From Pedobacter alluvionis (lineage in GTDB: Bacteria; Bacteroidota; Bacteroidia; Sphingobacteriales; Sphingobacteriaceae), in the NCBI RefSeq assembly GCF_003664035.1, contig NZ_RCCK01000010.1, forward strand, positions 868,001 to 932,000: a stretch of DNA of 64,000 bases, read 5' to 3'. The notes under the pieces are model-generated. The model made no database searches and was not told where the DNA came from. It was given only the letters and a program-made list of their open reading frames with translations. A program made the position numbers and the translations under genes. Below are positions 1 through 64,000 of the stretch, in pieces; positions within the stretch are counted from its first letter, which is position 1; each line of letters begins with the position of its first letter.

Positions 1-132
1 AACGGCGTTACGGGCATAACGGATATTCCCGCCATCAGAACCGTTTAAACCTACTTCGCAGAAATCGGCTTTAGAAAAACCGATTACTTTTTTTAATATC
101 GCTTGGGCTTCTTCTTTACTTAATATGGCCAT
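1..132 (-). CDS. TldD/PmbA family metalloprotease subunit (partial, N-terminus only)
   Basis: The ATG is at 132-130 on the minus strand and the frame stays open to the window edge, giving 44 residues that begin MAILSKEEAQAILKKVIGFS and continue KADFCEVGLN. This opening helix followed by a strand with acidic and aromatic residues resembles the start of TldD/PmbA proteins. It begins 2 bp after the stop of the TldD-like gene upstream, so the two are almost certainly co-transcribed. In characterised systems TldD and TldE (PmbA) form a heterodimeric protease. The family assignment rests mainly on this neighbourhood because only 44 residues are visible; the C-terminal part lies outside the window. 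Confidence 0.7.
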   Translation of the reverse strand, partial: MAILSKEEAQAILKKVIGFSKADFCEVGLNGSDGGNIRYARNAV

Positions 133-134
133 AA

Positions 135-1769
135 TTATATTTTTCTTGCTGTATTGATAACATTAACTCCATTAAACCTGGTGGTGGCACTGCCATGCGA
201 AACGGCACTGCTTTGAGAAGGTTGTCCTTTTCCATCATTAAACGAACCGCCTAAACGGTAGTCACTTTCGTCGCAAATGGCATTACACGAATTCCAGAAC
301 TCCTGCGTATTCGCCTGGTAGGCTACATCGTTGAGCATGCCTGCAATTTTACCATCCTTAATTTCGTAGAATATTTGTCCGCCAAACTGGAAATTGTAAC
401 GTTGCTGATCGATAGAAAAACTTCCATCGCCAATGATATAAATGCCTTTTTCAATATTTTTGATCATATCATCAACACTCAGTTTTTCTTTGCCTGGTTG
501 TAGCGAAACATTTGGCATACGCTGAAACTGAACATCATCCCAGCCCTGTGAATAACAGCAACCATTCGATTCTGTTAAGCCGATAATGTGTGCCTGATCA
601 CGGATGGCCTGGTAGCTTGTTAGTATCCCATTTTTGATCAAATCCCATTTTTTACACTTTACGCCTTCATCATCGTAGCCAACAGCACCTAAAGAGCCTA
701 CCTGGGTTTTATCGGCTACAATATTTACTTTATCACTGCCAAATTTGAAATTTTTTGATTCCCATTTATCTAAAGTAAGGAAACTGGTGCCTGCGTAATT
801 GGCTTCGTAGCCTAAAACACGGTCTAATTCTGTAGGGTGGCCAACCGATTCGTGGATGGTTAACCAAAGGTGTGAAGGATCTAAAACCAGATCATATTTA
901 CCTGGCTCAACCGATTTTGCCTTTACCTTTTCGCTTGCTACACGGGCTGCTTCTTTTACATCTTCCAGCATATCATAACGACCTTTATAACGCGTTACAA
1001 TTCCAGTAACCTTATCTTCCGGGCGGGCATGCATATATTCATAACCTTTACCAGAAGGCGCACTTAATGCATTCCGTGTTTTAAATTTACCCGATTCGCG
1101 GTCAACTTTAGTTACGTTAAAAGTAGGATAGATGCGGTGAACATCCTGATCGATGTAAGAGCCATCAGTTGAAGCAAAGTATTTCTGCTCATTAACCGCG
1201 AAAATAACGGAATTTACAAAATTGGCTCCATTCTGCATGGCCACGTCGTTTACATTCAGAAGCAGGTCTACTTTCTCCTTTACCGGAACTTCGAAGGCAT
1301 TGATTTCGATAGGCGTTTTCCAGCTTACCTCGCCGTAACCCTTTTGCGGAGCTAGCTGAACTGGTTCCCCCTGTATTTTGGCATTTGCTTTTGCAACGGC
1401 AACCGCTTGTTCGGCTGCTTTGGCGATGGCATCTTTGGTTACATTGTTTGTAGCAGCAAAGCCCCAGCAGCCATTGGCTAAAACGCGGATGCCTACACCA
1501 TACGATTCGGTATTGGCTACGCCTTGAACACGTTTTTCGCGGGTGGCTACAAACTGGTTTAAATAACGCCCGATGCGGATATCGGCATAAGTTGCACCTT
1601 TTGATTTTGCTGCATTTAGTGCAACATCAGCCAGTTCTTTTTTAATTTTTACATCTACACCATCTAGCGCCTGTAAGGGATCTATGGGAGTTCCGAATGC
1701 AGAAAGGTCGGGAAGGAGCAGGGCACCCATACCCATTCCGGATAAGTAGAGGAAGTCTTTTCTTTTCAA
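135..1769 (-). CDS. TldD-like zinc metalloprotease with N-terminal export signal
   Basis: 544 residues. TldD/PmbA family: an HExxxH zinc motif (HESVGH, about residues 306-311) is followed by LDRVLGYEANYAGTS, in the position where TldD has its conserved Glu/Asp stretch. TldD-TldE heterodimers degrade unfolded peptides and process microcin and TldD-dependent peptides in Enterobacteria; the substrate here is unknown. The N-terminus (MKRKDFLYLSGMGMGALLLP) has a basic start, a hydrophobic stretch and a Tat-like KRKDFL motif with KR instead of RR, so the protein may be exported, unlike cytosolic E. coli TldD. It is the first gene of a pair with the partial gene that follows 2 bp downstream. Length is slightly above the usual 450-500, which the signal region explains. 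Confidence 0.88.
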   Translation of the reverse strand: MKRKDFLYLSGMGMGALLLPDLSAFGTPIDPLQALDGVDVKIKKELADVALNAAKSKGATYADIRIGRYLNQFVATREKRVQGVANTESYGVGIRVLANGCWGFAATNNVTKDAIAKAAEQAVAVAKANAKIQGEPVQLAPQKGYGEVSWKTPIEINAFEVPVKEKVDLLLNVNDVAMQNGANFVNSVIFAVNEQKYFASTDGSYIDQDVHRIYPTFNVTKVDRESGKFKTRNALSAPSGKGYEYMHARPEDKVTGIVTRYKGRYDMLEDVKEAARVASEKVKAKSVEPGKYDLVLDPSHLWLTIHESVGHPTELDRVLGYEANYAGTSFLTLDKWESKNFKFGSDKVNIVADKTQVGSLGAVGYDDEGVKCKKWDLIKNGILTSYQAIRDQAHIIGLTESNGCCYSQGWDDVQFQRMPNVSLQPGKEKLSVDDMIKNIEKGIYIIGDGSFSIDQQRYNFQFGGQIFYEIKDGKIAGMLNDVAYQANTQEFWNSCNAICDESDYRLGGSFNDGKGQPSQSSAVSHGSATTRFNGVNVINTARKI

Positions 1770-2116
1770 TTGGTTGAGTTTAGTTAGTTTACGATTTCAA
1801 TATAGCCAATTATGAGGTGAAAACTGGAAATGGATTATAACATTTTAGTTTCAAAGGCAGAAAAAGGAGCTGTTTTTTCTATTAAGGTTTTTTTTAACCA
1901 CAGATGAGCACGGGTAACCACAGATTTTTTGTTTTTTTCTTCGTTGTCATTCTGAACGTAGTGAAGAATCTTTTAATTATATGTTATTCTTGCTTGCGCT
2001 CATTTCCAGACTAGTACAGAAATAGTTACACGATTTCATCGTTGCAAACGATGTATTATTAAACGCTCGTTAAAAACGAGCGTGAGCGGAGTTTCGAATG
2101 ACAGCAAGCGCGCGAC
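1770..2116. other. Intergenic region with repeat fragments
   Basis: 347 bp with no convincing gene. It holds a fragment resembling the AACCACAGATGAGCACGG family (about 1898-1930), a copy of the GTCATTCTGAACG-type repeat (1946-1974), and a 9-bp perfect hairpin ACGCTCGTT-aaa-AACGAGCGT (2063-2083) close to the 3' end of the gene that stops at 2117. The hairpin could end transcription of the minus-strand operon, but it lacks a clear U-run in that direction. Confidence 0.6.
1946..1974. repeat. Intergenic repeat, GTCATTCTGAACG...GAAGAATC family
   Basis: Sequence begins GTCATTCTGAACGTAGTGAA and continues GAATCTTT. Related copies are at 40036-40114 (both arms of a hairpin) and 44207-44234. Only one arm is present here. 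The function is unknown; dispersed copies at gene ends fit REP-like elements. Confidence 0.75.
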
Positions 2117-3901
2117 TTATTTAACAGCCAAAATCCTGGCCTCGTACCATAAAAAGGCAGCAGCGAGTAAAAATCCGGCAAAAAACCACCAAAGTGATAC
2201 TTCTTTCTCCAGAACAATGTCTGCTAATTTGTTTTTTGCCTCAGTAGTATTCAGCTTTTTGATAAACTGATGTGTTCCATCCAGCTTCTCCTGGTTTTTG
2301 AGTGCTTGCCAATCTGCTTTTCCATAAATATAAATCGACTCAATCGTTTGGTTTACCTGCAAGTTAGTCCAGCCTGATTTTTTAGGCCAATAAAAAGCAT
2401 CCCATTGAAACGGAAGCTCCATGTTTTGCCTTGGACTGAGTAAAAAGCTATCAATTTTTAATGTTGGTACTTTGTCTGATGTTGCCAGATCTGCAATGAT
2501 CCTTGTTTTTTGATTCACAACAGGGAATTGAGGAATAATGTTCACCGATTGAATATCGTGTCTTTTTCTTGCCGTATTGGCCAAAAGTTTAGACCAATAG
2601 GTTGCATAATCATTTTTTTGTCCTGAAAGTAACCAGTTGTATGTGGAAGAAAGTGTAGAGACCAGTATTTTACCATAACCGTTAATGGTGCTATTGACTA
2701 TCGTTTTTCCGCTTGCCTCAATAATAACCGACTGCTCATTTTGCTTTGTCTTTAAAAATAATGCTTGTTCGAGCGGCAATGGATTAAACTTGAAATGATC
2801 TTCTGCAAGAATTAAATTAAGTGTTTTCCCTTTTAAAGGAACTTCATACCGGTTGGATTTACCACTAAGCGTTGTTAAAGCTTTTGAGCCTGCTACCTTG
2901 ATCAGTAAGCCCATTCCATTATTAACAGCCATATTTATCGAGGACTTTTCACCTGGGCTTATGGCGGACAATTCTTCTTCATCAATGATCATAATGTCGA
3001 ATTTTTTCAGGGATGAAGTATTGATCTGATTAAGGTTTACGCTATCCAGATTAAGGAAATTGAAAGCATATTTGTTTTTACTAATCTGACTTCTAAAAGC
3101 CAATGGATATTGGTTTTCATAGAGCCAGTTTTTTAAAAATTTATATTCGAAATCTGGAAAAGAAGCCAGTATTAGCACTTTCATAGGTGCCTGGTCACCA
3201 ACTTGTACAGGAACCGGGTCTTTAGCCAGGGTATCTTTTTTTTGCAAACTGATCAATTCATAAACAGCTTTTCCTGTTTGTTTTGGGGCAGTTTTAAAAG
3301 AGAAGGCTTTGTTCGATTTTGCTTCAATAACGGTGGAGTCTACTGTTTTACCTAAACCTTTAAGGAAAAGTTTGACCGATTCATCGCCTGAATTTTGATA
3401 AGTGCCCTGAACCTGTAATAATTCGGTGGTTTTTAATTTGGCTGGCCAATTGGCAGCGATAATGCCGTTAGGATTTGGAGATGGATGGAAGTTGATCTGG
3501 TATCCTTTAAGCTGCTCCAATTCGGGTGCATTTAATCCATAACCGTAAATAGCCAGTTTTCGGATATTTGGATTCGATTTTAAGAAATAGGAGAGGTCGG
3601 AAAGAATTGCTGCCTTTTCATTTTTTAAATCTACCGATGGAAGTGCATATTTTTTCCCCTTTAGTTTTGAAACAGAATCAGGATTTGTGCCGTCGGTGAA
3701 TAAAATAATTTCATCAGGATTTTGTTTTAGGTGTGTTTCATATCTGATCGGTACAATTAAAAGTACAAAACAGCTTACCGCGATGATATTGACTAAAATA
3801 CGCCACATTAATCGTGCTCTATTTGCTCTGCGGATTTCTTTGTAAAGCAAAAAGACCAATAAAACTAAGCCAACCAGAACAGCGATGTATTTAAATTCCA
3901 T
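2117..3901 (-). CDS. Membrane protein of the MoxR/BatA cluster (hypothetical)
   Basis: 594 residues, last gene of the minus-strand MoxR operon and 2 bp after the DUF4175 gene. Two hydrophobic segments lie at the N-terminus (about residues 5-20 and 32-52) and one at the C-terminus (about 567-586, WWFFAGFLLAAAFLWYEARI), so the roughly 500-residue centre is probably periplasmic. The central part contains MKVLILASFPDFEYKFLKNW and FDIMIIDEEEL, which resemble a glutamine-amidotransferase-like Rossmann region, as seen in other large membrane proteins of von Willebrand/MoxR clusters; no catalytic Cys-His-Glu triad is evident. The cytoplasmic tail ends EARILAVK. I do not recognise a specific family, so the function is inferred only from the neighbourhood. 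Confidence 0.75.
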   Translation of the reverse strand: MEFKYIAVLVGLVLLVFLLYKEIRRANRARLMWRILVNIIAVSCFVLLIVPIRYETHLKQNPDEIILFTDGTNPDSVSKLKGKKYALPSVDLKNEKAAILSDLSYFLKSNPNIRKLAIYGYGLNAPELEQLKGYQINFHPSPNPNGIIAANWPAKLKTTELLQVQGTYQNSGDESVKLFLKGLGKTVDSTVIEAKSNKAFSFKTAPKQTGKAVYELISLQKKDTLAKDPVPVQVGDQAPMKVLILASFPDFEYKFLKNWLYENQYPLAFRSQISKNKYAFNFLNLDSVNLNQINTSSLKKFDIMIIDEEELSAISPGEKSSINMAVNNGMGLLIKVAGSKALTTLSGKSNRYEVPLKGKTLNLILAEDHFKFNPLPLEQALFLKTKQNEQSVIIEASGKTIVNSTINGYGKILVSTLSSTYNWLLSGQKNDYATYWSKLLANTARKRHDIQSVNIIPQFPVVNQKTRIIADLATSDKVPTLKIDSFLLSPRQNMELPFQWDAFYWPKKSGWTNLQVNQTIESIYIYGKADWQALKNQEKLDGTHQFIKKLNTTEAKNKLADIVLEKEVSLWWFFAGFLLAAAFLWYEARILAVK

Positions 3902-3903
3902 AT

Positions 3904-6036
3904 CTATCTGTTGGTTTTGTTAAGGTTATTAAAATAGTTTTGATACAATGCCGAAGCTGGTCCGGCACTTTGTATTTGTGGTTTGGCCAATTCGACATTG
4001 ATCATTTTCTGTATGGCCTGCTGTACCAGATCAATCTCTTTAAGCATTGGTTTATTTGCTGCACCTAACCTTCTTAACCTTGTTAGGGCATTTAAATAAG
4101 TTGAGGGATGATCTGCAGCTGCACCAATCATGTATTTTTCTGTTTCGCTAAGTAAGAATTGATCTTGCCCACTAAACTTCTTGCCTGTTTTTCTGCTTTC
4201 CAACAAGGCGAGTGCTGCTTTTAAAGAAGCTGTTCGTTTTTCTTTTTGCTCAAACGACATTTTCTGCACAGGCTGTGTGATTTTGTCCAGCTCACCGCTT
4301 AAACGTTTCTCGGGTTTTAAAGCCGAAACTTTAACCGTGGTTTTTGCCACATAGGCCCGCGATTTCTGCTGCAGATCTTTGAGCAATCTCAATGCTTTAT
4401 ATTCGTAAGGTAATGCTTCCTGTGGTTTGTGAGTCCGTAAACGCAGTTCAGCATTCCACATTTCAGTTAAAACGGCTTTTAATTGCGCTTTCATTTCGGG
4501 TTCGAAAAAAGTGGCATCTTCAGCAATATCATGTTTATGGGCATATTTGTCCATAATGGCACTTACATCACCAAATTTTTCACCCTCAATTTTATGTTCC
4601 GCATGCTCATCGTGGTCGTCGTGATCACCGCCAATTTCAGTTTCATTCTCTTCGCCTAAAAACTGCCCGTAACGCAACCTTAATAACTTTTGATCAATCC
4701 CCAAGTCGTTACTTCTGGTTTTAAAAGTTGCAGCAGGCAATGTTGATTGTTCTTTCAATAATTTCTCGGTATCGATAATGATCTGCCTTTCGCTTCTGAA
4801 ATATTCCGGAACCAGGTTAACGCCATTGGTCATCCCGGCTAAACTCATTAATTCGGTGGTATCAACAATTGAAACAAAATACACATCTGAACGGCTAGAT
4901 TGGCCGTGGTTATCCATGGCTTTGATGAAAAAGTAAAGCTCATCACCCGGTTTCATACCAAGGCTTTTTAAGTCGATCAGTTTACTTAGCGTAAGGTTCC
5001 TTTTGTTATCAAAATTGGCATTAAACGGCAGCTTTTTTTCGGTAAAACTTACCCCTTCGCCTTTGCCACTAGCCATGGTTGCCGATATAAAAGCATCGTT
5101 GATCCCATAATCATCGGTGAATGATACATGGAGATTAAATTTTTGCGGCTGACCGATATCAATGGTAGTGTGCTGTTTTGGTTGCGTAATTTTAATGGTT
5201 ACCGGCAGATCTGGAATCACTTCAATCTGGTAGAGGTCTGATTTTTTGTCATCAAGATCCAATTGGTAAAAACCTGATTTATTGATTGTTTTGCTGAAAG
5301 TCCATTGCGTATGTGCTGCATTTAGAGCTTTTAAAGGCACAATTTCTTTATCGTTAAAAATAAGTCTTAACTTTTTAATGCCAATATTCGTTTCGATTTT
5401 CCAGTTTATGCTTGCACCTGTTTCCGCAGCAATGGTAAACTGCTTTTGTTTCCGTTCCCCTTTTCTGGTATAGGCGGGCGGAATGATGGTGGCACTAAAA
5501 GTAGAAATCTCTGCCGGTATATTTTCTTTTATTGCAGGAACCGGATTTTTGGTTTCCTCAGCTACGGAATCTGTTTTGCTGATTTGAGGAATTTTTGTAA
5601 TCCCAAAGCTGATCATCAATGCCATAACGAGTATCGATAAGCCAAAATATAACCTTTTAACAGGTTCTTTCGGCTGCGACAAATTCGGGATGATGTTTTC
5701 TATTTTGTTGCGCTGCAGTTGTTGCAGCATGGATAATTCTGTTTCGTTTTGAAGCAGTAAATCGGCACTTTCTTCCAATTCGGGGTAACGGTTATTAAGA
5801 AACCTCGAAACATCAAAATCAGTAATTTTCCAAACCGGCTTGCTGAACAATAAAATGGCGGCAACAATTGTGAAAATAATCGCAAAAATCCAGGCAGGTA
5901 AATGTAGCAGATAAAAACCTGTAACCGATAAAAGTAAAGCAATGCCAAAAGCAATGGCAAGAGTGCCGATCAGGTAAAAACTGATCCACCTTGTTTTCAG
6001 GTTACGTATCCAATTTTGTCCTTCAGTTTTTAACAT
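3904..6036 (-). CDS. DUF4175-type membrane protein
   Basis: Start chosen at the ATG at 6036 (MLKTEGQNWIRNLKTRW), giving 710 residues; a start 42 bp further upstream would overlap the preceding gene by 56 bp instead of 14. Two membrane segments follow (about residues 20-65), then a third near 130-150, then a long soluble region with beta-rich repeats (FSATIIPPAYTRKGE, IEVIPDLPVTIKIT) and a helical C-terminal half. This organisation matches DUF4175 proteins, which accompany MoxR, DUF58 and BatA proteins in Bacteroidota. An unusual His/Asp-rich loop (GGDHDDHDEHAEHKIEGE) near the middle of the protein could bind metal; this is speculative. The biochemical role is unknown. Confidence 0.8.
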   Translation of the reverse strand: MLKTEGQNWIRNLKTRWISFYLIGTLAIAFGIALLLSVTGFYLLHLPAWIFAIIFTIVAAILLFSKPVWKITDFDVSRFLNNRYPELEESADLLLQNETELSMLQQLQRNKIENIIPNLSQPKEPVKRLYFGLSILVMALMISFGITKIPQISKTDSVAEETKNPVPAIKENIPAEISTFSATIIPPAYTRKGERKQKQFTIAAETGASINWKIETNIGIKKLRLIFNDKEIVPLKALNAAHTQWTFSKTINKSGFYQLDLDDKKSDLYQIEVIPDLPVTIKITQPKQHTTIDIGQPQKFNLHVSFTDDYGINDAFISATMASGKGEGVSFTEKKLPFNANFDNKRNLTLSKLIDLKSLGMKPGDELYFFIKAMDNHGQSSRSDVYFVSIVDTTELMSLAGMTNGVNLVPEYFRSERQIIIDTEKLLKEQSTLPAATFKTRSNDLGIDQKLLRLRYGQFLGEENETEIGGDHDDHDEHAEHKIEGEKFGDVSAIMDKYAHKHDIAEDATFFEPEMKAQLKAVLTEMWNAELRLRTHKPQEALPYEYKALRLLKDLQQKSRAYVAKTTVKVSALKPEKRLSGELDKITQPVQKMSFEQKEKRTASLKAALALLESRKTGKKFSGQDQFLLSETEKYMIGAAADHPSTYLNALTRLRRLGAANKPMLKEIDLVQQAIQKMINVELAKPQIQSAGPASALYQNYFNNLNKTNR

Positions 6037-7393
6037 CGTTTGGTTTTTTTCTGAATGATAAAATACGTTCGGTAACAAAAATCAACAATGCAGCGATCCA
6101 AAATAAAGTCCCAAGCGCCTTATTTTGGGTGGTTTTGATAGTCGATTTGGTTTTGTCAGGTTGAAAGAGGTCATTTTGCTTGGCCGATAAGCGCCTCTGA
6201 TCGGAAGGGTGGTTTTCAAATCCGAAATCTGCTGTATTGTCCGCTCTGATTACAATTGGCATCAATGCTTTTACAAACAAACCATCCCAAACTAATTCAT
6301 TCCATTGTGGATTAAACCGGCTGTAAAAGTGGAAGATGTGTAAAGCATTGGACTTTTCATTTGTTAATATTGCATTTCCAAAACCATCGGTCCATATTTT
6401 TTTAGCTCCATTTATTGAGGCAATTCTTTTACTCAATTCAATATGGCGGCCATCCAGGTTTATGAATGAAGATGAGGCGATTACTTTTCCTTTTTCATAT
6501 TGAAATAAGGCTCCATTTGGCTTGATTGACGATTTAAAGACCGAAGAAACAGGATCATCCGACAACCAGAAACCAATATCTATTTTCCCGGAAGCAGGAT
6601 TAATGATTATTTTTCGTTTTGTAAAGTTGCCAATAGCTTTTAAAGCAGCAATGAGATACTTGCCATCCGCAATTCCAGCAGCTTCGTGTATGGCAATATT
6701 TATCGGTACTTCATCTCCTGAATTTAAAGCCTGATAACTGGTATTGGACGGATTCGATTTTGCTTCATATTTTTTTCCTGCATACTCGGCAATCCAGCTG
6801 CTTAAAGTATCAGTTTGGTTTAGCGGAATGTACCTCAGTTTATAGTTAACTGTTGATAGTTCGTTGCCAAAATGGTTTAAGCGCCGATCTGCAAAAAGAT
6901 AAACGCTTGCACCTACCGGAACAAAATGATTGGCCGCACTAAGTAAGGCTGTATAATTTAGACTATTCGTCTGTTTTGCTTGATTCCCAACGGTATCTTT
7001 TAAGGTTAACTGCGTAAAACCCACATTAAAATCGTGGATTTCATATCCCTTTTTTAGCAAGGAGTCAATCGTTTTTTTATGTGTTTTGAAAACCTGTTGA
7101 AAAGTAGCTTTATCTGCCAAAATCCATCCATTTTTAATATTCGCAGAAATATTTTTTTTAAAATAAGGCTGAGCCACAAGAAATGCCAGTATTACCAAAA
7201 GCAAACAGCGCAGCAATAACAAAAGCCAATCGTTAATTTTAAAACTTTTGGAACTTGCCCTCGAACTTTCACCCAGTAGTGCAATGCTACCAATCTTAAC
7301 TGTTTTGCCCTGTTTTACATTCCACAGATGGATAATGAGCGGAACAATTAATCCTGCCAGCGCCAGTAAGCCTATGGGGTATAAAAAATGCAC
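6023..7393 (-). CDS. BatA-domain membrane protein
   Basis: 456 residues. The N-terminus (MHFLYPIGLLALAGLIVPLIIHLWNVKQGK) is the typical BatA/aerotolerance-regulator N-terminal domain, with one membrane segment, a short loop containing VKIGSIALLGE and a second segment (LLLLLRCLLLVILAFLVAQP). The centre is a soluble domain that resembles degenerate von Willebrand A proteins of this operon type but shows no DxSxS metal site. A last membrane segment (LGTLFWIAALLIFVTERIL) lies at the C-terminus. It starts 4 bp after the DUF58 gene and overlaps the next gene by 14 bp, so translation is probably coupled. Bat proteins were linked to aerotolerance in Bacteroides fragilis; in most species the role is undefined. 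Confidence 0.85.
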   Translation of the reverse strand: MHFLYPIGLLALAGLIVPLIIHLWNVKQGKTVKIGSIALLGESSRASSKSFKINDWLLLLLRCLLLVILAFLVAQPYFKKNISANIKNGWILADKATFQQVFKTHKKTIDSLLKKGYEIHDFNVGFTQLTLKDTVGNQAKQTNSLNYTALLSAANHFVPVGASVYLFADRRLNHFGNELSTVNYKLRYIPLNQTDTLSSWIAEYAGKKYEAKSNPSNTSYQALNSGDEVPINIAIHEAAGIADGKYLIAALKAIGNFTKRKIIINPASGKIDIGFWLSDDPVSSVFKSSIKPNGALFQYEKGKVIASSSFINLDGRHIELSKRIASINGAKKIWTDGFGNAILTNEKSNALHIFHFYSRFNPQWNELVWDGLFVKALMPIVIRADNTADFGFENHPSDQRRLSAKQNDLFQPDKTKSTIKTTQNKALGTLFWIAALLIFVTERILSFRKKPNDVKN

Positions 7394-7396
7394 TGC

Positions 7397-8284
7397 TTAA
7401 ATTCTAAGTTTACTTCTTTGTTTTAAAAAATCCCTTAATGCCTGATCCAGCGGTTCGTCAGTTGTAATTGTCCGGTAAAAAATCCTTCTATCCAGAAGCT
7501 TTATCCTGCTTTCTTCCAGGTAATCATTAAGTTTGTTTTGATAGTTGGTCCTTTCTTTCGTTTGATCAATCTGAATGGTTTCTCCTGTTTCCAGGTCTTC
7601 GAAAGTCGTATAACCTTTAAAATCAAGGTCCAGCTCATTTCTTGATAATACATGAAAAACCACGATTTCGTGCCTCAAAGTATTTAGCGTATCCAATAAT
7701 TTGATGATTTCATCGTCTTTCTGGTAAAGATCGGTCACGAAAATCAGCAATTCGCGTTTTTGGGTACCTGCAAGCAACTCTTTATAATGGATAGGTTTGG
7801 TAAATGTCCCGTCGGGATGAATCTGCTCCAGCTGGTAAAACAACCGTGCCAAATGCTGGTAATCCTGCTTGGGTGTCATGGAGAAAATTCCCGAGTTTTT
7901 CAGTACATACAAACCAATCGCATCGCCCTGTAAATTGGCAAGGTAAGCTAAAGAGGCACCGAGGTATCTTGCATAATCTATTTTGGTAAAATCGCCATCA
8001 CTATGGTTCATCGAAGCGCTGGCATCAATTAATATGCGCACAGCAATATTGGTTTCTACCTCCGATTCGCGGATATAATAACGGTCGGAACGGGCAAACA
8101 TTTTCCAGTCGAGCGAGCGCAGATCGTCGCCAGGCTGATAACTCCTATACTGGCTAAACTCCAATCCCGGTCCCTTTACGGTACTTTTATTAATGCCGTT
8201 CATAAAACCATCAATCGTCATTTTCGCCGATAATGAAAGGTCTTTGATGGCCATCAATATTTTAGGATCGAGCAGTTTACTCAT
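7397..8284 (-). CDS. DUF58 domain protein with von Willebrand A-like MIDAS site
   Basis: 295 residues, soluble. The DUF58 signature YQPGDDLRSLDWKMFARSD lies at about residues 49-67, and a MIDAS-like DASAS (DxSxS) motif follows in RILIDASASMNHSD at about 84-95. DUF58 proteins are the usual partners of MoxR AAA+ ATPases and probably present substrates or metal-dependent ligands to them. The ATG overlaps the stop of the MoxR gene by one base, so the two are translationally coupled. No signal peptide is seen. Confidence 0.9.
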   Translation of the reverse strand: MSKLLDPKILMAIKDLSLSAKMTIDGFMNGINKSTVKGPGLEFSQYRSYQPGDDLRSLDWKMFARSDRYYIRESEVETNIAVRILIDASASMNHSDGDFTKIDYARYLGASLAYLANLQGDAIGLYVLKNSGIFSMTPKQDYQHLARLFYQLEQIHPDGTFTKPIHYKELLAGTQKRELLIFVTDLYQKDDEIIKLLDTLNTLRHEIVVFHVLSRNELDLDFKGYTTFEDLETGETIQIDQTKERTNYQNKLNDYLEESRIKLLDRRIFYRTITTDEPLDQALRDFLKQRSKLRI

Positions 8285-9330
8285 TAAATGTTAGCTTTTG
8301 GTTTAGAAATGGCTTTGATCAGTTCGTCAGTTACTTTGTCTGATGACACATTTTCGGCCTCGGCTTTAAAATTCATTAATACCCTGTGGCGCAATACCGG
8401 GTAAGCCATGGCTTGTAAATCTTCCATAATCACCGCATATCTGCCTTTAAATAATGCCCTTGCTTTTGCTGTTAAAATCAATGCTTGCCCGGCGCGTGGA
8501 CCAGCGCCCCAGCGGACCCATTCTTTTACAAAATTTACCGTGGTGGTATCAGGTCTGGTGGCGCGGATAATCTCGCTTACATAAGTAATCAGATCATCAC
8601 TAATACTTACTTCGCGGGTAATGGCCTGCAATTCCTTAATTTCTTCTGCACCGATAATCGGGTTGATTACCGCTTTTTTGCTACCTGTGGTACTGCTTAA
8701 AATCTGATTTTCCTCTGCCGCTGTAGGGTAACCGATTTTGATATATAAGAGAAAACGGTCTAATTGTGCTTCGGGCAGGGGGTAGGTTCCGGCCTGTTCA
8801 ATCGGGTTTTGGGTAGCGAGGATAAAAAATGGACGATCCAAAGGATAGGTTTGTCCGCCATAAGTTACTTCAAATTCCTGCATGGCCTCTAAAAGAGCCG
8901 ATTGGGTTTTTGGAGGCGTCCGGTTTACCTCATCGGCCAGGATAATATTGGCAAACAGCGGACCTTTATTAAACTTAAAAAAACGTTTCCCCGTTACGTG
9001 GTCTTCTTCCAGTATTTCGGTACCCACGATATCGGTAGGCATTAAATCGGGCGTAAATTGGATTCTTCTGAACGAAAGGTCTAAAGCCTGCGACATGGTT
9101 CTAACCATTAAAGTTTTCGCTAAACCTGGTACACCTTCCAGTAAACAATGTCCGCCCGCCATCAAAGCGATCAGCATTTCTTCAATGATCACATCCTGAC
9201 CCACAATTACTTTCTGTATTTCGCTTTTTAACAGGGAGATCTTATTGATCAATATTTTTAGGTTGCTTTCTGAACGCTCCAAAACGGTTGATTTTTTAGT
9301 ATGACGATATTGTGCTTCAATATAGCGCAT
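8284..9330 (-). CDS. MoxR family AAA+ ATPase
   Basis: 348 residues. Walker A GVPGLAKT (about 66-73), Walker B ILADEVNR, sensor-1 ATQNP and the MoxR signature QFTPDLMPTDIVG are all present. MoxR ATPases are chaperone-like and assemble or activate protein complexes together with DUF58/vWA partners. This is the first gene of a five-gene minus-strand operon. The annotated ATG is at 9330, but the first 15-20 residues are poorly conserved in the family and a TTG at about residue 17 (LERSESNLKILINK) could be the true start. No clear TAnnTTTG promoter is visible in the 101-bp divergent region. Confidence 0.93.
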   Translation of the reverse strand: MRYIEAQYRHTKKSTVLERSESNLKILINKISLLKSEIQKVIVGQDVIIEEMLIALMAGGHCLLEGVPGLAKTLMVRTMSQALDLSFRRIQFTPDLMPTDIVGTEILEEDHVTGKRFFKFNKGPLFANIILADEVNRTPPKTQSALLEAMQEFEVTYGGQTYPLDRPFFILATQNPIEQAGTYPLPEAQLDRFLLYIKIGYPTAAEENQILSSTTGSKKAVINPIIGAEEIKELQAITREVSISDDLITYVSEIIRATRPDTTTVNFVKEWVRWGAGPRAGQALILTAKARALFKGRYAVIMEDLQAMAYPVLRHRVLMNFKAEAENVSSDKVTDELIKAISKPKANI

Positions 9331-9431
9331 ATTGGCAGATAGTTTTAGTCGTGAGAAAAGAATATCAAAAAATTTACAAGATAATTTGGATTAAAAATGC
9401 AATTAATAAAAAATGAAGGTAATTTTAGGCT

Positions 9432-10061
9432 GTGCGAAGAGCTAAATTTACATTTGCGAGGTTAAAATATAATTCGGGCGATTGGGATACCGATCAGCGC
9501 ATGCCATCTAATCTGTTAAATTCTCTGCTGGAGTATACCACCATTCCTTTAGACGAAGAAGAGAAAATTGTAGAATTGAGCAGTCGGGATTTATTTAAAT
9601 ATCCCTTTTGTTATTTAAGCGGGCATAAACTGGTTCAATTTAGCCAGCAGGAAGCTGTAAATTTTAAAACTTATGTGCATAACGGAGGCTTCGTTTTTGT
9701 GGATGATTGCAACCATGATATTGATGGTTTATTTGCCCGCTCGTTTGAAACACAGATGGGTAACCTTTTTGGCCCTAAGGCTTTAAAGAAAATCCCAAAC
9801 AACCACGGTATTTACAACGCTTTCTTCAAGTTTGACAAAGGCCCGCCAACTACTTCTTTTGAACTAAACGGCTGGGGCGATGATCTGGTGCACGATTACC
9901 TGAAAGCAATTACAATTAATAATAGGATAGGGGTGCTCTACAGCAATAAAGATTATGGCTGCGAGTGGGATTACGATTTCAGGAACAAACGTTTTTTGGC
10001 CGAGGATAATACCAAGTTTGGGGTAAATATTATTTTGTATGCTATGGGTATAAACAGTTAA
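9432..10061 (+). CDS. DUF4159 domain protein
   Basis: 209 residues. KFTFARLKYNSGDWDTDQ at the N-terminus and FVFVDDCNHDIDG and MGNLFG further on are typical of DUF4159, which often lies next to MoxR/DUF58/Bat genes in Bacteroidota. Only a GTG start fits: a TAG lies in frame 6 bp upstream, and an ATG at 9413 opens another frame that ends after 10 codons. Many DUF4159 proteins carry a signal peptide; this one does not, so either it is cytoplasmic or an upstream frame has been lost. It is divergent from the MoxR operon, with 101 bp between them. Confidence 0.82.
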   Translation: MRRAKFTFARLKYNSGDWDTDQRMPSNLLNSLLEYTTIPLDEEEKIVELSSRDLFKYPFCYLSGHKLVQFSQQEAVNFKTYVHNGGFVFVDDCNHDIDGLFARSFETQMGNLFGPKALKKIPNNHGIYNAFFKFDKGPPTTSFELNGWGDDLVHDYLKAITINNRIGVLYSNKDYGCEWDYDFRNKRFLAEDNTKFGVNIILYAMGINS

Positions 10062-10112
10062 TCCAAATCTATTTCGTGCTGTCAGATGTTATAATCTGAT
10101 AGGTTTAGAACA

Positions 10113-10358
10113 CTACATCAGGTGATAATGATCATCAAAAACCTCCATCACCGATGCTTTTATACCAAAGAATGCCAGTTTTTTACAAAACTCATTGCTG
10201 ATATCTTTCGCAGAAACAATGCGGATTACTTTGTCGCAATCTTCCAGATCGATAGACCATTCTGAAATATTCTGCAACCCTGCAACGGCCAAAGCAATTA
10301 AACTGCTATCGCTGCCCGATTCTATAGTGGTAGAAATGATGGTAATGTATCTGGACAT
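10113..10358 (-). CDS. Small hypothetical protein (81 aa)
   Basis: 81 residues with an alternating pattern of strands and helices: MSRYITIISTTIESGSD, ALAVAGLQNISEWSIDLED, CDKVIRIVSAK, FCKKLAFFGIKASVMEVFDD. This resembles the ferredoxin-like fold of heavy-metal-associated domains, but the CxxC metal motif is missing. It ends HYHLM. No coding gene lies opposite it, the codon use is like that of its neighbours, and it sits between two plus-strand genes. The function is unknown. Confidence 0.6.
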   Translation of the reverse strand: MSRYITIISTTIESGSDSSLIALAVAGLQNISEWSIDLEDCDKVIRIVSAKDISNEFCKKLAFFGIKASVMEVFDDHYHLM

Positions 10359-10436
10359 ATTTTAGGAATAATAAAGGATTTCAAGATCAATTCATAGCTG
10401 CAACTGATCTTTTGTAAATGCAAACGTAGGAATAAT

Positions 10437-10467
10437 TTGTAAACAAACCAAACGTTCGGTATCTTTG
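10437..10467 (+). promoter_or_regulatory. Bacteroidota-type promoter of the TetR gene
   Basis: A TTG at 10437-10439 and a TATCTTTG box (TAnnTTTG) at 10460-10467 are 20 bp apart, matching the known -33/-7 layout of the Bacteroidota primary sigma factor. The G of the -7 box lies 5 bp before the ATG, so transcription should begin at or next to the start codon, giving a leaderless mRNA. Confidence 0.75.
10447..10460. promoter_or_regulatory. Operator palindrome overlapping the tetR-type promoter
   Basis: ACCAAACGTTCGGT is a 14-bp palindrome with one mismatched pair. It lies between the -33 and -7 elements and ends on the first base of the -7 box. The ideal place for autorepression by the TetR protein encoded directly downstream. 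Confidence 0.7.
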
Positions 10468-10471
10468 TGAA

Positions 10472-11017
10472 ATGGAAAATCCCTATAAAAGAAAAAAAGA
10501 GCCTGAGGTAAGTAAACAGCTTATTTTAGAAGCAGCTGCAGAAATCGGCGCGTCAGATTGGCATCGCGTTACTTTTCAGGCCATTGCCGATAAAACGGGT
10601 TTGAGCAAGGGGGGCATTATCCATCATTTCCGAAACAAAGAAGATCTGCTAAAAGAATTGATGAACCAAAGTTTGGCAGAGCTTACCGAGTGGATTATAG
10701 AAGAAAAAAAGTCATCGGGCAATGAGGAAGGGAGTTTGGCTTACCTACGCTTTATTATTGGTAAAAGTAACGATTTACATTATCGGAGAACCATGAAAAT
10801 TGTGATGCAGGTTGTACTCATTAACGAGGAGTATCGCAAAACATGGGATGAATGGTCTAATCTGTATATTGGAAATGGCGACGATACCAGACAGGGCATA
10901 AAACACCTGATTATGATGCTTGTAGCTGATGGGTTGTGGTATTCGGATAATCTTGGTATTTATAACATCAGCGATAAAAAGAAGCAACAAGTACTGGAAA
11001 CCCTCATTAATCTTTAA
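10472..11017 (+). CDS. TetR family transcriptional regulator
   Basis: 181 residues. The N-terminal TetR helix-turn-helix is clear: KQLILEAAAEIGASDWHRVTFQAIADKTGLSKGGIIHHFRNKEDLLKEL (about residues 16-64). The C-terminal ligand-binding part resembles TetR_C with MIMMLVADGLWYSDNLGIY, as in regulators of the YvdT/BetI type. The gene sits on a leaderless-looking promoter with a palindromic operator, so it is probably autoregulated. The pentapeptide-repeat gene starts 43 bp downstream in the same direction and is a likely target or operon partner. Confidence 0.9.
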   Translation: MENPYKRKKEPEVSKQLILEAAAEIGASDWHRVTFQAIADKTGLSKGGIIHHFRNKEDLLKELMNQSLAELTEWIIEEKKSSGNEEGSLAYLRFIIGKSNDLHYRRTMKIVMQVVLINEEYRKTWDEWSNLYIGNGDDTRQGIKHLIMMLVADGLWYSDNLGIYNISDKKKQQVLETLINL

Positions 11018-11060
11018 ACTGAAATATCTTTTGCTCCCCCAGTTATCAAACTATAATTTT

Positions 11061-11648
11061 ATGGAAGAACCCATCGAAACTACCGTTCACCAAAATAAAA
11101 CTTTTACCGATATCAATTATGCTGGTAAACAGCTGCTAAAGCGAGAATTTATTAAATGTGAATTTATAAGATGCGATTTTTCTAAAAGTGATCTGAGCCA
11201 TAACGACTTTGTGGATTGTGAATTTAGCCATTGTGATTTCTCTCTCACTCAGGTAAAAGGCACAGGTTTTAGTAATATTACCTTCAAAGACTGTAAGATA
11301 TTGGGTATTGATTTTTCTACCTGCAATAAATTTATGTTCTCTTTTTCTTTTAGTGGTTGTATTTTAGATTATTCTGTTTTTTATGGTGCCAAGCTCTGGA
11401 AAACAAATTTTATTAACTGCTCACTAAAGGAAGTAGATTTCGAATCAGCCGATTTAACTTCAGCTGTTTTTAATAACTGCGACCTTACCGCAACATCTTT
11501 TAACCGGACAATTCTGGAGAAAACTGATTTCCGCACGGCAAGTAATTTTTCTTTCGACCCTGCGCTGAACAAAATGAAAAAAGCCAGATTTTTGTCTGCT
11601 AACCTTTCTGGTTTATTGGATCACTTCAAACTGGATATTGAAGATTAG
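11061..11648 (+). CDS. Pentapeptide repeat protein (Qnr-like family)
   Basis: 195 residues from the ATG at 11061; an upstream in-frame extension would run into the TetR gene and is rejected. The protein is a pentapeptide-repeat array with the five-residue period A/C-D/N-L/F-x-x visible as REFIKCEFIRCDFSKSDLSH, CEFSHCDFS, TGFSNITFKDCKI, TNFINCSLKEVDFESADLTS and FNNCDLTATSF. It is about as long as Qnr/McbG proteins (around 187-220), which mimic DNA and protect gyrase. Whether it protects gyrase here is not known. It lies 43 bp after a TetR gene and may be induced by the ligand that regulator senses. Confidence 0.88.
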   Translation: MEEPIETTVHQNKTFTDINYAGKQLLKREFIKCEFIRCDFSKSDLSHNDFVDCEFSHCDFSLTQVKGTGFSNITFKDCKILGIDFSTCNKFMFSFSFSGCILDYSVFYGAKLWKTNFINCSLKEVDFESADLTSAVFNNCDLTATSFNRTILEKTDFRTASNFSFDPALNKMKKARFLSANLSGLLDHFKLDIED

Positions 11649-11692
11649 TCCGCTAATTTTGAATTGATTAACCAATTTCAATAATTTACCGG

Positions 11693-11884
11693 TTAACCAA
11701 GCTCCAACGCATAAGCTGTTTCGGCCTTTGATTGATTCAGGACCAAAAAGCTCTGGATATTTACTACATAAGCCAGTGCTCCTACATTGTCTCTGAGGAA
11801 ATTGTTATAAGAAATCATATCGGGCATGGCGCCGAGCAGGATTATATGCATTGGCTGTAAAGCTGTTATATTGATTTTAACCAT
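11693..11884 (-). CDS. Possible small protein (63 aa), uncertain
   Basis: An ORF from the ATG at 11884 (MVKINITALQPMHIILLGAM) to a stop at 11693. It lies in an otherwise empty region and is not the shadow of another gene. Its composition (no Ser/Arg excess, mixed hydrophobic and polar residues, NNFLRDNVGALAYVVNIQSF) is protein-like. I recognise no family, and there is no visible ribosome-binding site or -7 box. It could also be a chance ORF. Confidence 0.35.
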   Translation of the reverse strand: MVKINITALQPMHIILLGAMPDMISYNNFLRDNVGALAYVVNIQSFLVLNQSKAETAYALELG

Positions 11885-11995
11885 GGCGGTATTTCTTTGT
11901 TCTGGTTAATCAATTTACCTGTATGTAGAGTAAGTTTTATCTTTAATGATGTCTTTGTTGGTTGATTATAACAATTTCATTATCGTTAAATTTCA

Positions 11996-12003
11996 TACTT
12001 TTG
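11996..12003 (+). promoter_or_regulatory. Candidate -7 promoter element
   Basis: TACTTTTG matches TAnnTTTG, 24 bp before the ATG at 12028. No TTG is seen 19-21 bp upstream, so this is a moderate match. Confidence 0.45.
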
Positions 12004-12027
12004 GGTTATTAACCAATTACACCCGAT

Positions 12028-12825
12028 ATGTTTATGAAATTGCTTTTTAAAGCTTGCACACTTTCTGTTTTAATCTGTTCATCTATTCTGGCAAGTGCAC
12101 AAACTGTTACTTTAGATTATTTTTTTAATAGTGAAACCCGAAAAAATAAAGCGGGAGAGGTAGAGCGTTTTCATTACCTGTGGAATGAGCAGGCAATGAG
12201 TGGTTTTTCCATTTTTGGTAATGTATTTAAAAAAGAAGGATTTAAATTGGATTCGCTTGAAACAGCACCAACAATAGCTAATTTAAAAGGAAGTGATGTT
12301 TACTTAATTGTAGATCCCGATCGTCCGAAAGAAAATCCTAAACCGAATTACATAGAAGCTGACCACATTGCTGCAATTTCTGCCTGGGTAAAGCAGGGTG
12401 GGGCACTGGTAATGTTTGCTAACGATAGTGCAAACGTAGAGTTACCACACTTTAATAAATTGGCTAATGTATTCGGCATGCACTTTACCAACGAAATGCA
12501 AAATCATGTAATTGATGATGCACATTTTGAAGATGGCGGCATCGTGATCAAAAATAATCCGGTGTTTAAAACGGCAAAAAAAATATTCATGAAAGATGTA
12601 TGCTCAATCGACACCAAAAACGGGGCAAAACCGGTTTTGAAAAATGCGGCTGGTGCAACGGTTATTGCCACTACCAGATTTGGTAAAGGAAATGTAATTG
12701 CCATTGCTGATCCATGGCTGTACGATGAATATGTTAATGGCCGTTTACCAAAAGAAATGGGCTTCGAAAACGATAAAGCTGCCTACGATCTGGTGGTTTG
12801 GTTAAAAAGCCTCGTTAAAAAATAA
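12028..12825 (+). CDS. Secreted DUF4350/amidotransferase-like protein
   Basis: 265 residues with a clear signal peptide (MFMKLLFKACTLSVLICSSILASAQ, cut after about residue 25). The mature part shows a Rossmann-type amidotransferase-like fold: SDVYLIVDPD, ISAWVKQGGALVMFAND and GNVIAIADPWLYDEYVNGR. Related domains are annotated DUF4350 or IFT52-like and occur fused or adjacent to rhamnogalacturonyl hydrolases, but no carbohydrate gene is next door here. No catalytic Cys or His triad is obvious. It lies convergent with the DUF1543 gene, only 4 bp from its stop. Confidence 0.75.
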   Translation: MFMKLLFKACTLSVLICSSILASAQTVTLDYFFNSETRKNKAGEVERFHYLWNEQAMSGFSIFGNVFKKEGFKLDSLETAPTIANLKGSDVYLIVDPDRPKENPKPNYIEADHIAAISAWVKQGGALVMFANDSANVELPHFNKLANVFGMHFTNEMQNHVIDDAHFEDGGIVIKNNPVFKTAKKIFMKDVCSIDTKNGAKPVLKNAAGATVIATTRFGKGNVIAIADPWLYDEYVNGRLPKEMGFENDKAAYDLVVWLKSLVKK

Positions 12826-12829
12826 TTGC

Positions 12830-13390
12830 TTAAAGTTTATCCAGTTTAAAATAGCCTAAATGAATCTCATCTTCTGGTAATCCTGAAGATGATTTTATTT
12901 CGATGTGGTATTTCTGTTTGGCCTCTTCACTTAAAATATCCTCAATTTTATAAATATCATCTACATCGATTCCATATTTTTCGTCGATGTGCGAATTGGC
13001 TCCTTCGATTGAATTGGTTTTAAAAAACACCGTTTTTTTGGCATCCTGAATGGCTTTAGCCCTTTCATCATGCACTGATAATACAATATGGTGCTGTTCG
13101 TATAATTTGTTTGATAAATAGCCCCCCAGGTTGATAAAGAACAATTTATGTAGCGATGGCGACGTATGCTCATCCCTTAATTTAATGCTGATCCCGTAAT
13201 CATCAACTTTGGTTACTTCCCGCCATCCATCAATATGCAGGCTTGTACCTGTTCCTGGCCAAAATGCTTTAATTTCGGGCACAAGATCTTTTAGTGAATG
13301 GGCGATGCCGAAGAAATAATCGTGCTGCTCTACGTTTCTTTTGGGCGCTTTCGATCCCAGTAAAATCATATATAGTTTTAAATCGTTCAT
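12830..13390 (-). CDS. DUF1543 domain protein
   Basis: 186 residues. The opening (LYMILLGSKAPKRNVEQHDYFFGIAHSLKDLVPEIKAFWPG) is a recognisable DUF1543 signature, and a second similar stretch (FFINLGGYLSNKLYEQHHIVLSVHDERAKAIQDAKK) suggests an internal duplication with the GG..x(n)..EQHH pattern. The function is unknown. It is convergent with the upstream gene at 12028-12825 and shows no signal peptide or membrane segment. Confidence 0.85.
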   Translation of the reverse strand: MNDLKLYMILLGSKAPKRNVEQHDYFFGIAHSLKDLVPEIKAFWPGTGTSLHIDGWREVTKVDDYGISIKLRDEHTSPSLHKLFFINLGGYLSNKLYEQHHIVLSVHDERAKAIQDAKKTVFFKTNSIEGANSHIDEKYGIDVDDIYKIEDILSEEAKQKYHIEIKSSSGLPEDEIHLGYFKLDKL

Positions 13391-13849
13391 AAGTTTAATT
13401 GTTCACTGGTACATTAGCTCGATTAGTCATTCATTTAACACTGGTTGATTGACTCCAAACTCCTAATTCACTCACCTTTTAACAGCATTAATCAAAATAG
13501 GTTCTTAGAATTTTGTGATTTCCTTTATTTTTTCACCACCGAGAACACAAAGAAAGGCACAGAGGGCTAAGGGTTGAGGGCGAACTCCAATAGAATGGTC
13601 GTCATCTCGACTGTAGCGCAGCGAAATGGAGAGATCTATCTAGACAGATTTCTCGACTGCGCTGCACTCCGCTCGAAATGACGGTAACCCGAGGGGATTT
13701 ACGAGGAGAAAATAAATTACTCCTCAGGATGACAACCGAGAAAGAGTATTCCTCGTTTCGTGCCTCCACGGCAATCAATTCCATCATTCCTCTTACATTT
13801 TCCATCGATTTAAAACAATTTCCTTTTTTTAGGATTGTATAAATTATAA
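13391..13849. other. Intergenic region dominated by repeats
   Basis: 459 bp. A fragment of the CACCGAGAACACAAAG family lies at about 13528-13560, and a full copy of the GTCATCTCGAC hairpin repeat at 13601-13682. The remaining sequence up to the ATG at 13850 is AT-rich with no clear -7 box. A plus-frame ORF over the repeat is an artefact of that repeat. Confidence 0.6.
13601..13682. repeat. Intergenic hairpin repeat, GTCATCTCGAC family
   Basis: An inverted repeat: GTCATCTCGACTGTAGCGCA and CGAAATGGAGAGATCTATCT on one side are answered by AGATTTCTCGACTGCGCTGC and ACTCCGCTCGAAATGAC. Full copies also lie at 26679-26763 and 46851-46957, and half copies at 30064-30100 and 41317-41349. This repeat type is frequent in Pedobacter-like genomes; no function is known. 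Confidence 0.85.
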
Positions 13850-15553
13850 ATGGATACGAAAACAGCAAAAAAGAAAATTGCCATCATTGGTGGCGGCCCG
13901 AGTGGTCTGTTCATGTATAAAAGATTAATTGAATCTAAAGCTCCCAACTTCGAAATAGAGATATTCGAACGTAAAGATTATTTAGGAGCGGGTATGCCCT
14001 ATAGTGCTGAAGGAGCAAATGTAGAACACATTACTAACGTGTCTGACAATGAAATTCCAGTCATATATAACTCAATTGAAGAGTGGGTGAAAATTGCACC
14101 GAAAGAAATTTTAGAAAAATTTGATATTAATGCGGATAAATTTAACGAGTATAAGGTATTGCCCAGATTGTTTTTTGGTGAATATCTTTCCGCTCAGTTT
14201 AAATTATTAAAAGAAGTTGCAGAAAATAACGGGATTAAAACCAATGTGCATTTAAATTGTATTGTGGAAGATATTATTGATTTACCTGGAGATAATCAGG
14301 TAGCGGTAAGTGTTAAAGGACGTGATCAAGCTCATTTCGACCAGGTAATCATCTGTACCGGTCATAATTGGCCAAAAAAATACGAAGGTAAAATTCCTCA
14401 TTATTTCGATTCACCATATCCGCCCAAAAAAATTGCTTTAGAACTGAACCACACCGTTGGCATTATGGGCTCTTCGTTAACTGCCATTGATGCCTTAAGA
14501 ACCCTGGCGCGACAAAATGGAAATTTTTCCGATAATGAAGATGGTACCTATTCGTACCACCTAAAGAATAAAGGTTTTAAAATCGTGATGCACTCCAGGA
14601 GCGGGCTATTACCAGCGATCAGGTTTCACCTGGAAGACTCGCATTTAGGGAAGGACGAAACGCTAAGTAAAACTGAAATCCAAAAAAGTATCAAGGTAAA
14701 TGGGGGCTTTTTGCCTTTGGATTTTGTATTTGAGAAAAATTTTAAAGAGATGTTCATTGAAAAAGATCCTGTTTTTTATGAAAAGATCAAAGACATGAAT
14801 CTTGAGCAGTTCGTAAGTGCGATGATGGACTACCGCGAAAAAATGGAACCATTTGATCTCTTCAAAAAGGAATATGAAGAAGCAGAAAAATCGATTGAGA
14901 AGAGAAAATCGATCTATTGGAAAGAGGCACTTGCCATTTTAAGTTTTGCGATGAACTACCCGGCAAAATACCTTTCAGCAGAGGATATGGAACGCTTGCA
15001 AAAAGTGTTAATGCCACTTATATCCATTGTAATTGCATTTGTACCCCAAAGTTCGTGCAGGGAACTATTGGCCCTACATGATGCTGGTGTATTAAATATT
15101 GTAGCTGTTGGCGATGATGCAGAAGTAAAACCCTTAAAAACCGGGGGTGCAGATTACCATTACAAAGTAGATGATAAAAAGGTTACTGTCCATTTCGATA
15201 CCTTTATTGATTGTATTGGTCAACCGCATCTTTCTTTTGATGATTTTCCTTTTAAAAGTTTAATTAAAAATGGGACCATAAGTCCGGCAAGATTAAAATT
15301 CCAGTCGGCTGCTATTGGAAAGGAAGAAATGAAACATAATGATTTCGTGACCAAAAAAGGCGATAATTACCTTTTAACTGTTCCAGGTATCACCATCAAC
15401 GATTATTTTCAGGTGGTAGATGAGGCTGGGCAGGCGAATAAAAGAATCTATATCATGGCCGTTCCATACATTGGTGGTTATAATCCCGATTATTCCGGAA
15501 TCGATTTCTCTGAAGCAGCATCTGGAGCAGTGCTGGATCGTATTTTGAGCTAA
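13850..15553 (+). CDS. FAD/NAD(P)-binding oxidoreductase (NAD_binding_9 type)
   Basis: 567 residues. The N-terminal dinucleotide motif IAIIGGGPSGLFMYKRL (about 9-25) and the acidic strand FEIEIFERKDYLGAGMPYS are typical of the FAD-NAD(P)-binding family with the NAD_binding_9 domain. A second Rossmann element appears as VGIMGSSLTAIDALRTL. The C-terminal end (IYIMAVPYIGGYNPDYSGIDFSEAASG) closes the FAD site. Family members act on unknown substrates, and no partner gene is adjacent. It is convergent with an M23 peptidase gene, with a shared terminator between them. Confidence 0.88.
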   Translation: MDTKTAKKKIAIIGGGPSGLFMYKRLIESKAPNFEIEIFERKDYLGAGMPYSAEGANVEHITNVSDNEIPVIYNSIEEWVKIAPKEILEKFDINADKFNEYKVLPRLFFGEYLSAQFKLLKEVAENNGIKTNVHLNCIVEDIIDLPGDNQVAVSVKGRDQAHFDQVIICTGHNWPKKYEGKIPHYFDSPYPPKKIALELNHTVGIMGSSLTAIDALRTLARQNGNFSDNEDGTYSYHLKNKGFKIVMHSRSGLLPAIRFHLEDSHLGKDETLSKTEIQKSIKVNGGFLPLDFVFEKNFKEMFIEKDPVFYEKIKDMNLEQFVSAMMDYREKMEPFDLFKKEYEEAEKSIEKRKSIYWKEALAILSFAMNYPAKYLSAEDMERLQKVLMPLISIVIAFVPQSSCRELLALHDAGVLNIVAVGDDAEVKPLKTGGADYHYKVDDKKVTVHFDTFIDCIGQPHLSFDDFPFKSLIKNGTISPARLKFQSAAIGKEEMKHNDFVTKKGDNYLLTVPGITINDYFQVVDEAGQANKRIYIMAVPYIGGYNPDYSGIDFSEAASGAVLDRILS

Positions 15554-15580
15554 AAACTTTTATTATTTTTTGGTTAAATA

Positions 15581-15610
15581 TAGATAGTGTCTAATTTTAG
15601 ACACTATCTA
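15581..15610. terminator. Bidirectional terminator palindrome
   Basis: A perfect 30-bp palindrome with 14-bp arms (TAGATAGTGTCTAA and its complement) around a TT centre. It lies between two convergent genes that stop at 15553 and 15659. T-rich tracts flank it on both sides, so it can serve both transcripts. Confidence 0.8.
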
Positions 15611-15658
15611 TACAATTTTCTCAATACATTCCGGAAAGGTCCTGTTTTTAATTTACAG

Positions 15659-16285
15659 CTATTTGATGTGTTCTTTTATAAATGCCTGAGGATTATAAAA
15701 CCTTTCGTTAAGTTGTTTATTATTAAATGTTAACCAGCTTGCACAACCATAATCATCAAATTTTTTCCTGATTTCTAAATGGAGATGGTGATAATCGCCT
15801 CCGTACTTTTTACTTTCCTGCGGTGTAAATAACCTGGCCAGTTTAGTGTTTTGATCAACATTTTGTCCGTTGCTAACATAAACCTCTTTAAGGTGTTTGT
15901 AGGAGGTAAACATCGTGTGGCCATTAGGGAGTTTATGCTTAACGACCACAGTACGTTGATTTTCGCCTAAATGTACAGAGCAAACTATTCCGTTCGCCAT
16001 AGCGTAAACATTAACTAGTTTCGCTTTCGGCTGGGCAGGATTAATATCAATAGCGGTGTGGATATGGCCTTTAACATAACTATCCCGATGATCGCCAAAA
16101 ATGCTGATGATTTTAATGTTATTTGCTTTTTTTCTGTTAGCCACATCAAAGGGTAGAAACCATTGATCTGCTGTTTTAGCCGGAGCAGTATCGGTATAAT
16201 AAGGTTTCCAGCGATCCCGATCTTTTTCAATGGTCGGTGTTTCGAATAATAGTGTCGATAAAAAGATAAATAATAATGTTTTCAT
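15659..16285 (-). CDS. M23 family metallopeptidase (LytM-like), secreted
   Basis: 208 residues with a short signal peptide (MKTLLFIFLSTLLFETPT). The zinc motifs of the LytM/M23 family are both present: HxxxD in KGHIHTAIDINP (about residues 73-84) and HxH in YHHLHLEIRKKF. The fold core AMANGIVCSVHLGENQRTVVV and GHTMFTSYKHLKEVYV also fits. M23 enzymes hydrolyse peptidoglycan cross-links, though the usual Gly-rich G(x)HxG opening is here GDHRDSYVKGHIH, so a divergent member. It is a single-gene unit; the -7 candidate TATCTTGC upstream has one mismatch to TAnnTTTG. Confidence 0.85.
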   Translation of the reverse strand: MKTLLFIFLSTLLFETPTIEKDRDRWKPYYTDTAPAKTADQWFLPFDVANRKKANNIKIISIFGDHRDSYVKGHIHTAIDINPAQPKAKLVNVYAMANGIVCSVHLGENQRTVVVKHKLPNGHTMFTSYKHLKEVYVSNGQNVDQNTKLARLFTPQESKKYGGDYHHLHLEIRKKFDDYGCASWLTFNNKQLNERFYNPQAFIKEHIK

Positions 16286-16589
16286 ACCAGGGAGTAATTT
16301 AATGGCAAGATAATGATTTTATTAATATAAACTATTTTTATAGTTTAAAAAAATAGGGTCGTCATTGCGAGGAGGAACGACGAAGCAATCTTAATGCTCA
16401 CGATAGTAGCGATAGTTGTAAGATTGCTTCGTCGGCTGAAAAAGCCTTCTCGCAATGACGAACTTTTTTCGTGGTGGCAGATGTATTCGTGATGGCAGAT
16501 GTTACCATCTGCCACGGAGAAAAATTTATTTGATTTTTATAAAATCGTCTGGATTTACTCAAAGTCAGATCGTAACAGATGACTTCACA
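16286..16589. other. Intergenic region with two hairpin repeats
   Basis: 304 bp without a gene. It carries a large hairpin repeat at 16358-16462 and a second, smaller one with GGCAGATG-ttac-CATCTGCC at about 16494-16513. Both lie downstream of the siderophore operon end (16590) and may contribute to its 3' end. Confidence 0.6.
16358..16462. repeat. Hairpin repeat, CGTCATTGCGAGGAGGAACGA family
   Basis: The left arm GTCATTGCGAGGAGGAACGA plus CGAAGCAATCTTA is mirrored by TAAGATTGCTTCGTCG and TTCTCGCAATGACGA. The 40-base loop carries CGATAGTAGCGATAG. Only one copy is in this window; similar elements are known to be dispersed in bacterial genomes, and its role is not established. Confidence 0.8.
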
Positions 16590-18401
16590 TTACGCCAAAA
16601 CATTCTCTTTCAAAGCTTCTGCCGCCGGGTTAACTAACGTACCAATCAATTCCGGAACCGGAACATCGGTGCTTTCGCTATAGCCATGGGTTAACAGTCT
16701 AACACGGTTAATACACACCCTGATAAATTCGGGTACAAACAAATCGAATTTTTGAAATTTAGGAGCAAGCTCCGGGTTTTCTTGTTGAAATGCTAAAATT
16801 ACATCTGCCACCTGGCGCCAGAACTGCTTTTCATCCAGGCCAACATAACTGTGGAAAATATTGCTTAGGTATCTGAAAAGCGCATCAAATATTCCCGATA
16901 GGATAAATAAAGGTGCTAACTCATCGTTAATTTCCCTTAAAACATCTACCAGATCATTCGGTAATTTTGCTTTTGATTCTTCAGTCAGCACAATTTCTTC
17001 TACAAAATCTTTAATAATAATTCGCTCCGGCACACCGTTTTTCATTACCAAAATAGTGTTTTCGCCATGTGGACTGAAGAAAAAAGCATGTTTGTAAAAA
17101 ATCCTTAACACTGGTTTAAGATAAGCCGATAAATAAGCGTTTAACCAGATTTCGGCAGTTAAACCCGATTTTTCGATCAGGGCCTCAACCATGCTTTTTC
17201 CATTATCATCTACATAAAGCAGGCTCGCCATAGTCATGATGTTTTCACCTTCTACAAGGTAATTTTCAGCACTCTCTCGCCAGATTGCACCTAAAAATTC
17301 TTGGTATTGATATGGTGAACCGGGTATTTCGCTATATTGAGGATGGGTATAAGCAACTGTAGCCACCTCGCCTAAGAGTACCACGCGGGTTTGTTTTAAG
17401 TATTCATCACCCTGTAACATGTCTTTTGCCCACTGTGTTACCTTTGGTGCAATAGCCAATTTTTTAGGCGAAAGTCCTCTGAAAATGGAGGTGTTTAAAA
17501 TAGAAATGGCCGTTTTTACATAATGTTTTTTAGGTTCACTTACATTAAAAAAGGTACGGATACTGTTTTGACACATGTATTCATCCTTCCCGACACCAAC
17601 TGGAATAATCAATTGATGGGCAATGTCATGCGCCAACTGCAATACGATTTTATTATTCCATTGCCATTCGTGCACGGGGATGAAAAAATAATCTTCAGGC
17701 TGCAGCTGCTGTTGGATTAATCCTTGATTAAAGTCGTGAACCTGTTTTAAACTCAGTTCTTCATTATAAAAGGAAAATGGAGAAATACTTTCGATACTTT
17801 TAAAGGCTGCCCTTGATTTATGAACAGCCAACCAGGCCAATTGCGTTTTCTGTCCTGCTTCTGGCGCATATTTACCTTGATCGCTATGGTTAAAACCGAT
17901 CCGTCCTTTGTTAATGGTGGCCCATGGGTGACCGTCCATCTGGTGTTCGATGGTCTGGTAATCAGCATTAGCCAATTCATCAGCGGTTAACCGGCCTTTT
18001 TCGTGGATATATGCATCCGCATATAACGTATTTAAAGTTTCTTCCACAAAATGGGCCAAGGTAAAAGGTTTAATTCCAAAAGTTTGCTGTAGTTCTGTAT
18101 AAAATGCCGGGGCGTTGTTAACGATTACACTTTCTCCGTTTACAAATTTTTTGATGCTTTGTTTGTCGATGTGCAAATAATCTAAAGTACGTTGCTGACC
18201 TGAAAAAGTATAATAGATCTCCTCAGAATCTGTTGCAATATGGAAATCAGAATTTCCTTGCTCGTCTGTATTGATCAGCGTTGGTTCTGCTAATTTCTCG
18301 TGCATCAACTCCACGATTGATTTTGAAATATAGTTTAGGTTTACCTTATCCCAAACTTCTTTTTTTAAAGGTTTTATGTGATTGAAATTGTTGTAATTCA
18401 T
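16590..18401 (-). CDS. NIS siderophore synthetase (IucA/IucC family)
   Basis: 603 residues, the usual length for the family. The substrate-binding motif GHPWATINKGRIGFNHSD (about residues 160-177), PVHEWQW (about 247-253), the SIRTFF stretch and the FhuF-like C-terminal half with FFSPHGENTILVMKNG are all present. Members join a carboxylate such as citrate or a succinyl-hydroxamate to an N-hydroxylated amine in an ATP-dependent step without a carrier protein. It is the last of four genes in the siderophore operon, 127 bp after the monooxygenase gene. Which of the four NIS types it belongs to cannot be said from sequence reading alone. Confidence 0.92.
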   Translation of the reverse strand: MNYNNFNHIKPLKKEVWDKVNLNYISKSIVELMHEKLAEPTLINTDEQGNSDFHIATDSEEIYYTFSGQQRTLDYLHIDKQSIKKFVNGESVIVNNAPAFYTELQQTFGIKPFTLAHFVEETLNTLYADAYIHEKGRLTADELANADYQTIEHQMDGHPWATINKGRIGFNHSDQGKYAPEAGQKTQLAWLAVHKSRAAFKSIESISPFSFYNEELSLKQVHDFNQGLIQQQLQPEDYFFIPVHEWQWNNKIVLQLAHDIAHQLIIPVGVGKDEYMCQNSIRTFFNVSEPKKHYVKTAISILNTSIFRGLSPKKLAIAPKVTQWAKDMLQGDEYLKQTRVVLLGEVATVAYTHPQYSEIPGSPYQYQEFLGAIWRESAENYLVEGENIMTMASLLYVDDNGKSMVEALIEKSGLTAEIWLNAYLSAYLKPVLRIFYKHAFFFSPHGENTILVMKNGVPERIIIKDFVEEIVLTEESKAKLPNDLVDVLREINDELAPLFILSGIFDALFRYLSNIFHSYVGLDEKQFWRQVADVILAFQQENPELAPKFQKFDLFVPEFIRVCINRVRLLTHGYSESTDVPVPELIGTLVNPAAEALKENVLA

Positions 18402-18528
18402 GGTATTTAATTTTTTTATTTGTGTTAGTCCGGATTTTTAATCTGGACTTTTCGTGCTCCGGATTTTAAATCCGGCTCTCTATGATCGGGATTACAAATC
18501 CCGACCAGCATGCGGACCAACCTAAAGT
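18402..18528. repeat. GGATT-type hairpin repeats in the siderophore operon
   Basis: The 127-bp spacer between two operon genes carries CCGGATT-tta-AATCCGG and CGGGATT-aca-AATCCCG (about 18459-18504). Similar GTGGATT-gca-AATCCAC and GGTCTGGATT-gca-AATCCAGACC hairpins lie at 46597-46643. Within an operon such hairpins may stabilise or separate segments of the mRNA. Confidence 0.65.
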
Positions 18529-19887
18529 TTAAGGCGTTTCGACAGGCTCAACGTGACAGTCCCGGATGAAATCCTGAGCCTGTTCAAGAACCTCTTGCTC
18601 GCCATTTACACTAAATTGTTGAAAGGCAATCCGTTTTTCTACCGGATAAATTTCGAAACCTAAAATGGCATTAATAATGGATGCATTGCGATAAGCACCC
18701 ATACCCAAATCAGGGGTTACAAAACCATGTGTATGCAATTCGGCATTTTGAACAAAAATTTCGTTCCCGTTTACATCGATAGCGTAGTTGCGGTGTACAT
18801 GAAACAGCCCTTCTGCATTACGTGCGATGCGGTCGTTTATCCCTGATAAGAAACCTGGCTCGTTGTACTTGTAACCAGTTGCTAATACCACAAAATCCGT
18901 TTCAACAGTAAAATCCTTTTCACTTTCGATATGAAAAAAATCGAGCTCGTATGTGCCGTCTGCTTTTACCATTAAATTGTTCAGCTGACAATTGGGCATC
19001 AATTCGGCATTGATTTTCTCGCCATCAACACTCAATTCATACAATTTATCGAAAATCTGGTTAATGAGTTCGAAGTTTATGCCTTTAAACAGCGAATTTT
19101 GTTTTCCTAAAAGCTGTTTGCGTTTGGCATCGCTGAGGTTGTAAAAATGGTCTACATACTCTGGTGAAGTGAGTTCCAATGTTAATTTCGAATATTCCAT
19201 AGGAAAAAAGCGATCTGGACGTGTAAACCATTTTAGTTTTAAACCATTTTCCGTTTCAGGTAAAAGATCGTAGAAAATTTCTGCAGCACTTTGTCCTGAG
19301 CCGATAATCGTTACCGTTTTTTGATTCAACAGCGTGGGTTTGAACTTTAAATATTCTGAAGAATGTATGGTATTTTTATGCTCAGCTGGGCTAATAAAAT
19401 CAGGTACTTTTGGTGCAGTTCCCGTTCCGAGCACTATTTTTTTAGTGAAAATGGTTTCACTGGTTCCGCTTGATTGATCAATTTTTTCTACCTGATAAAC
19501 ACCGTCAACGTAATTTATACTGATTACTTTTTGTCCGAAATGACAGTTTTGCAGATGGTTAATCGCCCATTTACAATACGCATTATATTCCTTTCGTAAT
19601 ACAAAAAAATCTTCTCTGATATAGAATTTATACAGACGATCTGTTTGTTTAAGATAGTTTAAAAAGCTGTACGGACTGGTTGGATCGGCCATGGTAACCA
19701 GGTCGGCCATAAATGGAACCTGTAAGGTTGCATCGCTTAGCATCATACCTGGATGCCAGTTAAATTCGCTTGCCTGATCTAAAAATAAGGTAGATAAGCT
19801 ATTGATCGGGGCACATAAAGCCGCCAAACCTAAATTGAAAGGACCGATTCCGATCCCTACTATATCGTATGTTTTCTGTTCCTGCAT
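18529..19887 (-). CDS. Lysine/ornithine/diamine N-monooxygenase (IucD/SidA family)
   Basis: 452 residues. FAD motif GIGIGPFNLGLAAL (about residues 11-24), the WHPGMMLSDATLQVPFMADLVTMADPTSPYSFLNYL signature of IucD/PvdA/RhbE enzymes, NADPH motif IIGSGQSAAEIFYDL and the C-terminal FATGYKY-like motif VLATGYKY are all present. It should hydroxylate a terminal amine, probably that of a diamine made by the decarboxylase two genes upstream. The ATG is at 19887 and overlaps the stop of the fusion gene by one base. The last roughly 20 residues (EQAQDFIRDCHVEPVETP) are encoded by an intergenic repeat, so the native C-terminus has been replaced or extended. Confidence 0.93.
   Translation of the reverse strand: MQEQKTYDIVGIGIGPFNLGLAALCAPINSLSTLFLDQASEFNWHPGMMLSDATLQVPFMADLVTMADPTSPYSFLNYLKQTDRLYKFYIREDFFVLRKEYNAYCKWAINHLQNCHFGQKVISINYVDGVYQVEKIDQSSGTSETIFTKKIVLGTGTAPKVPDFISPAEHKNTIHSSEYLKFKPTLLNQKTVTIIGSGQSAAEIFYDLLPETENGLKLKWFTRPDRFFPMEYSKLTLELTSPEYVDHFYNLSDAKRKQLLGKQNSLFKGINFELINQIFDKLYELSVDGEKINAELMPNCQLNNLMVKADGTYELDFFHIESEKDFTVETDFVVLATGYKYNEPGFLSGINDRIARNAEGLFHVHRNYAIDVNGNEIFVQNAELHTHGFVTPDLGMGAYRNASIINAILGFEIYPVEKRIAFQQFSVNGEQEVLEQAQDFIRDCHVEPVETP
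18531..18591. repeat. Repeat inside the 3' end of the monooxygenase gene
   Basis: AAGGCGTTTCGACAGGCTCA plus ACGTGACAG, then GGATGAAATCCTGAGCCTGT. The same family lies in an intergenic setting at 44640-44708 (AAGGCGTTTCGACAGGCTCAACATGAC). Here the repeat encodes the C-terminal residues and the stop codon of the monooxygenase. Confidence 0.85.
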
Positions 19888-22346
19888 TATATTTCCTCCG
19901 TTTCAAATTGTGCTGTTTTCATCATGGCATAAGTTTTGGCTTCAGGAAATTTATCCCAATACCAATCGCGGTAACAGAAAGTTAAATTGGCCATTTTATA
20001 AGGCATTTGGATCACTTTTTCTAATTTAAAACCTAGTCTGGTTACAAAAATGTGCATCGCACGACTTTCCACTGCTGCTTCACCGATGCATTTACCTACT
20101 TCGGGTTGTTCAAAAATGAAATCCATTAAGGCCTGGCCTGTCTCGAAACTGAATTTTTTATCCTTATCGGTAGGGGCAATCAATAAATGTGCACCGTAAT
20201 CGGTAGTTAACGCTTCGTAGCAGGCACCCACACCATCACGCATTGGCCAATAAGGCTCAATCGTAAAGGTGGGTTCGCCGTTTATTTCACCAATAAAACT
20301 GTGCGATGAATCGTTAGGTAATAAAGTCCTGTAAAATAATTCTAAGTCTTTAATCGGACCATCCATTTTCCAGATCGGTTTGGCATGCTCCTGGTTAAAC
20401 CAATCGTGAACCATTTCCAGATCGCGGTCGATATTAAAGGGACGGATGTTGATCGTCACATTTTCCTTTGGAAAAAACCTGCTGTACAATACCTCATTGG
20501 TTTTTGGTTTGATCAGATTTTCAGAGAAGAAATATTTAGACAGTGGATTTGGAAACTCACGGTAAATAGCCGGATTATCAATCGGCGCACTGGCTTCATC
20601 AATATTGCAAAGATTGGTCAGCAGGTTACCCTTTACTTCCCAGCTTCGGCGATTGATGATATAATTAATTAAACCTGTCGTATCGCTGTTTTCGAATTGT
20701 TTAAACTCCAGATAAACGAGATCGATTAAGGTTTTTTCATCGGCGAGGTTGTTGCTTGCAAGGGCATTTACTACACCTAATATATTGTTGATGAGCAGGT
20801 AATAGGTGAGTTTAGGGATAATGTATTCGTTTGGTACAATCGAACCACTTTCTGCGGCTATACCCGGATAAACCGCTTTTAGTTCCTCCGCTTTGGCATC
20901 ACTAAAGAAATAACCCTGGTTATCCCTGAAATAAAGTTTGGCAGGATAATAATCTTTATCCAGTTCTACCATCACATTTTGCTGGTGGAACTCAAAAGCC
21001 ATTCCAAAATTGTTGTACAGGCCAACAATCGGAGTTACACAAAGGTGCAGGTACTGTTTAAACCAGTTTACTGCAGTATAGGCAAGCGCTTTATTTTTGC
21101 TGATGGATGCCTCCTCGATTACATGGACAATCCTCGGTTTTTGGCCCAATAAGCCATCCTGACAAAGCGCCGCCAATAAACTTACATTTTTACCAGCATC
21201 TTCTCCTTTGAATGGATTATGCCTGATGCTGATGTTGAAACCATCAATAGTTTCACCTTTATAATTTACGGTGATAAAAGCAGGGTCGGTAATGAATTCA
21301 ATTTCAGGGAATTCTGCTTTGGCTGCCTTACCATATTCTGTTTTCAAAAGTTTACTTACATCGTAACCGCGGTGAAGTTCCCGGACCAGGTTAACCCGTT
21401 CTGAATTGGTTATTTTTACATGTAATGAAAATTTAAGCATCCAATCACTCGATGCATTGTAGACCGTTCTTACGGAAGATGTTGGTGTATAGAGTTCTCC
21501 AAAATGTCCGAGATAGAAAAGGAGCTTTTCTTCCTGCATCGCTGTTACCTTAGGGAGAGTAAGCAAATATTCGGCTTCCCAAGGGTGCATAGGCACTACC
21601 TTATAATTTGGGTGTTTATCCAATAAAGCTATGACCTCAGCATTTCCGCTATCTAAAAGCTCAATCCTGAAAAAATCGGTCATGTCGAAACCTTCTGCAT
21701 TTTTCTCAACAATATTTTCGGCAGAGATCAGGAAATACGCCAGTTGAAACTTTCCTTGTGTTTCTGGTGAATATTTAAACAGTTCATCCTTTTTGTTAAA
21801 ACCAGATCTTCCTTTGGGTAGGGGATGGGCGTTATGACCTAAAATTAAAGATTGCTCGGCCTCAATAAAGCTCATTTTCGCAAAATTTACAGGTTTACCG
21901 TTTTGCTTAAAATAAGAGAGAAATGCTTCAAGGTTTTCTATACTGTTGGCTAAACGTTGATTTACGATATCAGCATCTGCATGCGGAAACTCCTCTGCAC
22001 TGAATTGAATGGCGAGTTCCATAAACCTGTAAATACTGATCGGCTTGACCACATCGGTAGCAATATTCCGTTCAATTACCGGGAAATTAAACAGATGGCG
22101 GCCACTATCGGCATAAAATTTTAACGGTGCGTATACTTCGAAACCAATGGCTGTAAAGTCAAACCTGATATGCAAACGATCGCTTGTTGTAACCAGGTAA
22201 TTGGCTAAAGATTCGTCATATTTAGGGATACCGACATAACGGCTCCAGTTGGTAAATTCTCTACAGTAACTGTTTAGAAGCGCATTAAAATTAGTTTCTT
22301 CTGAAATCTGCTGAAGCTTGATTGAGTCTAACGTATTCGTTTCCAT
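19887..22346 (-). CDS. NIS siderophore synthetase fused to a GNAT acyltransferase
   Basis: 819 residues from the ATG at 22346; a TTG at 22376 would add ten residues, but ATG is preferred. Residues about 30-600 form an IucA/IucC synthetase: LGHNAHPLPKGRSGF, VVPMHPWEAEYLL, PTSSVRTVY, KFSLHVKITNSERVN and a C-terminal GMAFEFHQQNVMVEL. From about 625 to the end lies an IucB/RhbD/AlcE-like acyltransferase (INIRPFNIDRDLEMVHDWFN, FIGEINGEPTFTIEPYWP, KCIGEAAVESRAMHIFVTRLGFK). It would acylate the hydroxylated amine and then couple it to a carboxylate. The gene overlaps the decarboxylase by 56 bp and the monooxygenase by one base, so translation is coupled. Confidence 0.92.
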   Translation of the reverse strand: METNTLDSIKLQQISEETNFNALLNSYCREFTNWSRYVGIPKYDESLANYLVTTSDRLHIRFDFTAIGFEVYAPLKFYADSGRHLFNFPVIERNIATDVVKPISIYRFMELAIQFSAEEFPHADADIVNQRLANSIENLEAFLSYFKQNGKPVNFAKMSFIEAEQSLILGHNAHPLPKGRSGFNKKDELFKYSPETQGKFQLAYFLISAENIVEKNAEGFDMTDFFRIELLDSGNAEVIALLDKHPNYKVVPMHPWEAEYLLTLPKVTAMQEEKLLFYLGHFGELYTPTSSVRTVYNASSDWMLKFSLHVKITNSERVNLVRELHRGYDVSKLLKTEYGKAAKAEFPEIEFITDPAFITVNYKGETIDGFNISIRHNPFKGEDAGKNVSLLAALCQDGLLGQKPRIVHVIEEASISKNKALAYTAVNWFKQYLHLCVTPIVGLYNNFGMAFEFHQQNVMVELDKDYYPAKLYFRDNQGYFFSDAKAEELKAVYPGIAAESGSIVPNEYIIPKLTYYLLINNILGVVNALASNNLADEKTLIDLVYLEFKQFENSDTTGLINYIINRRSWEVKGNLLTNLCNIDEASAPIDNPAIYREFPNPLSKYFFSENLIKPKTNEVLYSRFFPKENVTINIRPFNIDRDLEMVHDWFNQEHAKPIWKMDGPIKDLELFYRTLLPNDSSHSFIGEINGEPTFTIEPYWPMRDGVGACYEALTTDYGAHLLIAPTDKDKKFSFETGQALMDFIFEQPEVGKCIGEAAVESRAMHIFVTRLGFKLEKVIQMPYKMANLTFCYRDWYWDKFPEAKTYAMMKTAQFETEEI

Positions 22347-23832
22347 GTTTTTTAATGATTTTAATAATGTTTTCAATATCGCTGATGGTAGTTAGCGGGT
22401 TAAGTAGGGTAAATTTGAGGTAGAACTGTTGGTTAATCTTGGTGCCTGCCACTAAGGCCTTTCCTTCATTAAACATGGCTTTTTTAATGTGCTGGTTCAT
22501 GACGCAAACATCCAGGCGTACATTTTTTGGCCGGTAACGGAAAACCAGGGCGCTAATATCTGATTCATTCATCAGCTCAAAATCGCTGTCGAAATTTAAG
22601 CGATCGGCAATTTGGGCCGCCGTTTCAATAATCGTATCAAAATAACCACCCAGTTTGTTTCTGCCCATCATCCTGAGTGTAAACCAGAGTTTTAAAGCAT
22701 CAAATCTGCGGGTGGTTTGTATCGATTTGTTCACCTGGTTCGGCAAACCATCCTCATCATGATCCTTTGGATTTAAGTAATCAGCGTGGTGCGTAATCAG
22801 GTTGAAAAAGTTTTTATCGCGTACCAGAAAACCGCTGCTGCTTACGGGCTGGAAGAATGATTTATGATAATCAACAGTAACCGAGTGTGCGAGTTCGATA
22901 CCATTGAGTAAGCCTCTATATTTGTCTGTCAGCAATAATCCACAGCCATAAGCCGCATCGATATGGAACCAGGTATTGTATTTTTGACTTATCGACGCAA
23001 GTTCTTTAAGCGGATCAATATTGCCGAAGTCGGTAGTGCCGGCCGTGCCTACAATGGCAATCGGAATATTGCCCTGAGCAATTTCACGCTTAATGGCATC
23101 TTCCAGTAAAATGGTATTCATCCTGAAACTGCGGTCGGTTTTAATCTTGATCACCGATTTTTCGCCCAAACCTAACAGTGAAGCATTTTTCTGGATGCTG
23201 AAATGTGCCTTTTCTGAAACAAAAACCCTAAAGCGTGAGGCTTCCGGTGGCAAACCATTTAATTTGATATTGTGGTTCAGGGCGGTAATGGAATAATGAT
23301 CCCTTGCCAATAAAAGCCCCATTAAATTGCTCTGTGTACCGCCGCTGGTAAAAATGCCGTCGGCTTTTTTGCAGTAACCAATCTGATCGCAGGTCCATTC
23401 GATTAGTTTTTGCTCAATTAAGGTACCGCCGGCACTTTGATCCCAGGTATCAATGGACGAATTGATGGCCGAAATCATTACTTCAGCAGCTACCGCCGGG
23501 ATCACAATTGGGCAGTTTAAATGGGCAATATAAGCTGGGTGGTGAAAGGCAACCGCATGGCTGGTATAAAGCTGTTCAACTTCTTTAAGCAAAGCATCGT
23601 AGTTGTCGTGTGTTTTTTCAAATTCAATCGAATCAAACAGCGGCCTTAATTCCGACGGCGATATGCCACTAAAAGGTTGTTGATTATTGTTGAGGAATTT
23701 TTTTACCGCCTGGGTAACTTTTCCTACTGCATGCAGGTATTCTGCTTCATTTTCGTGGTGAAAAATTTCCTTTGTCGGACTTTCCGTAAGGAAATCAATT
23801 AGTTCATGTTTTTCTAGGTCTGATGTAAACAT
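22291..23832 (-). CDS. PLP-dependent decarboxylase (group II; diamine-forming)
   Basis: 513 residues. Group II PLP decarboxylase: FTSGGTQSNLMGLLLARD, WFHIDAAYGCGLLL and the PLP lysine in SVTVDYHKSFFQPVSSSGFLVRD are typical of the family that includes L-2,4-diaminobutyrate decarboxylase (RhbB) and siderophore lysine decarboxylases (DesA, BibA). It should supply 1,3-diaminopropane or cadaverine to the monooxygenase. No diaminobutyrate aminotransferase is in the cluster, which slightly favours lysine as substrate. First gene of the siderophore operon, preceded by a candidate iron operator and by the weak -7 box TACCTTAG on the minus strand. Confidence 0.9.
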   Translation of the reverse strand: MFTSDLEKHELIDFLTESPTKEIFHHENEAEYLHAVGKVTQAVKKFLNNNQQPFSGISPSELRPLFDSIEFEKTHDNYDALLKEVEQLYTSHAVAFHHPAYIAHLNCPIVIPAVAAEVMISAINSSIDTWDQSAGGTLIEQKLIEWTCDQIGYCKKADGIFTSGGTQSNLMGLLLARDHYSITALNHNIKLNGLPPEASRFRVFVSEKAHFSIQKNASLLGLGEKSVIKIKTDRSFRMNTILLEDAIKREIAQGNIPIAIVGTAGTTDFGNIDPLKELASISQKYNTWFHIDAAYGCGLLLTDKYRGLLNGIELAHSVTVDYHKSFFQPVSSSGFLVRDKNFFNLITHHADYLNPKDHDEDGLPNQVNKSIQTTRRFDALKLWFTLRMMGRNKLGGYFDTIIETAAQIADRLNFDSDFELMNESDISALVFRYRPKNVRLDVCVMNQHIKKAMFNEGKALVAGTKINQQFYLKFTLLNPLTTISDIENIIKIIKKHGNEYVRLNQASADFRRN

Positions 23833-23979
23833 TAGTTTTTCAATTTTTCAAGGATTAAAGGTTTAAGTGGCAATAAACATCTGACCTTTTTAAGTCGATA
23901 TTTTCATGAATAACTCTGGTTAGGTGAAATTAAACATGAGCTGTTTTTTATTAAAAACTTCGATTGCTAAGGTATATTT

Positions 23980-24002
23980 TTATTTAGATTGATTAAAAAT
24001 AA
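23980..24002. promoter_or_regulatory. Candidate iron-responsive operator, operon side
   Basis: A 23-bp AT-rich element starting TTATTTAGAT and ending AAAATAA. It matches the receptor-side element in 17 of 23 positions and lies 6 bp upstream, in the direction of transcription, of the weak minus-strand -7 box. Iron control by a Fur- or DtxR-type repressor is inferred from the genes served. Confidence 0.45.
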
Positions 24003-24094
24003 TATTCTAAATATTTTCAACATGTTGTTAGTAAGTAGGTAATAGATAGTTTTTGAAATATTTTAAAATCTATGCTGATAATTTTTAATTAAGT

Positions 24095-24117
24095 TTATTT
24101 GGATTTGATCTAAATAA
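24095..24117. promoter_or_regulatory. Candidate iron-responsive operator, receptor side
   Basis: A near-perfect inverted repeat TTATTTGGAT-ttg-ATCTAAATAA with one mismatched pair, 55 bp before the receptor ATG; one more base pair extends it to 24094-24118. It shares the TTATTT(A/G)GAT left arm with the operon-side copy. Confidence 0.55.
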
Positions 24118-24171
24118 ATGATTGCTTTGCGCAAAAAAATAATAACCCTTAATGAAACCAAATAAATAAAA

Positions 24172-26607
24172 ATGAAAAATCTATACTTAATTGCGATCTT
24201 AATCTGTGGATTTATCTTTAGCGGTAAAGCACAAACGGTTACCGGAAAAGTAATTGGAGAAACGGCACCGCTTGCAGGAGCAAATATTAAAGTTGAAGGC
24301 AAAGATGCCTCAGCTACAACAGGTGCCGACGGTAGTTTCGAACTGAAATTAACCGAAGGATCTTACAAATTACAGGTAAGTTATGTAGGTTATACCACCA
24401 TATTACAAAAAGTGAGTTTGGCTAAAAATCAAACAGTTAACTTAACAGTTAACTTAAGTCCTACATCAAACATGCAGGAAGTAGTCGTGGTATCGTCACG
24501 TAAACCAACCAGAATCAGCGAAATACCGGGTACTGTTTGGGTGGTAGACGGCGCTAAAATCCAGGAACAGACAAGGGCCGGAATTCCGCTTAAACAAACA
24601 TTAGCACAATTGATTCCGAGTTTGGATGCTGGTCCGGAGGGTCGTACTAACTACGGACAGAACCAACGTGGCAGAGATGCATTGGTGATGATTGATGGTG
24701 TATCGTTAAACAGTACCCGTGGCGTAAGTCGCCAGTTCGAATCAATAGATCCTTTCAATATTGAAAGAATTGAGGTTTTATCCGGAGCGAGTGCTGTTTA
24801 TGGCGGTGGTGCAACAGGTGGTATCATCAATATCATTACCAAGAAAGGACAGGATAGTCAGCCAAGTTTTACCACACAGGTTGGTGTTCGCAGTGGTTTG
24901 AAAGAAAAAAGCGATCACGATGTCCGTGTGGCACAAGCTATTTCTGGCGGGAGCAAAGATTGGAATGGACGCATTGGTATGGCTTTCCAAAAAAATAATG
25001 CAGCCTATGGCGCCGATGGAAAACAGATTTTTACCGACATTACGCAAACCGATTTACAGTATAACCAATCGTTTGATTTTTTCGGAAGTACCGAATTTAA
25101 ACTAACTGATTACCAAAAGTTATCGGTGAATGCCCAATATTACAATTCGGGTTACCGTGGTGATAAAGACCTGTTTTTAGGAGCCAATTATGCAGGATTG
25201 AGAACAACACCAGCGCTTTTGGAAATGAGAAACGGTTATTCATCAGACGTTGATCCAAAAACGAGCAGGGCGAATATCAATGTCAATTACCAGGCAAGCG
25301 ACATTTTAGGCGGTCAAACATTATATGTACAGGCAGCTGCAAGAAATGAGCAGTTCAGCTTTCACCCATTTCCAGGACAAGCGTTAATACCTGGCGCACT
25401 TTATAGTGGTTCATCTATCCAAAATACCAATTACAGTGCTTTAAAACTGGTATTGAATAAAGATTGGAACAGACTGAATCTTACTTACGGTATTGATGCA
25501 GATAATGAGAATTTTAACGCACAGCAAGCTTTGTTTGATAGAGCAAAAGCCTTCGCATCTGGTGGTTTAAACAATACTACAGTGGCTACTATTACACGTT
25601 ACCCAAACTTCAGGGTAAATGGTTTATCTGGTTTTTTACAGGCGCAGGTTAAAGTAACCGACTTCTTAAGCCTGTCGGGAGGTGTGCGTCAGCAACGTAT
25701 GTTTGTTAAAGTTGGCGATTTTGTAGGTACTACTGCTTCTGTACCCTTGGCTTATGGTGTTGGCAGAACTGCTACGGCCATTGCTGGTGGTGAAAACCAT
25801 TACGATGTAAACTTATTAAATGGAGGTTTAGTATTTAAAATCAATACAGCTCAACAGGCGTGGGTTAATTTCTCACAAGGTTTTAACCTGGCAGATCCGG
25901 CTAAATATTACGGACAGGGTAGTTATACCTTAGTAGGTACCAACTATAATTTAGGCAACTCAATTAATGTTGGAAGTTCTCCTTTAACAGGTATCAAAAC
26001 AGAACAGTACGAAGCAGGTTACCGTTACCGCACAGGTGTATTTAATGCACAGGTAGCTGGTTTTTATGCCTTATCTGATAAAAACGTAAAAACGAATAGT
26101 ACATTCAATATTGAAGTTTTCGATGAAAATGTTAGGAATTTAGGTGTTGAAGGTTCATTATCATTAAACCTGAAAAATGGTTTTGAAGCTGGCGTAAACG
26201 GTTTGTACATCAAAACACAAAAACAAAATGCCGATGGTACCTGGTCATTACAGGATGTAACTGTTGCAAGTCCATCAAAAATTGCAGGTTATTTGGGTTA
26301 TAACGGAAAAGTTTTTGGTATAAAAGCCCAGGCTTTCCACTCATTTGATTCGAAAGGTTATGCTACAGTTGGAAATGTTGTAGTGCAAAATGAGTTAAAA
26401 GGCTTCACTACTGTTGATTTGTTGGGATCTGTAAAGTTATTTACCGGAAGTTTATCATTCGGTGTGCAAAACCTGTTGAACAAAAATTATCAGACCATTT
26501 GGAGTCAACGTTCGGTATTTTTATACCAGGCTTTGGCTAAACCGGAAACATTTAATTATGCAGGCCGCGGCCGTACGTATAATTTAACGTATACGCTTAA
26601 TTACTAG
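24172..26607 (+). CDS. TonB-dependent siderophore receptor
   Basis: 811 residues. Signal peptide MKNLYLIAILICGFIFSGKA, then a carboxypeptidase-regulatory-like beta domain (QTVTGKVIGETAPLAGANIKVEGKD to about residue 100), the plug (SEIPGTVWVVDGAKIQEQTR, RDALVMIDGVSLNST, IERIEVLSGASAVYGGGATGGIINIITKKG) and a beta barrel ending in the aromatic terminus TYNLTYTLNY. Plug motifs resemble those of the FhuA/FecA/hydroxamate receptor class. Being divergent from the NIS operon, it is the likely uptake receptor for that siderophore. No separate TonB, ABC permease or reductase for it is in the window. Confidence 0.93.
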   Translation: MKNLYLIAILICGFIFSGKAQTVTGKVIGETAPLAGANIKVEGKDASATTGADGSFELKLTEGSYKLQVSYVGYTTILQKVSLAKNQTVNLTVNLSPTSNMQEVVVVSSRKPTRISEIPGTVWVVDGAKIQEQTRAGIPLKQTLAQLIPSLDAGPEGRTNYGQNQRGRDALVMIDGVSLNSTRGVSRQFESIDPFNIERIEVLSGASAVYGGGATGGIINIITKKGQDSQPSFTTQVGVRSGLKEKSDHDVRVAQAISGGSKDWNGRIGMAFQKNNAAYGADGKQIFTDITQTDLQYNQSFDFFGSTEFKLTDYQKLSVNAQYYNSGYRGDKDLFLGANYAGLRTTPALLEMRNGYSSDVDPKTSRANINVNYQASDILGGQTLYVQAAARNEQFSFHPFPGQALIPGALYSGSSIQNTNYSALKLVLNKDWNRLNLTYGIDADNENFNAQQALFDRAKAFASGGLNNTTVATITRYPNFRVNGLSGFLQAQVKVTDFLSLSGGVRQQRMFVKVGDFVGTTASVPLAYGVGRTATAIAGGENHYDVNLLNGGLVFKINTAQQAWVNFSQGFNLADPAKYYGQGSYTLVGTNYNLGNSINVGSSPLTGIKTEQYEAGYRYRTGVFNAQVAGFYALSDKNVKTNSTFNIEVFDENVRNLGVEGSLSLNLKNGFEAGVNGLYIKTQKQNADGTWSLQDVTVASPSKIAGYLGYNGKVFGIKAQAFHSFDSKGYATVGNVVVQNELKGFTTVDLLGSVKLFTGSLSFGVQNLLNKNYQTIWSQRSVFLYQALAKPETFNYAGRGRTYNLTYTLNY

Positions 26608-26678
26608 GTGAATACATTGGTTGGTGACTCAGCAACCAATCGTTATTTCAATTAGTCTGTGGAATTTTTTTATCGGTC

Positions 26679-26763
26679 GTCATTTCGAGCGAAGTGCAAC
26701 GAAGTCGAGAAATCTATCTATATAGATCTCTCCATTCCGCTGCGCTCCAGTCGAGATGACGAC
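26679..26763. repeat. Intergenic hairpin repeat, GTCATCTCGAC family
   Basis: GTCATTTCGAGCGAAGTGCA plus ACGAAGTCGAGAAATCTATC, then TAGATCTCTCCATTCCGCTG and CGCTCCAGTCGAGATGAC. It lies between the convergent receptor and metallophosphoesterase genes, so it may stand in for a terminator. Confidence 0.85.
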
Positions 26764-26801
26764 CTTTTTGTTGAAAGAATTGTAGGCAATGACGACCTTT
26801 T

Positions 26802-28022
26802 TTATTTCCGCTTCAGTTCAATTACCGTAATTTCCGGCCATATACCAATCCGCCCTGAAAAGCCCAGGAAACCGAAACCTCTGTTTACATTCAGATATCT
26901 TCCATTTTCGGTTTTGATGCCCGCCCAATGTTTATAACGGTATTTTATAGGGCTCCATTTAATGCCAAAAGCTTCAATACCGAACTGCATACCATGTGTG
27001 TGTCCGGCGAGCGACAGCTGGATTTTAGAAGGATAATTTTTTACCTGTGCATCCCAATGTGAAGGATCATGGGATAAAAGAATCTTAAAATCGTTTACAT
27101 TCGTATTTTGAAGGGCTTTATTCAGATCGCCACGCTCTCCAAAACCTATACCCCAGTTCTCTATCCCGGCCAATATAATCTTCTCGCCATTTTTATGTAA
27201 TTCAATATGCTCATCCAGCAAAAGTTTAAAACCCAGTTCTTTGTGATAAGCTTTCAATTGGTTTAAATTTTTGATTTTATCAATTTCGCTTGGCCATTTG
27301 ATATAATCGCCATAATCGTGATTACCCAATACTGAAAATTGTCCGAAAGGCGCTTTAATCTGCGAGAAATGCCCGATGTAAGGCACAATTTCTGAAGACG
27401 CGTTGTTTACCAAATCTCCGGTGAAAACAAACAGGTCACTTTTTTGTGCATTAATCATGTCGATACCTTTTTGTACCGCTTTAGGGTTGGTAAAACTTCC
27501 GGAATGTACATCAGAAATTTGTGTTAAGGTAAAACCGTCAAAACTGGCAGGCAGATCATCAAAATACAAAGTATGTTTTATTACGCGGTAAGCATATTTT
27601 CCCTGCGTGATGCCATAAGCAAACAGGGCAATGGTTAAACAGAACATCACAAAGGCAAAATCTACCCAGTAATTACTACGGCCTGACAGCTGGAAACCTC
27701 CAGGCTGAAAATTAGTAGCCAGCGCGATTAATAAGCTGTAAACATCGCCTAGCAGCAGAAAAAAAGCAAAGACAATTTCTGCAGCAAAAATGATCAAAAA
27801 TGCGTGACTGACAATCTGGAAAAACTTATTGATGCCCTGAATCCGCATCTGCTGAATGGCGTAAAGTAAAGCAAAAGTTAAACCGATAATAAATACCCAA
27901 AAAATTGGACTCAGTAAACTTGATTGATTGATGGTGCCCAAGCCCGATAATACGTACGCATTTAAGGCAAAAAACATAATTGCAACTATTAGGAGCGGCA
28001 GTAGATTGAGTTTTCTTTTCAT
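26802..28022 (-). CDS. Membrane-anchored metallophosphoesterase (YkuE-like)
   Basis: 406 residues. Four or five hydrophobic segments occupy residues about 5-140, then a calcineurin-like phosphoesterase domain: TQISDVHSGSF (DxH), FTGDLVNN (GDxxx), VLGNHDYGD (GNHD), LLSHDPSHW and SLAGHTHGMQFG (GHTHxx). The metal-binding set is complete. Homologues such as YkuE act on phospholipid headgroups or nucleotides, but specificity is not deducible. The C-terminus (RYLNVNRGFGFLGFSGRIG) is characteristic of this subgroup. Single gene, convergent with the siderophore receptor. Confidence 0.92.
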   Translation of the reverse strand: MKRKLNLLPLLIVAIMFFALNAYVLSGLGTINQSSLLSPIFWVFIIGLTFALLYAIQQMRIQGINKFFQIVSHAFLIIFAAEIVFAFFLLLGDVYSLLIALATNFQPGGFQLSGRSNYWVDFAFVMFCLTIALFAYGITQGKYAYRVIKHTLYFDDLPASFDGFTLTQISDVHSGSFTNPKAVQKGIDMINAQKSDLFVFTGDLVNNASSEIVPYIGHFSQIKAPFGQFSVLGNHDYGDYIKWPSEIDKIKNLNQLKAYHKELGFKLLLDEHIELHKNGEKIILAGIENWGIGFGERGDLNKALQNTNVNDFKILLSHDPSHWDAQVKNYPSKIQLSLAGHTHGMQFGIEAFGIKWSPIKYRYKHWAGIKTENGRYLNVNRGFGFLGFSGRIGIWPEITVIELKRK

Positions 28023-28223
28023 TATTAAAAATCTGTAAATCAGAATAAAGGGTAAAAATAGAATTTAAACACCCGTAATTGCCAACTGTTACGGCTGGCG
28101 GTTATTTTTACGCTCGTTTGATTAATGCAATTTCTGTTATTATGCGTTATATTTATAAATATGATAGAATGTTGAATTAAAATCAACTTCCTGTTGCATA
28201 TTTTATAATTTACTTTCTTTTAT

Positions 28224-28231
28224 TAGCTTTG
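28224..28231 (+). promoter_or_regulatory. -7 box of the Rrf2 gene
   Basis: TAGCTTTG matches TAnnTTTG and its last base is 8 bp before the ATG at 28239, so the transcript would have almost no 5' UTR. The nearest upstream TTG (28194-28196) is 27 bp away, beyond the usual 19-21 bp. Confidence 0.55.
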
Positions 28232-28238
28232 TGCGAAT

Positions 28239-28685
28239 ATGCTGTCCAAAAAAACAAAATATGCCATTAAAGCGCTTGTTGCGCTTGGTAAAAATTTAGA
28301 TAAACCACCAATGCAGATTTCAAAGATTGCAGAGGAGGAGCATATTCCGAAAAAATTCTTAGAACAAATTCTGCTCGATCTGCGTAATGCTGGCTTTTTA
28401 TACAGCAAAAAAGGTGCAGGCGGCGGTTATAGCCTAAATAAAAAACCTGAGGAGATTTTATTGGTACACGTGATGCGTGTAACTGATGGTCCTATTGCCA
28501 TGGTTCCATGCGCAAGTTTAAACTTTTACCACAAATGTGATGAATGTGTAGATGAGAAAACCTGTGGAATTAGAAGTGCCTTTATTGATGTACGGGATGC
28601 TACACTTAAGGTTTTAACCGAAACCAGCATCGCAGATGTAATCGGTCGTGAGGATAACCTGAAGATCGGTATCGTTAATTTATAG
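28239..28685 (+). CDS. Rrf2 family transcriptional regulator
   Basis: 148 residues. The winged HTH MLSKKTKYAIKALVALGKNLDKPPMQISKIAEEEHIPKKFLEQILLDLRNAGFLYSKKGAGGGYSL is classical Rrf2. Beyond it, CASLNFYHKCDECVDEKTCGIR gives four cysteines placed as in iron-sulfur-binding members (IscR, NsrR), so a [Fe-S] sensor is possible. Other Rrf2 proteins, such as CymR, control cysteine and sulfur assimilation. It lies 1.6 kb upstream of the sulfate-assimilation operon, making it a candidate regulator of it. Confidence 0.9.
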   Translation: MLSKKTKYAIKALVALGKNLDKPPMQISKIAEEEHIPKKFLEQILLDLRNAGFLYSKKGAGGGYSLNKKPEEILLVHVMRVTDGPIAMVPCASLNFYHKCDECVDEKTCGIRSAFIDVRDATLKVLTETSIADVIGREDNLKIGIVNL

Positions 28686-28699
28686 TCTTTTTCTGTATC

Positions 28700-28745
28700 T
28701 AATCCGTCATGCTGATCCGATAGCTATCGGATTTGTTTCAGCATC
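28700..28745. repeat. Intergenic hairpin repeat with CCGATAGCTATCGG core
   Basis: A perfect 16-bp palindromic core, TCCGATAGCTATCGGA, between GTCATGCTGA and TTTCAGCAT arms, directly after the Rrf2 gene. It resembles the other GTCAT-type repeats and may act as a transcription terminator. Confidence 0.6.
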
Positions 28746-28972
28746 TATTATGTATCTCTTAGACCTGTATAGTTTAAAATATTAATTCATTTATTGAGCT
28801 TGGTTTTTTTTTGGAAATGAAAGTTCCTTTTTCATAGTGGTTTTCAGTCCCGCTTTCCGTTTTATTCCGATGAAGGATCGGAATGTCCACTTCAATCGGG
28901 TTTATTTAACGGAGATGGTAGCACAATGCAGGTTTTTATAGTGATTCTCAAATTAAGATGAGTACCAAAGAC

Positions 28973-29341
28973 TTAACGAATGGGATTAATACACTTCAAT
29001 TTTTTAACTCGTTCAAAGTCGCTTAAATTGCGGGTATAGATTTCAAGGTTATGTACTAAAGCAGTAGCGGCAATAAGACTATCGCCAAGTTTAAGATTGT
29101 ACTTTTTCCGAATTTCAATAGCCTTATCAAATATGTTTTGATCAGGAAGAATAATTGGTACATATTCAAAAATATCATTAAAGTACTTTTCTTCTTCTTT
29201 CTTCAATGCATGATAACCGAGTACTTCAACGCGAGATATTTCTGATACTATACAGGATTCATCAATAATTAACTCCCTTAAGTATTCGTACTCATTTGAA
29301 TACGAATAAATAATTAAATTACTATCTAAAAGAAAAGCCAT
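28973..29341 (-). CDS. PIN-domain toxin, VapC-like
   Basis: 122 residues, typical PIN length. The four acidic residues of the nuclease site are visible: D6 in FLLDSNLIIY, E39 in SRVEVLGY, D87 in KLGDSLIAATAL and D108 in NLSDFE. VapC toxins are Mg-dependent RNases that often cut tRNA or rRNA. The gene lies 2 bp after the antitoxin gene, so they form one operon. Confidence 0.88.
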   Translation of the reverse strand: MAFLLDSNLIIYSYSNEYEYLRELIIDESCIVSEISRVEVLGYHALKKEEEKYFNDIFEYVPIILPDQNIFDKAIEIRKKYNLKLGDSLIAATALVHNLEIYTRNLSDFERVKKLKCINPIR

Positions 29342-29343
29342 AC

Positions 29344-29574
29344 CTATGAAAAAGGCAATTCACGGTCAGAACGTTGATGTTGTTGCCATTCAGCCGCATC
29401 GCCAAAAGACGAAGATGTTGTAGCTTTAAAATTAAGAATACGGTTTTTAAGATTAACCTTAACTGAATTATTAAAATCAATATCTTTCTTTTCAATAATC
29501 ACATTTAATTTCTTAGCTAACGCAATAATCTTCGCAAGACTTTCTTCGTTATTTGATTTTAAAATGAGCTCCAT
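29344..29574 (-). CDS. Antitoxin of the VapBC-like pair
   Basis: 76 residues. Its position directly upstream of the PIN gene, small size and charged helical N-terminus (MELILKSNNEESLAKIIALAKKLNVIIEKKD) support the role. The C-terminal tail (SSFGDAAEWQQHQRSDREL) is disordered-looking and probably wraps the toxin. No AbrB or RHH motif can be identified, so the class of antitoxin is not assigned. Confidence 0.75.
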   Translation of the reverse strand: MELILKSNNEESLAKIIALAKKLNVIIEKKDIDFNNSVKVNLKNRILNFKATTSSSFGDAAEWQQHQRSDRELPFS

Positions 29575-29602
29575 GCTGAAATATATTATGATGAGATATA
29601 AA

Positions 29603-29610
29603 CAAAAATA
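29603..29610 (-). promoter_or_regulatory. -7 box of the vapBC-like operon
   Basis: On the minus strand this reads TATTTTTG (TAnnTTTG), 28 bp before the antitoxin ATG. A TTG is present 24 bp further upstream, slightly too far for the consensus. Confidence 0.5.
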
Positions 29611-29897
29611 CTAAAAATAAAGTTTTCAGTATATCAAAATAGAAGTAAAAACTTTCTTTCTTGACCCTTCTTTTCTACATGGATCATTATTTTAGATGAA
29701 TCTGCCATATTGAAAAAATTATAAACATCGAACAGAAAAAACGAAAGTTAAATTTCAACTAATTAATAATTAGTAATTTATATTTTATTTTTAGCGTTTA
29801 GCTAATATCTATATCGTCAGGGTACATATATAATATTCTTCCTAAGTTTCAAGTTGGTATAAGTACGGGCTAAATCAATAGTCGAATAACGCGATCA

Positions 29898-30010
29898 TTC
29901 CGCGTTAGGGATTGTAAGGGTTCAGTACCGATTTTTCATCGGTACCGTAGCGAAGCGCAGCCCTGAAAAGCCCGACCCTTGCGCCAGCTTGGGGAACGCC
30001 CAAATCAGTT
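29898..30010 (-). repeat. Long structured repeat, copy A (GGGCGTTCCCC...CCCTAACGCGG)
   Basis: On the minus strand it reads AACTGATTTGGGCGTTCCCC, then GGGTCGGGCTTTTCAGGGCT, GCGCTTCGCTACGGTACCGAT, and ends ACTGAACCCTTACAATCCCT-AACGCGGAAT. Copy B at 44297-44468 in the other orientation shares both ends almost perfectly and differs in its loops. Similar elements recur in Bacteroidota genomes; no protein is encoded. Confidence 0.8.
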
Positions 30011-30063
30011 AACAATTTTCAATTCGCAGTTTTCAGTTACTCTTGTTTAAGAATTTAATTTAC

Positions 30064-30100
30064 AGATTTCTCCATTTCGCCACGCTCTACTCGAAATGAC
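30064..30100. repeat. Half copy of the GTCATCTCGAC repeat
   Basis: AGATTTCTCCATTTCGCCAC plus GCTCTACTCGAAATGAC, matching the right arm of the complete repeats. Confidence 0.7.
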
Positions 30101-30125
30101 GTTTCTTTTATGTAAATTTTTTTAT

Positions 30126-30163
30126 AATAAATTACTACTATTCCTATATACTTTATATATTTG
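30126..30163 (+). promoter_or_regulatory. Shared sulfur promoter block, copy 1 (sulfite reductase operon)
   Basis: A 38-bp block ending in the -7 box TATATTTG (30156-30163). It equals copy 2 at 40131-40168 in 35 of 38 positions. In place of a TTG at -33 it has TACTACTATTCCTATATAC (30133-30151), reminiscent of ATTCC-ATAG-type Rrf2/CymR operators. It is probably bound by a sulfur regulator; the Rrf2 protein at 28239 is the obvious candidate. Confidence 0.65.
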
Positions 30164-30167
30164 ATGT

Positions 30168-30236
30168 ATGAACTTCAATTTTATACCTAACAAGTTAATC
30201 GTTATGCAAATGATGTATTGTTGTAAAACCCAATAA
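30168..30236 (+). CDS. Leader peptide with tandem Cys codons (22 aa)
   Basis: A 22-codon ORF that starts MNFNFIPNKL and ends MQMMYCCKTQ, with TGT TGT near its 3' end. Its ATG is 5 bp after the last base of a perfect -7 box, the same spacing as at the TetR gene, so the mRNA should be leaderless and begin with this ORF. A terminator-like hairpin follows 36 bp after the stop, before the sulfite reductase ATG. The arrangement resembles ribosome-mediated attenuation, in which Cys-tRNA shortage stalls the ribosome and permits operon expression. The peptide itself is unlikely to have another role. This is inferred from sequence; an alternative is a chance ORF. Confidence 0.55.
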   Translation: MNFNFIPNKLIVMQMMYCCKTQ

Positions 30237-30271
30237 CAGGAGCCTACAGTAATTTTAAGTATAAAATATGG

Positions 30272-30302
30272 AATGCTTCTCGGTTACAGGGAAGCATTTT
30301 TT
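30272..30302 (+). terminator. Terminator-like hairpin in the sulfite reductase leader
   Basis: AATGCTTC (30272-30279) pairs with GAAGCATT (30291-30298), followed by a T-run to 30302. It lies about 20 bp before the ATG at 30323, inside the leader that carries the Cys-codon ORF. Its placement upstream of a gene instead of after one points to attenuation. Confidence 0.65.
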
Positions 30303-30322
30303 AAATAAAGCTAACAACATAT

Positions 30323-32413
30323 ATGCAAAGTTTCAGAACAGAACTCGAAAATCCGATTGTCGAGCAGGACATTATCGATTTAGAGAATAAGATTAAAGCT
30401 TTTAGAGATGGAACCATCCACGACGAAAAGTTTAGAAGCCTCCGTTTGGCCCGTGGTGTTTACGGACAAAGACAACCTGGTGTGCAAATGGTGCGTATTA
30501 AATTGCCTTTTGGGAAGGTGACTTTTAAACAGTTATTGCGCATTGCCGATATTGCGGATGAGTACGGAAGCGGCAATTTACACTTAACCACCCGTCAGGA
30601 TATCCAGATTCATTACGTGAGTTTAGATCGTACACCAGAACTCTGGGCCAAACTCGAACAAGATGATATTACGCTTCGCGAGGCTTGTGGAAATACGGTA
30701 CGTAACGTAACCGCTTCTCCAAATGCTGGGATAGATGCAGAAGAACCTTTTGATGTTTCGCCTTATGCGCAGGCGGTATTTGCTTACTTTTTGCGTAATC
30801 CGATCTGTCAGGAAATGGGCAGGAAAATTAAAATCTCCTTTTCATCCAGCGATAGAGACACTGCGTTTAGCTACATTCATGATTTAGGTTTTATTCCAAA
30901 AATTAACGAAAAAGGGGAACGTGGATTTAAGGTGTTATTTGCTGGTGGTTTAGGTGCACAACCTTTTCTTGCAAATGCGGTTCATGAATTTTTACCTGAA
31001 GATCAGTTAATTCCTTTTACCGAATCTGTTCTTCGTGTATTTGACCGTTATGGCGAACGTACCAACCGTAACAAAGCACGTTTAAAATACCTGGTTCAAA
31101 AACTAGGTTTAGGAGAAGTTTTACGTTTGGTTGCCGAAGAGCGTATTGCCAACAAAGTAAAAACCTTTAAAATAGACATTAATACAATACCTCAGCCAAC
31201 GTTACCTTTAGAACAAGAATATCCTGCGGTAGAAATATTAAATGAAGCCCATTATAAACATTGGTTAGCCACCAACGTAATTGAACAAAAACAGACCGGA
31301 TTTTATGGCGTGTATATTAAAGTTCAGGTGGGCGATATCAAAACCGATAAGGCAAGGGCTTTTGTTGATGCTATCAGGTTATATGTGGCTGATGAAATCA
31401 GGATTACCCAGAACCAGGGATTGCTGTTAAAGTTTGTACTCAAAGAAGCATTACCTTCATTATATGCTGCCTTAAATAAAATTGGTTTTACTACAGCTGG
31501 CTTTGATAGTTTAGCTGATATTACCACTTGCCCAGGAACCGATACCTGTAATCTAGGAATTTCCAATTCAATGACCTTGGCTGAAGTTTTGGAAGAAGTA
31601 ATCTATACCGATTTCCCTGAGTTTATCTACGAGAAAAGCATCAAGATCAAAATCAGTGGCTGTATGAACTCTTGCGGTCAGCATGGCTTGGCAGAGATTG
31701 GTTTCCACGGAAGTTCAGTAAAAGCTGAAGGGAAAGTGGTTCCGGCTGTGCAGGTAATGCTTGGTGGCGGTACTGTTGGTAATGGTGTTGGCCGTGTTGC
31801 AGAACGTGTAATTAAAGTGCCTTCTAAAAGAGCAACAAGTGTTTTACACTTCATTTTAAATGATTTTAAAGCCAATAACCTGGAGGATGAAAACTTTCAC
31901 CAATATTATGATAGAAAAGGTAAAGACCATTTTTATCAGTTGTTAAAACCTTTGGCCGATTTAACCAACCTTAAAACAGAAGAATTTGTAGACTGGGGAC
32001 ACGTAGAAGAGTTTGTAACTGCAATTGGTGTAGGCGAATGTGCTGGAGTGGTGATCGATTTAGTAGCTACTTTATTATTAGAGGCCGACGAAAAATTTGG
32101 CTGGGCAAAGCAAAACTTAGATAAAGGTGCTTATGCTGATGCCATTTACCATACTTATAGCACTTTTGTAAGCGCCGCAAAATCTCTACTGTTAGATAAA
32201 GGCGTAAACAGTAGTACGCAGGTATGTGTGATTCGCGAATTTGATAACCATTATGTAGAAACCGGAGAATTTAATTTACCGACCAATTTCTCTGACCTGG
32301 TTTTACAGATCAATAAAAACGAACCAACAGCTGAGTTTGCACAAAAATATTTTGAAGAAGCCAATCAATTTTTAAATCAGATTAAGGAAAAAAGAGCGGT
32401 ATTGGTGAAGTAA
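30323..32413 (+). CDS. Sulfite/nitrite reductase hemoprotein (assimilatory)
   Basis: 696 residues. Siroheme/[4Fe-4S] reductase: two tandem ferredoxin-like halves (QPGVQMVRIKLPFGKVTFKQ, GNLHLTTRQDIQIHYV) and the cluster cysteines in TCPGTDTCNLGIS and SGCMNSCGQHG. The siroheme signature NTVRNVTASPNAG is also present. A C-terminal extension of about 140 residues after the reductase core (ADEKFGWAKQNLDKGAYADAIYHTYSTFVSAAKSLL) looks like a HEPN-type helical domain, which is common in Bacteroidota homologues. The gene cluster (SUMT, CysG, CysH, CysDN) points to sulfite as substrate. First gene of the operon. Confidence 0.92.
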   Translation: MQSFRTELENPIVEQDIIDLENKIKAFRDGTIHDEKFRSLRLARGVYGQRQPGVQMVRIKLPFGKVTFKQLLRIADIADEYGSGNLHLTTRQDIQIHYVSLDRTPELWAKLEQDDITLREACGNTVRNVTASPNAGIDAEEPFDVSPYAQAVFAYFLRNPICQEMGRKIKISFSSSDRDTAFSYIHDLGFIPKINEKGERGFKVLFAGGLGAQPFLANAVHEFLPEDQLIPFTESVLRVFDRYGERTNRNKARLKYLVQKLGLGEVLRLVAEERIANKVKTFKIDINTIPQPTLPLEQEYPAVEILNEAHYKHWLATNVIEQKQTGFYGVYIKVQVGDIKTDKARAFVDAIRLYVADEIRITQNQGLLLKFVLKEALPSLYAALNKIGFTTAGFDSLADITTCPGTDTCNLGISNSMTLAEVLEEVIYTDFPEFIYEKSIKIKISGCMNSCGQHGLAEIGFHGSSVKAEGKVVPAVQVMLGGGTVGNGVGRVAERVIKVPSKRATSVLHFILNDFKANNLEDENFHQYYDRKGKDHFYQLLKPLADLTNLKTEEFVDWGHVEEFVTAIGVGECAGVVIDLVATLLLEADEKFGWAKQNLDKGAYADAIYHTYSTFVSAAKSLLLDKGVNSSTQVCVIREFDNHYVETGEFNLPTNFSDLVLQINKNEPTAEFAQKYFEEANQFLNQIKEKRAVLVK

Positions 32414-32518
32414 TTGAAGGATAGAATTAGAGAATGATTGAGTTAAAGAATGATGATAAACACTTGCTATTAAACATTCACTCATTCAAAATTCAATAAT
32501 TCCAAATTAAATATAAAG

Positions 32519-33295
32519 ATGAGCGATCAGAAATTAAATATAGAATCAAGAATAACCCTTTTGGGCGCTGGTCCTGGCGATCCTGATTTGTTAACGTTGA
32601 AAGGTGTAAAAGCATTGCAAACTGCAGATGTGGTATTGTATGATGCCTTAACCAACGAAGCTTTATTGGAGCATGCTCCGGCAGAAGCCATTAAAGTTTA
32701 TGTAGGAAAACGTTCAGGTGAGCATTCTTATCCTCAGGATACCATCAATAAATTAATGATCGATTATGCCTTAAACTATGGTCACGTAGTGCGTTTAAAA
32801 GGTGGCGATCCATTTGTTTTTGGCAGAGGTTACGAAGAACTTGATTATGCGGCATCATATAGCATTCCGGTAAGTGTAATTCCGGGTATTTCGAGTTCTA
32901 TCGGTGTACCGGGTTTGCAGCAGATTCCGGTTACACACCGAGGCATGAGCGAAAGCTTTTGGGTAATCACTGGTACTACCACTTCTGGAGAGGTTTCTGC
33001 CGATATTTATCAGGCAGCAAAGTCAAAAGCTACGGTATTGGTACTGATGGGACTTAAAAAATTACCTAAAATTGTAGAGATTTTTAAAGCGGCTGGCAAA
33101 CATCATTTACCAACTGCAGTGGTGCAGAACGGATCGGCAAAAGATGAAAAATTAGTAGTGGGCGTGGTAGAAACCATAGAAAGTTTAGTGCAGCAAGAAA
33201 ATATTAAAGCTCCGGCTTTATTAATTTTTGGAGAAGTTGTATCATTACATCCATCATTTAAGAAATTAATTAAACAATATGCAAGTATTGCCTAA
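32519..33295 (+). CDS. cobA: Uroporphyrinogen-III C-methyltransferase (SUMT)
   Basis: 258 residues, standard SUMT length. Motifs: LLGAGPGDPDLLTLKGVKAL, GHVVRLKGGDPFVFGRGYEE, VIPGISSSIGVPGLQQIPVTHRG and LMGLKKLPKIVEI. It uses S-adenosylmethionine to make precorrin-2 from uroporphyrinogen III, the first step towards siroheme for the sulfite reductase. It overlaps the following CysG-TauE fusion by 17 bp. The 105-bp spacer to the reductase gene contains AGAATGATTGAGTTAAAGAA and its near-complement TTCACTCATTC, a spacer repeat without known function. Confidence 0.92.
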   Translation: MSDQKLNIESRITLLGAGPGDPDLLTLKGVKALQTADVVLYDALTNEALLEHAPAEAIKVYVGKRSGEHSYPQDTINKLMIDYALNYGHVVRLKGGDPFVFGRGYEELDYAASYSIPVSVIPGISSSIGVPGLQQIPVTHRGMSESFWVITGTTTSGEVSADIYQAAKSKATVLVLMGLKKLPKIVEIFKAAGKHHLPTAVVQNGSAKDEKLVVGVVETIESLVQQENIKAPALLIFGEVVSLHPSFKKLIKQYASIA

Positions 33296-34790
33296 CCAAC
33301 CTGATAATGCAGCGTCTTTTTCTGAGGAAGAAAAAGGTAACCAGCTCTTTCCGGTTTTTGTAAAGCTGAACAAGCTGCGTACATTATTAATTGGTGCAGG
33401 AAATATTGGGTTAGAGAAATTAACCGCGATTGTAAATAACAGCCATAGTGCTACCATTACTATTGTGGCAGAGCTTGTATCTCCAGAAATTTATACGCTG
33501 ATAGCAAATTATCCGCTCATAAAAATTAAGCAGAAAAGTTTTGACATAGACGACTTGAACGATATTGATATCGTTTTTGCGGCAACCAATAACAATATTT
33601 TAAATGAAGAGATCAGAAAGGTTACGCACGAGCGTGGTTTGTTGATCAATGTGGCAGATAAGCCAGAACTCTGCGATTTCTATCTGGGATCAATCGTTCA
33701 AAAAGGCGATTTGAAGATTGCCATTTCTACAAATGGAAAATCGCCAACCATAGCAAAACGTTTAAAGCAGATTTTAAATGAGGGTTTACCAGCAGAACTG
33801 GACGAAACCTTACAGAATATGAGTGCCTTGCGTCAAACCTTAAACGGCGATTTTTCAGCAAAGGTTAAAAAACTGAATAAGGTTACCAAAAGTTTAATTA
33901 ACCCTAGAAAAAGTTTTGCCGAGCGGAACATTAAATGGTTAATCTGGGTGGCATCAGTTTTACTGATTGGAGCAATTGGTTTTTCTTTATGGAATACCGA
34001 GCCAGAATTTCAGACTTTCCTGATCAATATTGATCCTTTATTCTATTGGTTTTTAGGCGCCGGATTTTTATTTGCATTAATTGATGGCGCAATCGGCATG
34101 TCGTACGGGGTTACTACGGCATCGTTCTCGTTGGCGATGGGTTTACCTCCTGCATCAGCAAGTATGGCGATTCACATTTCTGAGGTAATGAGCAATGGAA
34201 TTGCCGGCTGGATGCACTACCGGATGGGCAATGTCAACTGGAAATTATTCAAAATTTTAATTATTCCAGCGATAATTGGAGCCGTTTTAGGCGCCTACAT
34301 CTTATCGTCACTTGAGCATTACAGTGCTTATGTTAAGCCTATTGTAGCGGTTTATACCTTGTTTTTAGGTGGAGTTATTTTAATGAAGGCCTTTAATATC
34401 AAGCGTAAAAAAGCCGATCAAAAAATTAAAAAAATTGGTTTATTGGGCTTTGTTGGTGGTTTTATCGATGCTGCCTTCGGCGGCGGCTGGGGTTCGATCG
34501 TATTATCGAGCTTAATTGCAGGTGGCCGACACCCCTTATTTTCTTTGGGTACAGTAAAAATCAGCCGCTTTTTTATTGCCACTTTAAGTTCGCTTACATT
34601 TTTCACCATGTTAGGTGGCAAACACTGGGAAGCCGTTTTAGGCTTAATTATCGGTAGTGCAATCGCATCGCCGATTGCTGCAAAAGTATCGAACAAAATT
34701 TCGGCAAAAACCATTATGGTTGCTGTGGGGATTATTGTAATGATTGTGAGCTTGCGCAGTGTGATTATGTTTATTTTAAAATTAATTTAG
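33279..34790 (+). CDS. Precorrin-2 dehydrogenase/ferrochelatase fused to TauE/SafE exporter
   Basis: 503 residues. Residues about 20-200 match the CysG/SirC N-terminal domain: FPVFVKLNKLRTLLIGAGNIGLEKL (NAD motif), FAATNNNILNEEI, ADKPELCDFYLGSIVQKGDLKIAISTNGKSP. This half oxidises precorrin-2 and inserts iron to give siroheme. From about residue 220 the protein is a TSUP-family transporter (sulfite exporter TauE/SafE) with eight or so membrane segments, GAGFLFALIDGAIGMSYGV and GFVGGFIDAAFGGGWGSIVLSSL being its repeated signature. The transporter half may export sulfite or import sulfate. The start overlaps the SUMT stop by 17 bp. Confidence 0.9.
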   Translation: MQVLPNQPDNAASFSEEEKGNQLFPVFVKLNKLRTLLIGAGNIGLEKLTAIVNNSHSATITIVAELVSPEIYTLIANYPLIKIKQKSFDIDDLNDIDIVFAATNNNILNEEIRKVTHERGLLINVADKPELCDFYLGSIVQKGDLKIAISTNGKSPTIAKRLKQILNEGLPAELDETLQNMSALRQTLNGDFSAKVKKLNKVTKSLINPRKSFAERNIKWLIWVASVLLIGAIGFSLWNTEPEFQTFLINIDPLFYWFLGAGFLFALIDGAIGMSYGVTTASFSLAMGLPPASASMAIHISEVMSNGIAGWMHYRMGNVNWKLFKILIIPAIIGAVLGAYILSSLEHYSAYVKPIVAVYTLFLGGVILMKAFNIKRKKADQKIKKIGLLGFVGGFIDAAFGGGWGSIVLSSLIAGGRHPLFSLGTVKISRFFIATLSSLTFFTMLGGKHWEAVLGLIIGSAIASPIAAKVSNKISAKTIMVAVGIIVMIVSLRSVIMFILKLI

Positions 34791-34792
34791 TG

Positions 34793-35494
34793 ATGGAGAA
34801 CCTAGAGGAGATAAAAGTAGCACTGGCAGGTTTAAGTACAGTAGATAAACTGAAATTTTTGGCAGATCAATATGCCGGCCGTATTATTTTTTCGACCAGT
34901 TTTGGTTGGGAAGACCAGGCGATTACCCATTTAATTTTTGCCAATAATATTCCAATCAAGGTTTTTACTTTAGAAACCGGACGCTTGTTTCCTGAAACCT
35001 ATTACGTTTGGAACCGTACCTTAGAAATTTACAACAAACCCATTCATGCCTATTATCCGCTGAACGAATTATTACAGGATATGGTCAATACCAAAGGCCC
35101 GAGCAGCTTTTATGAGTCGGTAGAAAATAGAAAAGAATGCTGTTACATCCGTAAAATCGAACCTTTAAAAAGAGCATTAAAAGGAAACGAAATCTGGGTA
35201 ACAGGCATCAGGGCCGATCAGAGTGCCAACCGTGAGGATATGCACGATTTAGAATGGGATGAAGGGAACCAGTTGATTAAATTTCACCCTATTTTCGATT
35301 GGACTTTAGATGATGTGAAAGCATACATTAAAGAAAACAACATTGTATACAATACGCTGCATGATAAGGGTTTTCCGAGTATAGGCTGCGCGCCATGTAC
35401 AAGGGCAGTACAGCCAGGCGAAGATTTTAGGGCCGGAAGATGGTGGTGGGAAGATCAGAGCAAAAAAGAATGCGGTTTACACGCAGCTTCTTGA
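34793..35494 (+). CDS. cysH: Phosphoadenylyl-/adenylyl-sulfate reductase
   Basis: 233 residues from the ATG at 34793; a GTG three bases earlier is also possible, and the stop of the fusion gene ends at 34790. PAPS reductase motifs: FSTSFGWEDQAITHL (P-loop-like), TLETGRLFPETY, RKECCYIRKIEPLKRAL, GIRADQSANRE. Two cysteine pairs, ECCYIRK and GCAPCTRA, and a final ECGLH match the [4Fe-4S] adenylylsulfate reductase type, which reduces APS directly without PAPS. There is indeed no APS kinase in the operon. The product is sulfite, used by the reductase at 30323. Confidence 0.92.
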   Translation: MENLEEIKVALAGLSTVDKLKFLADQYAGRIIFSTSFGWEDQAITHLIFANNIPIKVFTLETGRLFPETYYVWNRTLEIYNKPIHAYYPLNELLQDMVNTKGPSSFYESVENRKECCYIRKIEPLKRALKGNEIWVTGIRADQSANREDMHDLEWDEGNQLIKFHPIFDWTLDDVKAYIKENNIVYNTLHDKGFPSIGCAPCTRAVQPGEDFRAGRWWWEDQSKKECGLHAAS

Positions 35495-35576
35495 GGGAAG
35501 AAGTAAGATGGGAGATGGAAAATGGGGTTCAAACCTCCCAGCAATTTAACAACAACAACAAAGACAACATTTGATA

Positions 35577-36482
35577 ATGAGTACATATAATTTTGATTAT
35601 TTAGACGAACTGGAGGCCGAGGCCATTCACATTTTGCGTGAAGTAGCAGGTCAGTTTGAAAAACCGGCCCTCTTATTTTCGGGTGGAAAGGATTCAATTA
35701 CTTTAGTTCGTTTGGCAGAAAAAGCTTTTCGTCCGGGAAAATTTCCTTTTCCTTTAGTGCATATTGATACAGGCCATAATTTTGAAGAAACCATCACTTA
35801 CCGCGATCAGATGGTAGAACGAATTGGCGAAAGATTAATCATCGGTTCTGTGCAAGAATCAATAGATCAGGGTAAAGTTGTAGAGCAGACCGGTAAAAAT
35901 GCCAGTAGAAATGCTTTACAGACCGTTACCTTACTCGATACCATTGCAAAATACCAGTTTGATGCCTGTATTGGTGGCGCGCGTAGAGATGAAGAAAAAG
36001 CAAGGGCTAAAGAACGTATTTTCTCTGTTCGTGATGAATTTGGTCAATGGGATCCAAAACGCCAGCGTCCTGAACTTTGGAACATCTATAACGGTAAAAT
36101 CCACAAAGGAGAAAATATCCGTGTATTTCCGATCAGTAACTGGACAGAATTAGATGTTTGGAATTATATCCGCAGAGAGAAAATAGACCTTCCAAGCATT
36201 TATTTCTCGCACGAGCGGGATTGCATTACCCGTAATGGACAATTGATGGCTGCCTCGCCATTTTTAAACATGGATAGTGATGATATTGTAGAACGTAAAC
36301 AGGTGCGTTTCCGTACAGTGGGCGATATGTCCTGCACTGCTGCGGTAGAATCGGATGCTACTTTGATTGATGACATTATTTCTGAAATCAGCGCTTCTAA
36401 AATTTCGGAGCGTGGTGCCCGTATGGATGATAAAGTTTCTGAAGCCGCAATGGAAGACAGGAAAAAAGGGGGGTACTTTTAA
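35577..36482 (+). CDS. cysD: Sulfate adenylyltransferase subunit 2
   Basis: 301 residues from the ATG at 35577 (MSTYNFDYLDELEAEAIHIL); a TTG two codons upstream is not preferred. The PP-loop motif LLFSGGKDSI (about residues 32-41), HIDTGHNFEETI, GGARRDEEKARAKER and RERDCIT-like SHERDCITRNGQL are characteristic of CysD. With CysN it forms APS from sulfate and ATP, driven by GTP hydrolysis. It is followed by CysN after a 144-bp spacer. Confidence 0.93.
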   Translation: MSTYNFDYLDELEAEAIHILREVAGQFEKPALLFSGGKDSITLVRLAEKAFRPGKFPFPLVHIDTGHNFEETITYRDQMVERIGERLIIGSVQESIDQGKVVEQTGKNASRNALQTVTLLDTIAKYQFDACIGGARRDEEKARAKERIFSVRDEFGQWDPKRQRPELWNIYNGKIHKGENIRVFPISNWTELDVWNYIRREKIDLPSIYFSHERDCITRNGQLMAASPFLNMDSDDIVERKQVRFRTVGDMSCTAAVESDATLIDDIISEISASKISERGARMDDKVSEAAMEDRKKGGYF

Positions 36483-36587
36483 ATTGAGTATCGAGTAGCT
36501 AGTAGCGAGTATCAAGATTGGATGCAAACTAAAAAACTTAACCTTTAAATAAACTAAGTATGAGTATGGAATTGATAGACTGCAGTA

Positions 36588-36622
36588 TGTCTTGATACTT
36601 GATACTAATATCTTAATACTAT
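36588..36622 (+). repeat. GATACTT-rich spacer before cysN
   Basis: CTTGATACTTGATACTAATA followed by TCTTAATACTATAAGC. The same kind of spacer lies directly before the ABC ATPase gene (53521-53553) and before the second permease gene (56875-56908). Confidence 0.6.
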
Positions 36623-36626
36623 AAGC

Positions 36627-37877
36627 ATGAACATATTAAAATTTTTTACAGCAGGCAGTGTAGATGATGGTAAAAGTACCTTAATCGGCCGTTTGTTATA
36701 CGATACAGATTCTATTTTGGCCGATCAGTTAGAAGCTTTACAGAGCTCGAACCGCAAAAATGACGATGGATCAATAGATTTAGCCATTCTTACTGATGGT
36801 TTAAGAGCAGAACGCGAACAGGGCATCACCATTGATGTAGCTTATAAATACTTTCAAACAGAGAAGCGTAAATTCATCATAGCCGATACCCCAGGACATA
36901 TTCAGTACACCAGAAATATGGTTACAGGTGCTTCTACCGCTAACCTGGCGATTATCTTAATCGATGCACGTAACGGTGTAGTGGAGCAAACCATCCGTCA
37001 TTCTTATATCGTTTCCCTATTGGGAATTAAACATGTGGTGGTTTGCATTAATAAAATGGATATGGTTGGCTATAACGAAACGGTTTATAGTGCAATTATA
37101 GAAAAGTACAAAGTTTTGGCTCAGCAATTAAAGCTGTCCGATGTAACCTATATTCCGGTAAGTGCATTAAAAGGAGATAACATTGTACAAAATTCTGGTA
37201 ACATGGATTGGTATGAAGGAGAAAGTCTATTACATTTCTTAGAGAAAGTTGATACCGACAACCTGGACAAATCGCAATTGGCCCGTATGTCGGTGCAGTG
37301 GGTGGTGCGTCCGCAAACAGAAGAATTGCACGATTACCGAGGTTATGCCGGTAGGGTATTAAGCGGCACCTTTAATTTAAATGATAAGGTTACGGTATTG
37401 CCAGGTGGTGCAAGTTCTACTGTAGAGAAAATCGATTTTTTTGATCAAACGCTTGATGCCGCACACGCCGGCCAATCGGTTGTCATTCACTTAAAAGATG
37501 ACGTAGACATTAGCCGTGGCGATACGATTGTAAATGCATCGGCTTTGCCACAGGAAACAAAACTGATTGAGGCTGATCTCTGCTGGATGGATACCCGTAC
37601 CTTGGATACCTCGATAATGTACAACATTCAGCATAATAGCAAAATTACTAAATGTAAAATCAGCGAAATTCTGCATAAGGTAGATATTAACTCACTAGAG
37701 AAACATGCTGCAGAAGAATTTAAACTAAATGATATTGGCCGCGTGATTGTTAAAACCGCTGATGCTTTGGCATTTGACCTATACGACGATAACCGCGCAA
37801 ATGGTTCTGCCATTTTGGTTGATACCCGTACTAACTTAACTGTTGGTGCTTTAATGTTCAGGGCGGCAGTTGAGTAG
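36627..37877 (+). CDS. cysN: Sulfate adenylyltransferase subunit 1 (GTPase)
   Basis: 416 residues, a stand-alone CysN without the CysC kinase domain. GTPase motifs: AGSVDDGKSTLIGRLLYDTDS, switch region REQGITIDVAYKYF, DTPGHIQYTRNMVTGAS, NKMD and SALKGDN. Then two beta-barrel domains of EF-Tu type. Partner of CysD; last gene of the operon. Confidence 0.93.
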   Translation: MNILKFFTAGSVDDGKSTLIGRLLYDTDSILADQLEALQSSNRKNDDGSIDLAILTDGLRAEREQGITIDVAYKYFQTEKRKFIIADTPGHIQYTRNMVTGASTANLAIILIDARNGVVEQTIRHSYIVSLLGIKHVVVCINKMDMVGYNETVYSAIIEKYKVLAQQLKLSDVTYIPVSALKGDNIVQNSGNMDWYEGESLLHFLEKVDTDNLDKSQLARMSVQWVVRPQTEELHDYRGYAGRVLSGTFNLNDKVTVLPGGASSTVEKIDFFDQTLDAAHAGQSVVIHLKDDVDISRGDTIVNASALPQETKLIEADLCWMDTRTLDTSIMYNIQHNSKITKCKISEILHKVDINSLEKHAAEEFKLNDIGRVIVKTADALAFDLYDDNRANGSAILVDTRTNLTVGALMFRAAVE

Positions 37878-38024
37878 GATGGAAAATGGATAAGGGAAAA
37901 TGAAAATCGACGAGATCATTATTTTATTCATTGATCCTACGATCCTGAAAATATCGATGTAGAGAACCACAACCAAATATAATAATGGAAGCTTTAGGAA
38001 AAATCTAAAGTGAAAGCAATTTCG

Positions 38025-38053
38025 ACGGGGCGCCAAATGGTAGCCCCGTTTTT
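38025..38053 (+). terminator. Rho-independent terminator after cysN
   Basis: ACGGGGC (38025-38031) pairs with GCCCCGT (38043-38049), followed by TTTTTC. It ends the sulfate-assimilation operon. Confidence 0.85.
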
Positions 38054-38089
38054 CTTTATAAAATTTTAAATGTTAATTATATTTTATTT

Positions 38090-38128
38090 AATAAGTTTAC
38101 TTATTATATTTGTACTTATTAAATAAGT
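38090..38128. promoter_or_regulatory. Promoter with twin MarR-type operators
   Basis: Two perfect palindromes, AATAAGT-tt-ACTTATT (38090-38105) and ACTTATT-a-AATAAGT (38114-38128), share the same half-site and flank the -7 box TATATTTG (38105-38112), which they overlap or touch. This is the expected arrangement for repression of the SRPBCC-EVE-MarR operon by the MarR protein it encodes. Confidence 0.75.
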
Positions 38129-38132
38129 AATT

Positions 38133-38552
38133 ATGATACAGAAAACATTTTCAGTAACCACTAAAGCAATCAGTAAAAAACAAATTTGGAAACTCATGTC
38201 GAATGTAGATGAGTGGAAAAATTGGGATAGCTCGGTAGAAAATTCGAAACTTAAAGGCAATTTCGAATCGGGATCGGGTTTTTTATTTAAACCAAAAGGC
38301 GGACCAAATGTTAACATCAAACTTGTTGAAGTTAAACCTGATGTTTATTTTAAAGATGAAACCATTTTTCCGTTGGCAAAAATGAATGGTGAGCATTGGT
38401 ATGAAGAAACACCTGATGGTTTAAAGATTACTACCACAATGACCATGACCGGCGCATTAGCTTTTTTATGGAATAAAATAGTGATGAAAGATATTGTGGC
38501 AAACCTGGAAAGCGATATTCATCTGCAGATTAAAAATGCCTCGAAAAATTAA
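38133..38552 (+). CDS. SRPBCC family protein (polyketide cyclase/START-like)
   Basis: 139 residues. The opening MIQKTFSVTTKAISKKQIWKLMSNVDEWKNWDSSVENSKL and GSGFLFKPKGGPNVNIKLVEVKP are typical of SRPBCC/START-like ligand-binding proteins. The fold holds hydrophobic ligands or acts on activated substrates; no catalytic residues can be named. First gene of a three-gene operon with an EVE and a MarR protein; 1 bp separates its stop from the next ATG. Confidence 0.85.
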   Translation: MIQKTFSVTTKAISKKQIWKLMSNVDEWKNWDSSVENSKLKGNFESGSGFLFKPKGGPNVNIKLVEVKPDVYFKDETIFPLAKMNGEHWYEETPDGLKITTTMTMTGALAFLWNKIVMKDIVANLESDIHLQIKNASKN

Positions 38553-38553
38553 A

Positions 38554-38991
38554 ATGGAAAACAACGAAAGATATTGGATCGTGGCAGCTTCCAAAGATCA
38601 TGTAAAAAGAGGTGTAAGCGGAGGTTTTATGCAGGCTAATCATGGTAAACTGCCGCCGCTAAAAAGGTTAAAGCCCAACGATTGGGTAATTTTTTATTCT
38701 TCAAAACAATCAATGGGTGGAGAAGAAAAGTGCCAGGCTTTTACAGCAATAGGCCAGGTTAAGGTAGGCGAACCCTATCAATTTGAGTATTCTGAAGATT
38801 TTAAACCCTTTAAAAGAAATATAAATTTTATGAATTGTAACGAAGTTTCGATATTGCCACTAATTCCGGAACTTCAGTTTATAGAAAATAAGAAATCGTG
38901 GGGTTATCCTTTCCGTTTTGGATTTTTTGAAATAAAGAAAACGGATTTCGAATTGATCAATAAAGAAATGTTAAGAAAAGATGCCGGATAA
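38554..38991 (+). CDS. EVE domain protein
   Basis: 145 residues from the ATG at 38554; an earlier start at 38494 would overlap the preceding gene by 59 bp and is rejected. YWIVAASKDHVKRGVSGGFMQANHGKLPPLKRLKPNDWVIFYSSK resembles the EVE/PUA-like fold (UPF0310 subgroup). EVE domains bind modified nucleobases or RNA and occur in restriction and defence contexts, but here the neighbours are SRPBCC and MarR, so a defence role is not implied. It overlaps the MarR gene by 11 bp. Confidence 0.82.
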   Translation: MENNERYWIVAASKDHVKRGVSGGFMQANHGKLPPLKRLKPNDWVIFYSSKQSMGGEEKCQAFTAIGQVKVGEPYQFEYSEDFKPFKRNINFMNCNEVSILPLIPELQFIENKKSWGYPFRFGFFEIKKTDFELINKEMLRKDAG

Positions 38992-39433
38992 AAGTTTTAG
39001 TGTTAAAAGTGCCGATGATAGTTCGGGCTTTTTGTTATGGCAGGTAACGGCATTATGGCAGCGGGGTATAAAAAAAGTGCTGGAGGTGCATAACCTTACC
39101 CATTCTCAGTTTGTGTTATTGGCAAGTTTGCTGTGGTTATCTGGCGAGAAAGAAAATGTTACGCAGATAGATTTATCTGCGCATAGTAAAATCGACCCAA
39201 TGACAACCTCTACTGTTCTCCGTACCTTGCAAAGCAAGGGTTTTTTGGCGCGTAAAGAGCATAGTACAGATACAAGGGCAAAAATTGTTCAGCTTACCGA
39301 TAATGGCATTTCGGTAACAAGGCTTGCACTGAAAACGGTTGAAAAGTTTGATGTTGATTTTTTTTCGGTATTGAAAAGTAAGCGACTGGATTTTAATGCG
39401 CTTGTGATTGATCTTATTGCTGAAAATAAATAG
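38981..39433 (+). CDS. MarR family transcriptional regulator
   Basis: 150 residues. The winged HTH SQFVLLASLLWLSGEKENVTQIDLSAHSKIDPMTTSTVLRTLQSKGFLARKEHSTDTRAKIVQLTDNG is a clear MarR signature, with the DxR wing motif as TDTRAK. The twin palindromes at the operon promoter are the likely binding sites. Ligand unknown. Confidence 0.9.
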   Translation: MPDKSFSVKSADDSSGFLLWQVTALWQRGIKKVLEVHNLTHSQFVLLASLLWLSGEKENVTQIDLSAHSKIDPMTTSTVLRTLQSKGFLARKEHSTDTRAKIVQLTDNGISVTRLALKTVEKFDVDFFSVLKSKRLDFNALVIDLIAENK

Positions 39434-39511
39434 TAGAACTTTGATTATGGAAATAATTAAAACCTTTCATCTTCTTCATATATTGTATAATACAACCCAA
39501 TTACAAATCAC

Positions 39512-40045
39512 ATGAAAAGAAATTTTTTATACCTCGTTTTTGCTACTGTTCCATTTATTTTTGCCTGTAACCAATCAGAAAAAAAGACTGATGCCGCAAA
39601 AAAGGATTCCGTGATCAATCAAACCTGTTATGCGGCTTTCTTCGAAAAAGACAGCGCGGCCATGATTGTAAAAACCATGGCATCTGGTAAGGTGACAGGA
39701 TCCTTATTAGTGAAATATGCTGATAAACCTGAAAATAATGGTAAAATCGACGGCAAGTTTAATGGTGATACTTTATTGGTTGATTATCGCTTTAATACCG
39801 GTAAAGATTCCACCAAAGCTTTTACCAATCCATTGGCATTTTTAAAGAAAGATGGTAAACTCATTATGGGCGTTGCGCAGATTGAAACTACGCTGGGCAG
39901 GTCATATTTTGTTAAAGGCAAACCCATTAATTATGAAGCTGGCAAGTTTACTTTTGCCGAAGTGAACTGTAATAAGTACTCATATATTTTTTTGCCACGG
40001 AAGCACAGAAAACGCGGGTTTTTTTCTTCTTTGCTGTCATCCTGA
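39512..40045 (+). CDS. Lipoprotein with repeat-derived C-terminus
   Basis: 177 residues. A lipoprotein signal peptide (MKRNFLYLVFATVPFIFAC, lipobox FIFAC) precedes a short Lys-rich linker and a beta-rich domain with AAFFEKDSAAMIVKTMASGKVTGSLLVKYADKP. The last about 20 residues (YIFLPRKHRKRGFFSSLLSS) are basic and hydrophobic, unlike the rest. They are encoded by sequence of the CCACGGAAGCACAGAAAACGC and GTCATCCTGA intergenic repeats, and the stop codon lies inside the latter. So repeat insertion probably replaced the original stop. No function is known for the domain. Confidence 0.8.
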   Translation: MKRNFLYLVFATVPFIFACNQSEKKTDAAKKDSVINQTCYAAFFEKDSAAMIVKTMASGKVTGSLLVKYADKPENNGKIDGKFNGDTLLVDYRFNTGKDSTKAFTNPLAFLKKDGKLIMGVAQIETTLGRSYFVKGKPINYEAGKFTFAEVNCNKYSYIFLPRKHRKRGFFSSLLSS

Positions 40046-40114
40046 ACGCAGTGAAGGATCTTTAAATTGCTGCATTTCATCGTTAAGAGATTCTTCACTG
40101 CGTTCAGAATGAGA
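40036..40114. repeat. Hairpin repeat, GTCATTCTGAACG family (full copy)
   Basis: GTCATCCTGAACGCAGTGAA plus GGATCTTT and, after a short loop, AGAGATTCTTCACTGCGTTC plus AGAATGAGAG. It overlaps the stop codon of the lipoprotein gene (40043-40045). Confidence 0.85.
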
Positions 40115-40130
40115 GGTAAAATTATTTTAA

Positions 40131-40168
40131 AATAAATTACTACAATTCCCATAGACTTTATATATTTG
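40131..40168 (+). promoter_or_regulatory. Shared sulfur promoter block, copy 2 (second SUMT gene)
   Basis: A 38-bp block with TACTACAATTCCCATAGAC (40138-40156) and the -7 box TATATTTG (40161-40168). It differs from copy 1 at 30126-30163 in three positions only, all in the central element. The ATG lies 40 bp after the -7 box. Confidence 0.65.
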
Positions 40169-40208
40169 TGTAATTAAACAAACGTATAACGAGCATAAAT
40201 TTTCTGTT

Positions 40209-41003
40209 ATGATTTTGAATAAAGTAGAAAAAGCGAACATTGAACCCAAAATTACTTTAATAGGTGCTGGTCCTGGCGATCCGGATTTATTTAGTTTAAA
40301 AGGTGTTAAAGCATTAAAAACAGCCGATGTTGTGTTGTATGATGCAAATGTGAACGAAGCTTTATTGTGTCATGCGCCAGATGGTATTCCGAAAGTTTAT
40401 GTGGGCAAACGTTCTGATGATGAATCTTTCTCTCAGGATGCAGTAAACAAGCTGATTATTGATTATGCTTTAAATTATGGTCATGTGGTACGTTTAAAAA
40501 GTGGCGATCCGTTTTTCTTTGCAAAAGGATATGAGGAAATAGATGCTGCAGAATCGTACAGCATTCCAACCGAGATTATTCCTGGTATTTCGAGCGCAAC
40601 AGGCGCACCGAGTTTGCAAAAGATCCCGATGATTTATAAAGATCTTAGTGAAAGTTTCTGGGCAGTAACCGGAACAAATGCCAAAGGAGAAATTTCTGAA
40701 GATTTATACATTGCGGCAAAAACCAAAGCAACCATTGTTGTTTTAAACGGAATTGAAAAAGTAAAAGAAATCGCAGCAATTTTCCAGGCAGAAAATAAAA
40801 ATCAGTTGCCTGTAGCCGTCATCCAGAATGGATCTACCCCACAGGAAAAAATTGCTATTGGCATTGTAGATACTATTGCAGAAATTGTTGAAGATAAAAA
40901 AATTGATGCACCTGCACTATTGGTGTTTGGAGATGTAGTATCCTTACATCCTCAATTTCAGCCAATACGCGATTTTTACGAAATCATCGCCGAAGAATAT
41001 TAG
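40209..41003 (+). CDS. SUMT-like methyltransferase, divergent paralogue
   Basis: 264 residues, similar to the SUMT at 32519 over its whole length (LIGAGPGDPDLFSLKGVKALKTADVVLYDA, GHVVRLKSGDPFFFAKGYEE, EIIPGISSATGAPSLQKIPM). Catalytic-site motifs have changed: GGDPFVFGRG is SGDPFFFAKG and PVTHRGMSE is PMIYKDLSE, so the conserved His-Arg-Gly is lost. It may be inactive as a SUMT or act on another substrate. It has the same promoter block as the sulfite reductase operon and its own terminator. Confidence 0.88.
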   Translation: MILNKVEKANIEPKITLIGAGPGDPDLFSLKGVKALKTADVVLYDANVNEALLCHAPDGIPKVYVGKRSDDESFSQDAVNKLIIDYALNYGHVVRLKSGDPFFFAKGYEEIDAAESYSIPTEIIPGISSATGAPSLQKIPMIYKDLSESFWAVTGTNAKGEISEDLYIAAKTKATIVVLNGIEKVKEIAAIFQAENKNQLPVAVIQNGSTPQEKIAIGIVDTIAEIVEDKKIDAPALLVFGDVVSLHPQFQPIRDFYEIIAEEY

Positions 41004-41041
41004 CTATTTTTAAACCAAAAAAATATATTTGTTTTGTTGTT

Positions 41042-41073
41042 AAACCGCTTATGGATTTAAGCGGTTTTTTTAA
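41042..41073 (+). terminator. Rho-independent terminator after the second SUMT gene
   Basis: AAACCGCTTA pairs with TAAGCGGTTT over a six-base loop, followed by a T-run. Confidence 0.85.
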
Positions 41074-41203
41074 TTTTCAAACTCTGCGTGTATCTGCGAC
41101 ATTAGTAGGAAACTATTGGTCGTATTGTCCCGCAGATTTAAGATGATCATCGCTGAAATTTATGTTTCCTACGTTTGACAGGAACCAACTTTGTTTTTAA
41201 GCC

Positions 41204-41270
41204 AGATTGGAGCGGAAGCCCGGAGCGCAGCGAGGACTTATAGCGTAAAGCAGGGCTACAGGCCGCCACA
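41204..41270. repeat. Structured intergenic repeat (AGCGGAAGCCCGGAGCGCAG type)
   Basis: GATTGGAGCGGAAGCCCGGA, GCGCAGCGAGGACTTATAGC, GTAAAGCAGGGCTACAGGCC-GCC. The GCCCG/CGGGC-like and GCGTAAAGC elements form short stems. The pattern recalls recurring intergenic elements of Bacteroidota; no second copy is in this window. Confidence 0.5.
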
Positions 41271-41450
41271 AAGAATCAAACATTCACTTTCTAATAAAAA
41301 AAATACCTGAATTTTATCTCTCCATTCCGCTTTGCTTTAGTCGAGATGATGATTTTTCGTTTAAAATAATCAACTAAAATTATAATTTACATTATTTGCA
41401 AAGCTCAAAACAATTAGTAACTTACTTGGGTTATCTACACCAAATAGTTG

Positions 41451-42863
41451 ATGGAAATTATACATATAAGCGCCGAGTGTTACCCTGTTGCAAAAGTTGG
41501 CGGTTTGGCCGATGTGGTAGGGGCTTTACCAAAATATCAGAATAAACTGGGCCATATTGCCAAAGTGGTTGTGCCTGCATACGATACCAAATTTATACGC
41601 GAAAGCGAGTTCGAAGTAACTTATGATGCATGGGCAAATTACGGTAATCACCACTTTCAGTACCGCATCTTAAAAGAAAAAACCAATAAATTAGGCTTTG
41701 ATTTATACGTGATCCATATCCAGGGTTTAACAGACCGCCCTAATGTTTATGGTTACAGCGATGATACGGAAAGGTTTGTTGCCTTTCAGATTGCCACCCT
41801 CGATTGGATTGTACAATGGGAGCACCGTCCGGATGTGATTCATTGTCATGATCACCATACTGGTTTAGTGCCGTTTATGGTTGCCAACTCCATAAAATAT
41901 AAGCCAATTAGTAATGTTCCAACAGTTTTGACCATTCATAATGCACAATATCAGGGACAGTTTGGATGGGAAAAACTTTATTATTTACCAGCTTTCGATT
42001 TATGGAAAGGCGGTTTGTTGGGCTGGGATGATGCGATTAACCCTTTAGCATCGGCCATTAAATGTGCATGGAAAGTAACCACGGTATCGCCAAGTTACCT
42101 GGATGAGATGATGAATAATGCCCGTGGATTAGAAAGTTTGTTAAGGCAGGAGCGCTGGAAATCGGTAGGCATCTTAAATGGAATCGACAGCGAGGTTTGG
42201 AATCCTGCAACAGATCCGATGCTGAGCAAAGGTTACAATTTAAAAACAGTTGAATCAGGGAAATTGGCAAACAAAACAGCACTCTGTGATGTTTTTCAAT
42301 TAGATCCTTCTAAGCCACTGTTTACTTTTATTGGTAGATTAGTTGATGAAAAAGGTGCAGATTTATTGCCTGATATTTTTTATACAGCTTTACAACAGCA
42401 TGGCGACAATATAAATATTCTGGTATTGGGATCAGGTGATGATTGGGTGGAAGGCCGGTTAAATCAATTGAAAGACATTTTTACAGGTAAATATAATGCC
42501 TATATTGGTTATAATGAGCAAGTTTCGCATGAGATGTATGCTGGTGCAGATTTTCTGATCATGCCATCGAGGGTAGAGCCTTGTGGTTTAAATCAGCTTT
42601 ATGCATTAAGGTATGGAACTGTTCCGATTGTGCGCCGGATAGGCGGATTGAAAGATACGGTAACAGATATAGGTGATAACGGCTTTGGGATTTGCCATGA
42701 TCAGACCAGTATTTGGGATGTTACCCACGCCATAAACCGTGCTGTTGAATTGTATCATGATAAAAAAGCTTTTAAAGCAGTTAGAAAAACGATGATGAAG
42801 ATAGACCATTCGTGGGATAACGCAGCATTAAATTATATAGAATTATACCAAATATTAAAATAA
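41451..42863 (+). CDS. glgA: Glycogen (starch) synthase
   Basis: 470 residues from the ATG at 41451. GT5 family: EIIHISAECYPVAKVGGLADVVGALP (ADP-glucose binding, with KVGGLAD in place of KTGGLAD), VIHCHDHHTGLVPFM, TIHNAQYQG and MPSRVEPCGLNQLYALRYGTVPIVRRIGGLKDTV near the C-terminus with the catalytic glutamate. It elongates alpha-1,4-glucan from ADP-glucose. The ADP-glucose synthase gene follows 8 bp downstream. Confidence 0.93.
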   Translation: MEIIHISAECYPVAKVGGLADVVGALPKYQNKLGHIAKVVVPAYDTKFIRESEFEVTYDAWANYGNHHFQYRILKEKTNKLGFDLYVIHIQGLTDRPNVYGYSDDTERFVAFQIATLDWIVQWEHRPDVIHCHDHHTGLVPFMVANSIKYKPISNVPTVLTIHNAQYQGQFGWEKLYYLPAFDLWKGGLLGWDDAINPLASAIKCAWKVTTVSPSYLDEMMNNARGLESLLRQERWKSVGILNGIDSEVWNPATDPMLSKGYNLKTVESGKLANKTALCDVFQLDPSKPLFTFIGRLVDEKGADLLPDIFYTALQQHGDNINILVLGSGDDWVEGRLNQLKDIFTGKYNAYIGYNEQVSHEMYAGADFLIMPSRVEPCGLNQLYALRYGTVPIVRRIGGLKDTVTDIGDNGFGICHDQTSIWDVTHAINRAVELYHDKKAFKAVRKTMMKIDHSWDNAALNYIELYQILK

Positions 42864-42871
42864 GCTTAAAC

Positions 42872-44140
42872 ATGACTGACAAAGTTTTAGGCGTTATCCT
42901 TGGCGGTGGCCAGGGCTCTAGATTATCGCCACTAACACAAACACGTTCTAAACCGGCAGTTCCAATTGCTGGTAAATACCGATTGGTAGATATTCCGATT
43001 TCAAATTGCTTAAATTCCGGTATTCACCGAATGTTTGTGTTAACCCAGTTTAATTCAGCATCGCTAAATAAACACATTAAAAACACCTATCACTTTAGCC
43101 ATTTCAGTACGGCCTTTGTTGATATTTTGGCTGCTGAACAAACTGTACAAAACTCAGGTTGGTTCCAGGGTACAGCAGATGCCGTTCGTCAGTGTATGCA
43201 TCACATTGTTTCGCACGAATTCGATTACATCTTAATTTTATCCGGCGATCAATTGTACCAGATGGACTTTAAAGATATGATCGAAAAACATATCGAAGCC
43301 AATGCTGAAGTTACCATTGCCACTATTCCGGTAACGGCAAAAGATGCGACAGATTTTGGTATTTTAAAGGCCGATGAGGAAAACATGATTACCTCTTTTA
43401 TTGAAAAGCCTAAAACGGGTTTAGAGGAATGGGTTTCGGATACCGGACAAGAAATGCAGGGCGAAGGACGGAACTTCTTAGCTTCGATGGGTATTTATGT
43501 TTTCAACCGCGAGTACCTGATCAATATTTTAAATGAGAATGAAGAGGAAAAAGATTTCGGTAAAGAGATTTTGCCAAGAGCGATTTCTCAGAGCAGGGTT
43601 TTAAGCTATCAGTACGAAGGTTATTGGACCGATATTGGAAATATTTCATCTTTCTTTGAGGCCAATTTAGGACTGACAGATGAAATACCTAAATTTAATA
43701 TGTTCGATAGCAACCATGCTATTTTTACCAGGGCGAGAATGTTACCACCATCAAAAATTTCGGGTACTACCTTAGATAAAACCATTATTGCAGAAGGCTG
43801 CATTGTTCAGGCCAGCAGGGTAGAGCATGCCGTTTTAGGGATCAGGTCGAGAATCGGAAAGGACACGGTAGTTACCAATGCTTATATTATGGGAAGCGAT
43901 CGCTATCAAACGCTTGAAGAAATTCAGGAAGAAACCAATAAAGGGAATTCATTAATTGGTATCGGAGATCGTTGTCATATCAACAATGCAATTATCGATA
44001 AAAACTGTCGCATAGGAAATGATGTTAAAATTAATGGTGGAGACCATTTAGAAGACGGCGACTTTGAACTTTATGCTGTTAAAGATGGTATTGTTGTGAT
44101 CAAGAAAGGTGCAGTAGTACCTAGTGGAACGGTAATTTAA
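42872..44140 (+). CDS. glgC: Glucose-1-phosphate adenylyltransferase (ADP-glucose pyrophosphorylase)
   Basis: 422 residues. ILGGGQGSRLSPLTQTRSKPAVPIAGKYRLVDIPISNCLNSGI, QGTADAVRQCMHHI, IEKPKTG and the beta-helix C-terminal half with AIIDKNCRIGNDVKINGG are characteristic. It makes ADP-glucose from glucose-1-phosphate and ATP for GlgA. No branching enzyme or phosphorylase is in the window. A strong terminator follows. Confidence 0.94.
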   Translation: MTDKVLGVILGGGQGSRLSPLTQTRSKPAVPIAGKYRLVDIPISNCLNSGIHRMFVLTQFNSASLNKHIKNTYHFSHFSTAFVDILAAEQTVQNSGWFQGTADAVRQCMHHIVSHEFDYILILSGDQLYQMDFKDMIEKHIEANAEVTIATIPVTAKDATDFGILKADEENMITSFIEKPKTGLEEWVSDTGQEMQGEGRNFLASMGIYVFNREYLINILNENEEEKDFGKEILPRAISQSRVLSYQYEGYWTDIGNISSFFEANLGLTDEIPKFNMFDSNHAIFTRARMLPPSKISGTTLDKTIIAEGCIVQASRVEHAVLGIRSRIGKDTVVTNAYIMGSDRYQTLEEIQEETNKGNSLIGIGDRCHINNAIIDKNCRIGNDVKINGGDHLEDGDFELYAVKDGIVVIKKGAVVPSGTVI

Positions 44141-44163
44141 GATAATCATAACTCATAAATTAG

Positions 44164-44196
44164 GCCAGCCCCGATTTTTCGGGGCTGGCTTTTTTA
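44164..44196 (+). terminator. Rho-independent terminator after glgC
   Basis: GCCAGCCCCGA pairs with TCGGGGCTGGC over a TTTT loop and is followed by a T-run. A strong, textbook terminator. Confidence 0.9.
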
Positions 44197-44206
44197 TTGC
44201 CTGATT

Positions 44207-44234
44207 GTCATACTGAGCGCAGCGAAGAATCTTT
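44207..44234. repeat. Intergenic repeat, GTCATTCTGAACG family (single arm)
   Basis: GTCATACTGAGCGCAGCGAA plus GAATCTTT. Confidence 0.7.
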
Positions 44235-44296
44235 TATCAAACCTCTAAGGTTTTAAAACATAATCACAATTAAGGGAATTGCGAATATAAACCAGT

Positions 44297-44468
44297 AACT
44301 GATTTGGGCGTTCCCCAATCCCGTGAAATACTGGAAAAGGTCGGGCTTTTCAGGGCTGCGCTTCGCTCCGGTACCGATGAAGACCTGTGAAACAAGCAAG
44401 CATACCGTAATTAAATAAAAACAGATGCTTAATCGGCACTGAACCCTTACAATCCCTAACGCGGAATT
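44297..44468 (+). repeat. Long structured repeat, copy B (GGGCGTTCCCC...CCCTAACGCGG)
   Basis: Begins AACTGATTTGGGCGTTCCCC, continues GGTCGGGCTTTTCAGGGCTG, GCGCTTCGCTCCGGTACCGAT and ends ACTGAACCCTTACAATCCCT-AACGCGGAAT. It is inverted relative to copy A at 29898-30010. Between GTACCGATGAA and CACTGAACCC about 60 bp are present that copy A does not have, and the first loop also differs. Confidence 0.8.
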
Positions 44469-44639
44469 ATGGTGTATCTGCACCCAACTTCCGATTTGGC
44501 CCGAGTTAGTGCCCCTTTTAAACTTCTGAAGTTTTTCCCAATTAAACCTGCTATCGCTGGCCGCCATTAACACAGAACCATACATTTCAAAATGTAACCA
44601 GAATTTTCTTTCTGGAATCTTGTATCATAATATAGAATT

Positions 44640-44708
44640 GTCATTCTGAGCCTATCGAAGGGCCTGTTTTAGATGTCTTACAAGGCGTTTCGACAGGCTC
44701 AACATGAC
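44640..44708. repeat. Hairpin repeat, GTCATTCTGAGCC...GGCTCAACATGAC family
   Basis: Left arm GTCATTCTGAGCCTATCGAA plus GGGCCT, right arm AAGGCGTTTCGACAGGCTCA plus ACATGAC. The right arm equals the element that forms the end of the monooxygenase gene at 18531. Confidence 0.85.
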
Positions 44709-44807
44709 AAAACGAAGTGAATACAATTTATCATACAGCCTCTTTTTTAATCTTTACCCAACATTTTCCCAATAAGCTTGTTAGTAAATAAACAAAAAAT
44801 ATAGTCT

Positions 44808-46592
44808 ATGGCCGAACAGCACCTTTATCAAACAGGAATTATAGGAAATTGCGCTTTCATTGCACACGTAAATAAAAATACTGATATCTCATGGCTTTGC
44901 TGGCCACGTTTCGATAGTCCGTTTGTTTTTGGGAGTTTATTGGACGAGAAAAAAGGAGGGGAGTTTTCGATTTTACCACAGGGTGAATTCACTTCTGACC
45001 AATATTATATCGAAAATACCAATGTTTTAAGAACAGAGATTACCGCCGAAGACGGGAAATACCGGATTACAGATTTTGCACCACGTTTTCGCCTATACGA
45101 TCGCTATTTTAAACCACTAATGTTGATCAGAAAGATCGAACCTTTGGAGGGTAATCCACGCATTACCATAAAATGCGAACCGGTTTGTGACTACGGAAAA
45201 GGTAAAATGAAATCGAGCCGGGGCAGTAATCACATTGATTATCTGGGCTGTGATGAAAATATTCGTTTAAGCACCAATGTGTCGCTTACCTATATCATCG
45301 ATGAAAAGGCATTTGTACTAAATGAGGCAAAATACCTCGTTATGACTTATGGACAAAACCTTGAAGCACCTGTAGTGAGTACGGCCGAAAATTTTCTTCG
45401 TGAAACCGTTTCTTATTGGCGCTTATGGATTAAACACTCTTCAATAGCGGGTTTTTACCAGCCCTTTGTTATCCGATCAGCCTTGGTTTTAAAAATTCAC
45501 CAATACGAAGACACCGGAGCAATAATAGCCGCAAGTACAACCAGTTTACCAGAATCACCTGGGAGTACCAGAAACTGGGATTACCGCTATTGCTGGTTAA
45601 GAGATTCACATTATGTATTAACTTCGCTCAACCATATCGGTCATTTTGAAGAAATGGAGAAGTATTTTAATTACCTTTCTGATATTTCTCACGCGGAAGA
45701 TACACGCTACCAACCTTTGTATGGCATTGCAGGAGAAAGGCAAATTACGGAGCATACGCTAAGTCATTTAGAAGGCTACAAAGGCGAACAACCCATCAGG
45801 ATAGGAAACCAGGCTTACGAACATATTCAAAATGATATTTATGGACAGGTTTTAATTTCAATGTTACCACTTTATACCGATCACCGTTTTGTTTTTTCTG
45901 AACGAAGCGATTCGGTAAAGTGGATTGAAAGTGTACTCTCTAAAATTGAACGCACCATTGACGAAAAGGATGCCGGAATTTGGGAATTCAGAAATATTGC
46001 CAATGTACATTGTTACAGTAACTTATTTCAATGGGCAGGAGCGCAGGCGGCTTTAAAAATGGCTAAAACTATAGGAAATGAAGATTTTGAAAAACGGGCA
46101 AAGGTTTTAATCGACAAAGCTGCGGCACACATTGAAGCTTGTTATGATCCGCAAAGAAAGGTTTATACTAATGCCGTTGGAAGTCCACATTTAGATGCGA
46201 GTACTTTACAATTGATTATGATGAACTATCTTGATCCGGCTTCAGATCGGGCAAAGGATCATTTAATTGCTTTGGAAAAAGAATTGAAAACGGAGGACGG
46301 ACTATTTTACAGATACTTGCATGCTGATGATTTCGGGAAGCCGAAAACAACATTTTTAATCTGCGCTTTCTGGTATGTGGAAGCGTTGGCTTGCGTTGGA
46401 CGTACTGATGAAGCGATTAAGGAATTTGAAAACATCATTAAATATTGTAACCATCTACTGTTATTTAGCGAAGATGTTGATGCTAAAACAGGTAGTCAGT
46501 GGGGAAATTTCCCACAAGCTTATAGCCATGTAGGTTTAATGAATGCGGCTTACCGTATTGCTATTAAACTGGACAGGCCGATATTTTTGTAA
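44808..46592 (+). CDS. Glycoside hydrolase family 15 protein
   Basis: 594 residues. GH15-like: the N-terminal beta domain starts YQTGIIGNCAFIAHVNKNTDISWLCWPRFDSPFVFGSLLD, and the (alpha/alpha)6 domain has TRNWDYRYCWLRDSHYVL, plus EDVDAKTGSQWGNFPQAYSHVGLMNAAYRI near the end, which carries the second catalytic region. GH15 includes glucoamylase and the bacterial alpha,alpha-trehalase subgroup. Since OtsA-OtsB is adjacent, trehalose is a plausible substrate. No signal peptide, so the enzyme is cytoplasmic. Confidence 0.9.
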   Translation: MAEQHLYQTGIIGNCAFIAHVNKNTDISWLCWPRFDSPFVFGSLLDEKKGGEFSILPQGEFTSDQYYIENTNVLRTEITAEDGKYRITDFAPRFRLYDRYFKPLMLIRKIEPLEGNPRITIKCEPVCDYGKGKMKSSRGSNHIDYLGCDENIRLSTNVSLTYIIDEKAFVLNEAKYLVMTYGQNLEAPVVSTAENFLRETVSYWRLWIKHSSIAGFYQPFVIRSALVLKIHQYEDTGAIIAASTTSLPESPGSTRNWDYRYCWLRDSHYVLTSLNHIGHFEEMEKYFNYLSDISHAEDTRYQPLYGIAGERQITEHTLSHLEGYKGEQPIRIGNQAYEHIQNDIYGQVLISMLPLYTDHRFVFSERSDSVKWIESVLSKIERTIDEKDAGIWEFRNIANVHCYSNLFQWAGAQAALKMAKTIGNEDFEKRAKVLIDKAAAHIEACYDPQRKVYTNAVGSPHLDASTLQLIMMNYLDPASDRAKDHLIALEKELKTEDGLFYRYLHADDFGKPKTTFLICAFWYVEALACVGRTDEAIKEFENIIKYCNHLLLFSEDVDAKTGSQWGNFPQAYSHVGLMNAAYRIAIKLDRPIFL

Positions 46593-46596
46593 TATG

Positions 46597-46643
46597 TGGA
46601 TTGCAAATCCACAATTAGAAGGTCTGGATTGCAAATCCAGACC
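46597..46643. repeat. GGATT-type hairpins
   Basis: GTGGATT-gca-AATCCAC and GGTCTGGATT-gca-AATCCAGACC lie one after the other. They belong with the hairpins at 18459-18504. Confidence 0.65.
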
Positions 46644-46801
46644 AACAAAAAGCTTTGACAGCTTTAACACGCGCAACGCATATTAAAGTTGTCAAAGCTA
46701 TTATAATTTATTGTACCGCAGATAAGAGATTTTCGAGGGCCAATAATCTGCGAAAATCATATTGCATCTGCGGGATTTATTTTTAACCTTATGAGATGAA
46801 A

Positions 46802-46825
46802 AAGGTCTGTGGGGACACAGACCTT
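46802..46825. terminator. Hairpin between convergent genes
   Basis: A perfect 10-bp stem AAGGTCTGTG/CACAGACCTT with a GGGA loop. No U-run is adjacent, so its terminator role is only likely by position. Confidence 0.5.
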
Positions 46826-46850
46826 GGAGTTAGATTTCAATAAAAGTGTC

Positions 46851-46957
46851 GTCATCTCGACTGGAACGCAGTGCAATGGATAGATCTATCTCAACAGATT
46901 TAGCTTCGCTGAGCACTCCGTGGTTCTCGACTACGTTGCACTCCGCTCGAAATGACG
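46851..46957. repeat. Intergenic hairpin repeat, GTCATCTCGAC family (long form)
   Basis: GTCATCTCGACTGGAACGCA at the left and CACTCCGCTCGAAATGAC at the right, with a 25-bp extension relative to the copy at 13601. It ends 10 bp before the stop codon of the OtsAB gene. Confidence 0.8.
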
Positions 46958-46966
46958 ATATACTTC

Positions 46967-49156
46967 TTAACCCCGCTCCACAAATTCTTCCTTCACCAAA
47001 CTCCAAAGCAACTTTCTTACTTCCTTAAAATCGTTTAAATAGTACTTCGCTTCAGAGATATTGTTGCCAACTTTTATGGTAAAAGCATCATCTGGTAATA
47101 CCCTGAAAATATCTTCATCGGTATGGTCATCGCCAAGTGCCAAAATAAAATCTGGTTTCTTATCGTAAAGCCAATTTAAGGCTGCTTTGCCTTTGTTAAC
47201 CTCCATGTTTTTAAACTCAATTACCTTATTGCCCGGCATCAATTGCAAGCCTTTATCTGCAGCAAGTATTTTCATGTGGCTGATAATTTCATTCGCCCTT
47301 AAATCGCCTAACCCTTCTTCTGCTTTTCGGTAGTGCCAAACTAAGGAATAACTTTTTTCTTCAATAAACGATCCTGGGGTGCGGTCTGTGTAGGTTTCTA
47401 ATAAAGTCTTTATTTCCTGTTTCCATTGGTCGGTAAGTAATGGCAGGCTGTTCCATTTATCTCCGTACGATTTTTGCCAGGCTCCATGCTCTGCAATCAG
47501 GTCTACCTTTAAATGCCCAAACCACTGTTCCAGGGTTTCATTTCTTCTTCCGCTTATAATCACCACTTTGTTGGCGTTATCAATGGTTAGGTTTTCTATT
47601 AAATCGTAAAGTTCATCATCTGGAGAGGCATCATCAATATTTCCGGTAAAATCTACCAGTGTACCATCATAATCCAAAAACAGTACCCGATCGGTTGTTT
47701 TGGCATATTTTGCAGCAATTACTTCATTAATGGTATTTACCGCATGTTTCGTTAGTAACGATTTTTGAGAATCTTTCACTTCGTTTAATCTTAAAATAAA
47801 ATTGTTTACCCAATGTTTCACATTGAATTTTTCTACAATTACCCGCATGGCTATCATGCGTTGCTGTTGCTCATCCAAAGGCATTTTTAATGCAGTTACA
47901 ATGGCTTCCATAATGTCGCCAAGGTTGTTCGGATTAACTATTACGGCATCGGTTAATTCTTTAGAAGCACCGGCCATTTCACTTAATATAAGCACACCGT
48001 CATTATTGTTCCTACTGGCAATGTATTCCTTGCTTACCAGGTTCATGCCATCACGCATTGGCGTAACCAAACAGATATCTGCGGAGGCGTAAAGTGCCGA
48101 TAATACCTCAATAGGGAAGGAACGGTAAAAATAATTCACCGGAATCCAATTAATAGAGCGGTAACGTGCATTTAAATTACCTACAAACTGATCAATCTGA
48201 TCTCTTAACTCACTGTACTGAGGTACTGTATCACGAGAGGGTACCACGATCATAAAAAGTTCTATTTTCCCTATATACTCGGGATGGACCTGAAGCAAAA
48301 GTTCTAAAGCTTTTAACCTTTCTAAAATACCTTTGCTATAATCCAGGCGGTCGATAGAAAGGATTATTTTCATCTCTTCTTTTCCGGTCCTGAAATAATC
48401 AATTTCTTTTTTTACCTTTTCGGTAGCAGTTAAGCTCGAAAATTTATCATAATCAATTCCCATCGGGAAAGCTTCTACCACAATCTGCCTTTCGTTGCTA
48501 TTGAGTACGTTTGATGATGAATTTACGGGGAGTAGGCGTGTTGCCGTGCTAATAAAGTGGCGAACATCATCAAAAGTATGGAAACCGATTAAATCAGCAC
48601 CTATAAGTCCATTTAAAAGTTCTTCCCGCCAGGGGATTAACCTGAATATTTCGTATGATGGAAAGGGGATATGCTGGAAAAAACCGATGGTAGCATTAGG
48701 AAGTTTTTCTCTTAAAATTCCAGGTAGAAGGAGCAATTGATAGTCTTGAATCCAGATTTTATCTTTTCTGCCCAATACCTGCATGGCACTTTTTGCAAAT
48801 TTCTCATTAACAGATTGGTAGCAGTCCCAATAACTTTGTTCGTAATGTGCGTAAGTAACCAGATAATGAAATACCGGCCATAATACTTCATTTGAAAAGC
48901 CTTCGTAATATAAATTGATTTCGTTTTGAGTGAGGAAAACCGGATATAGATTTAATTCAGCAAGTTTTTGTGTAACTTCTTCCTGACGTTCTTCCGGAAC
49001 CTCGATTCCTGGCCATCCGATCCAGATGGAGTTGCCTGATTTGTACACGTCGCCAAGCCCGGTAGCAAGGCCACCTTCGCTGGGAATAAACGTGTATTCG
49101 TCGTTCTCTTCGATGATTTTAACGGGTAGTCTGTTCGATATTATAACTGTCTTCAT
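46967..49156 (-). CDS. Trehalose-6-phosphate synthase/phosphatase fusion
   Basis: 729 residues. Residues 1 to about 470 are the GT20 synthase OtsA: SNRLPVKIIEENDEYTFIPSEGGLATGLGDV, IWIQDYQLLLLPGILREKLPNATIGFFQHIPFPSYEIFRLIPWREELLNGLIGADLIGFHTFDDVRHF and LVTPMRDGMNLVSKEYIASR. From about 490 a HAD-type phosphatase OtsB follows: RVLFLDYDGTLVDFTGNID, VVIISGRRNETLEQWFG, ALGDDHTDEDIFRVLP. It converts UDP-glucose and glucose-6-phosphate into trehalose in one protein. It is a single unit, convergent with the GH15 gene that could degrade the product. Confidence 0.94.
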   Translation of the reverse strand: MKTVIISNRLPVKIIEENDEYTFIPSEGGLATGLGDVYKSGNSIWIGWPGIEVPEERQEEVTQKLAELNLYPVFLTQNEINLYYEGFSNEVLWPVFHYLVTYAHYEQSYWDCYQSVNEKFAKSAMQVLGRKDKIWIQDYQLLLLPGILREKLPNATIGFFQHIPFPSYEIFRLIPWREELLNGLIGADLIGFHTFDDVRHFISTATRLLPVNSSSNVLNSNERQIVVEAFPMGIDYDKFSSLTATEKVKKEIDYFRTGKEEMKIILSIDRLDYSKGILERLKALELLLQVHPEYIGKIELFMIVVPSRDTVPQYSELRDQIDQFVGNLNARYRSINWIPVNYFYRSFPIEVLSALYASADICLVTPMRDGMNLVSKEYIASRNNNDGVLILSEMAGASKELTDAVIVNPNNLGDIMEAIVTALKMPLDEQQQRMIAMRVIVEKFNVKHWVNNFILRLNEVKDSQKSLLTKHAVNTINEVIAAKYAKTTDRVLFLDYDGTLVDFTGNIDDASPDDELYDLIENLTIDNANKVVIISGRRNETLEQWFGHLKVDLIAEHGAWQKSYGDKWNSLPLLTDQWKQEIKTLLETYTDRTPGSFIEEKSYSLVWHYRKAEEGLGDLRANEIISHMKILAADKGLQLMPGNKVIEFKNMEVNKGKAALNWLYDKKPDFILALGDDHTDEDIFRVLPDDAFTIKVGNNISEAKYYLNDFKEVRKLLWSLVKEEFVERG

Positions 49157-49240
49157 GCTTGTATTTGATGTATCTATATCATTAAAAGCATATCAAATTG
49201 GTTTTGTTTGAATTTTTAGGTCAAAAAAACATTCAAATGA

Positions 49241-50596
49241 TTAAACATAGTTAAACACCAATGAAAAAGTGGTACCACTTTCAGGAGTAGAAATTACTTC
49301 GATACTGCCTCTATGCATCTTCATAATGTTGCGACTGATCGTTAGTCCGATGCCCGATCCATTTTTCCTGGTGGTGTAAAACGGAACAAATATTTTTTCC
49401 AGATCACCGGCATCAATACCTTTTCCATTATCGGTTACATCAATATACAGTTTAGTGTTTTCTAAGCGATAATTCACGTTGATTTGTGGATGTGTACTAT
49501 TTTCTACAGCATAAATGCTGTTAGTAATCAGGTTGATCAGCACTTGTTCCACTAATTTCAAATCAAGCTGGACCGTAATTTTTGAGGAAGTTTGTTCTAC
49601 TTCCAAGACCACATTTTTTACCCTGGCAAATGGTTGCATTAATATTTTAATGTGTTTTAAAATCTCGCCGATGGTATGTGATTCGAGGTTAGGCGTTGGT
49701 AATTCTGCAATCAATCGATAGTCTTTCACAAAATCCAATAAACCCGAAGATCGTCTCTGTATGGTTTGTAAGGCTGTTTTTAAATCGTCCATTTCATCTT
49801 CAGTAAGTATTTTCTTATCGGTTACCATTTTGTTAATGGTATCAGATAATGAACTGATTGGGGTAATCGAATTTAAAATTTCATGAGAAATTACGCCAAT
49901 TAATCTATTCCATGCTTCTGTTTCTTTTTGTTCAATTTCATCTTTAATGTTTTGAAAGCTGATAATGGTATAGTTTTTCCCGTAAAGGTTTAAGGGGATT
50001 ACCTCTGTTGATAACTGGATCAGTTTATCCTGGATTTTTAGTTCCAAAAACCGCTTTCCGCCCGTTAAAATCTGCTCTATTTCTGTTCCAAATGCCGGGA
50101 GATGCTGTTTCAACCGGTGCCAGTACTTATAAGCGGGTACACCCAAAAGGTTTGACGCAGCCTGGTTGAAAAAGGCAATTTCCTCATCTTTTTCTTCTTT
50201 TGTATTGTTCACTACGATTACACCAACCGGAACCTGTTCTAAAATGGTTTTAATCAGTTGAAACATGGCTTCCTGTTCTAATCTGATCTGCTTGTGCACC
50301 TGTAAAATATCACTAAACGATTCGTATAATTCAGGAAAGCTTCCCCTCGTTACTTTATTTTTAAAGTTCAAGGTATGATCTCTCGTTTTAACAGCTAAGA
50401 TAAAACGGTTAATATCCGATCGAATCTGATTGATATAATAGTAAAGTGAAATAATAGTACCCAAAAAAATCATTGCAACTCCTATTATAGTAAACCAGAG
50501 TTGAGTATTTTTAATCAGGTAAAACAGGAGATAGCCGAGTAAATTGATAATCAGCAGGCGGAATATTAAACGGAAGGTAAAACGTTGGTAAAACAT
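49241..50596 (-). CDS. Membrane sensor histidine kinase (NtrB-like)
   Basis: 451 residues. Two N-terminal membrane segments (about residues 10-28 and 32-52), with little between them, then a HAMP-like linker and a PAS domain (about 112-215). H-box AWNRLIGVISHEILNSITPISSLSDTI has the phosphorylated His at about 238. N-box LINLITNSIYAVEN and G-boxes DNGKGIDAGDLEKIFVPFYTTRKNGSGIGL follow. With almost no periplasmic region, it probably senses within or near the membrane. It lies 67 bp after its response regulator, with a 19-bp inverted repeat between the two. Confidence 0.92.
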   Translation of the reverse strand: MFYQRFTFRLIFRLLIINLLGYLLFYLIKNTQLWFTIIGVAMIFLGTIISLYYYINQIRSDINRFILAVKTRDHTLNFKNKVTRGSFPELYESFSDILQVHKQIRLEQEAMFQLIKTILEQVPVGVIVVNNTKEEKDEEIAFFNQAASNLLGVPAYKYWHRLKQHLPAFGTEIEQILTGGKRFLELKIQDKLIQLSTEVIPLNLYGKNYTIISFQNIKDEIEQKETEAWNRLIGVISHEILNSITPISSLSDTINKMVTDKKILTEDEMDDLKTALQTIQRRSSGLLDFVKDYRLIAELPTPNLESHTIGEILKHIKILMQPFARVKNVVLEVEQTSSKITVQLDLKLVEQVLINLITNSIYAVENSTHPQINVNYRLENTKLYIDVTDNGKGIDAGDLEKIFVPFYTTRKNGSGIGLTISRNIMKMHRGSIEVISTPESGTTFSLVFNYV

Positions 50597-50602
50597 GTTT
50601 TT

Positions 50603-50659
50603 AAAGCTAAAAGACCAAAGCTAAAAGACTAAAGCTTTAAGCTTTGGTCTTTTAGCTTT
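50603..50659. repeat. 19-bp perfect inverted repeat between regulator and kinase genes
   Basis: AAAGCTAAAAGACCAAAGC and its exact complement GCTTTGGTCTTTTAGCTTT are separated by 19 bp. A related GCTAAAAGCTTAAAGACCAA spacer starts at 56840, after the first permease gene. Confidence 0.75.
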
Positions 50660-50663
50660 CAGC

Positions 50664-52034
50664 TTAGATTCCAAATTTCTCAATTCTTCTATACAGTGCT
50701 GCGCGGGTTAAACCCAATTCGGCTGCAGCTCTTGATATGTTTCCTTTGTGTTTATCAATGGCTTTTTGCACCATCATTTTTTCCATATCCTCGAGTGCCA
50801 TTTCGTCGGGCATTGAATTGTTCTGTGCAAAACGCTGCGGACTCAACTGTAAATCATCTTCAGAAATTTCGTTTCCGTCGCTCATAATTACTGCACGTTC
50901 TAAAACATGCTGCAATTCGCGCACATTGCCCGGCCATTTATAATTTAAAAGTACATCTTCTGTTTTATGACTTAATTTACGGATTTCTTTGTGATATTTT
51001 GAACTGAAAACCTGCATAAAATGATTCGCCAACAGTAAAATATCGGTTCCACGTTTCCGTAATGGTGGCAATAAGAGTTCAACAGTGTTGATACGGAAAA
51101 GTAAATCTTGCCGAAACGTGTTTTTTGCTACCATTTCGTTTAGTGGCATGTTGGTGGCAGTGATTAAGCGTACATTTACTTTACGTTCTTTGCTTTCGCC
51201 CAAACGGGTAACCGTACGGTTCTGTAAAACGCTTAATAATTTGGCCTGAAGCGGTAGCGTTAAATTTCCAATCTCGTCTAAAAAAATTGTTCCTCCATCT
51301 GCCAGTTCGAACCGTCCGGGTTTATCTTCTTTTGCATCGGTAAAAGCACCTTTGGCATAACCGAAAAGCTCACTTTCGAACAAATTTTCGTTCAAGGACC
51401 CCAAATCAACATGCATAAAAACCTGATTTTTGCGCTGCGAGTTTCCGTGGATTTCATAAGCAAAAACCTGTTTTCCCGTACCATTTTCTCCTAAGATTAA
51501 TACATTTGCATCAGTAGGTGCAACTTTAACCAAAGTGGCCTGTAGGTGTTTAATGCTATCAGCCTGACCAACGATATTTTCAAAACCACGGGTCAGGTCT
51601 TTTTGCAAGGAAGAATGTATTTTTTCCAGTTTTTTAACTTTTCTGGTCGATTCCCGTAGTTTTGAGGCCGCAGAAATGGTGGCGAAAAGTTTTTCATTTT
51701 CCCAGGGCTTTAAAATAAAATCAGTCGCACCTTTTTTAATTGCCTTAACGGCCAGTTCAACATTTCCAAAGGCTGTCATTAAAATGACTACATAATCTTT
51801 ATCAATGGATAAAATGTGTTCGAGCCAATATAATCCCTCACGACCGTCACTCGCACCTTTTTGATAGTTCATATCAAGCAGGATGATATCTACTTCATTT
51901 TTGCTCAATAAAACATTGATCTCCTTAGGCGATTTACAGGTAATTACCTGCTTAACCTGCTGTTTTAAAAACAAACGGGCACTAAGCAGGATATCGTCGT
52001 CGTCATCGATAATTAAAACTGTGGCGTCTAACAT
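50664..52034 (-). CDS. Sigma-54-dependent response regulator (NtrC family)
   Basis: 456 residues. Receiver with the phosphorylated Asp at about 54 (IILLDMNYQKG), AAA+ domain with Walker A GENGTGKQ and Walker B GTIFLDEIGNL, and a Fis-type HTH at the end (NISRAAAELGLTRAALYRRIEKFGI). The sigma-54 contact loop reads GAFTDA where the classic form is GAFTGA; the GAFTDA variant is also found in functional homologues. Its gene is divergent from the MacA-like gene, with a sigma-54-type promoter and a possible enhancer site between. Confidence 0.94.
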   Translation of the reverse strand: MLDATVLIIDDDDDILLSARLFLKQQVKQVITCKSPKEINVLLSKNEVDIILLDMNYQKGASDGREGLYWLEHILSIDKDYVVILMTAFGNVELAVKAIKKGATDFILKPWENEKLFATISAASKLRESTRKVKKLEKIHSSLQKDLTRGFENIVGQADSIKHLQATLVKVAPTDANVLILGENGTGKQVFAYEIHGNSQRKNQVFMHVDLGSLNENLFESELFGYAKGAFTDAKEDKPGRFELADGGTIFLDEIGNLTLPLQAKLLSVLQNRTVTRLGESKERKVNVRLITATNMPLNEMVAKNTFRQDLLFRINTVELLLPPLRKRGTDILLLANHFMQVFSSKYHKEIRKLSHKTEDVLLNYKWPGNVRELQHVLERAVIMSDGNEISEDDLQLSPQRFAQNNSMPDEMALEDMEKMMVQKAIDKHKGNISRAAAELGLTRAALYRRIEKFGI

Positions 52035-52088
52035 AAATTTAAATTTGATGCGCTAAAGTAATAAAACTGTCCGCTCCCGCACATCAAC

Positions 52089-52104
52089 TGTTCGATAATG
52101 AACA
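52089..52104. promoter_or_regulatory. Candidate NtrC-type enhancer palindrome
   Basis: TGTTC-gataat-GAACA is a perfect interrupted palindrome, about 75-80 bp upstream of the sigma-54 -24 element. CGAACA half-sites recur at 52194 and 52207 just before the start codon. Position and symmetry suit the divergent NtrC-type regulator. Confidence 0.5.
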
Positions 52105-52167
52105 TATAAAAATAATAAAAACTTTTAAATTATTGATTGCTAGTGTTTTAAATATGTTTTTAGGTTT

Positions 52168-52183
52168 TGGCACAAGCTTGGCA
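52168..52183 (+). promoter_or_regulatory. Sigma-54-type promoter of the MacA-like operon
   Basis: TGGCACA-AGCT-TGGCA fits the -24/-12 consensus TGGCACR-N4-TTGCW, with the GG and GC dinucleotides exactly spaced and one mismatch (TG for TT). Predicted transcription start is about 20 bp before the ATG at 52214. Confidence 0.75.
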
Positions 52184-52213
52184 TAAGGGAAATCGAACAG
52201 TACAACCGAACAC

Positions 52214-53458
52214 ATGGATAAGAAAATAGAGAAAAAAAGATTTAGCACTAAAACCCTGTTAATTATAGGTGGAGCAATTGCTTTTGTGGCAGTTGTAATT
52301 TATGGCTATACTTTGTCCCTCAAAAAAGTTTACAGTGCAGATGCCGATAAATTAACCATCAGTAAAGTAGAATATGGCGATTTTGAAGATGTGGTGCTAT
52401 TAAATGCCAGTGTAGTGCCTTTAACTTCGGTAATTGTAAGTTCCTCAGAAGGAGGAACGGTTGCTGAAATTTTTACTGAGAATGGGGCTTCGGTTGTGAA
52501 AGGAACGCCATTATTAAGAATTTCCAACTCAAATGCCATGTTGAGTTATACCTCAAGTCAGACAGCAGCAACCGAGCAGATTAATCAGTTGCGGAAATCG
52601 CGGTTGGATCTGGAGCAAAATCAAAGGGTATTAAATCAGGATGTTTTAGATGTAGAAAATAGCTTGAGAACAGCAACCCGTCAATATAGATTAGATAGTT
52701 CACTTTTCGCCAAAAAAGTAATTACGCTACAAGAATTTAACAAATCGAGTCAGGATTTTGAATATTACCAGGGCAAGCTTAAAATTGTGCGTCAGGCAGT
52801 TAAGCAGGAAAACCAGAGTAGAAAAATGCAGCTGGCCCAGATTGATCAATCGATGGGGCAGATGAACGAAAGTTTGGAAATGATCCGTAAAAACATCGAA
52901 AATATGACGATCAAAGCTCCGGTATCTGGTAAATTGTCATCTTACGATCCGGTAATTGGTAAATCATATAATTCTAACGAAATGATCGGAAAGATCGACG
53001 TGTTGCAAGGTTATAAACTTCAGGCAGGAGTTGATGAATATTACATCAATCGGGTAAAAGAAGGACAAACCGCAAGTTGTGAATTTAATGGTAAAACTTA
53101 TAACTTAACAGTAAGTAAAGTAATTCCTGAGGTTACTGCAGGGCAGTTTCAGGTAGAAATGGTATTTAAGGGCGCAGCACCCGAAGGTTTACGTCGTGGA
53201 TTATCATTACAGACCAAATTGACCTTATCGGATAACAGCAAATCATTACTTCTGGCGCAAGGACAGTTTTTCCAGAGTACAGGCGGCTCTTGGGTATTTG
53301 TAGTAAACAATGGTAAAGCCACCAAGAAAAATGTTAAAATAGGGCGTAAAAACTATCTGTACTATGAAATATTGGACGGTTTGCAAAAGGGCGACGAAGT
53401 AATTACTTCATCTTACGATCAGTTTAACCAGTACGATCAGGTGGAGATTAATAAATAG
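52214..53458 (+). CDS. MacA-like periplasmic adaptor (HlyD/RND adaptor family)
   Basis: 414 residues. One N-terminal membrane anchor (LLIIGGAIAFVAVVIYGYTL, about residues 14-33). Then a lipoyl-like beta domain (VVPLTSVIVSSSEGGTVAEIFTENGASVVKGTPLLRI), a long alpha-helical hairpin coiled coil (about 115-235), and MTIKAPVSGKLSSYDPVIGKSY returning to the beta domain, followed by beta-barrel parts. It would link an ABC transporter of the inner membrane to an outer-membrane channel or deliver substrates. First gene of the array under sigma-54. Confidence 0.9.
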   Translation: MDKKIEKKRFSTKTLLIIGGAIAFVAVVIYGYTLSLKKVYSADADKLTISKVEYGDFEDVVLLNASVVPLTSVIVSSSEGGTVAEIFTENGASVVKGTPLLRISNSNAMLSYTSSQTAATEQINQLRKSRLDLEQNQRVLNQDVLDVENSLRTATRQYRLDSSLFAKKVITLQEFNKSSQDFEYYQGKLKIVRQAVKQENQSRKMQLAQIDQSMGQMNESLEMIRKNIENMTIKAPVSGKLSSYDPVIGKSYNSNEMIGKIDVLQGYKLQAGVDEYYINRVKEGQTASCEFNGKTYNLTVSKVIPEVTAGQFQVEMVFKGAAPEGLRRGLSLQTKLTLSDNSKSLLLAQGQFFQSTGGSWVFVVNNGKATKKNVKIGRKNYLYYEILDGLQKGDEVITSSYDQFNQYDQVEINK

Positions 53459-53520
53459 GGTTAGCGTTAGACATTTAGCGTCAATTAACCAAATAGACAA
53501 TAAATTAACAATATAATCGG

Positions 53521-53553
53521 GTCTCGATACCTGGTACTATATACTTGATACTA
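53521..53553 (+). repeat. GATACTT-type spacer before the ABC ATPase gene
   Basis: GTCTCGATACCTGGTACTAT followed by ATACTTGATACTA, matching the spacer at 56875-56908 and related to 36588-36622. Confidence 0.65.
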
Positions 53554-53560
53554 AAAAGCT

Positions 53561-54259
53561 ATGATTAAAATAGAAAATCTGGAAAAAGTTTACAAAACAG
53601 AAGAAGTAGAAACTACTGCACTTAACGGAATTAACCTTAACGTGGCAGCAGGCGAATTTGTTTCCATCATGGGCCCATCAGGCTGCGGAAAATCTACCCT
53701 GTTAAATGTAATGGGTTTATTGGATAAGCCTGAAAGTGGAAGCTACAAATTTATCGATACAGAACTTTTAACGCTTAATGATAGAGAACGTTCAAATTTC
53801 CGTAAAAGAAATATGGGATTCGTTTTTCAGAATTTCAATCTGATTGATGAATTAACGGTTTTCGAAAACATCGAACTGCCCTTAATTTATAATAAAATTC
53901 CTGCCGCAGAACGCAAGAAATTGGTGAACGAAATTATCGAAAGAATGAATATTGTAAACCGCAGTGGTCATTTTCCGCAACAATTATCGGGTGGACAGCA
54001 GCAGCGTGTAGCAGTAGCAAGGGCTTTGGTAACCAAACCAAAACTGGTTCTGGCCGATGAGCCGACCGGAAATCTGGATAGCTCGCATGGTAACGAAGTA
54101 ATGGAGTTGCTTTGCGAACTAAATGAAACCGGAACTACTATCGTGATGGTTACCCACTCTAGTCATGATGCCAGTTTTTCGAACAGAATCATCAACCTGA
54201 AAGATGGACATGTAATATCGGAGAAGATCAATAAAAGCAGGAATGAAGAACTCATATAG
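53561..54259 (+). CDS. ABC transporter ATP-binding protein (MacB/LolD type)
   Basis: 232 residues. Walker A MGPSGCGKSTLLNV, Q-loop FVFQNFNLIDEL, signature LSGGQQQRVAVARAL, Walker B LVLADEPTGNLDSSHG and H-loop VTHSSHD all present. It is of the LolD/MacB class that powers mechanotransmission or lipoprotein release instead of classical import. It follows the adaptor and precedes four permeases, which it may all energise. Confidence 0.94.
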   Translation: MIKIENLEKVYKTEEVETTALNGINLNVAAGEFVSIMGPSGCGKSTLLNVMGLLDKPESGSYKFIDTELLTLNDRERSNFRKRNMGFVFQNFNLIDELTVFENIELPLIYNKIPAAERKKLVNEIIERMNIVNRSGHFPQQLSGGQQQRVAVARALVTKPKLVLADEPTGNLDSSHGNEVMELLCELNETGTTIVMVTHSSHDASFSNRIINLKDGHVISEKINKSRNEELI

Positions 54260-54465
54260 AGGCTTAGGGTAAAAGGTTTAAGGCGTATGGTTAAATCACA
54301 CCTTAAATCTGCAGCCTGTACCAAAAAAGATTTTAGTTTAGTTAATAATAAGTCTGCCCAAAAATCTTCCTGGATGGGAAGATTTGGGAAGGCGAAATAG
54401 TAAAAAACACCAGATAGGCATTTTGAACGCCACACGCTGACCACCTATCTCCAAACAATAACAAT

Positions 54466-56838
54466 ATGTTCAAATTAAACTTTAAAATAGCCTTACGTAA
54501 CCTCTGGAAAAACAAGGGTTTCTCTTTGATTAACATCGGGGGCTTAGCCATTGGCTTAGCCAGTTGTATGGTTTTGTTACTTTATGTTGCCTACGAGTGG
54601 AGTTATGATAAACAATTCTCCAATCACGATAAGACGTATGTAGTTTATCAAAACATGGAGGCAAGTGGTAAAACTTTTAGCTGGGCGTGGACACCCAATG
54701 TGATGGCTAAAGAAGTGCAGGAAAAAATCCCTGGCGTTAAGTATGCCACTCACACTACTTATCCGAGAAAACAACTCATTACCGTTGGTGATAATAAAAT
54801 AAATAGCAGTGCAATATTTGCCGACCAAAATTTTATTAGAATATTGGACTATAAATTTCTTGAAGGTAATGCGGCCACAGTTTTAAAAAATGTAAACACC
54901 ATTATTCTGACTAAGTCTTTCGCAACAAAATTATTTGGAAGTGAAGATCCTATTAATAAAATGGTAAAGCTGGAAAATCAGGAAGCATTAAAGGTTGAAG
55001 CGGTAATAGAAGATGCACCAGCAAATAGTAGTTTAACTTTTGAATGCATCATGCCTTGGACATTGTTCGAAAAACGAGAACCCTGGATGAAGGAAGGCAA
55101 TTGGGGAAATAATATGTGTTTAACACTTGTTCAATTAAAGGATAATAATTTTTTTACTGCTGCAAATGATTTGATGCATGGTATTTACAAACGCAATCAG
55201 AAAGATAATACGGCCGTAGCTTTACTGCATCCTTTAACCAAATGGCACTTATACGATGATTTTGTTAACGGTAAATCCGTAGGTGGAAAAATAGATCAGC
55301 TTAAAATATTCTTATTGCTGGCCTTTTGTATCTTGTTAATTGCCTGTGTAAATTTTATGAATTTATCTACAGCACGTTCAGAGCGCAGGGCAAAAGAAGT
55401 TGGTGTTCGTAAAGCAATCGGATCAACACGTAAATCGTTAATTAATCAGTTTTTTTTAGAATCCCTGCTCATCACATTTATTGCCACCGTTTTAGCCTTT
55501 ATCTTAATTGAGGTGAGTTTGCCATATTTTAATAGTCTGTTAGATATTAAACTAACAATTGATTATCATAACAGCCTGTTTTGGTTAACATTAGTGGGCC
55601 TAATGATTTTAACCGGATTAATTGCAGGTAGTTATCCGGCGCTTTATTTATCTTCTTTCGAGCCGATAAAAGTGTTAAAAGGTTTCACCCTTAAATCAGA
55701 TTCATCCACTTCGGTGAGGAAAGTATTAGTGGTTGGCCAATTCGTTTTTGCTGCAAGTTTAATTATTTGCACAGCAGTAATTTATCAGCAACTTAATTAT
55801 GTTAAAAACAAGCCTATTGGTTATGATCAATCCAATTTAATTCAGATAGCTGTAGTTGGTAAAATGAACGATGCAGCTAAGTTAGAATTGCTTAAAACAC
55901 AACTTATAGCAGCTGGCGCAACAACTCATGTTACTTCTTTTAGTACAGATTTTACAGAAGGTGGAGATAATACAACGGGTATAGACTGGGAAGGTAAAAA
56001 TCCGAATGAGAAAATTTCTTTTAACCATAGAACAATAGGGTATGATTTTGTTGAAACTATTGGCACTAAGATGATTAGTGGCAGGGAATTTTCTGCGAAA
56101 TTTCCTAATGATACAGCCAGCGTATTGTTAAATGAGGCGGCTGTGCGAATGATGCAATTAAAAAATCCGATCGGCAAAGTAATTACTTTCTGGGGTGATA
56201 AAAAGCTAACTATAGTTGGTGTTGTAAAAGATTTCGTGGTAGAAAGTGTTTACCAAAGGGTGGCCCCAATGATTTTTAGGGCAAATGGAAAGTACGATGC
56301 GAGGGTTATCATTGCGCGGCTAAATCCAAATCAAAACATCAGTTCATCACTAGCTAAAATTGATGATATAGTAAAGCAAATGGAACCCAATTATCCTGTT
56401 AACCGCAAATTTGTGAACGAATCATTTGAAGTGAAATTTAAAAATGAAAAAATTCTAGGTTCACTTTCAAACTGGTTTGGTGGTTTCGCAATATTTATCT
56501 CGTGTTTGGGTTTATTGGGCTTAGCGCTTTTTATGGCAGAGCAACGTAAAAAGGAAATCAGTATCCGTAAGGTTTTGGGTGCCAGCACAGGCAATATCCT
56601 CGTATTGCTAAATAAAGATTTTATAAAACTGGTAGCCATTGCAAATATGATCGCATTTCCTTTAGCCTATATTATTATCAATAAATGGCTTTCAGGTTTT
56701 GAGTACCGTATTGCCATCTCATTTCTACCCTTTTTGCTGGCAATCCTGATTTCCCTTGTAATTGCAGTTTTAACGGTGAGTTTGCAATCGGTTAAAGTGG
56801 CCAAGGCTAACCCTATTGATGCGCTTAAATACGAATAA
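54466..56838 (+). CDS. MacB/FtsX-type ABC permease, paralogue 1
   Basis: 790 residues. N-terminal anchor (LRNLWKNKGFSLINIGGLAIGLASCMVLLLYV), a periplasmic core domain of about 250 residues, then a FtsX domain (KIDQLKIFLLLAFCILLIACVNFMNLSTARSERRAKEVGVRKAIGSTRKSL) with three segments. A second periplasmic core follows, and a last FtsX domain (FGGFAIFISCLGLLGLALFMAEQRKKEISIRKVLGAS). So it is a full double-FtsX permease. It is preceded by a 206-bp spacer containing an AAAATCTTCC/GGAAGATTT hairpin (about 54357-54390) but no gene. Confidence 0.9.
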   Translation: MFKLNFKIALRNLWKNKGFSLINIGGLAIGLASCMVLLLYVAYEWSYDKQFSNHDKTYVVYQNMEASGKTFSWAWTPNVMAKEVQEKIPGVKYATHTTYPRKQLITVGDNKINSSAIFADQNFIRILDYKFLEGNAATVLKNVNTIILTKSFATKLFGSEDPINKMVKLENQEALKVEAVIEDAPANSSLTFECIMPWTLFEKREPWMKEGNWGNNMCLTLVQLKDNNFFTAANDLMHGIYKRNQKDNTAVALLHPLTKWHLYDDFVNGKSVGGKIDQLKIFLLLAFCILLIACVNFMNLSTARSERRAKEVGVRKAIGSTRKSLINQFFLESLLITFIATVLAFILIEVSLPYFNSLLDIKLTIDYHNSLFWLTLVGLMILTGLIAGSYPALYLSSFEPIKVLKGFTLKSDSSTSVRKVLVVGQFVFAASLIICTAVIYQQLNYVKNKPIGYDQSNLIQIAVVGKMNDAAKLELLKTQLIAAGATTHVTSFSTDFTEGGDNTTGIDWEGKNPNEKISFNHRTIGYDFVETIGTKMISGREFSAKFPNDTASVLLNEAAVRMMQLKNPIGKVITFWGDKKLTIVGVVKDFVVESVYQRVAPMIFRANGKYDARVIIARLNPNQNISSSLAKIDDIVKQMEPNYPVNRKFVNESFEVKFKNEKILGSLSNWFGGFAIFISCLGLLGLALFMAEQRKKEISIRKVLGASTGNILVLLNKDFIKLVAIANMIAFPLAYIIINKWLSGFEYRIAISFLPFLLAILISLVIAVLTVSLQSVKVAKANPIDALKYE

Positions 56839-56874
56839 CAGCTAAAAGCTTAAAGACCAAGGCTGAAAGCTCAT

Positions 56875-56908
56875 GTCTCGATACCTGATACTAAATACTT
56901 GATACTAC
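56875..56908 (+). repeat. GATACTT-type spacer before permease 2
   Basis: GTCTCGATACCTGATACTAA followed by ATACTTGATACTA, ending at the ATG at 56910. Similar to 53521-53553. Confidence 0.65.
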
Positions 56909-56909
56909 C

Positions 56910-59279
56910 ATGTTCAGATTAAACCTAAAAATTGCACTACGCAACCTCTGGAGGAATAAAGGATTTACCTTAATAAACTTAGGTGGATTAGCCATTGGCT
57001 TAGCCAGTTGCATGGTTTTGTTGTTATATGTAGCTTATGAATATGGTTACGATAAACAATTTACAGATTATGATAAAACTTATGTTGTTTATAATAACTC
57101 GATTGCAAATGGTAAAACTTTTAGCTGGGCCTGGACGCCAGGAAAAATGGCTGATCAGGTAAAAGAGAAAATACCTGGAGTTGTTTATGCTGCGCAATCA
57201 AGTTATCCTCATCCACTATTAATTGAACATGATGCCAGAAAGCTAAGGGCTAAGGGTGTTTTTGTAGGTGCTGATTTTCTTAAAATTCTTGACTATAAAT
57301 TTATAAGTGGCCAGCCTAAACAACCCTTAGAAGGACTCAATTCTGTTATTTTAACAAAAACACTGGCAGAAAAATTATTTGGTGGGGAAGATCCCATTAA
57401 TAAAGTGGTAAAGCTGGATAACAATGATCTCTTAAATGTAGAAGCGGTAATTGAAGATGTTCCGGCAAACAGCAGTGTCAAATTTGATTATTTAATGTCA
57501 TGGGCATTGTACGAAAAAAGAGAACCTTGGGTGAAAAATTCTCCTTTCGGAAATAATATATGTTTAACCTTGGTACAATTACAGAACCCGGACCAATTAG
57601 CTGAAGCCAATGCCGCTATAAGATATATTTATCAAAGAAATGATAAAGATGTAACTAATGAGGGATTTTTGCATCCTTTTGCTAAGTGGCATTTATATGG
57701 GGAATTTGCAAATGGTAAATCAATTGGCGGGAAAATAGATCAGTTAAAAATATTCCTGATGCTGGCATTTTGTATCTTATTAATCGCCTGCGTTAATTTT
57801 ATGAACCTTTCAACTGCCCGTTCAGAGAAAAGAGCAAAGGAAGTAGGTGTCCGCAAAGCAATCGGTTCATCCAGAAAATCATTAATTGGCCAGTTTATGC
57901 TTGAGTCGGTTTTGCTTACGTTGATAGGTACCATACTTGCATTTGTACTTGCAGAAATAAGCCTACCTTATTTTAACAATTTATTAGGTATAAACCTGGT
58001 TATAGAATACCAGAACTGGAAGTTTTGGTTTGGGCTTTTGGTGTTAATCACTTTTACGGGATTATTAGCCGGCAGCTACCCCGCAATTTATCTCTCATCT
58101 TTTGAACCGGTAAAAGTAATTAAAGGGTTTAGTGCAAAAGTTGGCTCATCTGTTTCTATCCGTAAAATATTGGTTGTTTTTCAGTTTATTTTTGCGGTAT
58201 GTCTAATTATTTGTACCATAGTTATTTATCAACAATTAAGCTATATTAAAAATAAGCCAATCGGATATGATAAAGGAAACCTTATACAGATAGCCGTACA
58301 AGGAAATTTAAAAGACCCCAAAAAAGCAGCACTGCTTAAAGAAGAACTATTAAAATCCGGTGCTGCAGCAAGTGTATCTACCTTTAGTATGGACATTAGT
58401 GAGGGAGGAAATAATACATCAGATATTACCTGGCAGGGTAAAAATCCAAAAGAAAAATCCCTGTTTAATTTCGGGGCTATAGGGACTGATTTTACAAGAA
58501 CCATTGGAACTGAATTGATATCTGGTAGAGAATTTTCTGCCCAATTCCCTAATGATACAAATAGTGTATTGCTTAATGAAGCAGCAGTAAAAATGATTGG
58601 GTTTAAAGATCCTATTGGAAAAATTGTTAAATGGGGTACATCTGATAATACAGTAGTTGGTGTGGTTAAAGATTTTGTGATGGAATCGGCATATCAGAAA
58701 GTGGCACCGATGATTTTCTATGCTGGTATTAAAGATGGATTGGAAGTGATTCTGGTTAGATTAAACACTACAAAAAATATTAGTTCATCACTTTCTGATA
58801 TAGATAATATAGTTAAGCGCATTGAACCTAACTTTCCTGTTGACAGAAAATTTGTTGACGAGTCTTTTGAAGTAAAATTTCAAAATGAAAAACTTTTGGG
58901 CACACTTTCAAATTGGTTCGGTGGTTTTGCTATCTTCATTTCTTGCTTAGGCTTGTTGGGATTAGCGCTTTTCATGGCCGAGCAACGCAAAAAAGAAATC
59001 AGCATCCGTAAAGTTTTAGGCGCTAGCACAGCCAACATCCTCACGTTATTGAACAAAGATTTTATCAAACTGGTTGCCATTGCAAACCTGATCGCATTTC
59101 CGTTGGCTTATATTATTATCAATAAATGGCTTTCGGGTTACGAATACCGCATTTCGGTTTCTGCACTGCCATTTATTGTGGCCATAAGCCTATCGGTTAT
59201 TATAGCAATACTTACCGTAAGTGTGCAATCGGTTAAAGTAGCGAAAGCAAACCCTATTGATGCACTTAAATATGAATAA
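56910..59279 (+). CDS. MacB/FtsX-type ABC permease, paralogue 2
   Basis: 789 residues with the same domain order as its neighbours: anchor (LRNLWRNKGFTLINLGGLAIGLASCMVLLLYVAYEYGY), periplasmic core, FtsX segment (MLAFCILLIACVNFMNLSTARSEKRAKEVGVRKAIGSSRKSLIGQF), second core, second FtsX domain. The periplasmic cores differ most between paralogues (here HDARKLRAKGVFVGADFLKILDYKF), so substrates may differ. The 3' 200 bp and the following spacer are almost identical to those of paralogue 3. Confidence 0.9.
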   Translation: MFRLNLKIALRNLWRNKGFTLINLGGLAIGLASCMVLLLYVAYEYGYDKQFTDYDKTYVVYNNSIANGKTFSWAWTPGKMADQVKEKIPGVVYAAQSSYPHPLLIEHDARKLRAKGVFVGADFLKILDYKFISGQPKQPLEGLNSVILTKTLAEKLFGGEDPINKVVKLDNNDLLNVEAVIEDVPANSSVKFDYLMSWALYEKREPWVKNSPFGNNICLTLVQLQNPDQLAEANAAIRYIYQRNDKDVTNEGFLHPFAKWHLYGEFANGKSIGGKIDQLKIFLMLAFCILLIACVNFMNLSTARSEKRAKEVGVRKAIGSSRKSLIGQFMLESVLLTLIGTILAFVLAEISLPYFNNLLGINLVIEYQNWKFWFGLLVLITFTGLLAGSYPAIYLSSFEPVKVIKGFSAKVGSSVSIRKILVVFQFIFAVCLIICTIVIYQQLSYIKNKPIGYDKGNLIQIAVQGNLKDPKKAALLKEELLKSGAAASVSTFSMDISEGGNNTSDITWQGKNPKEKSLFNFGAIGTDFTRTIGTELISGREFSAQFPNDTNSVLLNEAAVKMIGFKDPIGKIVKWGTSDNTVVGVVKDFVMESAYQKVAPMIFYAGIKDGLEVILVRLNTTKNISSSLSDIDNIVKRIEPNFPVDRKFVDESFEVKFQNEKLLGTLSNWFGGFAIFISCLGLLGLALFMAEQRKKEISIRKVLGASTANILTLLNKDFIKLVAIANLIAFPLAYIIINKWLSGYEYRISVSALPFIVAISLSVIIAILTVSVQSVKVAKANPIDALKYE

Positions 59280-59355
59280 GCCATGCGCTTAGCGTTTGGC
59301 GATCAGCGTTGATTTACCGCTAACCGCCAAACGCTTTACGCTAAACCTCAATAAT
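59280..59355 (+). repeat. Covarying hairpin spacer, copy 1
   Basis: CCATGCGCTTAGCGTTTGGC... with AGCGTTTGGCG (59291-59301) pairing with CGCCAAACGCT (59325-59335) over a 23-base loop. It lies between permease genes 2 and 3. Confidence 0.75.
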
Positions 59356-61728
59356 ATGTTTAGACTTAACTTAAAAATCGCTTTGCGGAACCTTTGGAGA
59401 AACAAGGGATTTTCTTTAATAAATATTGGTGGCTTAGCTTTAGGGTTAGCCAGTTGTATGCTTCTATTATTGTATATATCCTACGAGTTTGGATTTGATA
59501 AGCAATTTAAGAATTACAGCACAACCTATGTTGCCCATACCAATATGAAAGCCAATAATAAAGTACACAGCTGGGCCTGGACCCCTGGTTTACTGGCACC
59601 AGAGCTTAAAGAAAAATATGCAGGTATTGTAAACGCAGCCAGATCTACTTACCCATTTGAGCAATTAATTAGCTATAAAGATATAAAGATCAAAAATAGA
59701 GGTTTGTTTGCCGATCCGTCTTTCCTGAAAATATTGGATTATAAATTTTTAAGTGGTAATGCTGTATCACCACTTAAGGATATTAACAGCGTTATTTTAA
59801 CTCAATCATTATCCAGAAAATTATTTGCAAACGAAAATCCTGTAGGTAAAATTGTAAAGCTGGATAATAAAGACGGATTAAAAGTTGAAGCAGTAATTGC
59901 CGATTTACCTGCGAATAGTAGCATCAGATTCGATTATATCATGCCCTGGAGATTAAATGAAAAAAAGAACGAATGGGTAGCGAAACAGGGATGGGGGAGT
60001 AATTTCTGTTTAACCCTGGTGCAATTGCAAAATAGTAATTTGTTGGATAAGGTAAATGCCGAGGTTAAAACTATTTATAAAACCCATGATGGTAAATCGA
60101 ATACTAACGAATTGTTTTTACATCCTTTATCGAAATGGCACCTGTACGATGAATTTGAAAATGGTGTAACTGTAGGTGGAAAAATAGGACAGCTGAAGAT
60201 TTTCTTTATGCTGGCTATTTGTATTCTCCTCATTGCTTGTGTAAACTTTATGAATCTTTCTACCGCCCGATCTGAGAAAAGAGCAAAAGAAGTCGGCGTT
60301 CGCAAAGCGATTGGGTCCAGTAGAAAATCATTAATAGCTCAGTTTATCCTCGAAAGTACTTTACTCTCTTTAATCGGAACTGTTGTTGCCTTTACCCTGG
60401 TTGAAATTAGCCTGCCCTACTTTAACACTTTGCTAAATATTAACCTGATTATTCAATACAACGACTGGAGGTATTGGGCTGTATTAATTGGATTAATTTT
60501 ATTTACCGGATTACTGGCTGGTAGTTATCCTGCATTTTATCTGTCGTCTTTTGAACCTGTAAAAGTGCTTAAGGGCTTCAGCTTCAGAGCTGGCTCAGCT
60601 ATCTCAATAAGAAAGGTACTAGTGGTATCTCAATTTGTATTTGCAGCAAGCTTAATTGTTTGCACTGTGGTTATCTATCAGCAATTGAATTACATTAAAA
60701 ATAAACCAATAGGTTATAATCAAGGTAACCTGATACAGATGGCAGCTATGGGTAATTTAATGAGTTCAAAAAAAATCGACTTATTAAAAACGCAGCTAAT
60801 CAAATCAGGTGCCGCCCAAAATGTTTCGTTACTCAGTATGAATATTGATGAAGGTGGCAACAATACATCTGCTATTAATTGGAATGGCAAAAATCCCAAT
60901 GAAAAAGTATTGTTTAACCAAAGAGGGATAGGATACGATTTTATAGCCACTACTGGTACAAAAATGATAGCAGGAAGAGAATTTAGTGTTGAATTTTCAG
61001 GTGATTCTAACAAGGTTTTGATAAATGAAGCTGCAGTTAAAATAATGGGACTTAAAAATCCGGTGGGTACAGTAATTGATTATGATGAATCCAAATCTAC
61101 AATTATTGGCGTAATGAAAGATTTTGTTGCAGAATCTCCGTATCAAAAAGTTGCCCCAATGATTTTTAATCGAATTTATAAAGATGAAGGAGGAGTAATT
61201 TTAATTCGGCTAAATGAGACACAAAACATCAGCACTTCGCTGGCACAAATCGATGCGCTTGTAAAAGCTATAAACCCAGATTATCCCGTAGATAGGAAAT
61301 TTGTCAGCGATTCTTTTGAAGAAAAATTTCAGAACGAAAAACTTTTGGGCACACTTTCAAACTGGTTCGGTGGTTTTGCCATTTTTATCTCCTGCTTAGG
61401 TTTACTTGGTTTAGCTTTATTTATGGCTGAGCAGCGTAAAAAAGAAATTAGTATCCGCAAGGTTTTGGGCGCCAGTACTTCAAACATCCTTACTCTATTG
61501 AATAAAGATTTTATAAAACTGGTTGCCATTGCAAACCTGATCGCATTTCCGTTGGCTTATATTATTATCAATAAATGGCTTTCGGGCTACGAATACCGCA
61601 TTTCGGTTTCCGCCCTACCATTTATTGTGGCCATAAGCCTATCGGTGATTATAGCAATACTTACCGTAAGTGTGCAATCGGTTAAAGTGGCGAAAGCGAA
61701 TCCGGTAGATGCTTTAAAATATGAATAA
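59356..61728 (+). CDS. MacB/FtsX-type ABC permease, paralogue 3
   Basis: 790 residues from the ATG at 59356 (MFRLNLKIALRNLWRNKGFSLINIGG), which aligns with the starts of the other paralogues; an upstream start would encode 20 residues from the spacer. Domain order as in paralogue 2, with ISCLGLLGLALFMAEQRKKEISIRKVLGAS at the second FtsX domain. Periplasmic core contains MNIDEGGNNTSAINWNGKNPNEKV, similar to the other copies. Confidence 0.9.
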   Translation: MFRLNLKIALRNLWRNKGFSLINIGGLALGLASCMLLLLYISYEFGFDKQFKNYSTTYVAHTNMKANNKVHSWAWTPGLLAPELKEKYAGIVNAARSTYPFEQLISYKDIKIKNRGLFADPSFLKILDYKFLSGNAVSPLKDINSVILTQSLSRKLFANENPVGKIVKLDNKDGLKVEAVIADLPANSSIRFDYIMPWRLNEKKNEWVAKQGWGSNFCLTLVQLQNSNLLDKVNAEVKTIYKTHDGKSNTNELFLHPLSKWHLYDEFENGVTVGGKIGQLKIFFMLAICILLIACVNFMNLSTARSEKRAKEVGVRKAIGSSRKSLIAQFILESTLLSLIGTVVAFTLVEISLPYFNTLLNINLIIQYNDWRYWAVLIGLILFTGLLAGSYPAFYLSSFEPVKVLKGFSFRAGSAISIRKVLVVSQFVFAASLIVCTVVIYQQLNYIKNKPIGYNQGNLIQMAAMGNLMSSKKIDLLKTQLIKSGAAQNVSLLSMNIDEGGNNTSAINWNGKNPNEKVLFNQRGIGYDFIATTGTKMIAGREFSVEFSGDSNKVLINEAAVKIMGLKNPVGTVIDYDESKSTIIGVMKDFVAESPYQKVAPMIFNRIYKDEGGVILIRLNETQNISTSLAQIDALVKAINPDYPVDRKFVSDSFEEKFQNEKLLGTLSNWFGGFAIFISCLGLLGLALFMAEQRKKEISIRKVLGASTSNILTLLNKDFIKLVAIANLIAFPLAYIIINKWLSGYEYRISVSALPFIVAISLSVIIAILTVSVQSVKVAKANPVDALKYE

Positions 61729-61804
61729 GCCATGCGCTTAGTGTTTGGCGATCAGCGTGGATTTACCGCTAACCGCCAAACACTTTACGCCAACCCTCAA
61801 AAAT
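61729..61804 (+). repeat. Covarying hairpin spacer, copy 2
   Basis: AGTGTTTGGCG (61740-61750) pairs with CGCCAAACACT (61774-61784). Compared with copy 1, one base pair is C-G in copy 1 and T-A here, and both partners changed together. It lies between permeases 3 and 4. Confidence 0.75.
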
Positions 61805-64000
61805 ATGTTTAGACTTAACTTAAAAATTGCACTGCGTAACCTTTGGCGAAACAAGGTGAGCTCCTTTATTAACGTAATTGGCCTGGCCATTGGCTTGGCT
61901 GCCTGCCTAATGTTGCTCTTGTATGTTACTTACGAATGGAACTTTGATAAGCAGGCTAAAGAATCGGCTAACGTTTTTACCACCATGACCAATATTCCGG
62001 GAGATAACGGTAAGATTTCAGGAACTTTTGAAGGCTCAACTACTGCTTTCGGTCCGGTAATTAAACAAAGTTTGCCCGAACTTAAGTACATGGCGAGGAT
62101 GGACTATGGGGGCAAGAATTTAATAGCGAACGGACAAAATGCCTTTAAGCGTCAATCTAAATTCGCCGAGCCTGATATCTTAAAAATGTACGATTATGAA
62201 TTTATTTACGGCAATGCCAATACAGCTTTAAGTAATCCAAATTCTGTTATTTTAACTGAATCTACTGCTAAAGTACTGTTTGGAACTACTGATGTGTTGA
62301 ATAAATCGGTGCGTTTTAAAGATCACTTCGATTTGAATATTACCGGAGTAATTAAAGACCAAGCCGACAACAGCTCAAACAAATTTGATTATTTAATGCC
62401 CTGGGCTTTTTATGAAACAATTGATCAAGGCGCTAAAGATCTCAACTGGAGAAATTATAGTTATGTGACGCTTGTGATGTTAAAAAATGGCGCAAATTTA
62501 GATTTGGTTAATCAAAAAATAATTCAGATAGAGAGAAAAAACAACATCGACAACCAGCAAACTCAAGTATTGTTTCCGTTGGCAAGCTTACATTTATATG
62601 GCAAGTTTGAGGGTGGCAAAAGTACTGGCGGTGCGATAGAGCAGATTTATCTGTTTGTTGCACTTGCTTTCGGCATCTTGTTGATCGCCTGTATCAATTT
62701 TATGAACATGGCTACAGCCAAATCAGAAAAACGAGCAAAAGAGGTTGGCATAAAAAAGACCATTGGTGCCAATAGAAGTTCGCTGATTCTACAGTTCTTA
62801 ACCGAATCGATGATGCTGACATTTATTGCAGTGGTTTTCGCTGTTGCTATCCTCGAAATATTTTTGCCAACCTTTAACAATTTGCTGAATATAAAACTGG
62901 ATATATCCTATTTCAATGGCAGCAGTTGGATCGGTATTTTAGGAATTGTTATCGCAACAGGTTTATTTTCAGGTAGCTATCCGGCATTTTATTTGTCGTC
63001 TTTCAATCCGATCCAAACGTTAAAAAGAAAAATTAAATCAAAGGGTTTCTTTACTGTTAGTTTGCGGCAGGTATTGGTGGTAGGACAGTTCTGTTTTGCC
63101 ATTATCCTGATTATTTCCACGTTGGTGATTTACAAACAGATCCAGTATATTAAAAACAGACCTGTAGGTTTTGATGTGAACACCCTGGTAGAAATGCCAC
63201 AGGATGGCGAACTGAAAACAAAATATGAGCTGCTGCGGTCGGGTTTGTTAAAATCAGGTGCGGTTACTTCGATGTTCCAATCATCAGTTAGCCTATCTCA
63301 TCATGGTCGCAACTTTTCAGGTATCGAATGGGAAGGAATGTTAAAAGCGACAAATAACCAATTGTTTAACCAGGTAATTACCACTTACGATTTTATCAAA
63401 ACAAATGGCATCAAATTAACTAAGGGAAGAGATTTTTCGGAAAAATTCGCTTCAGATACAAGTGCTGTAATGGTAAGTGCTTCGGCAGTAAAAATTTTTG
63501 ACTATAAAAATCCGGTAGGCAAAACAATTACCATTTTTGGCGATAAATTTAACATCATAGGTGTTTTCGACGATTATGTTTGGGATTCGCCTTATAAATC
63601 GAATAACCCGATGGTGGTGTTTTTTGACAAGAAACAAACGGGAAACATTACGATGCGTCTAAATGAAAATAACAGCCTTCAAAGTAATATTGAAACCATC
63701 AGCAGGATTACAAAAGCTTTAAATCCGGCTTATCCATTAGAGATTAATTTTTTAAATAACGTTTATGCTGAAAAATACAATGCCGAAAAAACTTTGGGCA
63801 TTCTTTCTAACCTTTTCGGCGGACTGGCCATTTTTGTTTCCTGTTTAGGCCTTTTTGGTCTCGTAGCTTATAGTGCTGAGCAAAGAACAAAAGAATTTGG
63901 GGTACGCAAGGTGTTGGGCGCCTCTTTACTTAATTTAATGCAATTGCTGTCGTTCTCTTTTGTAAAGATGATTGTGGTGTCCATCATTATCGCGATCCCT
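61805..64000 (+). CDS. MacB/FtsX-type ABC permease, paralogue 4 (3' end missing)
   Basis: 732 codons are visible up to the window edge with no internal stop. Begins MFRLNLKIALRNLWRNKVSS, then FINVIGLAIGLAACLMLLLYVTYEW. FtsX domains: FGILLIACINFMNMATAKSEKRAKEVGIKKTIGANRSSL and LFGGLAIFVSCLGLFGLVAYSAEQRTKEFGVRKVLGASLLNLM. It is the most divergent of the four (for example GVRKVLGASLLNLMQLLSFSF instead of SIRKVLGASTANILTLLNKDF), so it is an older copy. Only the last segment of the C-terminal FtsX domain is missing. Confidence 0.92.
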   Translation, partial: MFRLNLKIALRNLWRNKVSSFINVIGLAIGLAACLMLLLYVTYEWNFDKQAKESANVFTTMTNIPGDNGKISGTFEGSTTAFGPVIKQSLPELKYMARMDYGGKNLIANGQNAFKRQSKFAEPDILKMYDYEFIYGNANTALSNPNSVILTESTAKVLFGTTDVLNKSVRFKDHFDLNITGVIKDQADNSSNKFDYLMPWAFYETIDQGAKDLNWRNYSYVTLVMLKNGANLDLVNQKIIQIERKNNIDNQQTQVLFPLASLHLYGKFEGGKSTGGAIEQIYLFVALAFGILLIACINFMNMATAKSEKRAKEVGIKKTIGANRSSLILQFLTESMMLTFIAVVFAVAILEIFLPTFNNLLNIKLDISYFNGSSWIGILGIVIATGLFSGSYPAFYLSSFNPIQTLKRKIKSKGFFTVSLRQVLVVGQFCFAIILIISTLVIYKQIQYIKNRPVGFDVNTLVEMPQDGELKTKYELLRSGLLKSGAVTSMFQSSVSLSHHGRNFSGIEWEGMLKATNNQLFNQVITTYDFIKTNGIKLTKGRDFSEKFASDTSAVMVSASAVKIFDYKNPVGKTITIFGDKFNIIGVFDDYVWDSPYKSNNPMVVFFDKKQTGNITMRLNENNSLQSNIETISRITKALNPAYPLEINFLNNVYAEKYNAEKTLGILSNLFGGLAIFVSCLGLFGLVAYSAEQRTKEFGVRKVLGASLLNLMQLLSFSFVKMIVVSIIIAIP

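Follow-up and report, generated by a model that had tools for sequence, protein, structure and literature searches.

A predicted cysteine attenuator ahead of a sulfite reductase operon in Pedobacter alluvionis

The sulfur assimilation operon and its leader

The window analysed here, a stretch of 64,000 nucleotides from Pedobacter alluvionis, carries a sulfur assimilation operon, serving the reduction of sulfate to sulfide, whose first gene encodes a sulfite reductase-type protein, the name resting on domains and operon context with all NCBIfam models below their cut-offs. The relevant features, all on the forward strand, are as follows.

28239..28685, +, Rrf2-family regulator (nearest specific model CymR, 87 bits against a cut-off of 195)
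30134..30155, +, candidate operator or upstream promoter region ACTACTATTCCTATATACTTTA, common to the promoter at 40139-40168
30156..30163, +, -7 promoter box TATATTTG (read from the sequence; consensus TAnnTTTG as given in the text of PMC9723704)
30168, +, predicted transcription start, on the A of the leader AUG (box end +5, by Flavobacterium psychrophilum spacing)
30168..30236, +, leader peptide ORF MNFNFIPNKLIVMQMMYCCKTQ, 22 codons (from the sequence and comparison with relatives)
30219..30224, +, tandem Cys codons TGT TGT, the proposed sensor (in-frame CysCys kept in relatives)
30238..30243, +, candidate antiterminator strand AGGAGC, with its partner at 30275-30280 (fold of 30237-30290)
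30270..30302, +, intrinsic terminator, 12-bp hairpin and T6 (fold; consensus stem among relatives)
30323..32413, +, first gene, sulfite reductase-type NIR_SIR protein, 696 aa (domains and operon context)
32519..37877, +, remaining operon: uroporphyrinogen-III methyltransferase, siroheme synthase/TauE fusion, APS/PAPS reductase, CysD and CysN

The initial annotation had described a -7 box, a 22-codon ORF ending in MQMMYCCKTQ and a hairpin with a T-run 20 bp before the first gene, and each of these is found at the locus; only the distance from the ORF stop to the hairpin had to be corrected, from 36 to 33 nt. The leader ATG stands 4 nt 3' of the box, the ORF closes with ATG CAA ATG ATG TAT TGT TGT AAA ACC CAA TAA (stop at 30234-30236), and the hairpin (30270-30300) leads directly into the T6 at 30297-30302, 20 nt past which lies the ATG of the first gene. 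Folding of the terminator segment yields -14.6 kcal/mol (z -5.4), a value matched by 0/200 shuffles, and an Rfam scan of the span 29900-30500 returned no matches.

In the F. psychrophilum map, the TAnnTTTG box occupies -12 to -5, and Shine-Dalgarno sequences are described as absent in Bacteroidota (text of PMC9723704). Across the 77 leaders described below, an in-frame ATG follows the box by exactly 4 nt in 51, with a gap of 7-14 nt in 20 others. Taken together, this distance and the published spacing suggest that transcription starts on the A of the ATG and that the leader peptide is leaderless; the transcription start would thus coincide with the start of the leader ORF rather than lie downstream of it. 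The P. suwonensis leader (L051) has ATA as its first start codon, an in-frame ATG at codon 6 and the ending MMCCCKTQ.

Upstream of the leader, a second layer of control on the operon is likely to be exerted by the Rrf2-family regulator at 28239..28685, which probably reads the candidate operator at 30134..30155. An Rrf2-type sequence motif occurs upstream on the same strand in 47/75 named loci with enough flank. A 29-base pattern comprising operator and promoter (up to 3 mismatches) occurs just twice across the 6.04 Mb genome, namely in the 30134 region and at 40139-40168.

Conservation and codon content of the leader

As proposed in the initial annotation, leaders of relatives were searched for a short Cys ORF followed by a hairpin. 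Among 107 distinct regions upstream of the reductase gene, a Cys-codon leader ORF is present in 77 (69 found by script and 8 added by eye) and borderline in 1, counts that are not independent, the leader sequences being related, and that are favoured by the selection itself, as the script demanded a terminator and, of the ORFs starting near the box, chose the one richest in Cys. Relatives without the ORF or its Cys codons, named at the outset as evidence against attenuation, do occur as a minority: 26/107 regions are without the leader unit, while 3/107 (L020, L086, L098) and a further genome beyond the 107 (L249) hold a terminator or a vestige of the leader but no proper Cys ORF. All of these are read as presumptive losses. 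Where the leader is kept, the Cys codons near the stop, the ORF and the terminator persist while other peptide residues diverge between groups, a comparison that supports the original reading as Cys-codon attenuation. In 18 aligned leaders of Pedobacter group A, the sole indel inside the ORF is of one codon, while the spacer after the ORF varies freely. The Cys cluster usually lies 3-4 codons before the stop, and 8 in many Mucilaginibacter. Hairpin and T-run are present in the 69 script leaders, which were selected for them; visual inspection shows them in 7 of the 8 added ones too (L035 being doubtful).

The coding content of the leaders points the same way. Cys makes up 12.4% of their residues (start excluded) as compared with 0.9% in 11 proteins of the window, a 14-fold excess, with TGT used 125 times and TGC 72 times. 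On the other side, 5/77 leaders have no more than a single Cys codon, and Cys codons are also fairly frequent in the +1 frame (6.9%, as compared with 1.3% in the +2 frame). Nevertheless, CysCys occurs in frame in 59/77 leaders and in the other two frames in 1/77 and 2/77, and the leader ORF is therefore not a product of chance. This bears directly on the reading in which a fortuitous short ORF accompanies an unrelated terminator and the Rrf2 operator alone controls the operon. In its favour, many relatives that have no leader still show, by eye, the promoter and a sequence like the operator ahead of the reductase, but the frame bias and conservation contradict it for the group, and no Cys ORF was seen without a terminator in any region, the doubtful L035 aside; we regard it as scarcely credible.

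Apart from Cys, the leaders are enriched in Met. Met takes up 92/319 non-Cys positions adjoining the Cys cluster (28.8%) as against 45/1073 elsewhere (4.2%) in the 77 leaders, a contrast inflated by the kinship of the sequences, and CysMet neighbours are found in 25/77. Such a pattern would be expected if Met codons beside Cys also slowed the ribosome, so that both sulfur amino acids were sensed via Cys-tRNA and Met-tRNA, which would refine rather than replace the reading as a Cys attenuator. Distant leaders mixing both residues, ACCCMCCCC (L043) and MCCCCCMCMC (L192), fit this refinement, but Met codons that immediately precede the Cys cluster may be internal starts instead, and Met falls within three codons before the cluster in 55/77 leaders, some having none. 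Dual sensing is thus held tentatively, at somewhat less than even odds.

Alternative pairing and the proposed mechanism

The initial annotation could not identify a competing antiterminator. In the window's own sequence the candidate pairing is weak: the fold of 30237-30290 is no better than shuffles (z -0.05; pairing model p 0.23), and a ribosome at the stop leaves the antiterminator nearly as accessible (0.57 vs 0.52). By comparison of relatives, however, an alternative pairing does emerge, and covaries in Mucilaginibacter. Among relatives, hardly any change is seen in the 5' arm of the terminator while the 3' arm drifts via G-U pairs, which is what a 5' arm with two partners would lead one to expect. 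In 68/69 modelled leaders this 5' arm pairs with upstream RNA more than length-matched shuffles do on average, reaching 5% or less individually in 20/69, and the group means for stalled, at-stop and shuffled pairing are 0.73/0.24/0.48, 0.59/0.20/0.47 and 0.62/0.06/0.40. In Mucilaginibacter, a helix picked by eye on the same 14 sequences that were scored, and hence favoured over its slid versions, has 89.8% of cells paired as compared with 21-42% when slid. In paired cells, in double-change cells (8) and in covariation score it is matched by 0/500 shuffles; two other measures are unexceptional, with 148/500 shuffles reaching its number of pairs changed on both sides and 37/500 that of further pair types. 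These data support, at group level, a conserved alternative pairing in which RNA located at the leader stop or shortly past it would serve as antiterminator by pairing with the terminator 5' half.

The same helix bears on whether the product of the ORF is itself functional, as a small peptide rich in Cys that binds, for example, metal or serves in redox chemistry. Conserved Cys residues and a length of 22 codons in 29/77 leaders would suit such a peptide. Yet little beyond Cys (and Met) is conserved between groups, the last Mucilaginibacter codons, CGG/TGG CTG, track RNA pairing with CAGCCG/A, and L093 keeps the pairing element though its ORF stops before it; this explanation is considered very improbable.

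Thus, at sequence level, the -7 box, the leader ORF with its Cys codons, the terminator, their conservation and the covariation in Mucilaginibacter point to ribosome-mediated attenuation of transcription, under the control of cysteinyl-tRNA, ahead of the sulfite reductase operon (probability about 0.88). RNA polymerase would start at or beside the leader AUG and, because of this start, the ribosome would load on the RNA 5' end in leaderless fashion and translate the 22 codons. With ample Cys-tRNA, it would reach the stop and mask the antiterminator segment lying there, whereupon the terminator hairpin would form and transcription end short of the sulfite reductase gene. A shortage of Cys-tRNA is predicted to stall the ribosome on the tandem Cys codons before the stop, leaving the segment free to pair with the terminator 5' half, so that the operon would be transcribed.

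Alternatively, the hairpin might hide the reductase start region and be opened by a stalled ribosome with no stop in transcription, as in the translation attenuation under which M. smegmatis cysteine genes are described (as stated in PMC13236596). The short distance from hairpin end to gene (15-34 nt across 69 leaders) is compatible with this, but a hairpin running directly into a T-run has the form of an intrinsic terminator and the start codon lies outside it, making control at translation unlikely.

Known systems and occurrence in other families

The trp, his and ilv leaders combine regulatory codons, a choice between terminator and antiterminator, and ribosome-polymerase coupling; attenuators have reportedly been surveyed by Lopatovskaya et al. 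(2010), and leaderless polycysteine short ORFs of mycobacteria are said to have been described by Canestrari et al. (2020). The predicted Cys attenuator would resemble the trp, his and ilv leaders in all these respects, but has Cys codons, an apparently leaderless start and a host phylum without Shine-Dalgarno sequences. It shows several traits of a transcription attenuator, with a leader ORF between promoter and gene, codons matching the operon product and an intrinsic terminator. Like the mycobacterial ORFs, as far as their descriptions go, it is short, has Cys codons near the stop and precedes cysteine-supply genes; the leaderless start described there is predicted here too. It differs in phylum and in having an intrinsic terminator and a candidate competing pairing, whereas the mycobacterial type is described as acting on translation (PMC13236596); mycobacterial cys leaders were predicted without a conserved terminator hairpin (as reported in PMC1262725). 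The parallel between these unrelated leaders suggests convergent evolution. The uORFC-8-2 motif likewise has two tandem Cys codons, an intrinsic terminator and presumed ribosome-mediated transcription attenuation, with a conserved two-stem structure (as described in PMC8632094). Belonging to another phylum, it is reported there solely upstream of Rhodobacterales cysS, the Cys-tRNA synthetase gene, and this difference from a leader preceding sulfite reductase places the latter outside the motif. Within the same phylum, F. psychrophilum has leader-peptide attenuators before amino-acid biosynthesis operons, among which no cysteine or sulfur case was found named in the main text of PMC9723704. The kind of attenuator is already known in other phyla; in keeping with the initial annotation, no description of a Bacteroidota Cys case was found in the open-access literature searched, although an earlier prediction is possible. 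If the mechanism holds, ribosomes of Bacteroidota, a large phylum that does without Shine-Dalgarno initiation, would sense cysteine in addition to other amino acids while translating, and a leaderless start feeding an intrinsic terminator would offer a natural system for a direct test of ribosome-polymerase coupling there.

Two further families of the class carry poly-Cys leaders before the gene. In f10, two CCCC-type leaders stand in series in 3/3 genomes having the gene (of 9), with terminators scored in one, and f13 has a poly-Cys leader and terminator in its 1/1 genome. Across 20 upstream stretches of 2.2-9.2 kb (f20, ten; f15, f18 and f25, two each; f6, f10, f12 and f13, one each), Cys leaders with terminators occur nowhere but in f10 and f13. 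A phylum search gave 53 matching genomes, of which G239, G103 and G197 were left out of the upstream check; in the 400 nt before the gene, 0/39 of its loci outside f1 have a short CysCys or Cys-x-Cys ORF. The L192 leader (f6) precedes a homoserine dehydrogenase gene, and no terminator was found for it. A Cys-x-Cys ORF in L179 was discounted on account of a weak hairpin and its distance from the gene, and the Cys-run pattern TGYTGYTGYTGYTGY proved far too unspecific as a search tool, matching 365/395 genomes of the class. More speculatively still than dual sensing, the whole may form a leaderless Cys and Met attenuator with at least three antiterminator designs, doubled in one family and placed beneath a CymR-like Rrf2 repressor, such that the metabolite would be read first and tRNA charging second. 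As a control for specificity, the same P. alluvionis genome has an Ile/Val/Leu-rich leader and terminator before ilvE, and the same picture is seen in four relatives.

Leader anatomy and distribution

The arrangement described in the initial annotation (a -7 box, a 22-codon ORF, a hairpin with a T-run and then the first gene) is correct on the window sequence and comprises the following features:

30156-30163, plus strand: -7 box TATATTTG
30168 (ATG) to 30234-30236 (TAA), plus strand: leader ORF MNFNFIPNKLIVMQMMYCCKTQ, 22 codons
30270-30302, plus strand: terminator, a 12-bp hairpin followed by T6 (fold -14.6 kcal/mol, z -5.4)
30323-32413, plus strand: first operon gene, a reductase with nitrite/sulfite reductase domains, two copies of each

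Downstream lie genes for uroporphyrinogen-III methyltransferase, a siroheme synthase/TauE fusion, APS/PAPS reductase, CysD and CysN, and on the domain content of the reductase and these genes the operon is assigned to the production of sulfide from sulfate. Residues 584-650 of the reductase, a C-terminal extension, match a HEPN domain marginally (22.9 bits, cut-off 22). Just 5' of the leader promoter, at 30064-30101, sits a short dispersed repeat whose core lies around CTCCATTTCGCCACGCTCTACTCGAAATGACG; about thirty places across the genome resemble it.

Upstream regions of the gene were drawn from 41 genomes (the window's own and relatives; gene present in 29), from named loci, of which the best 80 among at least 588 were taken, and from 395 genomes of the phylum, where 53 had a match, 11 of them in the window's family (its own genome included). 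The pooled set of 116 loci (this family, the 80 named loci and one locus of family f6, L039) covers Pedobacter, Mucilaginibacter, Nubsella, Olivibacter and MAGs, and reduces to 107 distinct regions, nine pairs being duplicates. The Cys-codon leader ORF, for which the initial annotation suggested a search of relatives' leaders, is present in 77 of these: 69 were picked up by a script as having a Cys-containing ORF close to a -7 box together with a terminator, and reading the other 38 by eye added eight (L035, L040, L051, L057, L089, L109, L112, L114). By the same reading one region is borderline (L107), three (L020, L086, L098) hold a leader remnant or a terminator without a proper Cys ORF, and 26 have no leader/terminator unit of this kind, so that relatives lacking the ORF or its Cys codons, named in the initial annotation as counting against the proposal, do occur beside those that keep it.

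On a FastTree phylogeny of 111 reductases (three degenerate rows omitted) the label for leader presence requires at least eight changes, which fits repeated loss. Natural variants were also encountered. Pedobacter suwonensis (L051) has ATA in place of the first start codon; its codon 6 is an in-frame ATG, and the Cys run is retained. P. terrae (L020) likewise begins with ATA, its Cys run and stop are altered and it has a shorter T-run. In the leader of Pedobacter sp. MC2016-05 (L057) a stop closes the outer frame and the Cys codons are kept via an inner in-frame ATG; TAAATTTG, a further -7-like box, is found 4 nt 5' of this ATG, where the outer frame's stop stands (some 136 nt ahead of the reductase), possibly giving a shifted leaderless start.

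Four loci lay outside the pooled set (L041 of family f10, L042 of f12, L043 of f13 and L044, the second reductase copy of genome G002), and no Cys leader was seen before the reductase in L042 or L044. In f10 the gene occurs in three of nine genomes, and all three carry two serial Cys leaders (CCCC or CCCCC), a doubled attenuator; a scored terminator follows each in L041 (identical to L189), and L224 and L225 show hairpins resembling these. The single f13 genome (L043) has ACCCMCCCC in the leader and a terminator. An f6 leader ORF ending MCCCCCMCMC (L192:7308-7415) lies 5' of a homoserine dehydrogenase gene and itself follows a -7-like box; a terminator looked for after this ORF was not found. 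A search of the 400 nt 5' of the gene at 39 loci of other families turned up no short ORF containing a Cys pair, and in many of these (by eye, among the matches listed) the gene is downstream of other operon genes.

Codon content and start of the leader peptide

Cysteine makes up 11.8% of codons in the 77 leaders (TGT 125, TGC 72), against 6.9% and 1.3% in the +1 and +2 frames, and CysCys occurs in frame in 59 leaders but in one and two, respectively, in the shifted frames. Set against 11 window proteins, the leaders show a 14-fold enrichment of Cys and a 5.9-fold one of Met (start excluded). The script chose the Cys-richest ORF among near-box starts with an obligatory terminator, and the frame control corrects only in part for the resulting bias. 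Across groups the leaders have little in common except Cys (and Met) codons. In an alignment of 18 Pedobacter leaders the ORF contains a single indel, of one whole codon; the 3' spacer also varies by single bases.

In 51 of the 77 leaders an in-frame ATG from which the Cys codons are read stands exactly 4 nt past the box (52 counting L065, where the script had taken a second box). With distances taken to whichever box is closest, 55 leaders have a gap of 4 nt (among them two that begin with GTG, L051 with its ATA and L057 with its inner start) and 20, mostly of the Mucilaginibacter type, a gap of 7-14 nt; one has a gap of 1 nt (the script took a TTG ahead of the ATG) and one is without a box. 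The same box is reported at -12 to -5 in Flavobacterium psychrophilum (PMC9723704), and this spacing, applied to the 4-nt gap, would place the transcription start on the A of the leader AUG. Leaderless mRNAs are given as about 5.5% of mapped mRNAs in that species (PMC9723704), and 5' UTRs under 10 nt as ~3.7% in B. thetaiotaomicron (PMC7366714). In many Pedobacter leaders an internal ATG adjoining the Cys codons is a possible alternative start.

Pairing upstream of the terminator

The upstream pairing of the terminator 5' arm before the 3' arm is made was modelled for the 69 script-found leaders, with the ribosome assumed to cover 12 nt beyond the A-site codon.

Modelled upstream pairing of the terminator 5' arm (group means)
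Leader group (number): stall on last Cys; ribosome at stop; length-matched shuffles
Pedobacter A (32): 0.73; 0.24; 0.48
Pedobacter B (14): 0.59; 0.20; 0.47
Mucilaginibacter type (23): 0.62; 0.06; 0.40

The contrast between stall and stop is partly trivial because a ribosome at the stop leaves less RNA free. Pairing exceeds the leader's own shuffle mean in 68 of 69 cases, and 20 of 69 individually reach 5% or less.

An alignment of 14 Mucilaginibacter leaders, made up of L089 and 13 of the type's 23 picked by eye for similar layout, shows the final codons CGG/TGG CTG/CTA pairing with CAGCC/TAGCC of the terminator. Paired cells amount to 89.8% versus 21-42% in slid versions, and none of 500 shuffles matches the helix in paired cells, double-change cells (8) or covariation score; two measures are unexceptional, namely further pair types (37/500 shuffles) and both-side-change pairs (148/500). 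In Pedobacter A a purine run directly 3' of the stop (AGGAGC, AGAGGGTAT) stands opposite ATGCTTCT; the 5' arm of the terminator is almost constant and the 3' arm drifts via G-U pairs, as expected of a strand having two partners. A competing antiterminator, which had escaped the initial annotation, is thus indicated in the relatives' groups, but the window's own pairing (30238-30243 with 30275-30280), present in the fold, is no better than shuffles.

An ilvE leader, known systems and a possible second control layer

When 60 genomes of the genus were searched with a covariance model built on the Pedobacter leader, 33 had matches, the model's own input sequences matching by construction. All 12 of the 28 strong matches (E 8.5e-12 or lower) with known gene position lie directly before the reductase. 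Among 12 weaker matches the best seven were inspected: three precede the reductase (L250, L253 and L249 of genome G762, which is beyond the 107-region tally and keeps promoter and terminator without the Cys ORF), and four (L248, L251, L252, L254) show an Ile/Val/Leu-rich leader, translated by eye, with a terminator before a branched-chain aminotransferase gene. The window's genome has the same second leader (...NVALLPVILLNLLLLNILW..., L255:1240-1505; contig C2, before 304107), followed by a gene identified as ilvE (TIGR01122, above cut-off). Leader codons therefore match the operon within the same bacteria (Cys with sulfur, Ile/Val/Leu with ilvE), as would be expected under attenuation.

Known or predicted attenuators with Cys codons exist in mycobacteria (PMC1262725; PMC13236596) and, before cysS, in Rhodobacterales (PMC8632094), and leader-peptide attenuation is reported in general terms for Bacteroidota (PMC9723704). 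Since no cysteine or sulfur attenuator of Bacteroidota was found in the open-access literature searched, the Pedobacter leader is regarded as a variant of known Cys-codon attenuation. It shares the Cys codons and an apparently leaderless start with the mycobacterial sensor, here coupled to an intrinsic terminator.

A further layer of control may act at the promoter, where the relevant features are:

28239-28685: Rrf2 regulator, nearest specific model CymR, below cut-off
40139-40168: second copy of the operator-like stretch with promoter; a further uroporphyrinogen methyltransferase gene follows, with no leader peptide

Allowing 3 mismatches, the genome matches this stretch at only two places, the operon promoter and 40140. 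We infer a repressor plus attenuator arrangement at the operon. A PIN-domain gene (VapC-like, weak; 28973-29341, minus strand) separates the Rrf2 gene from the operon.
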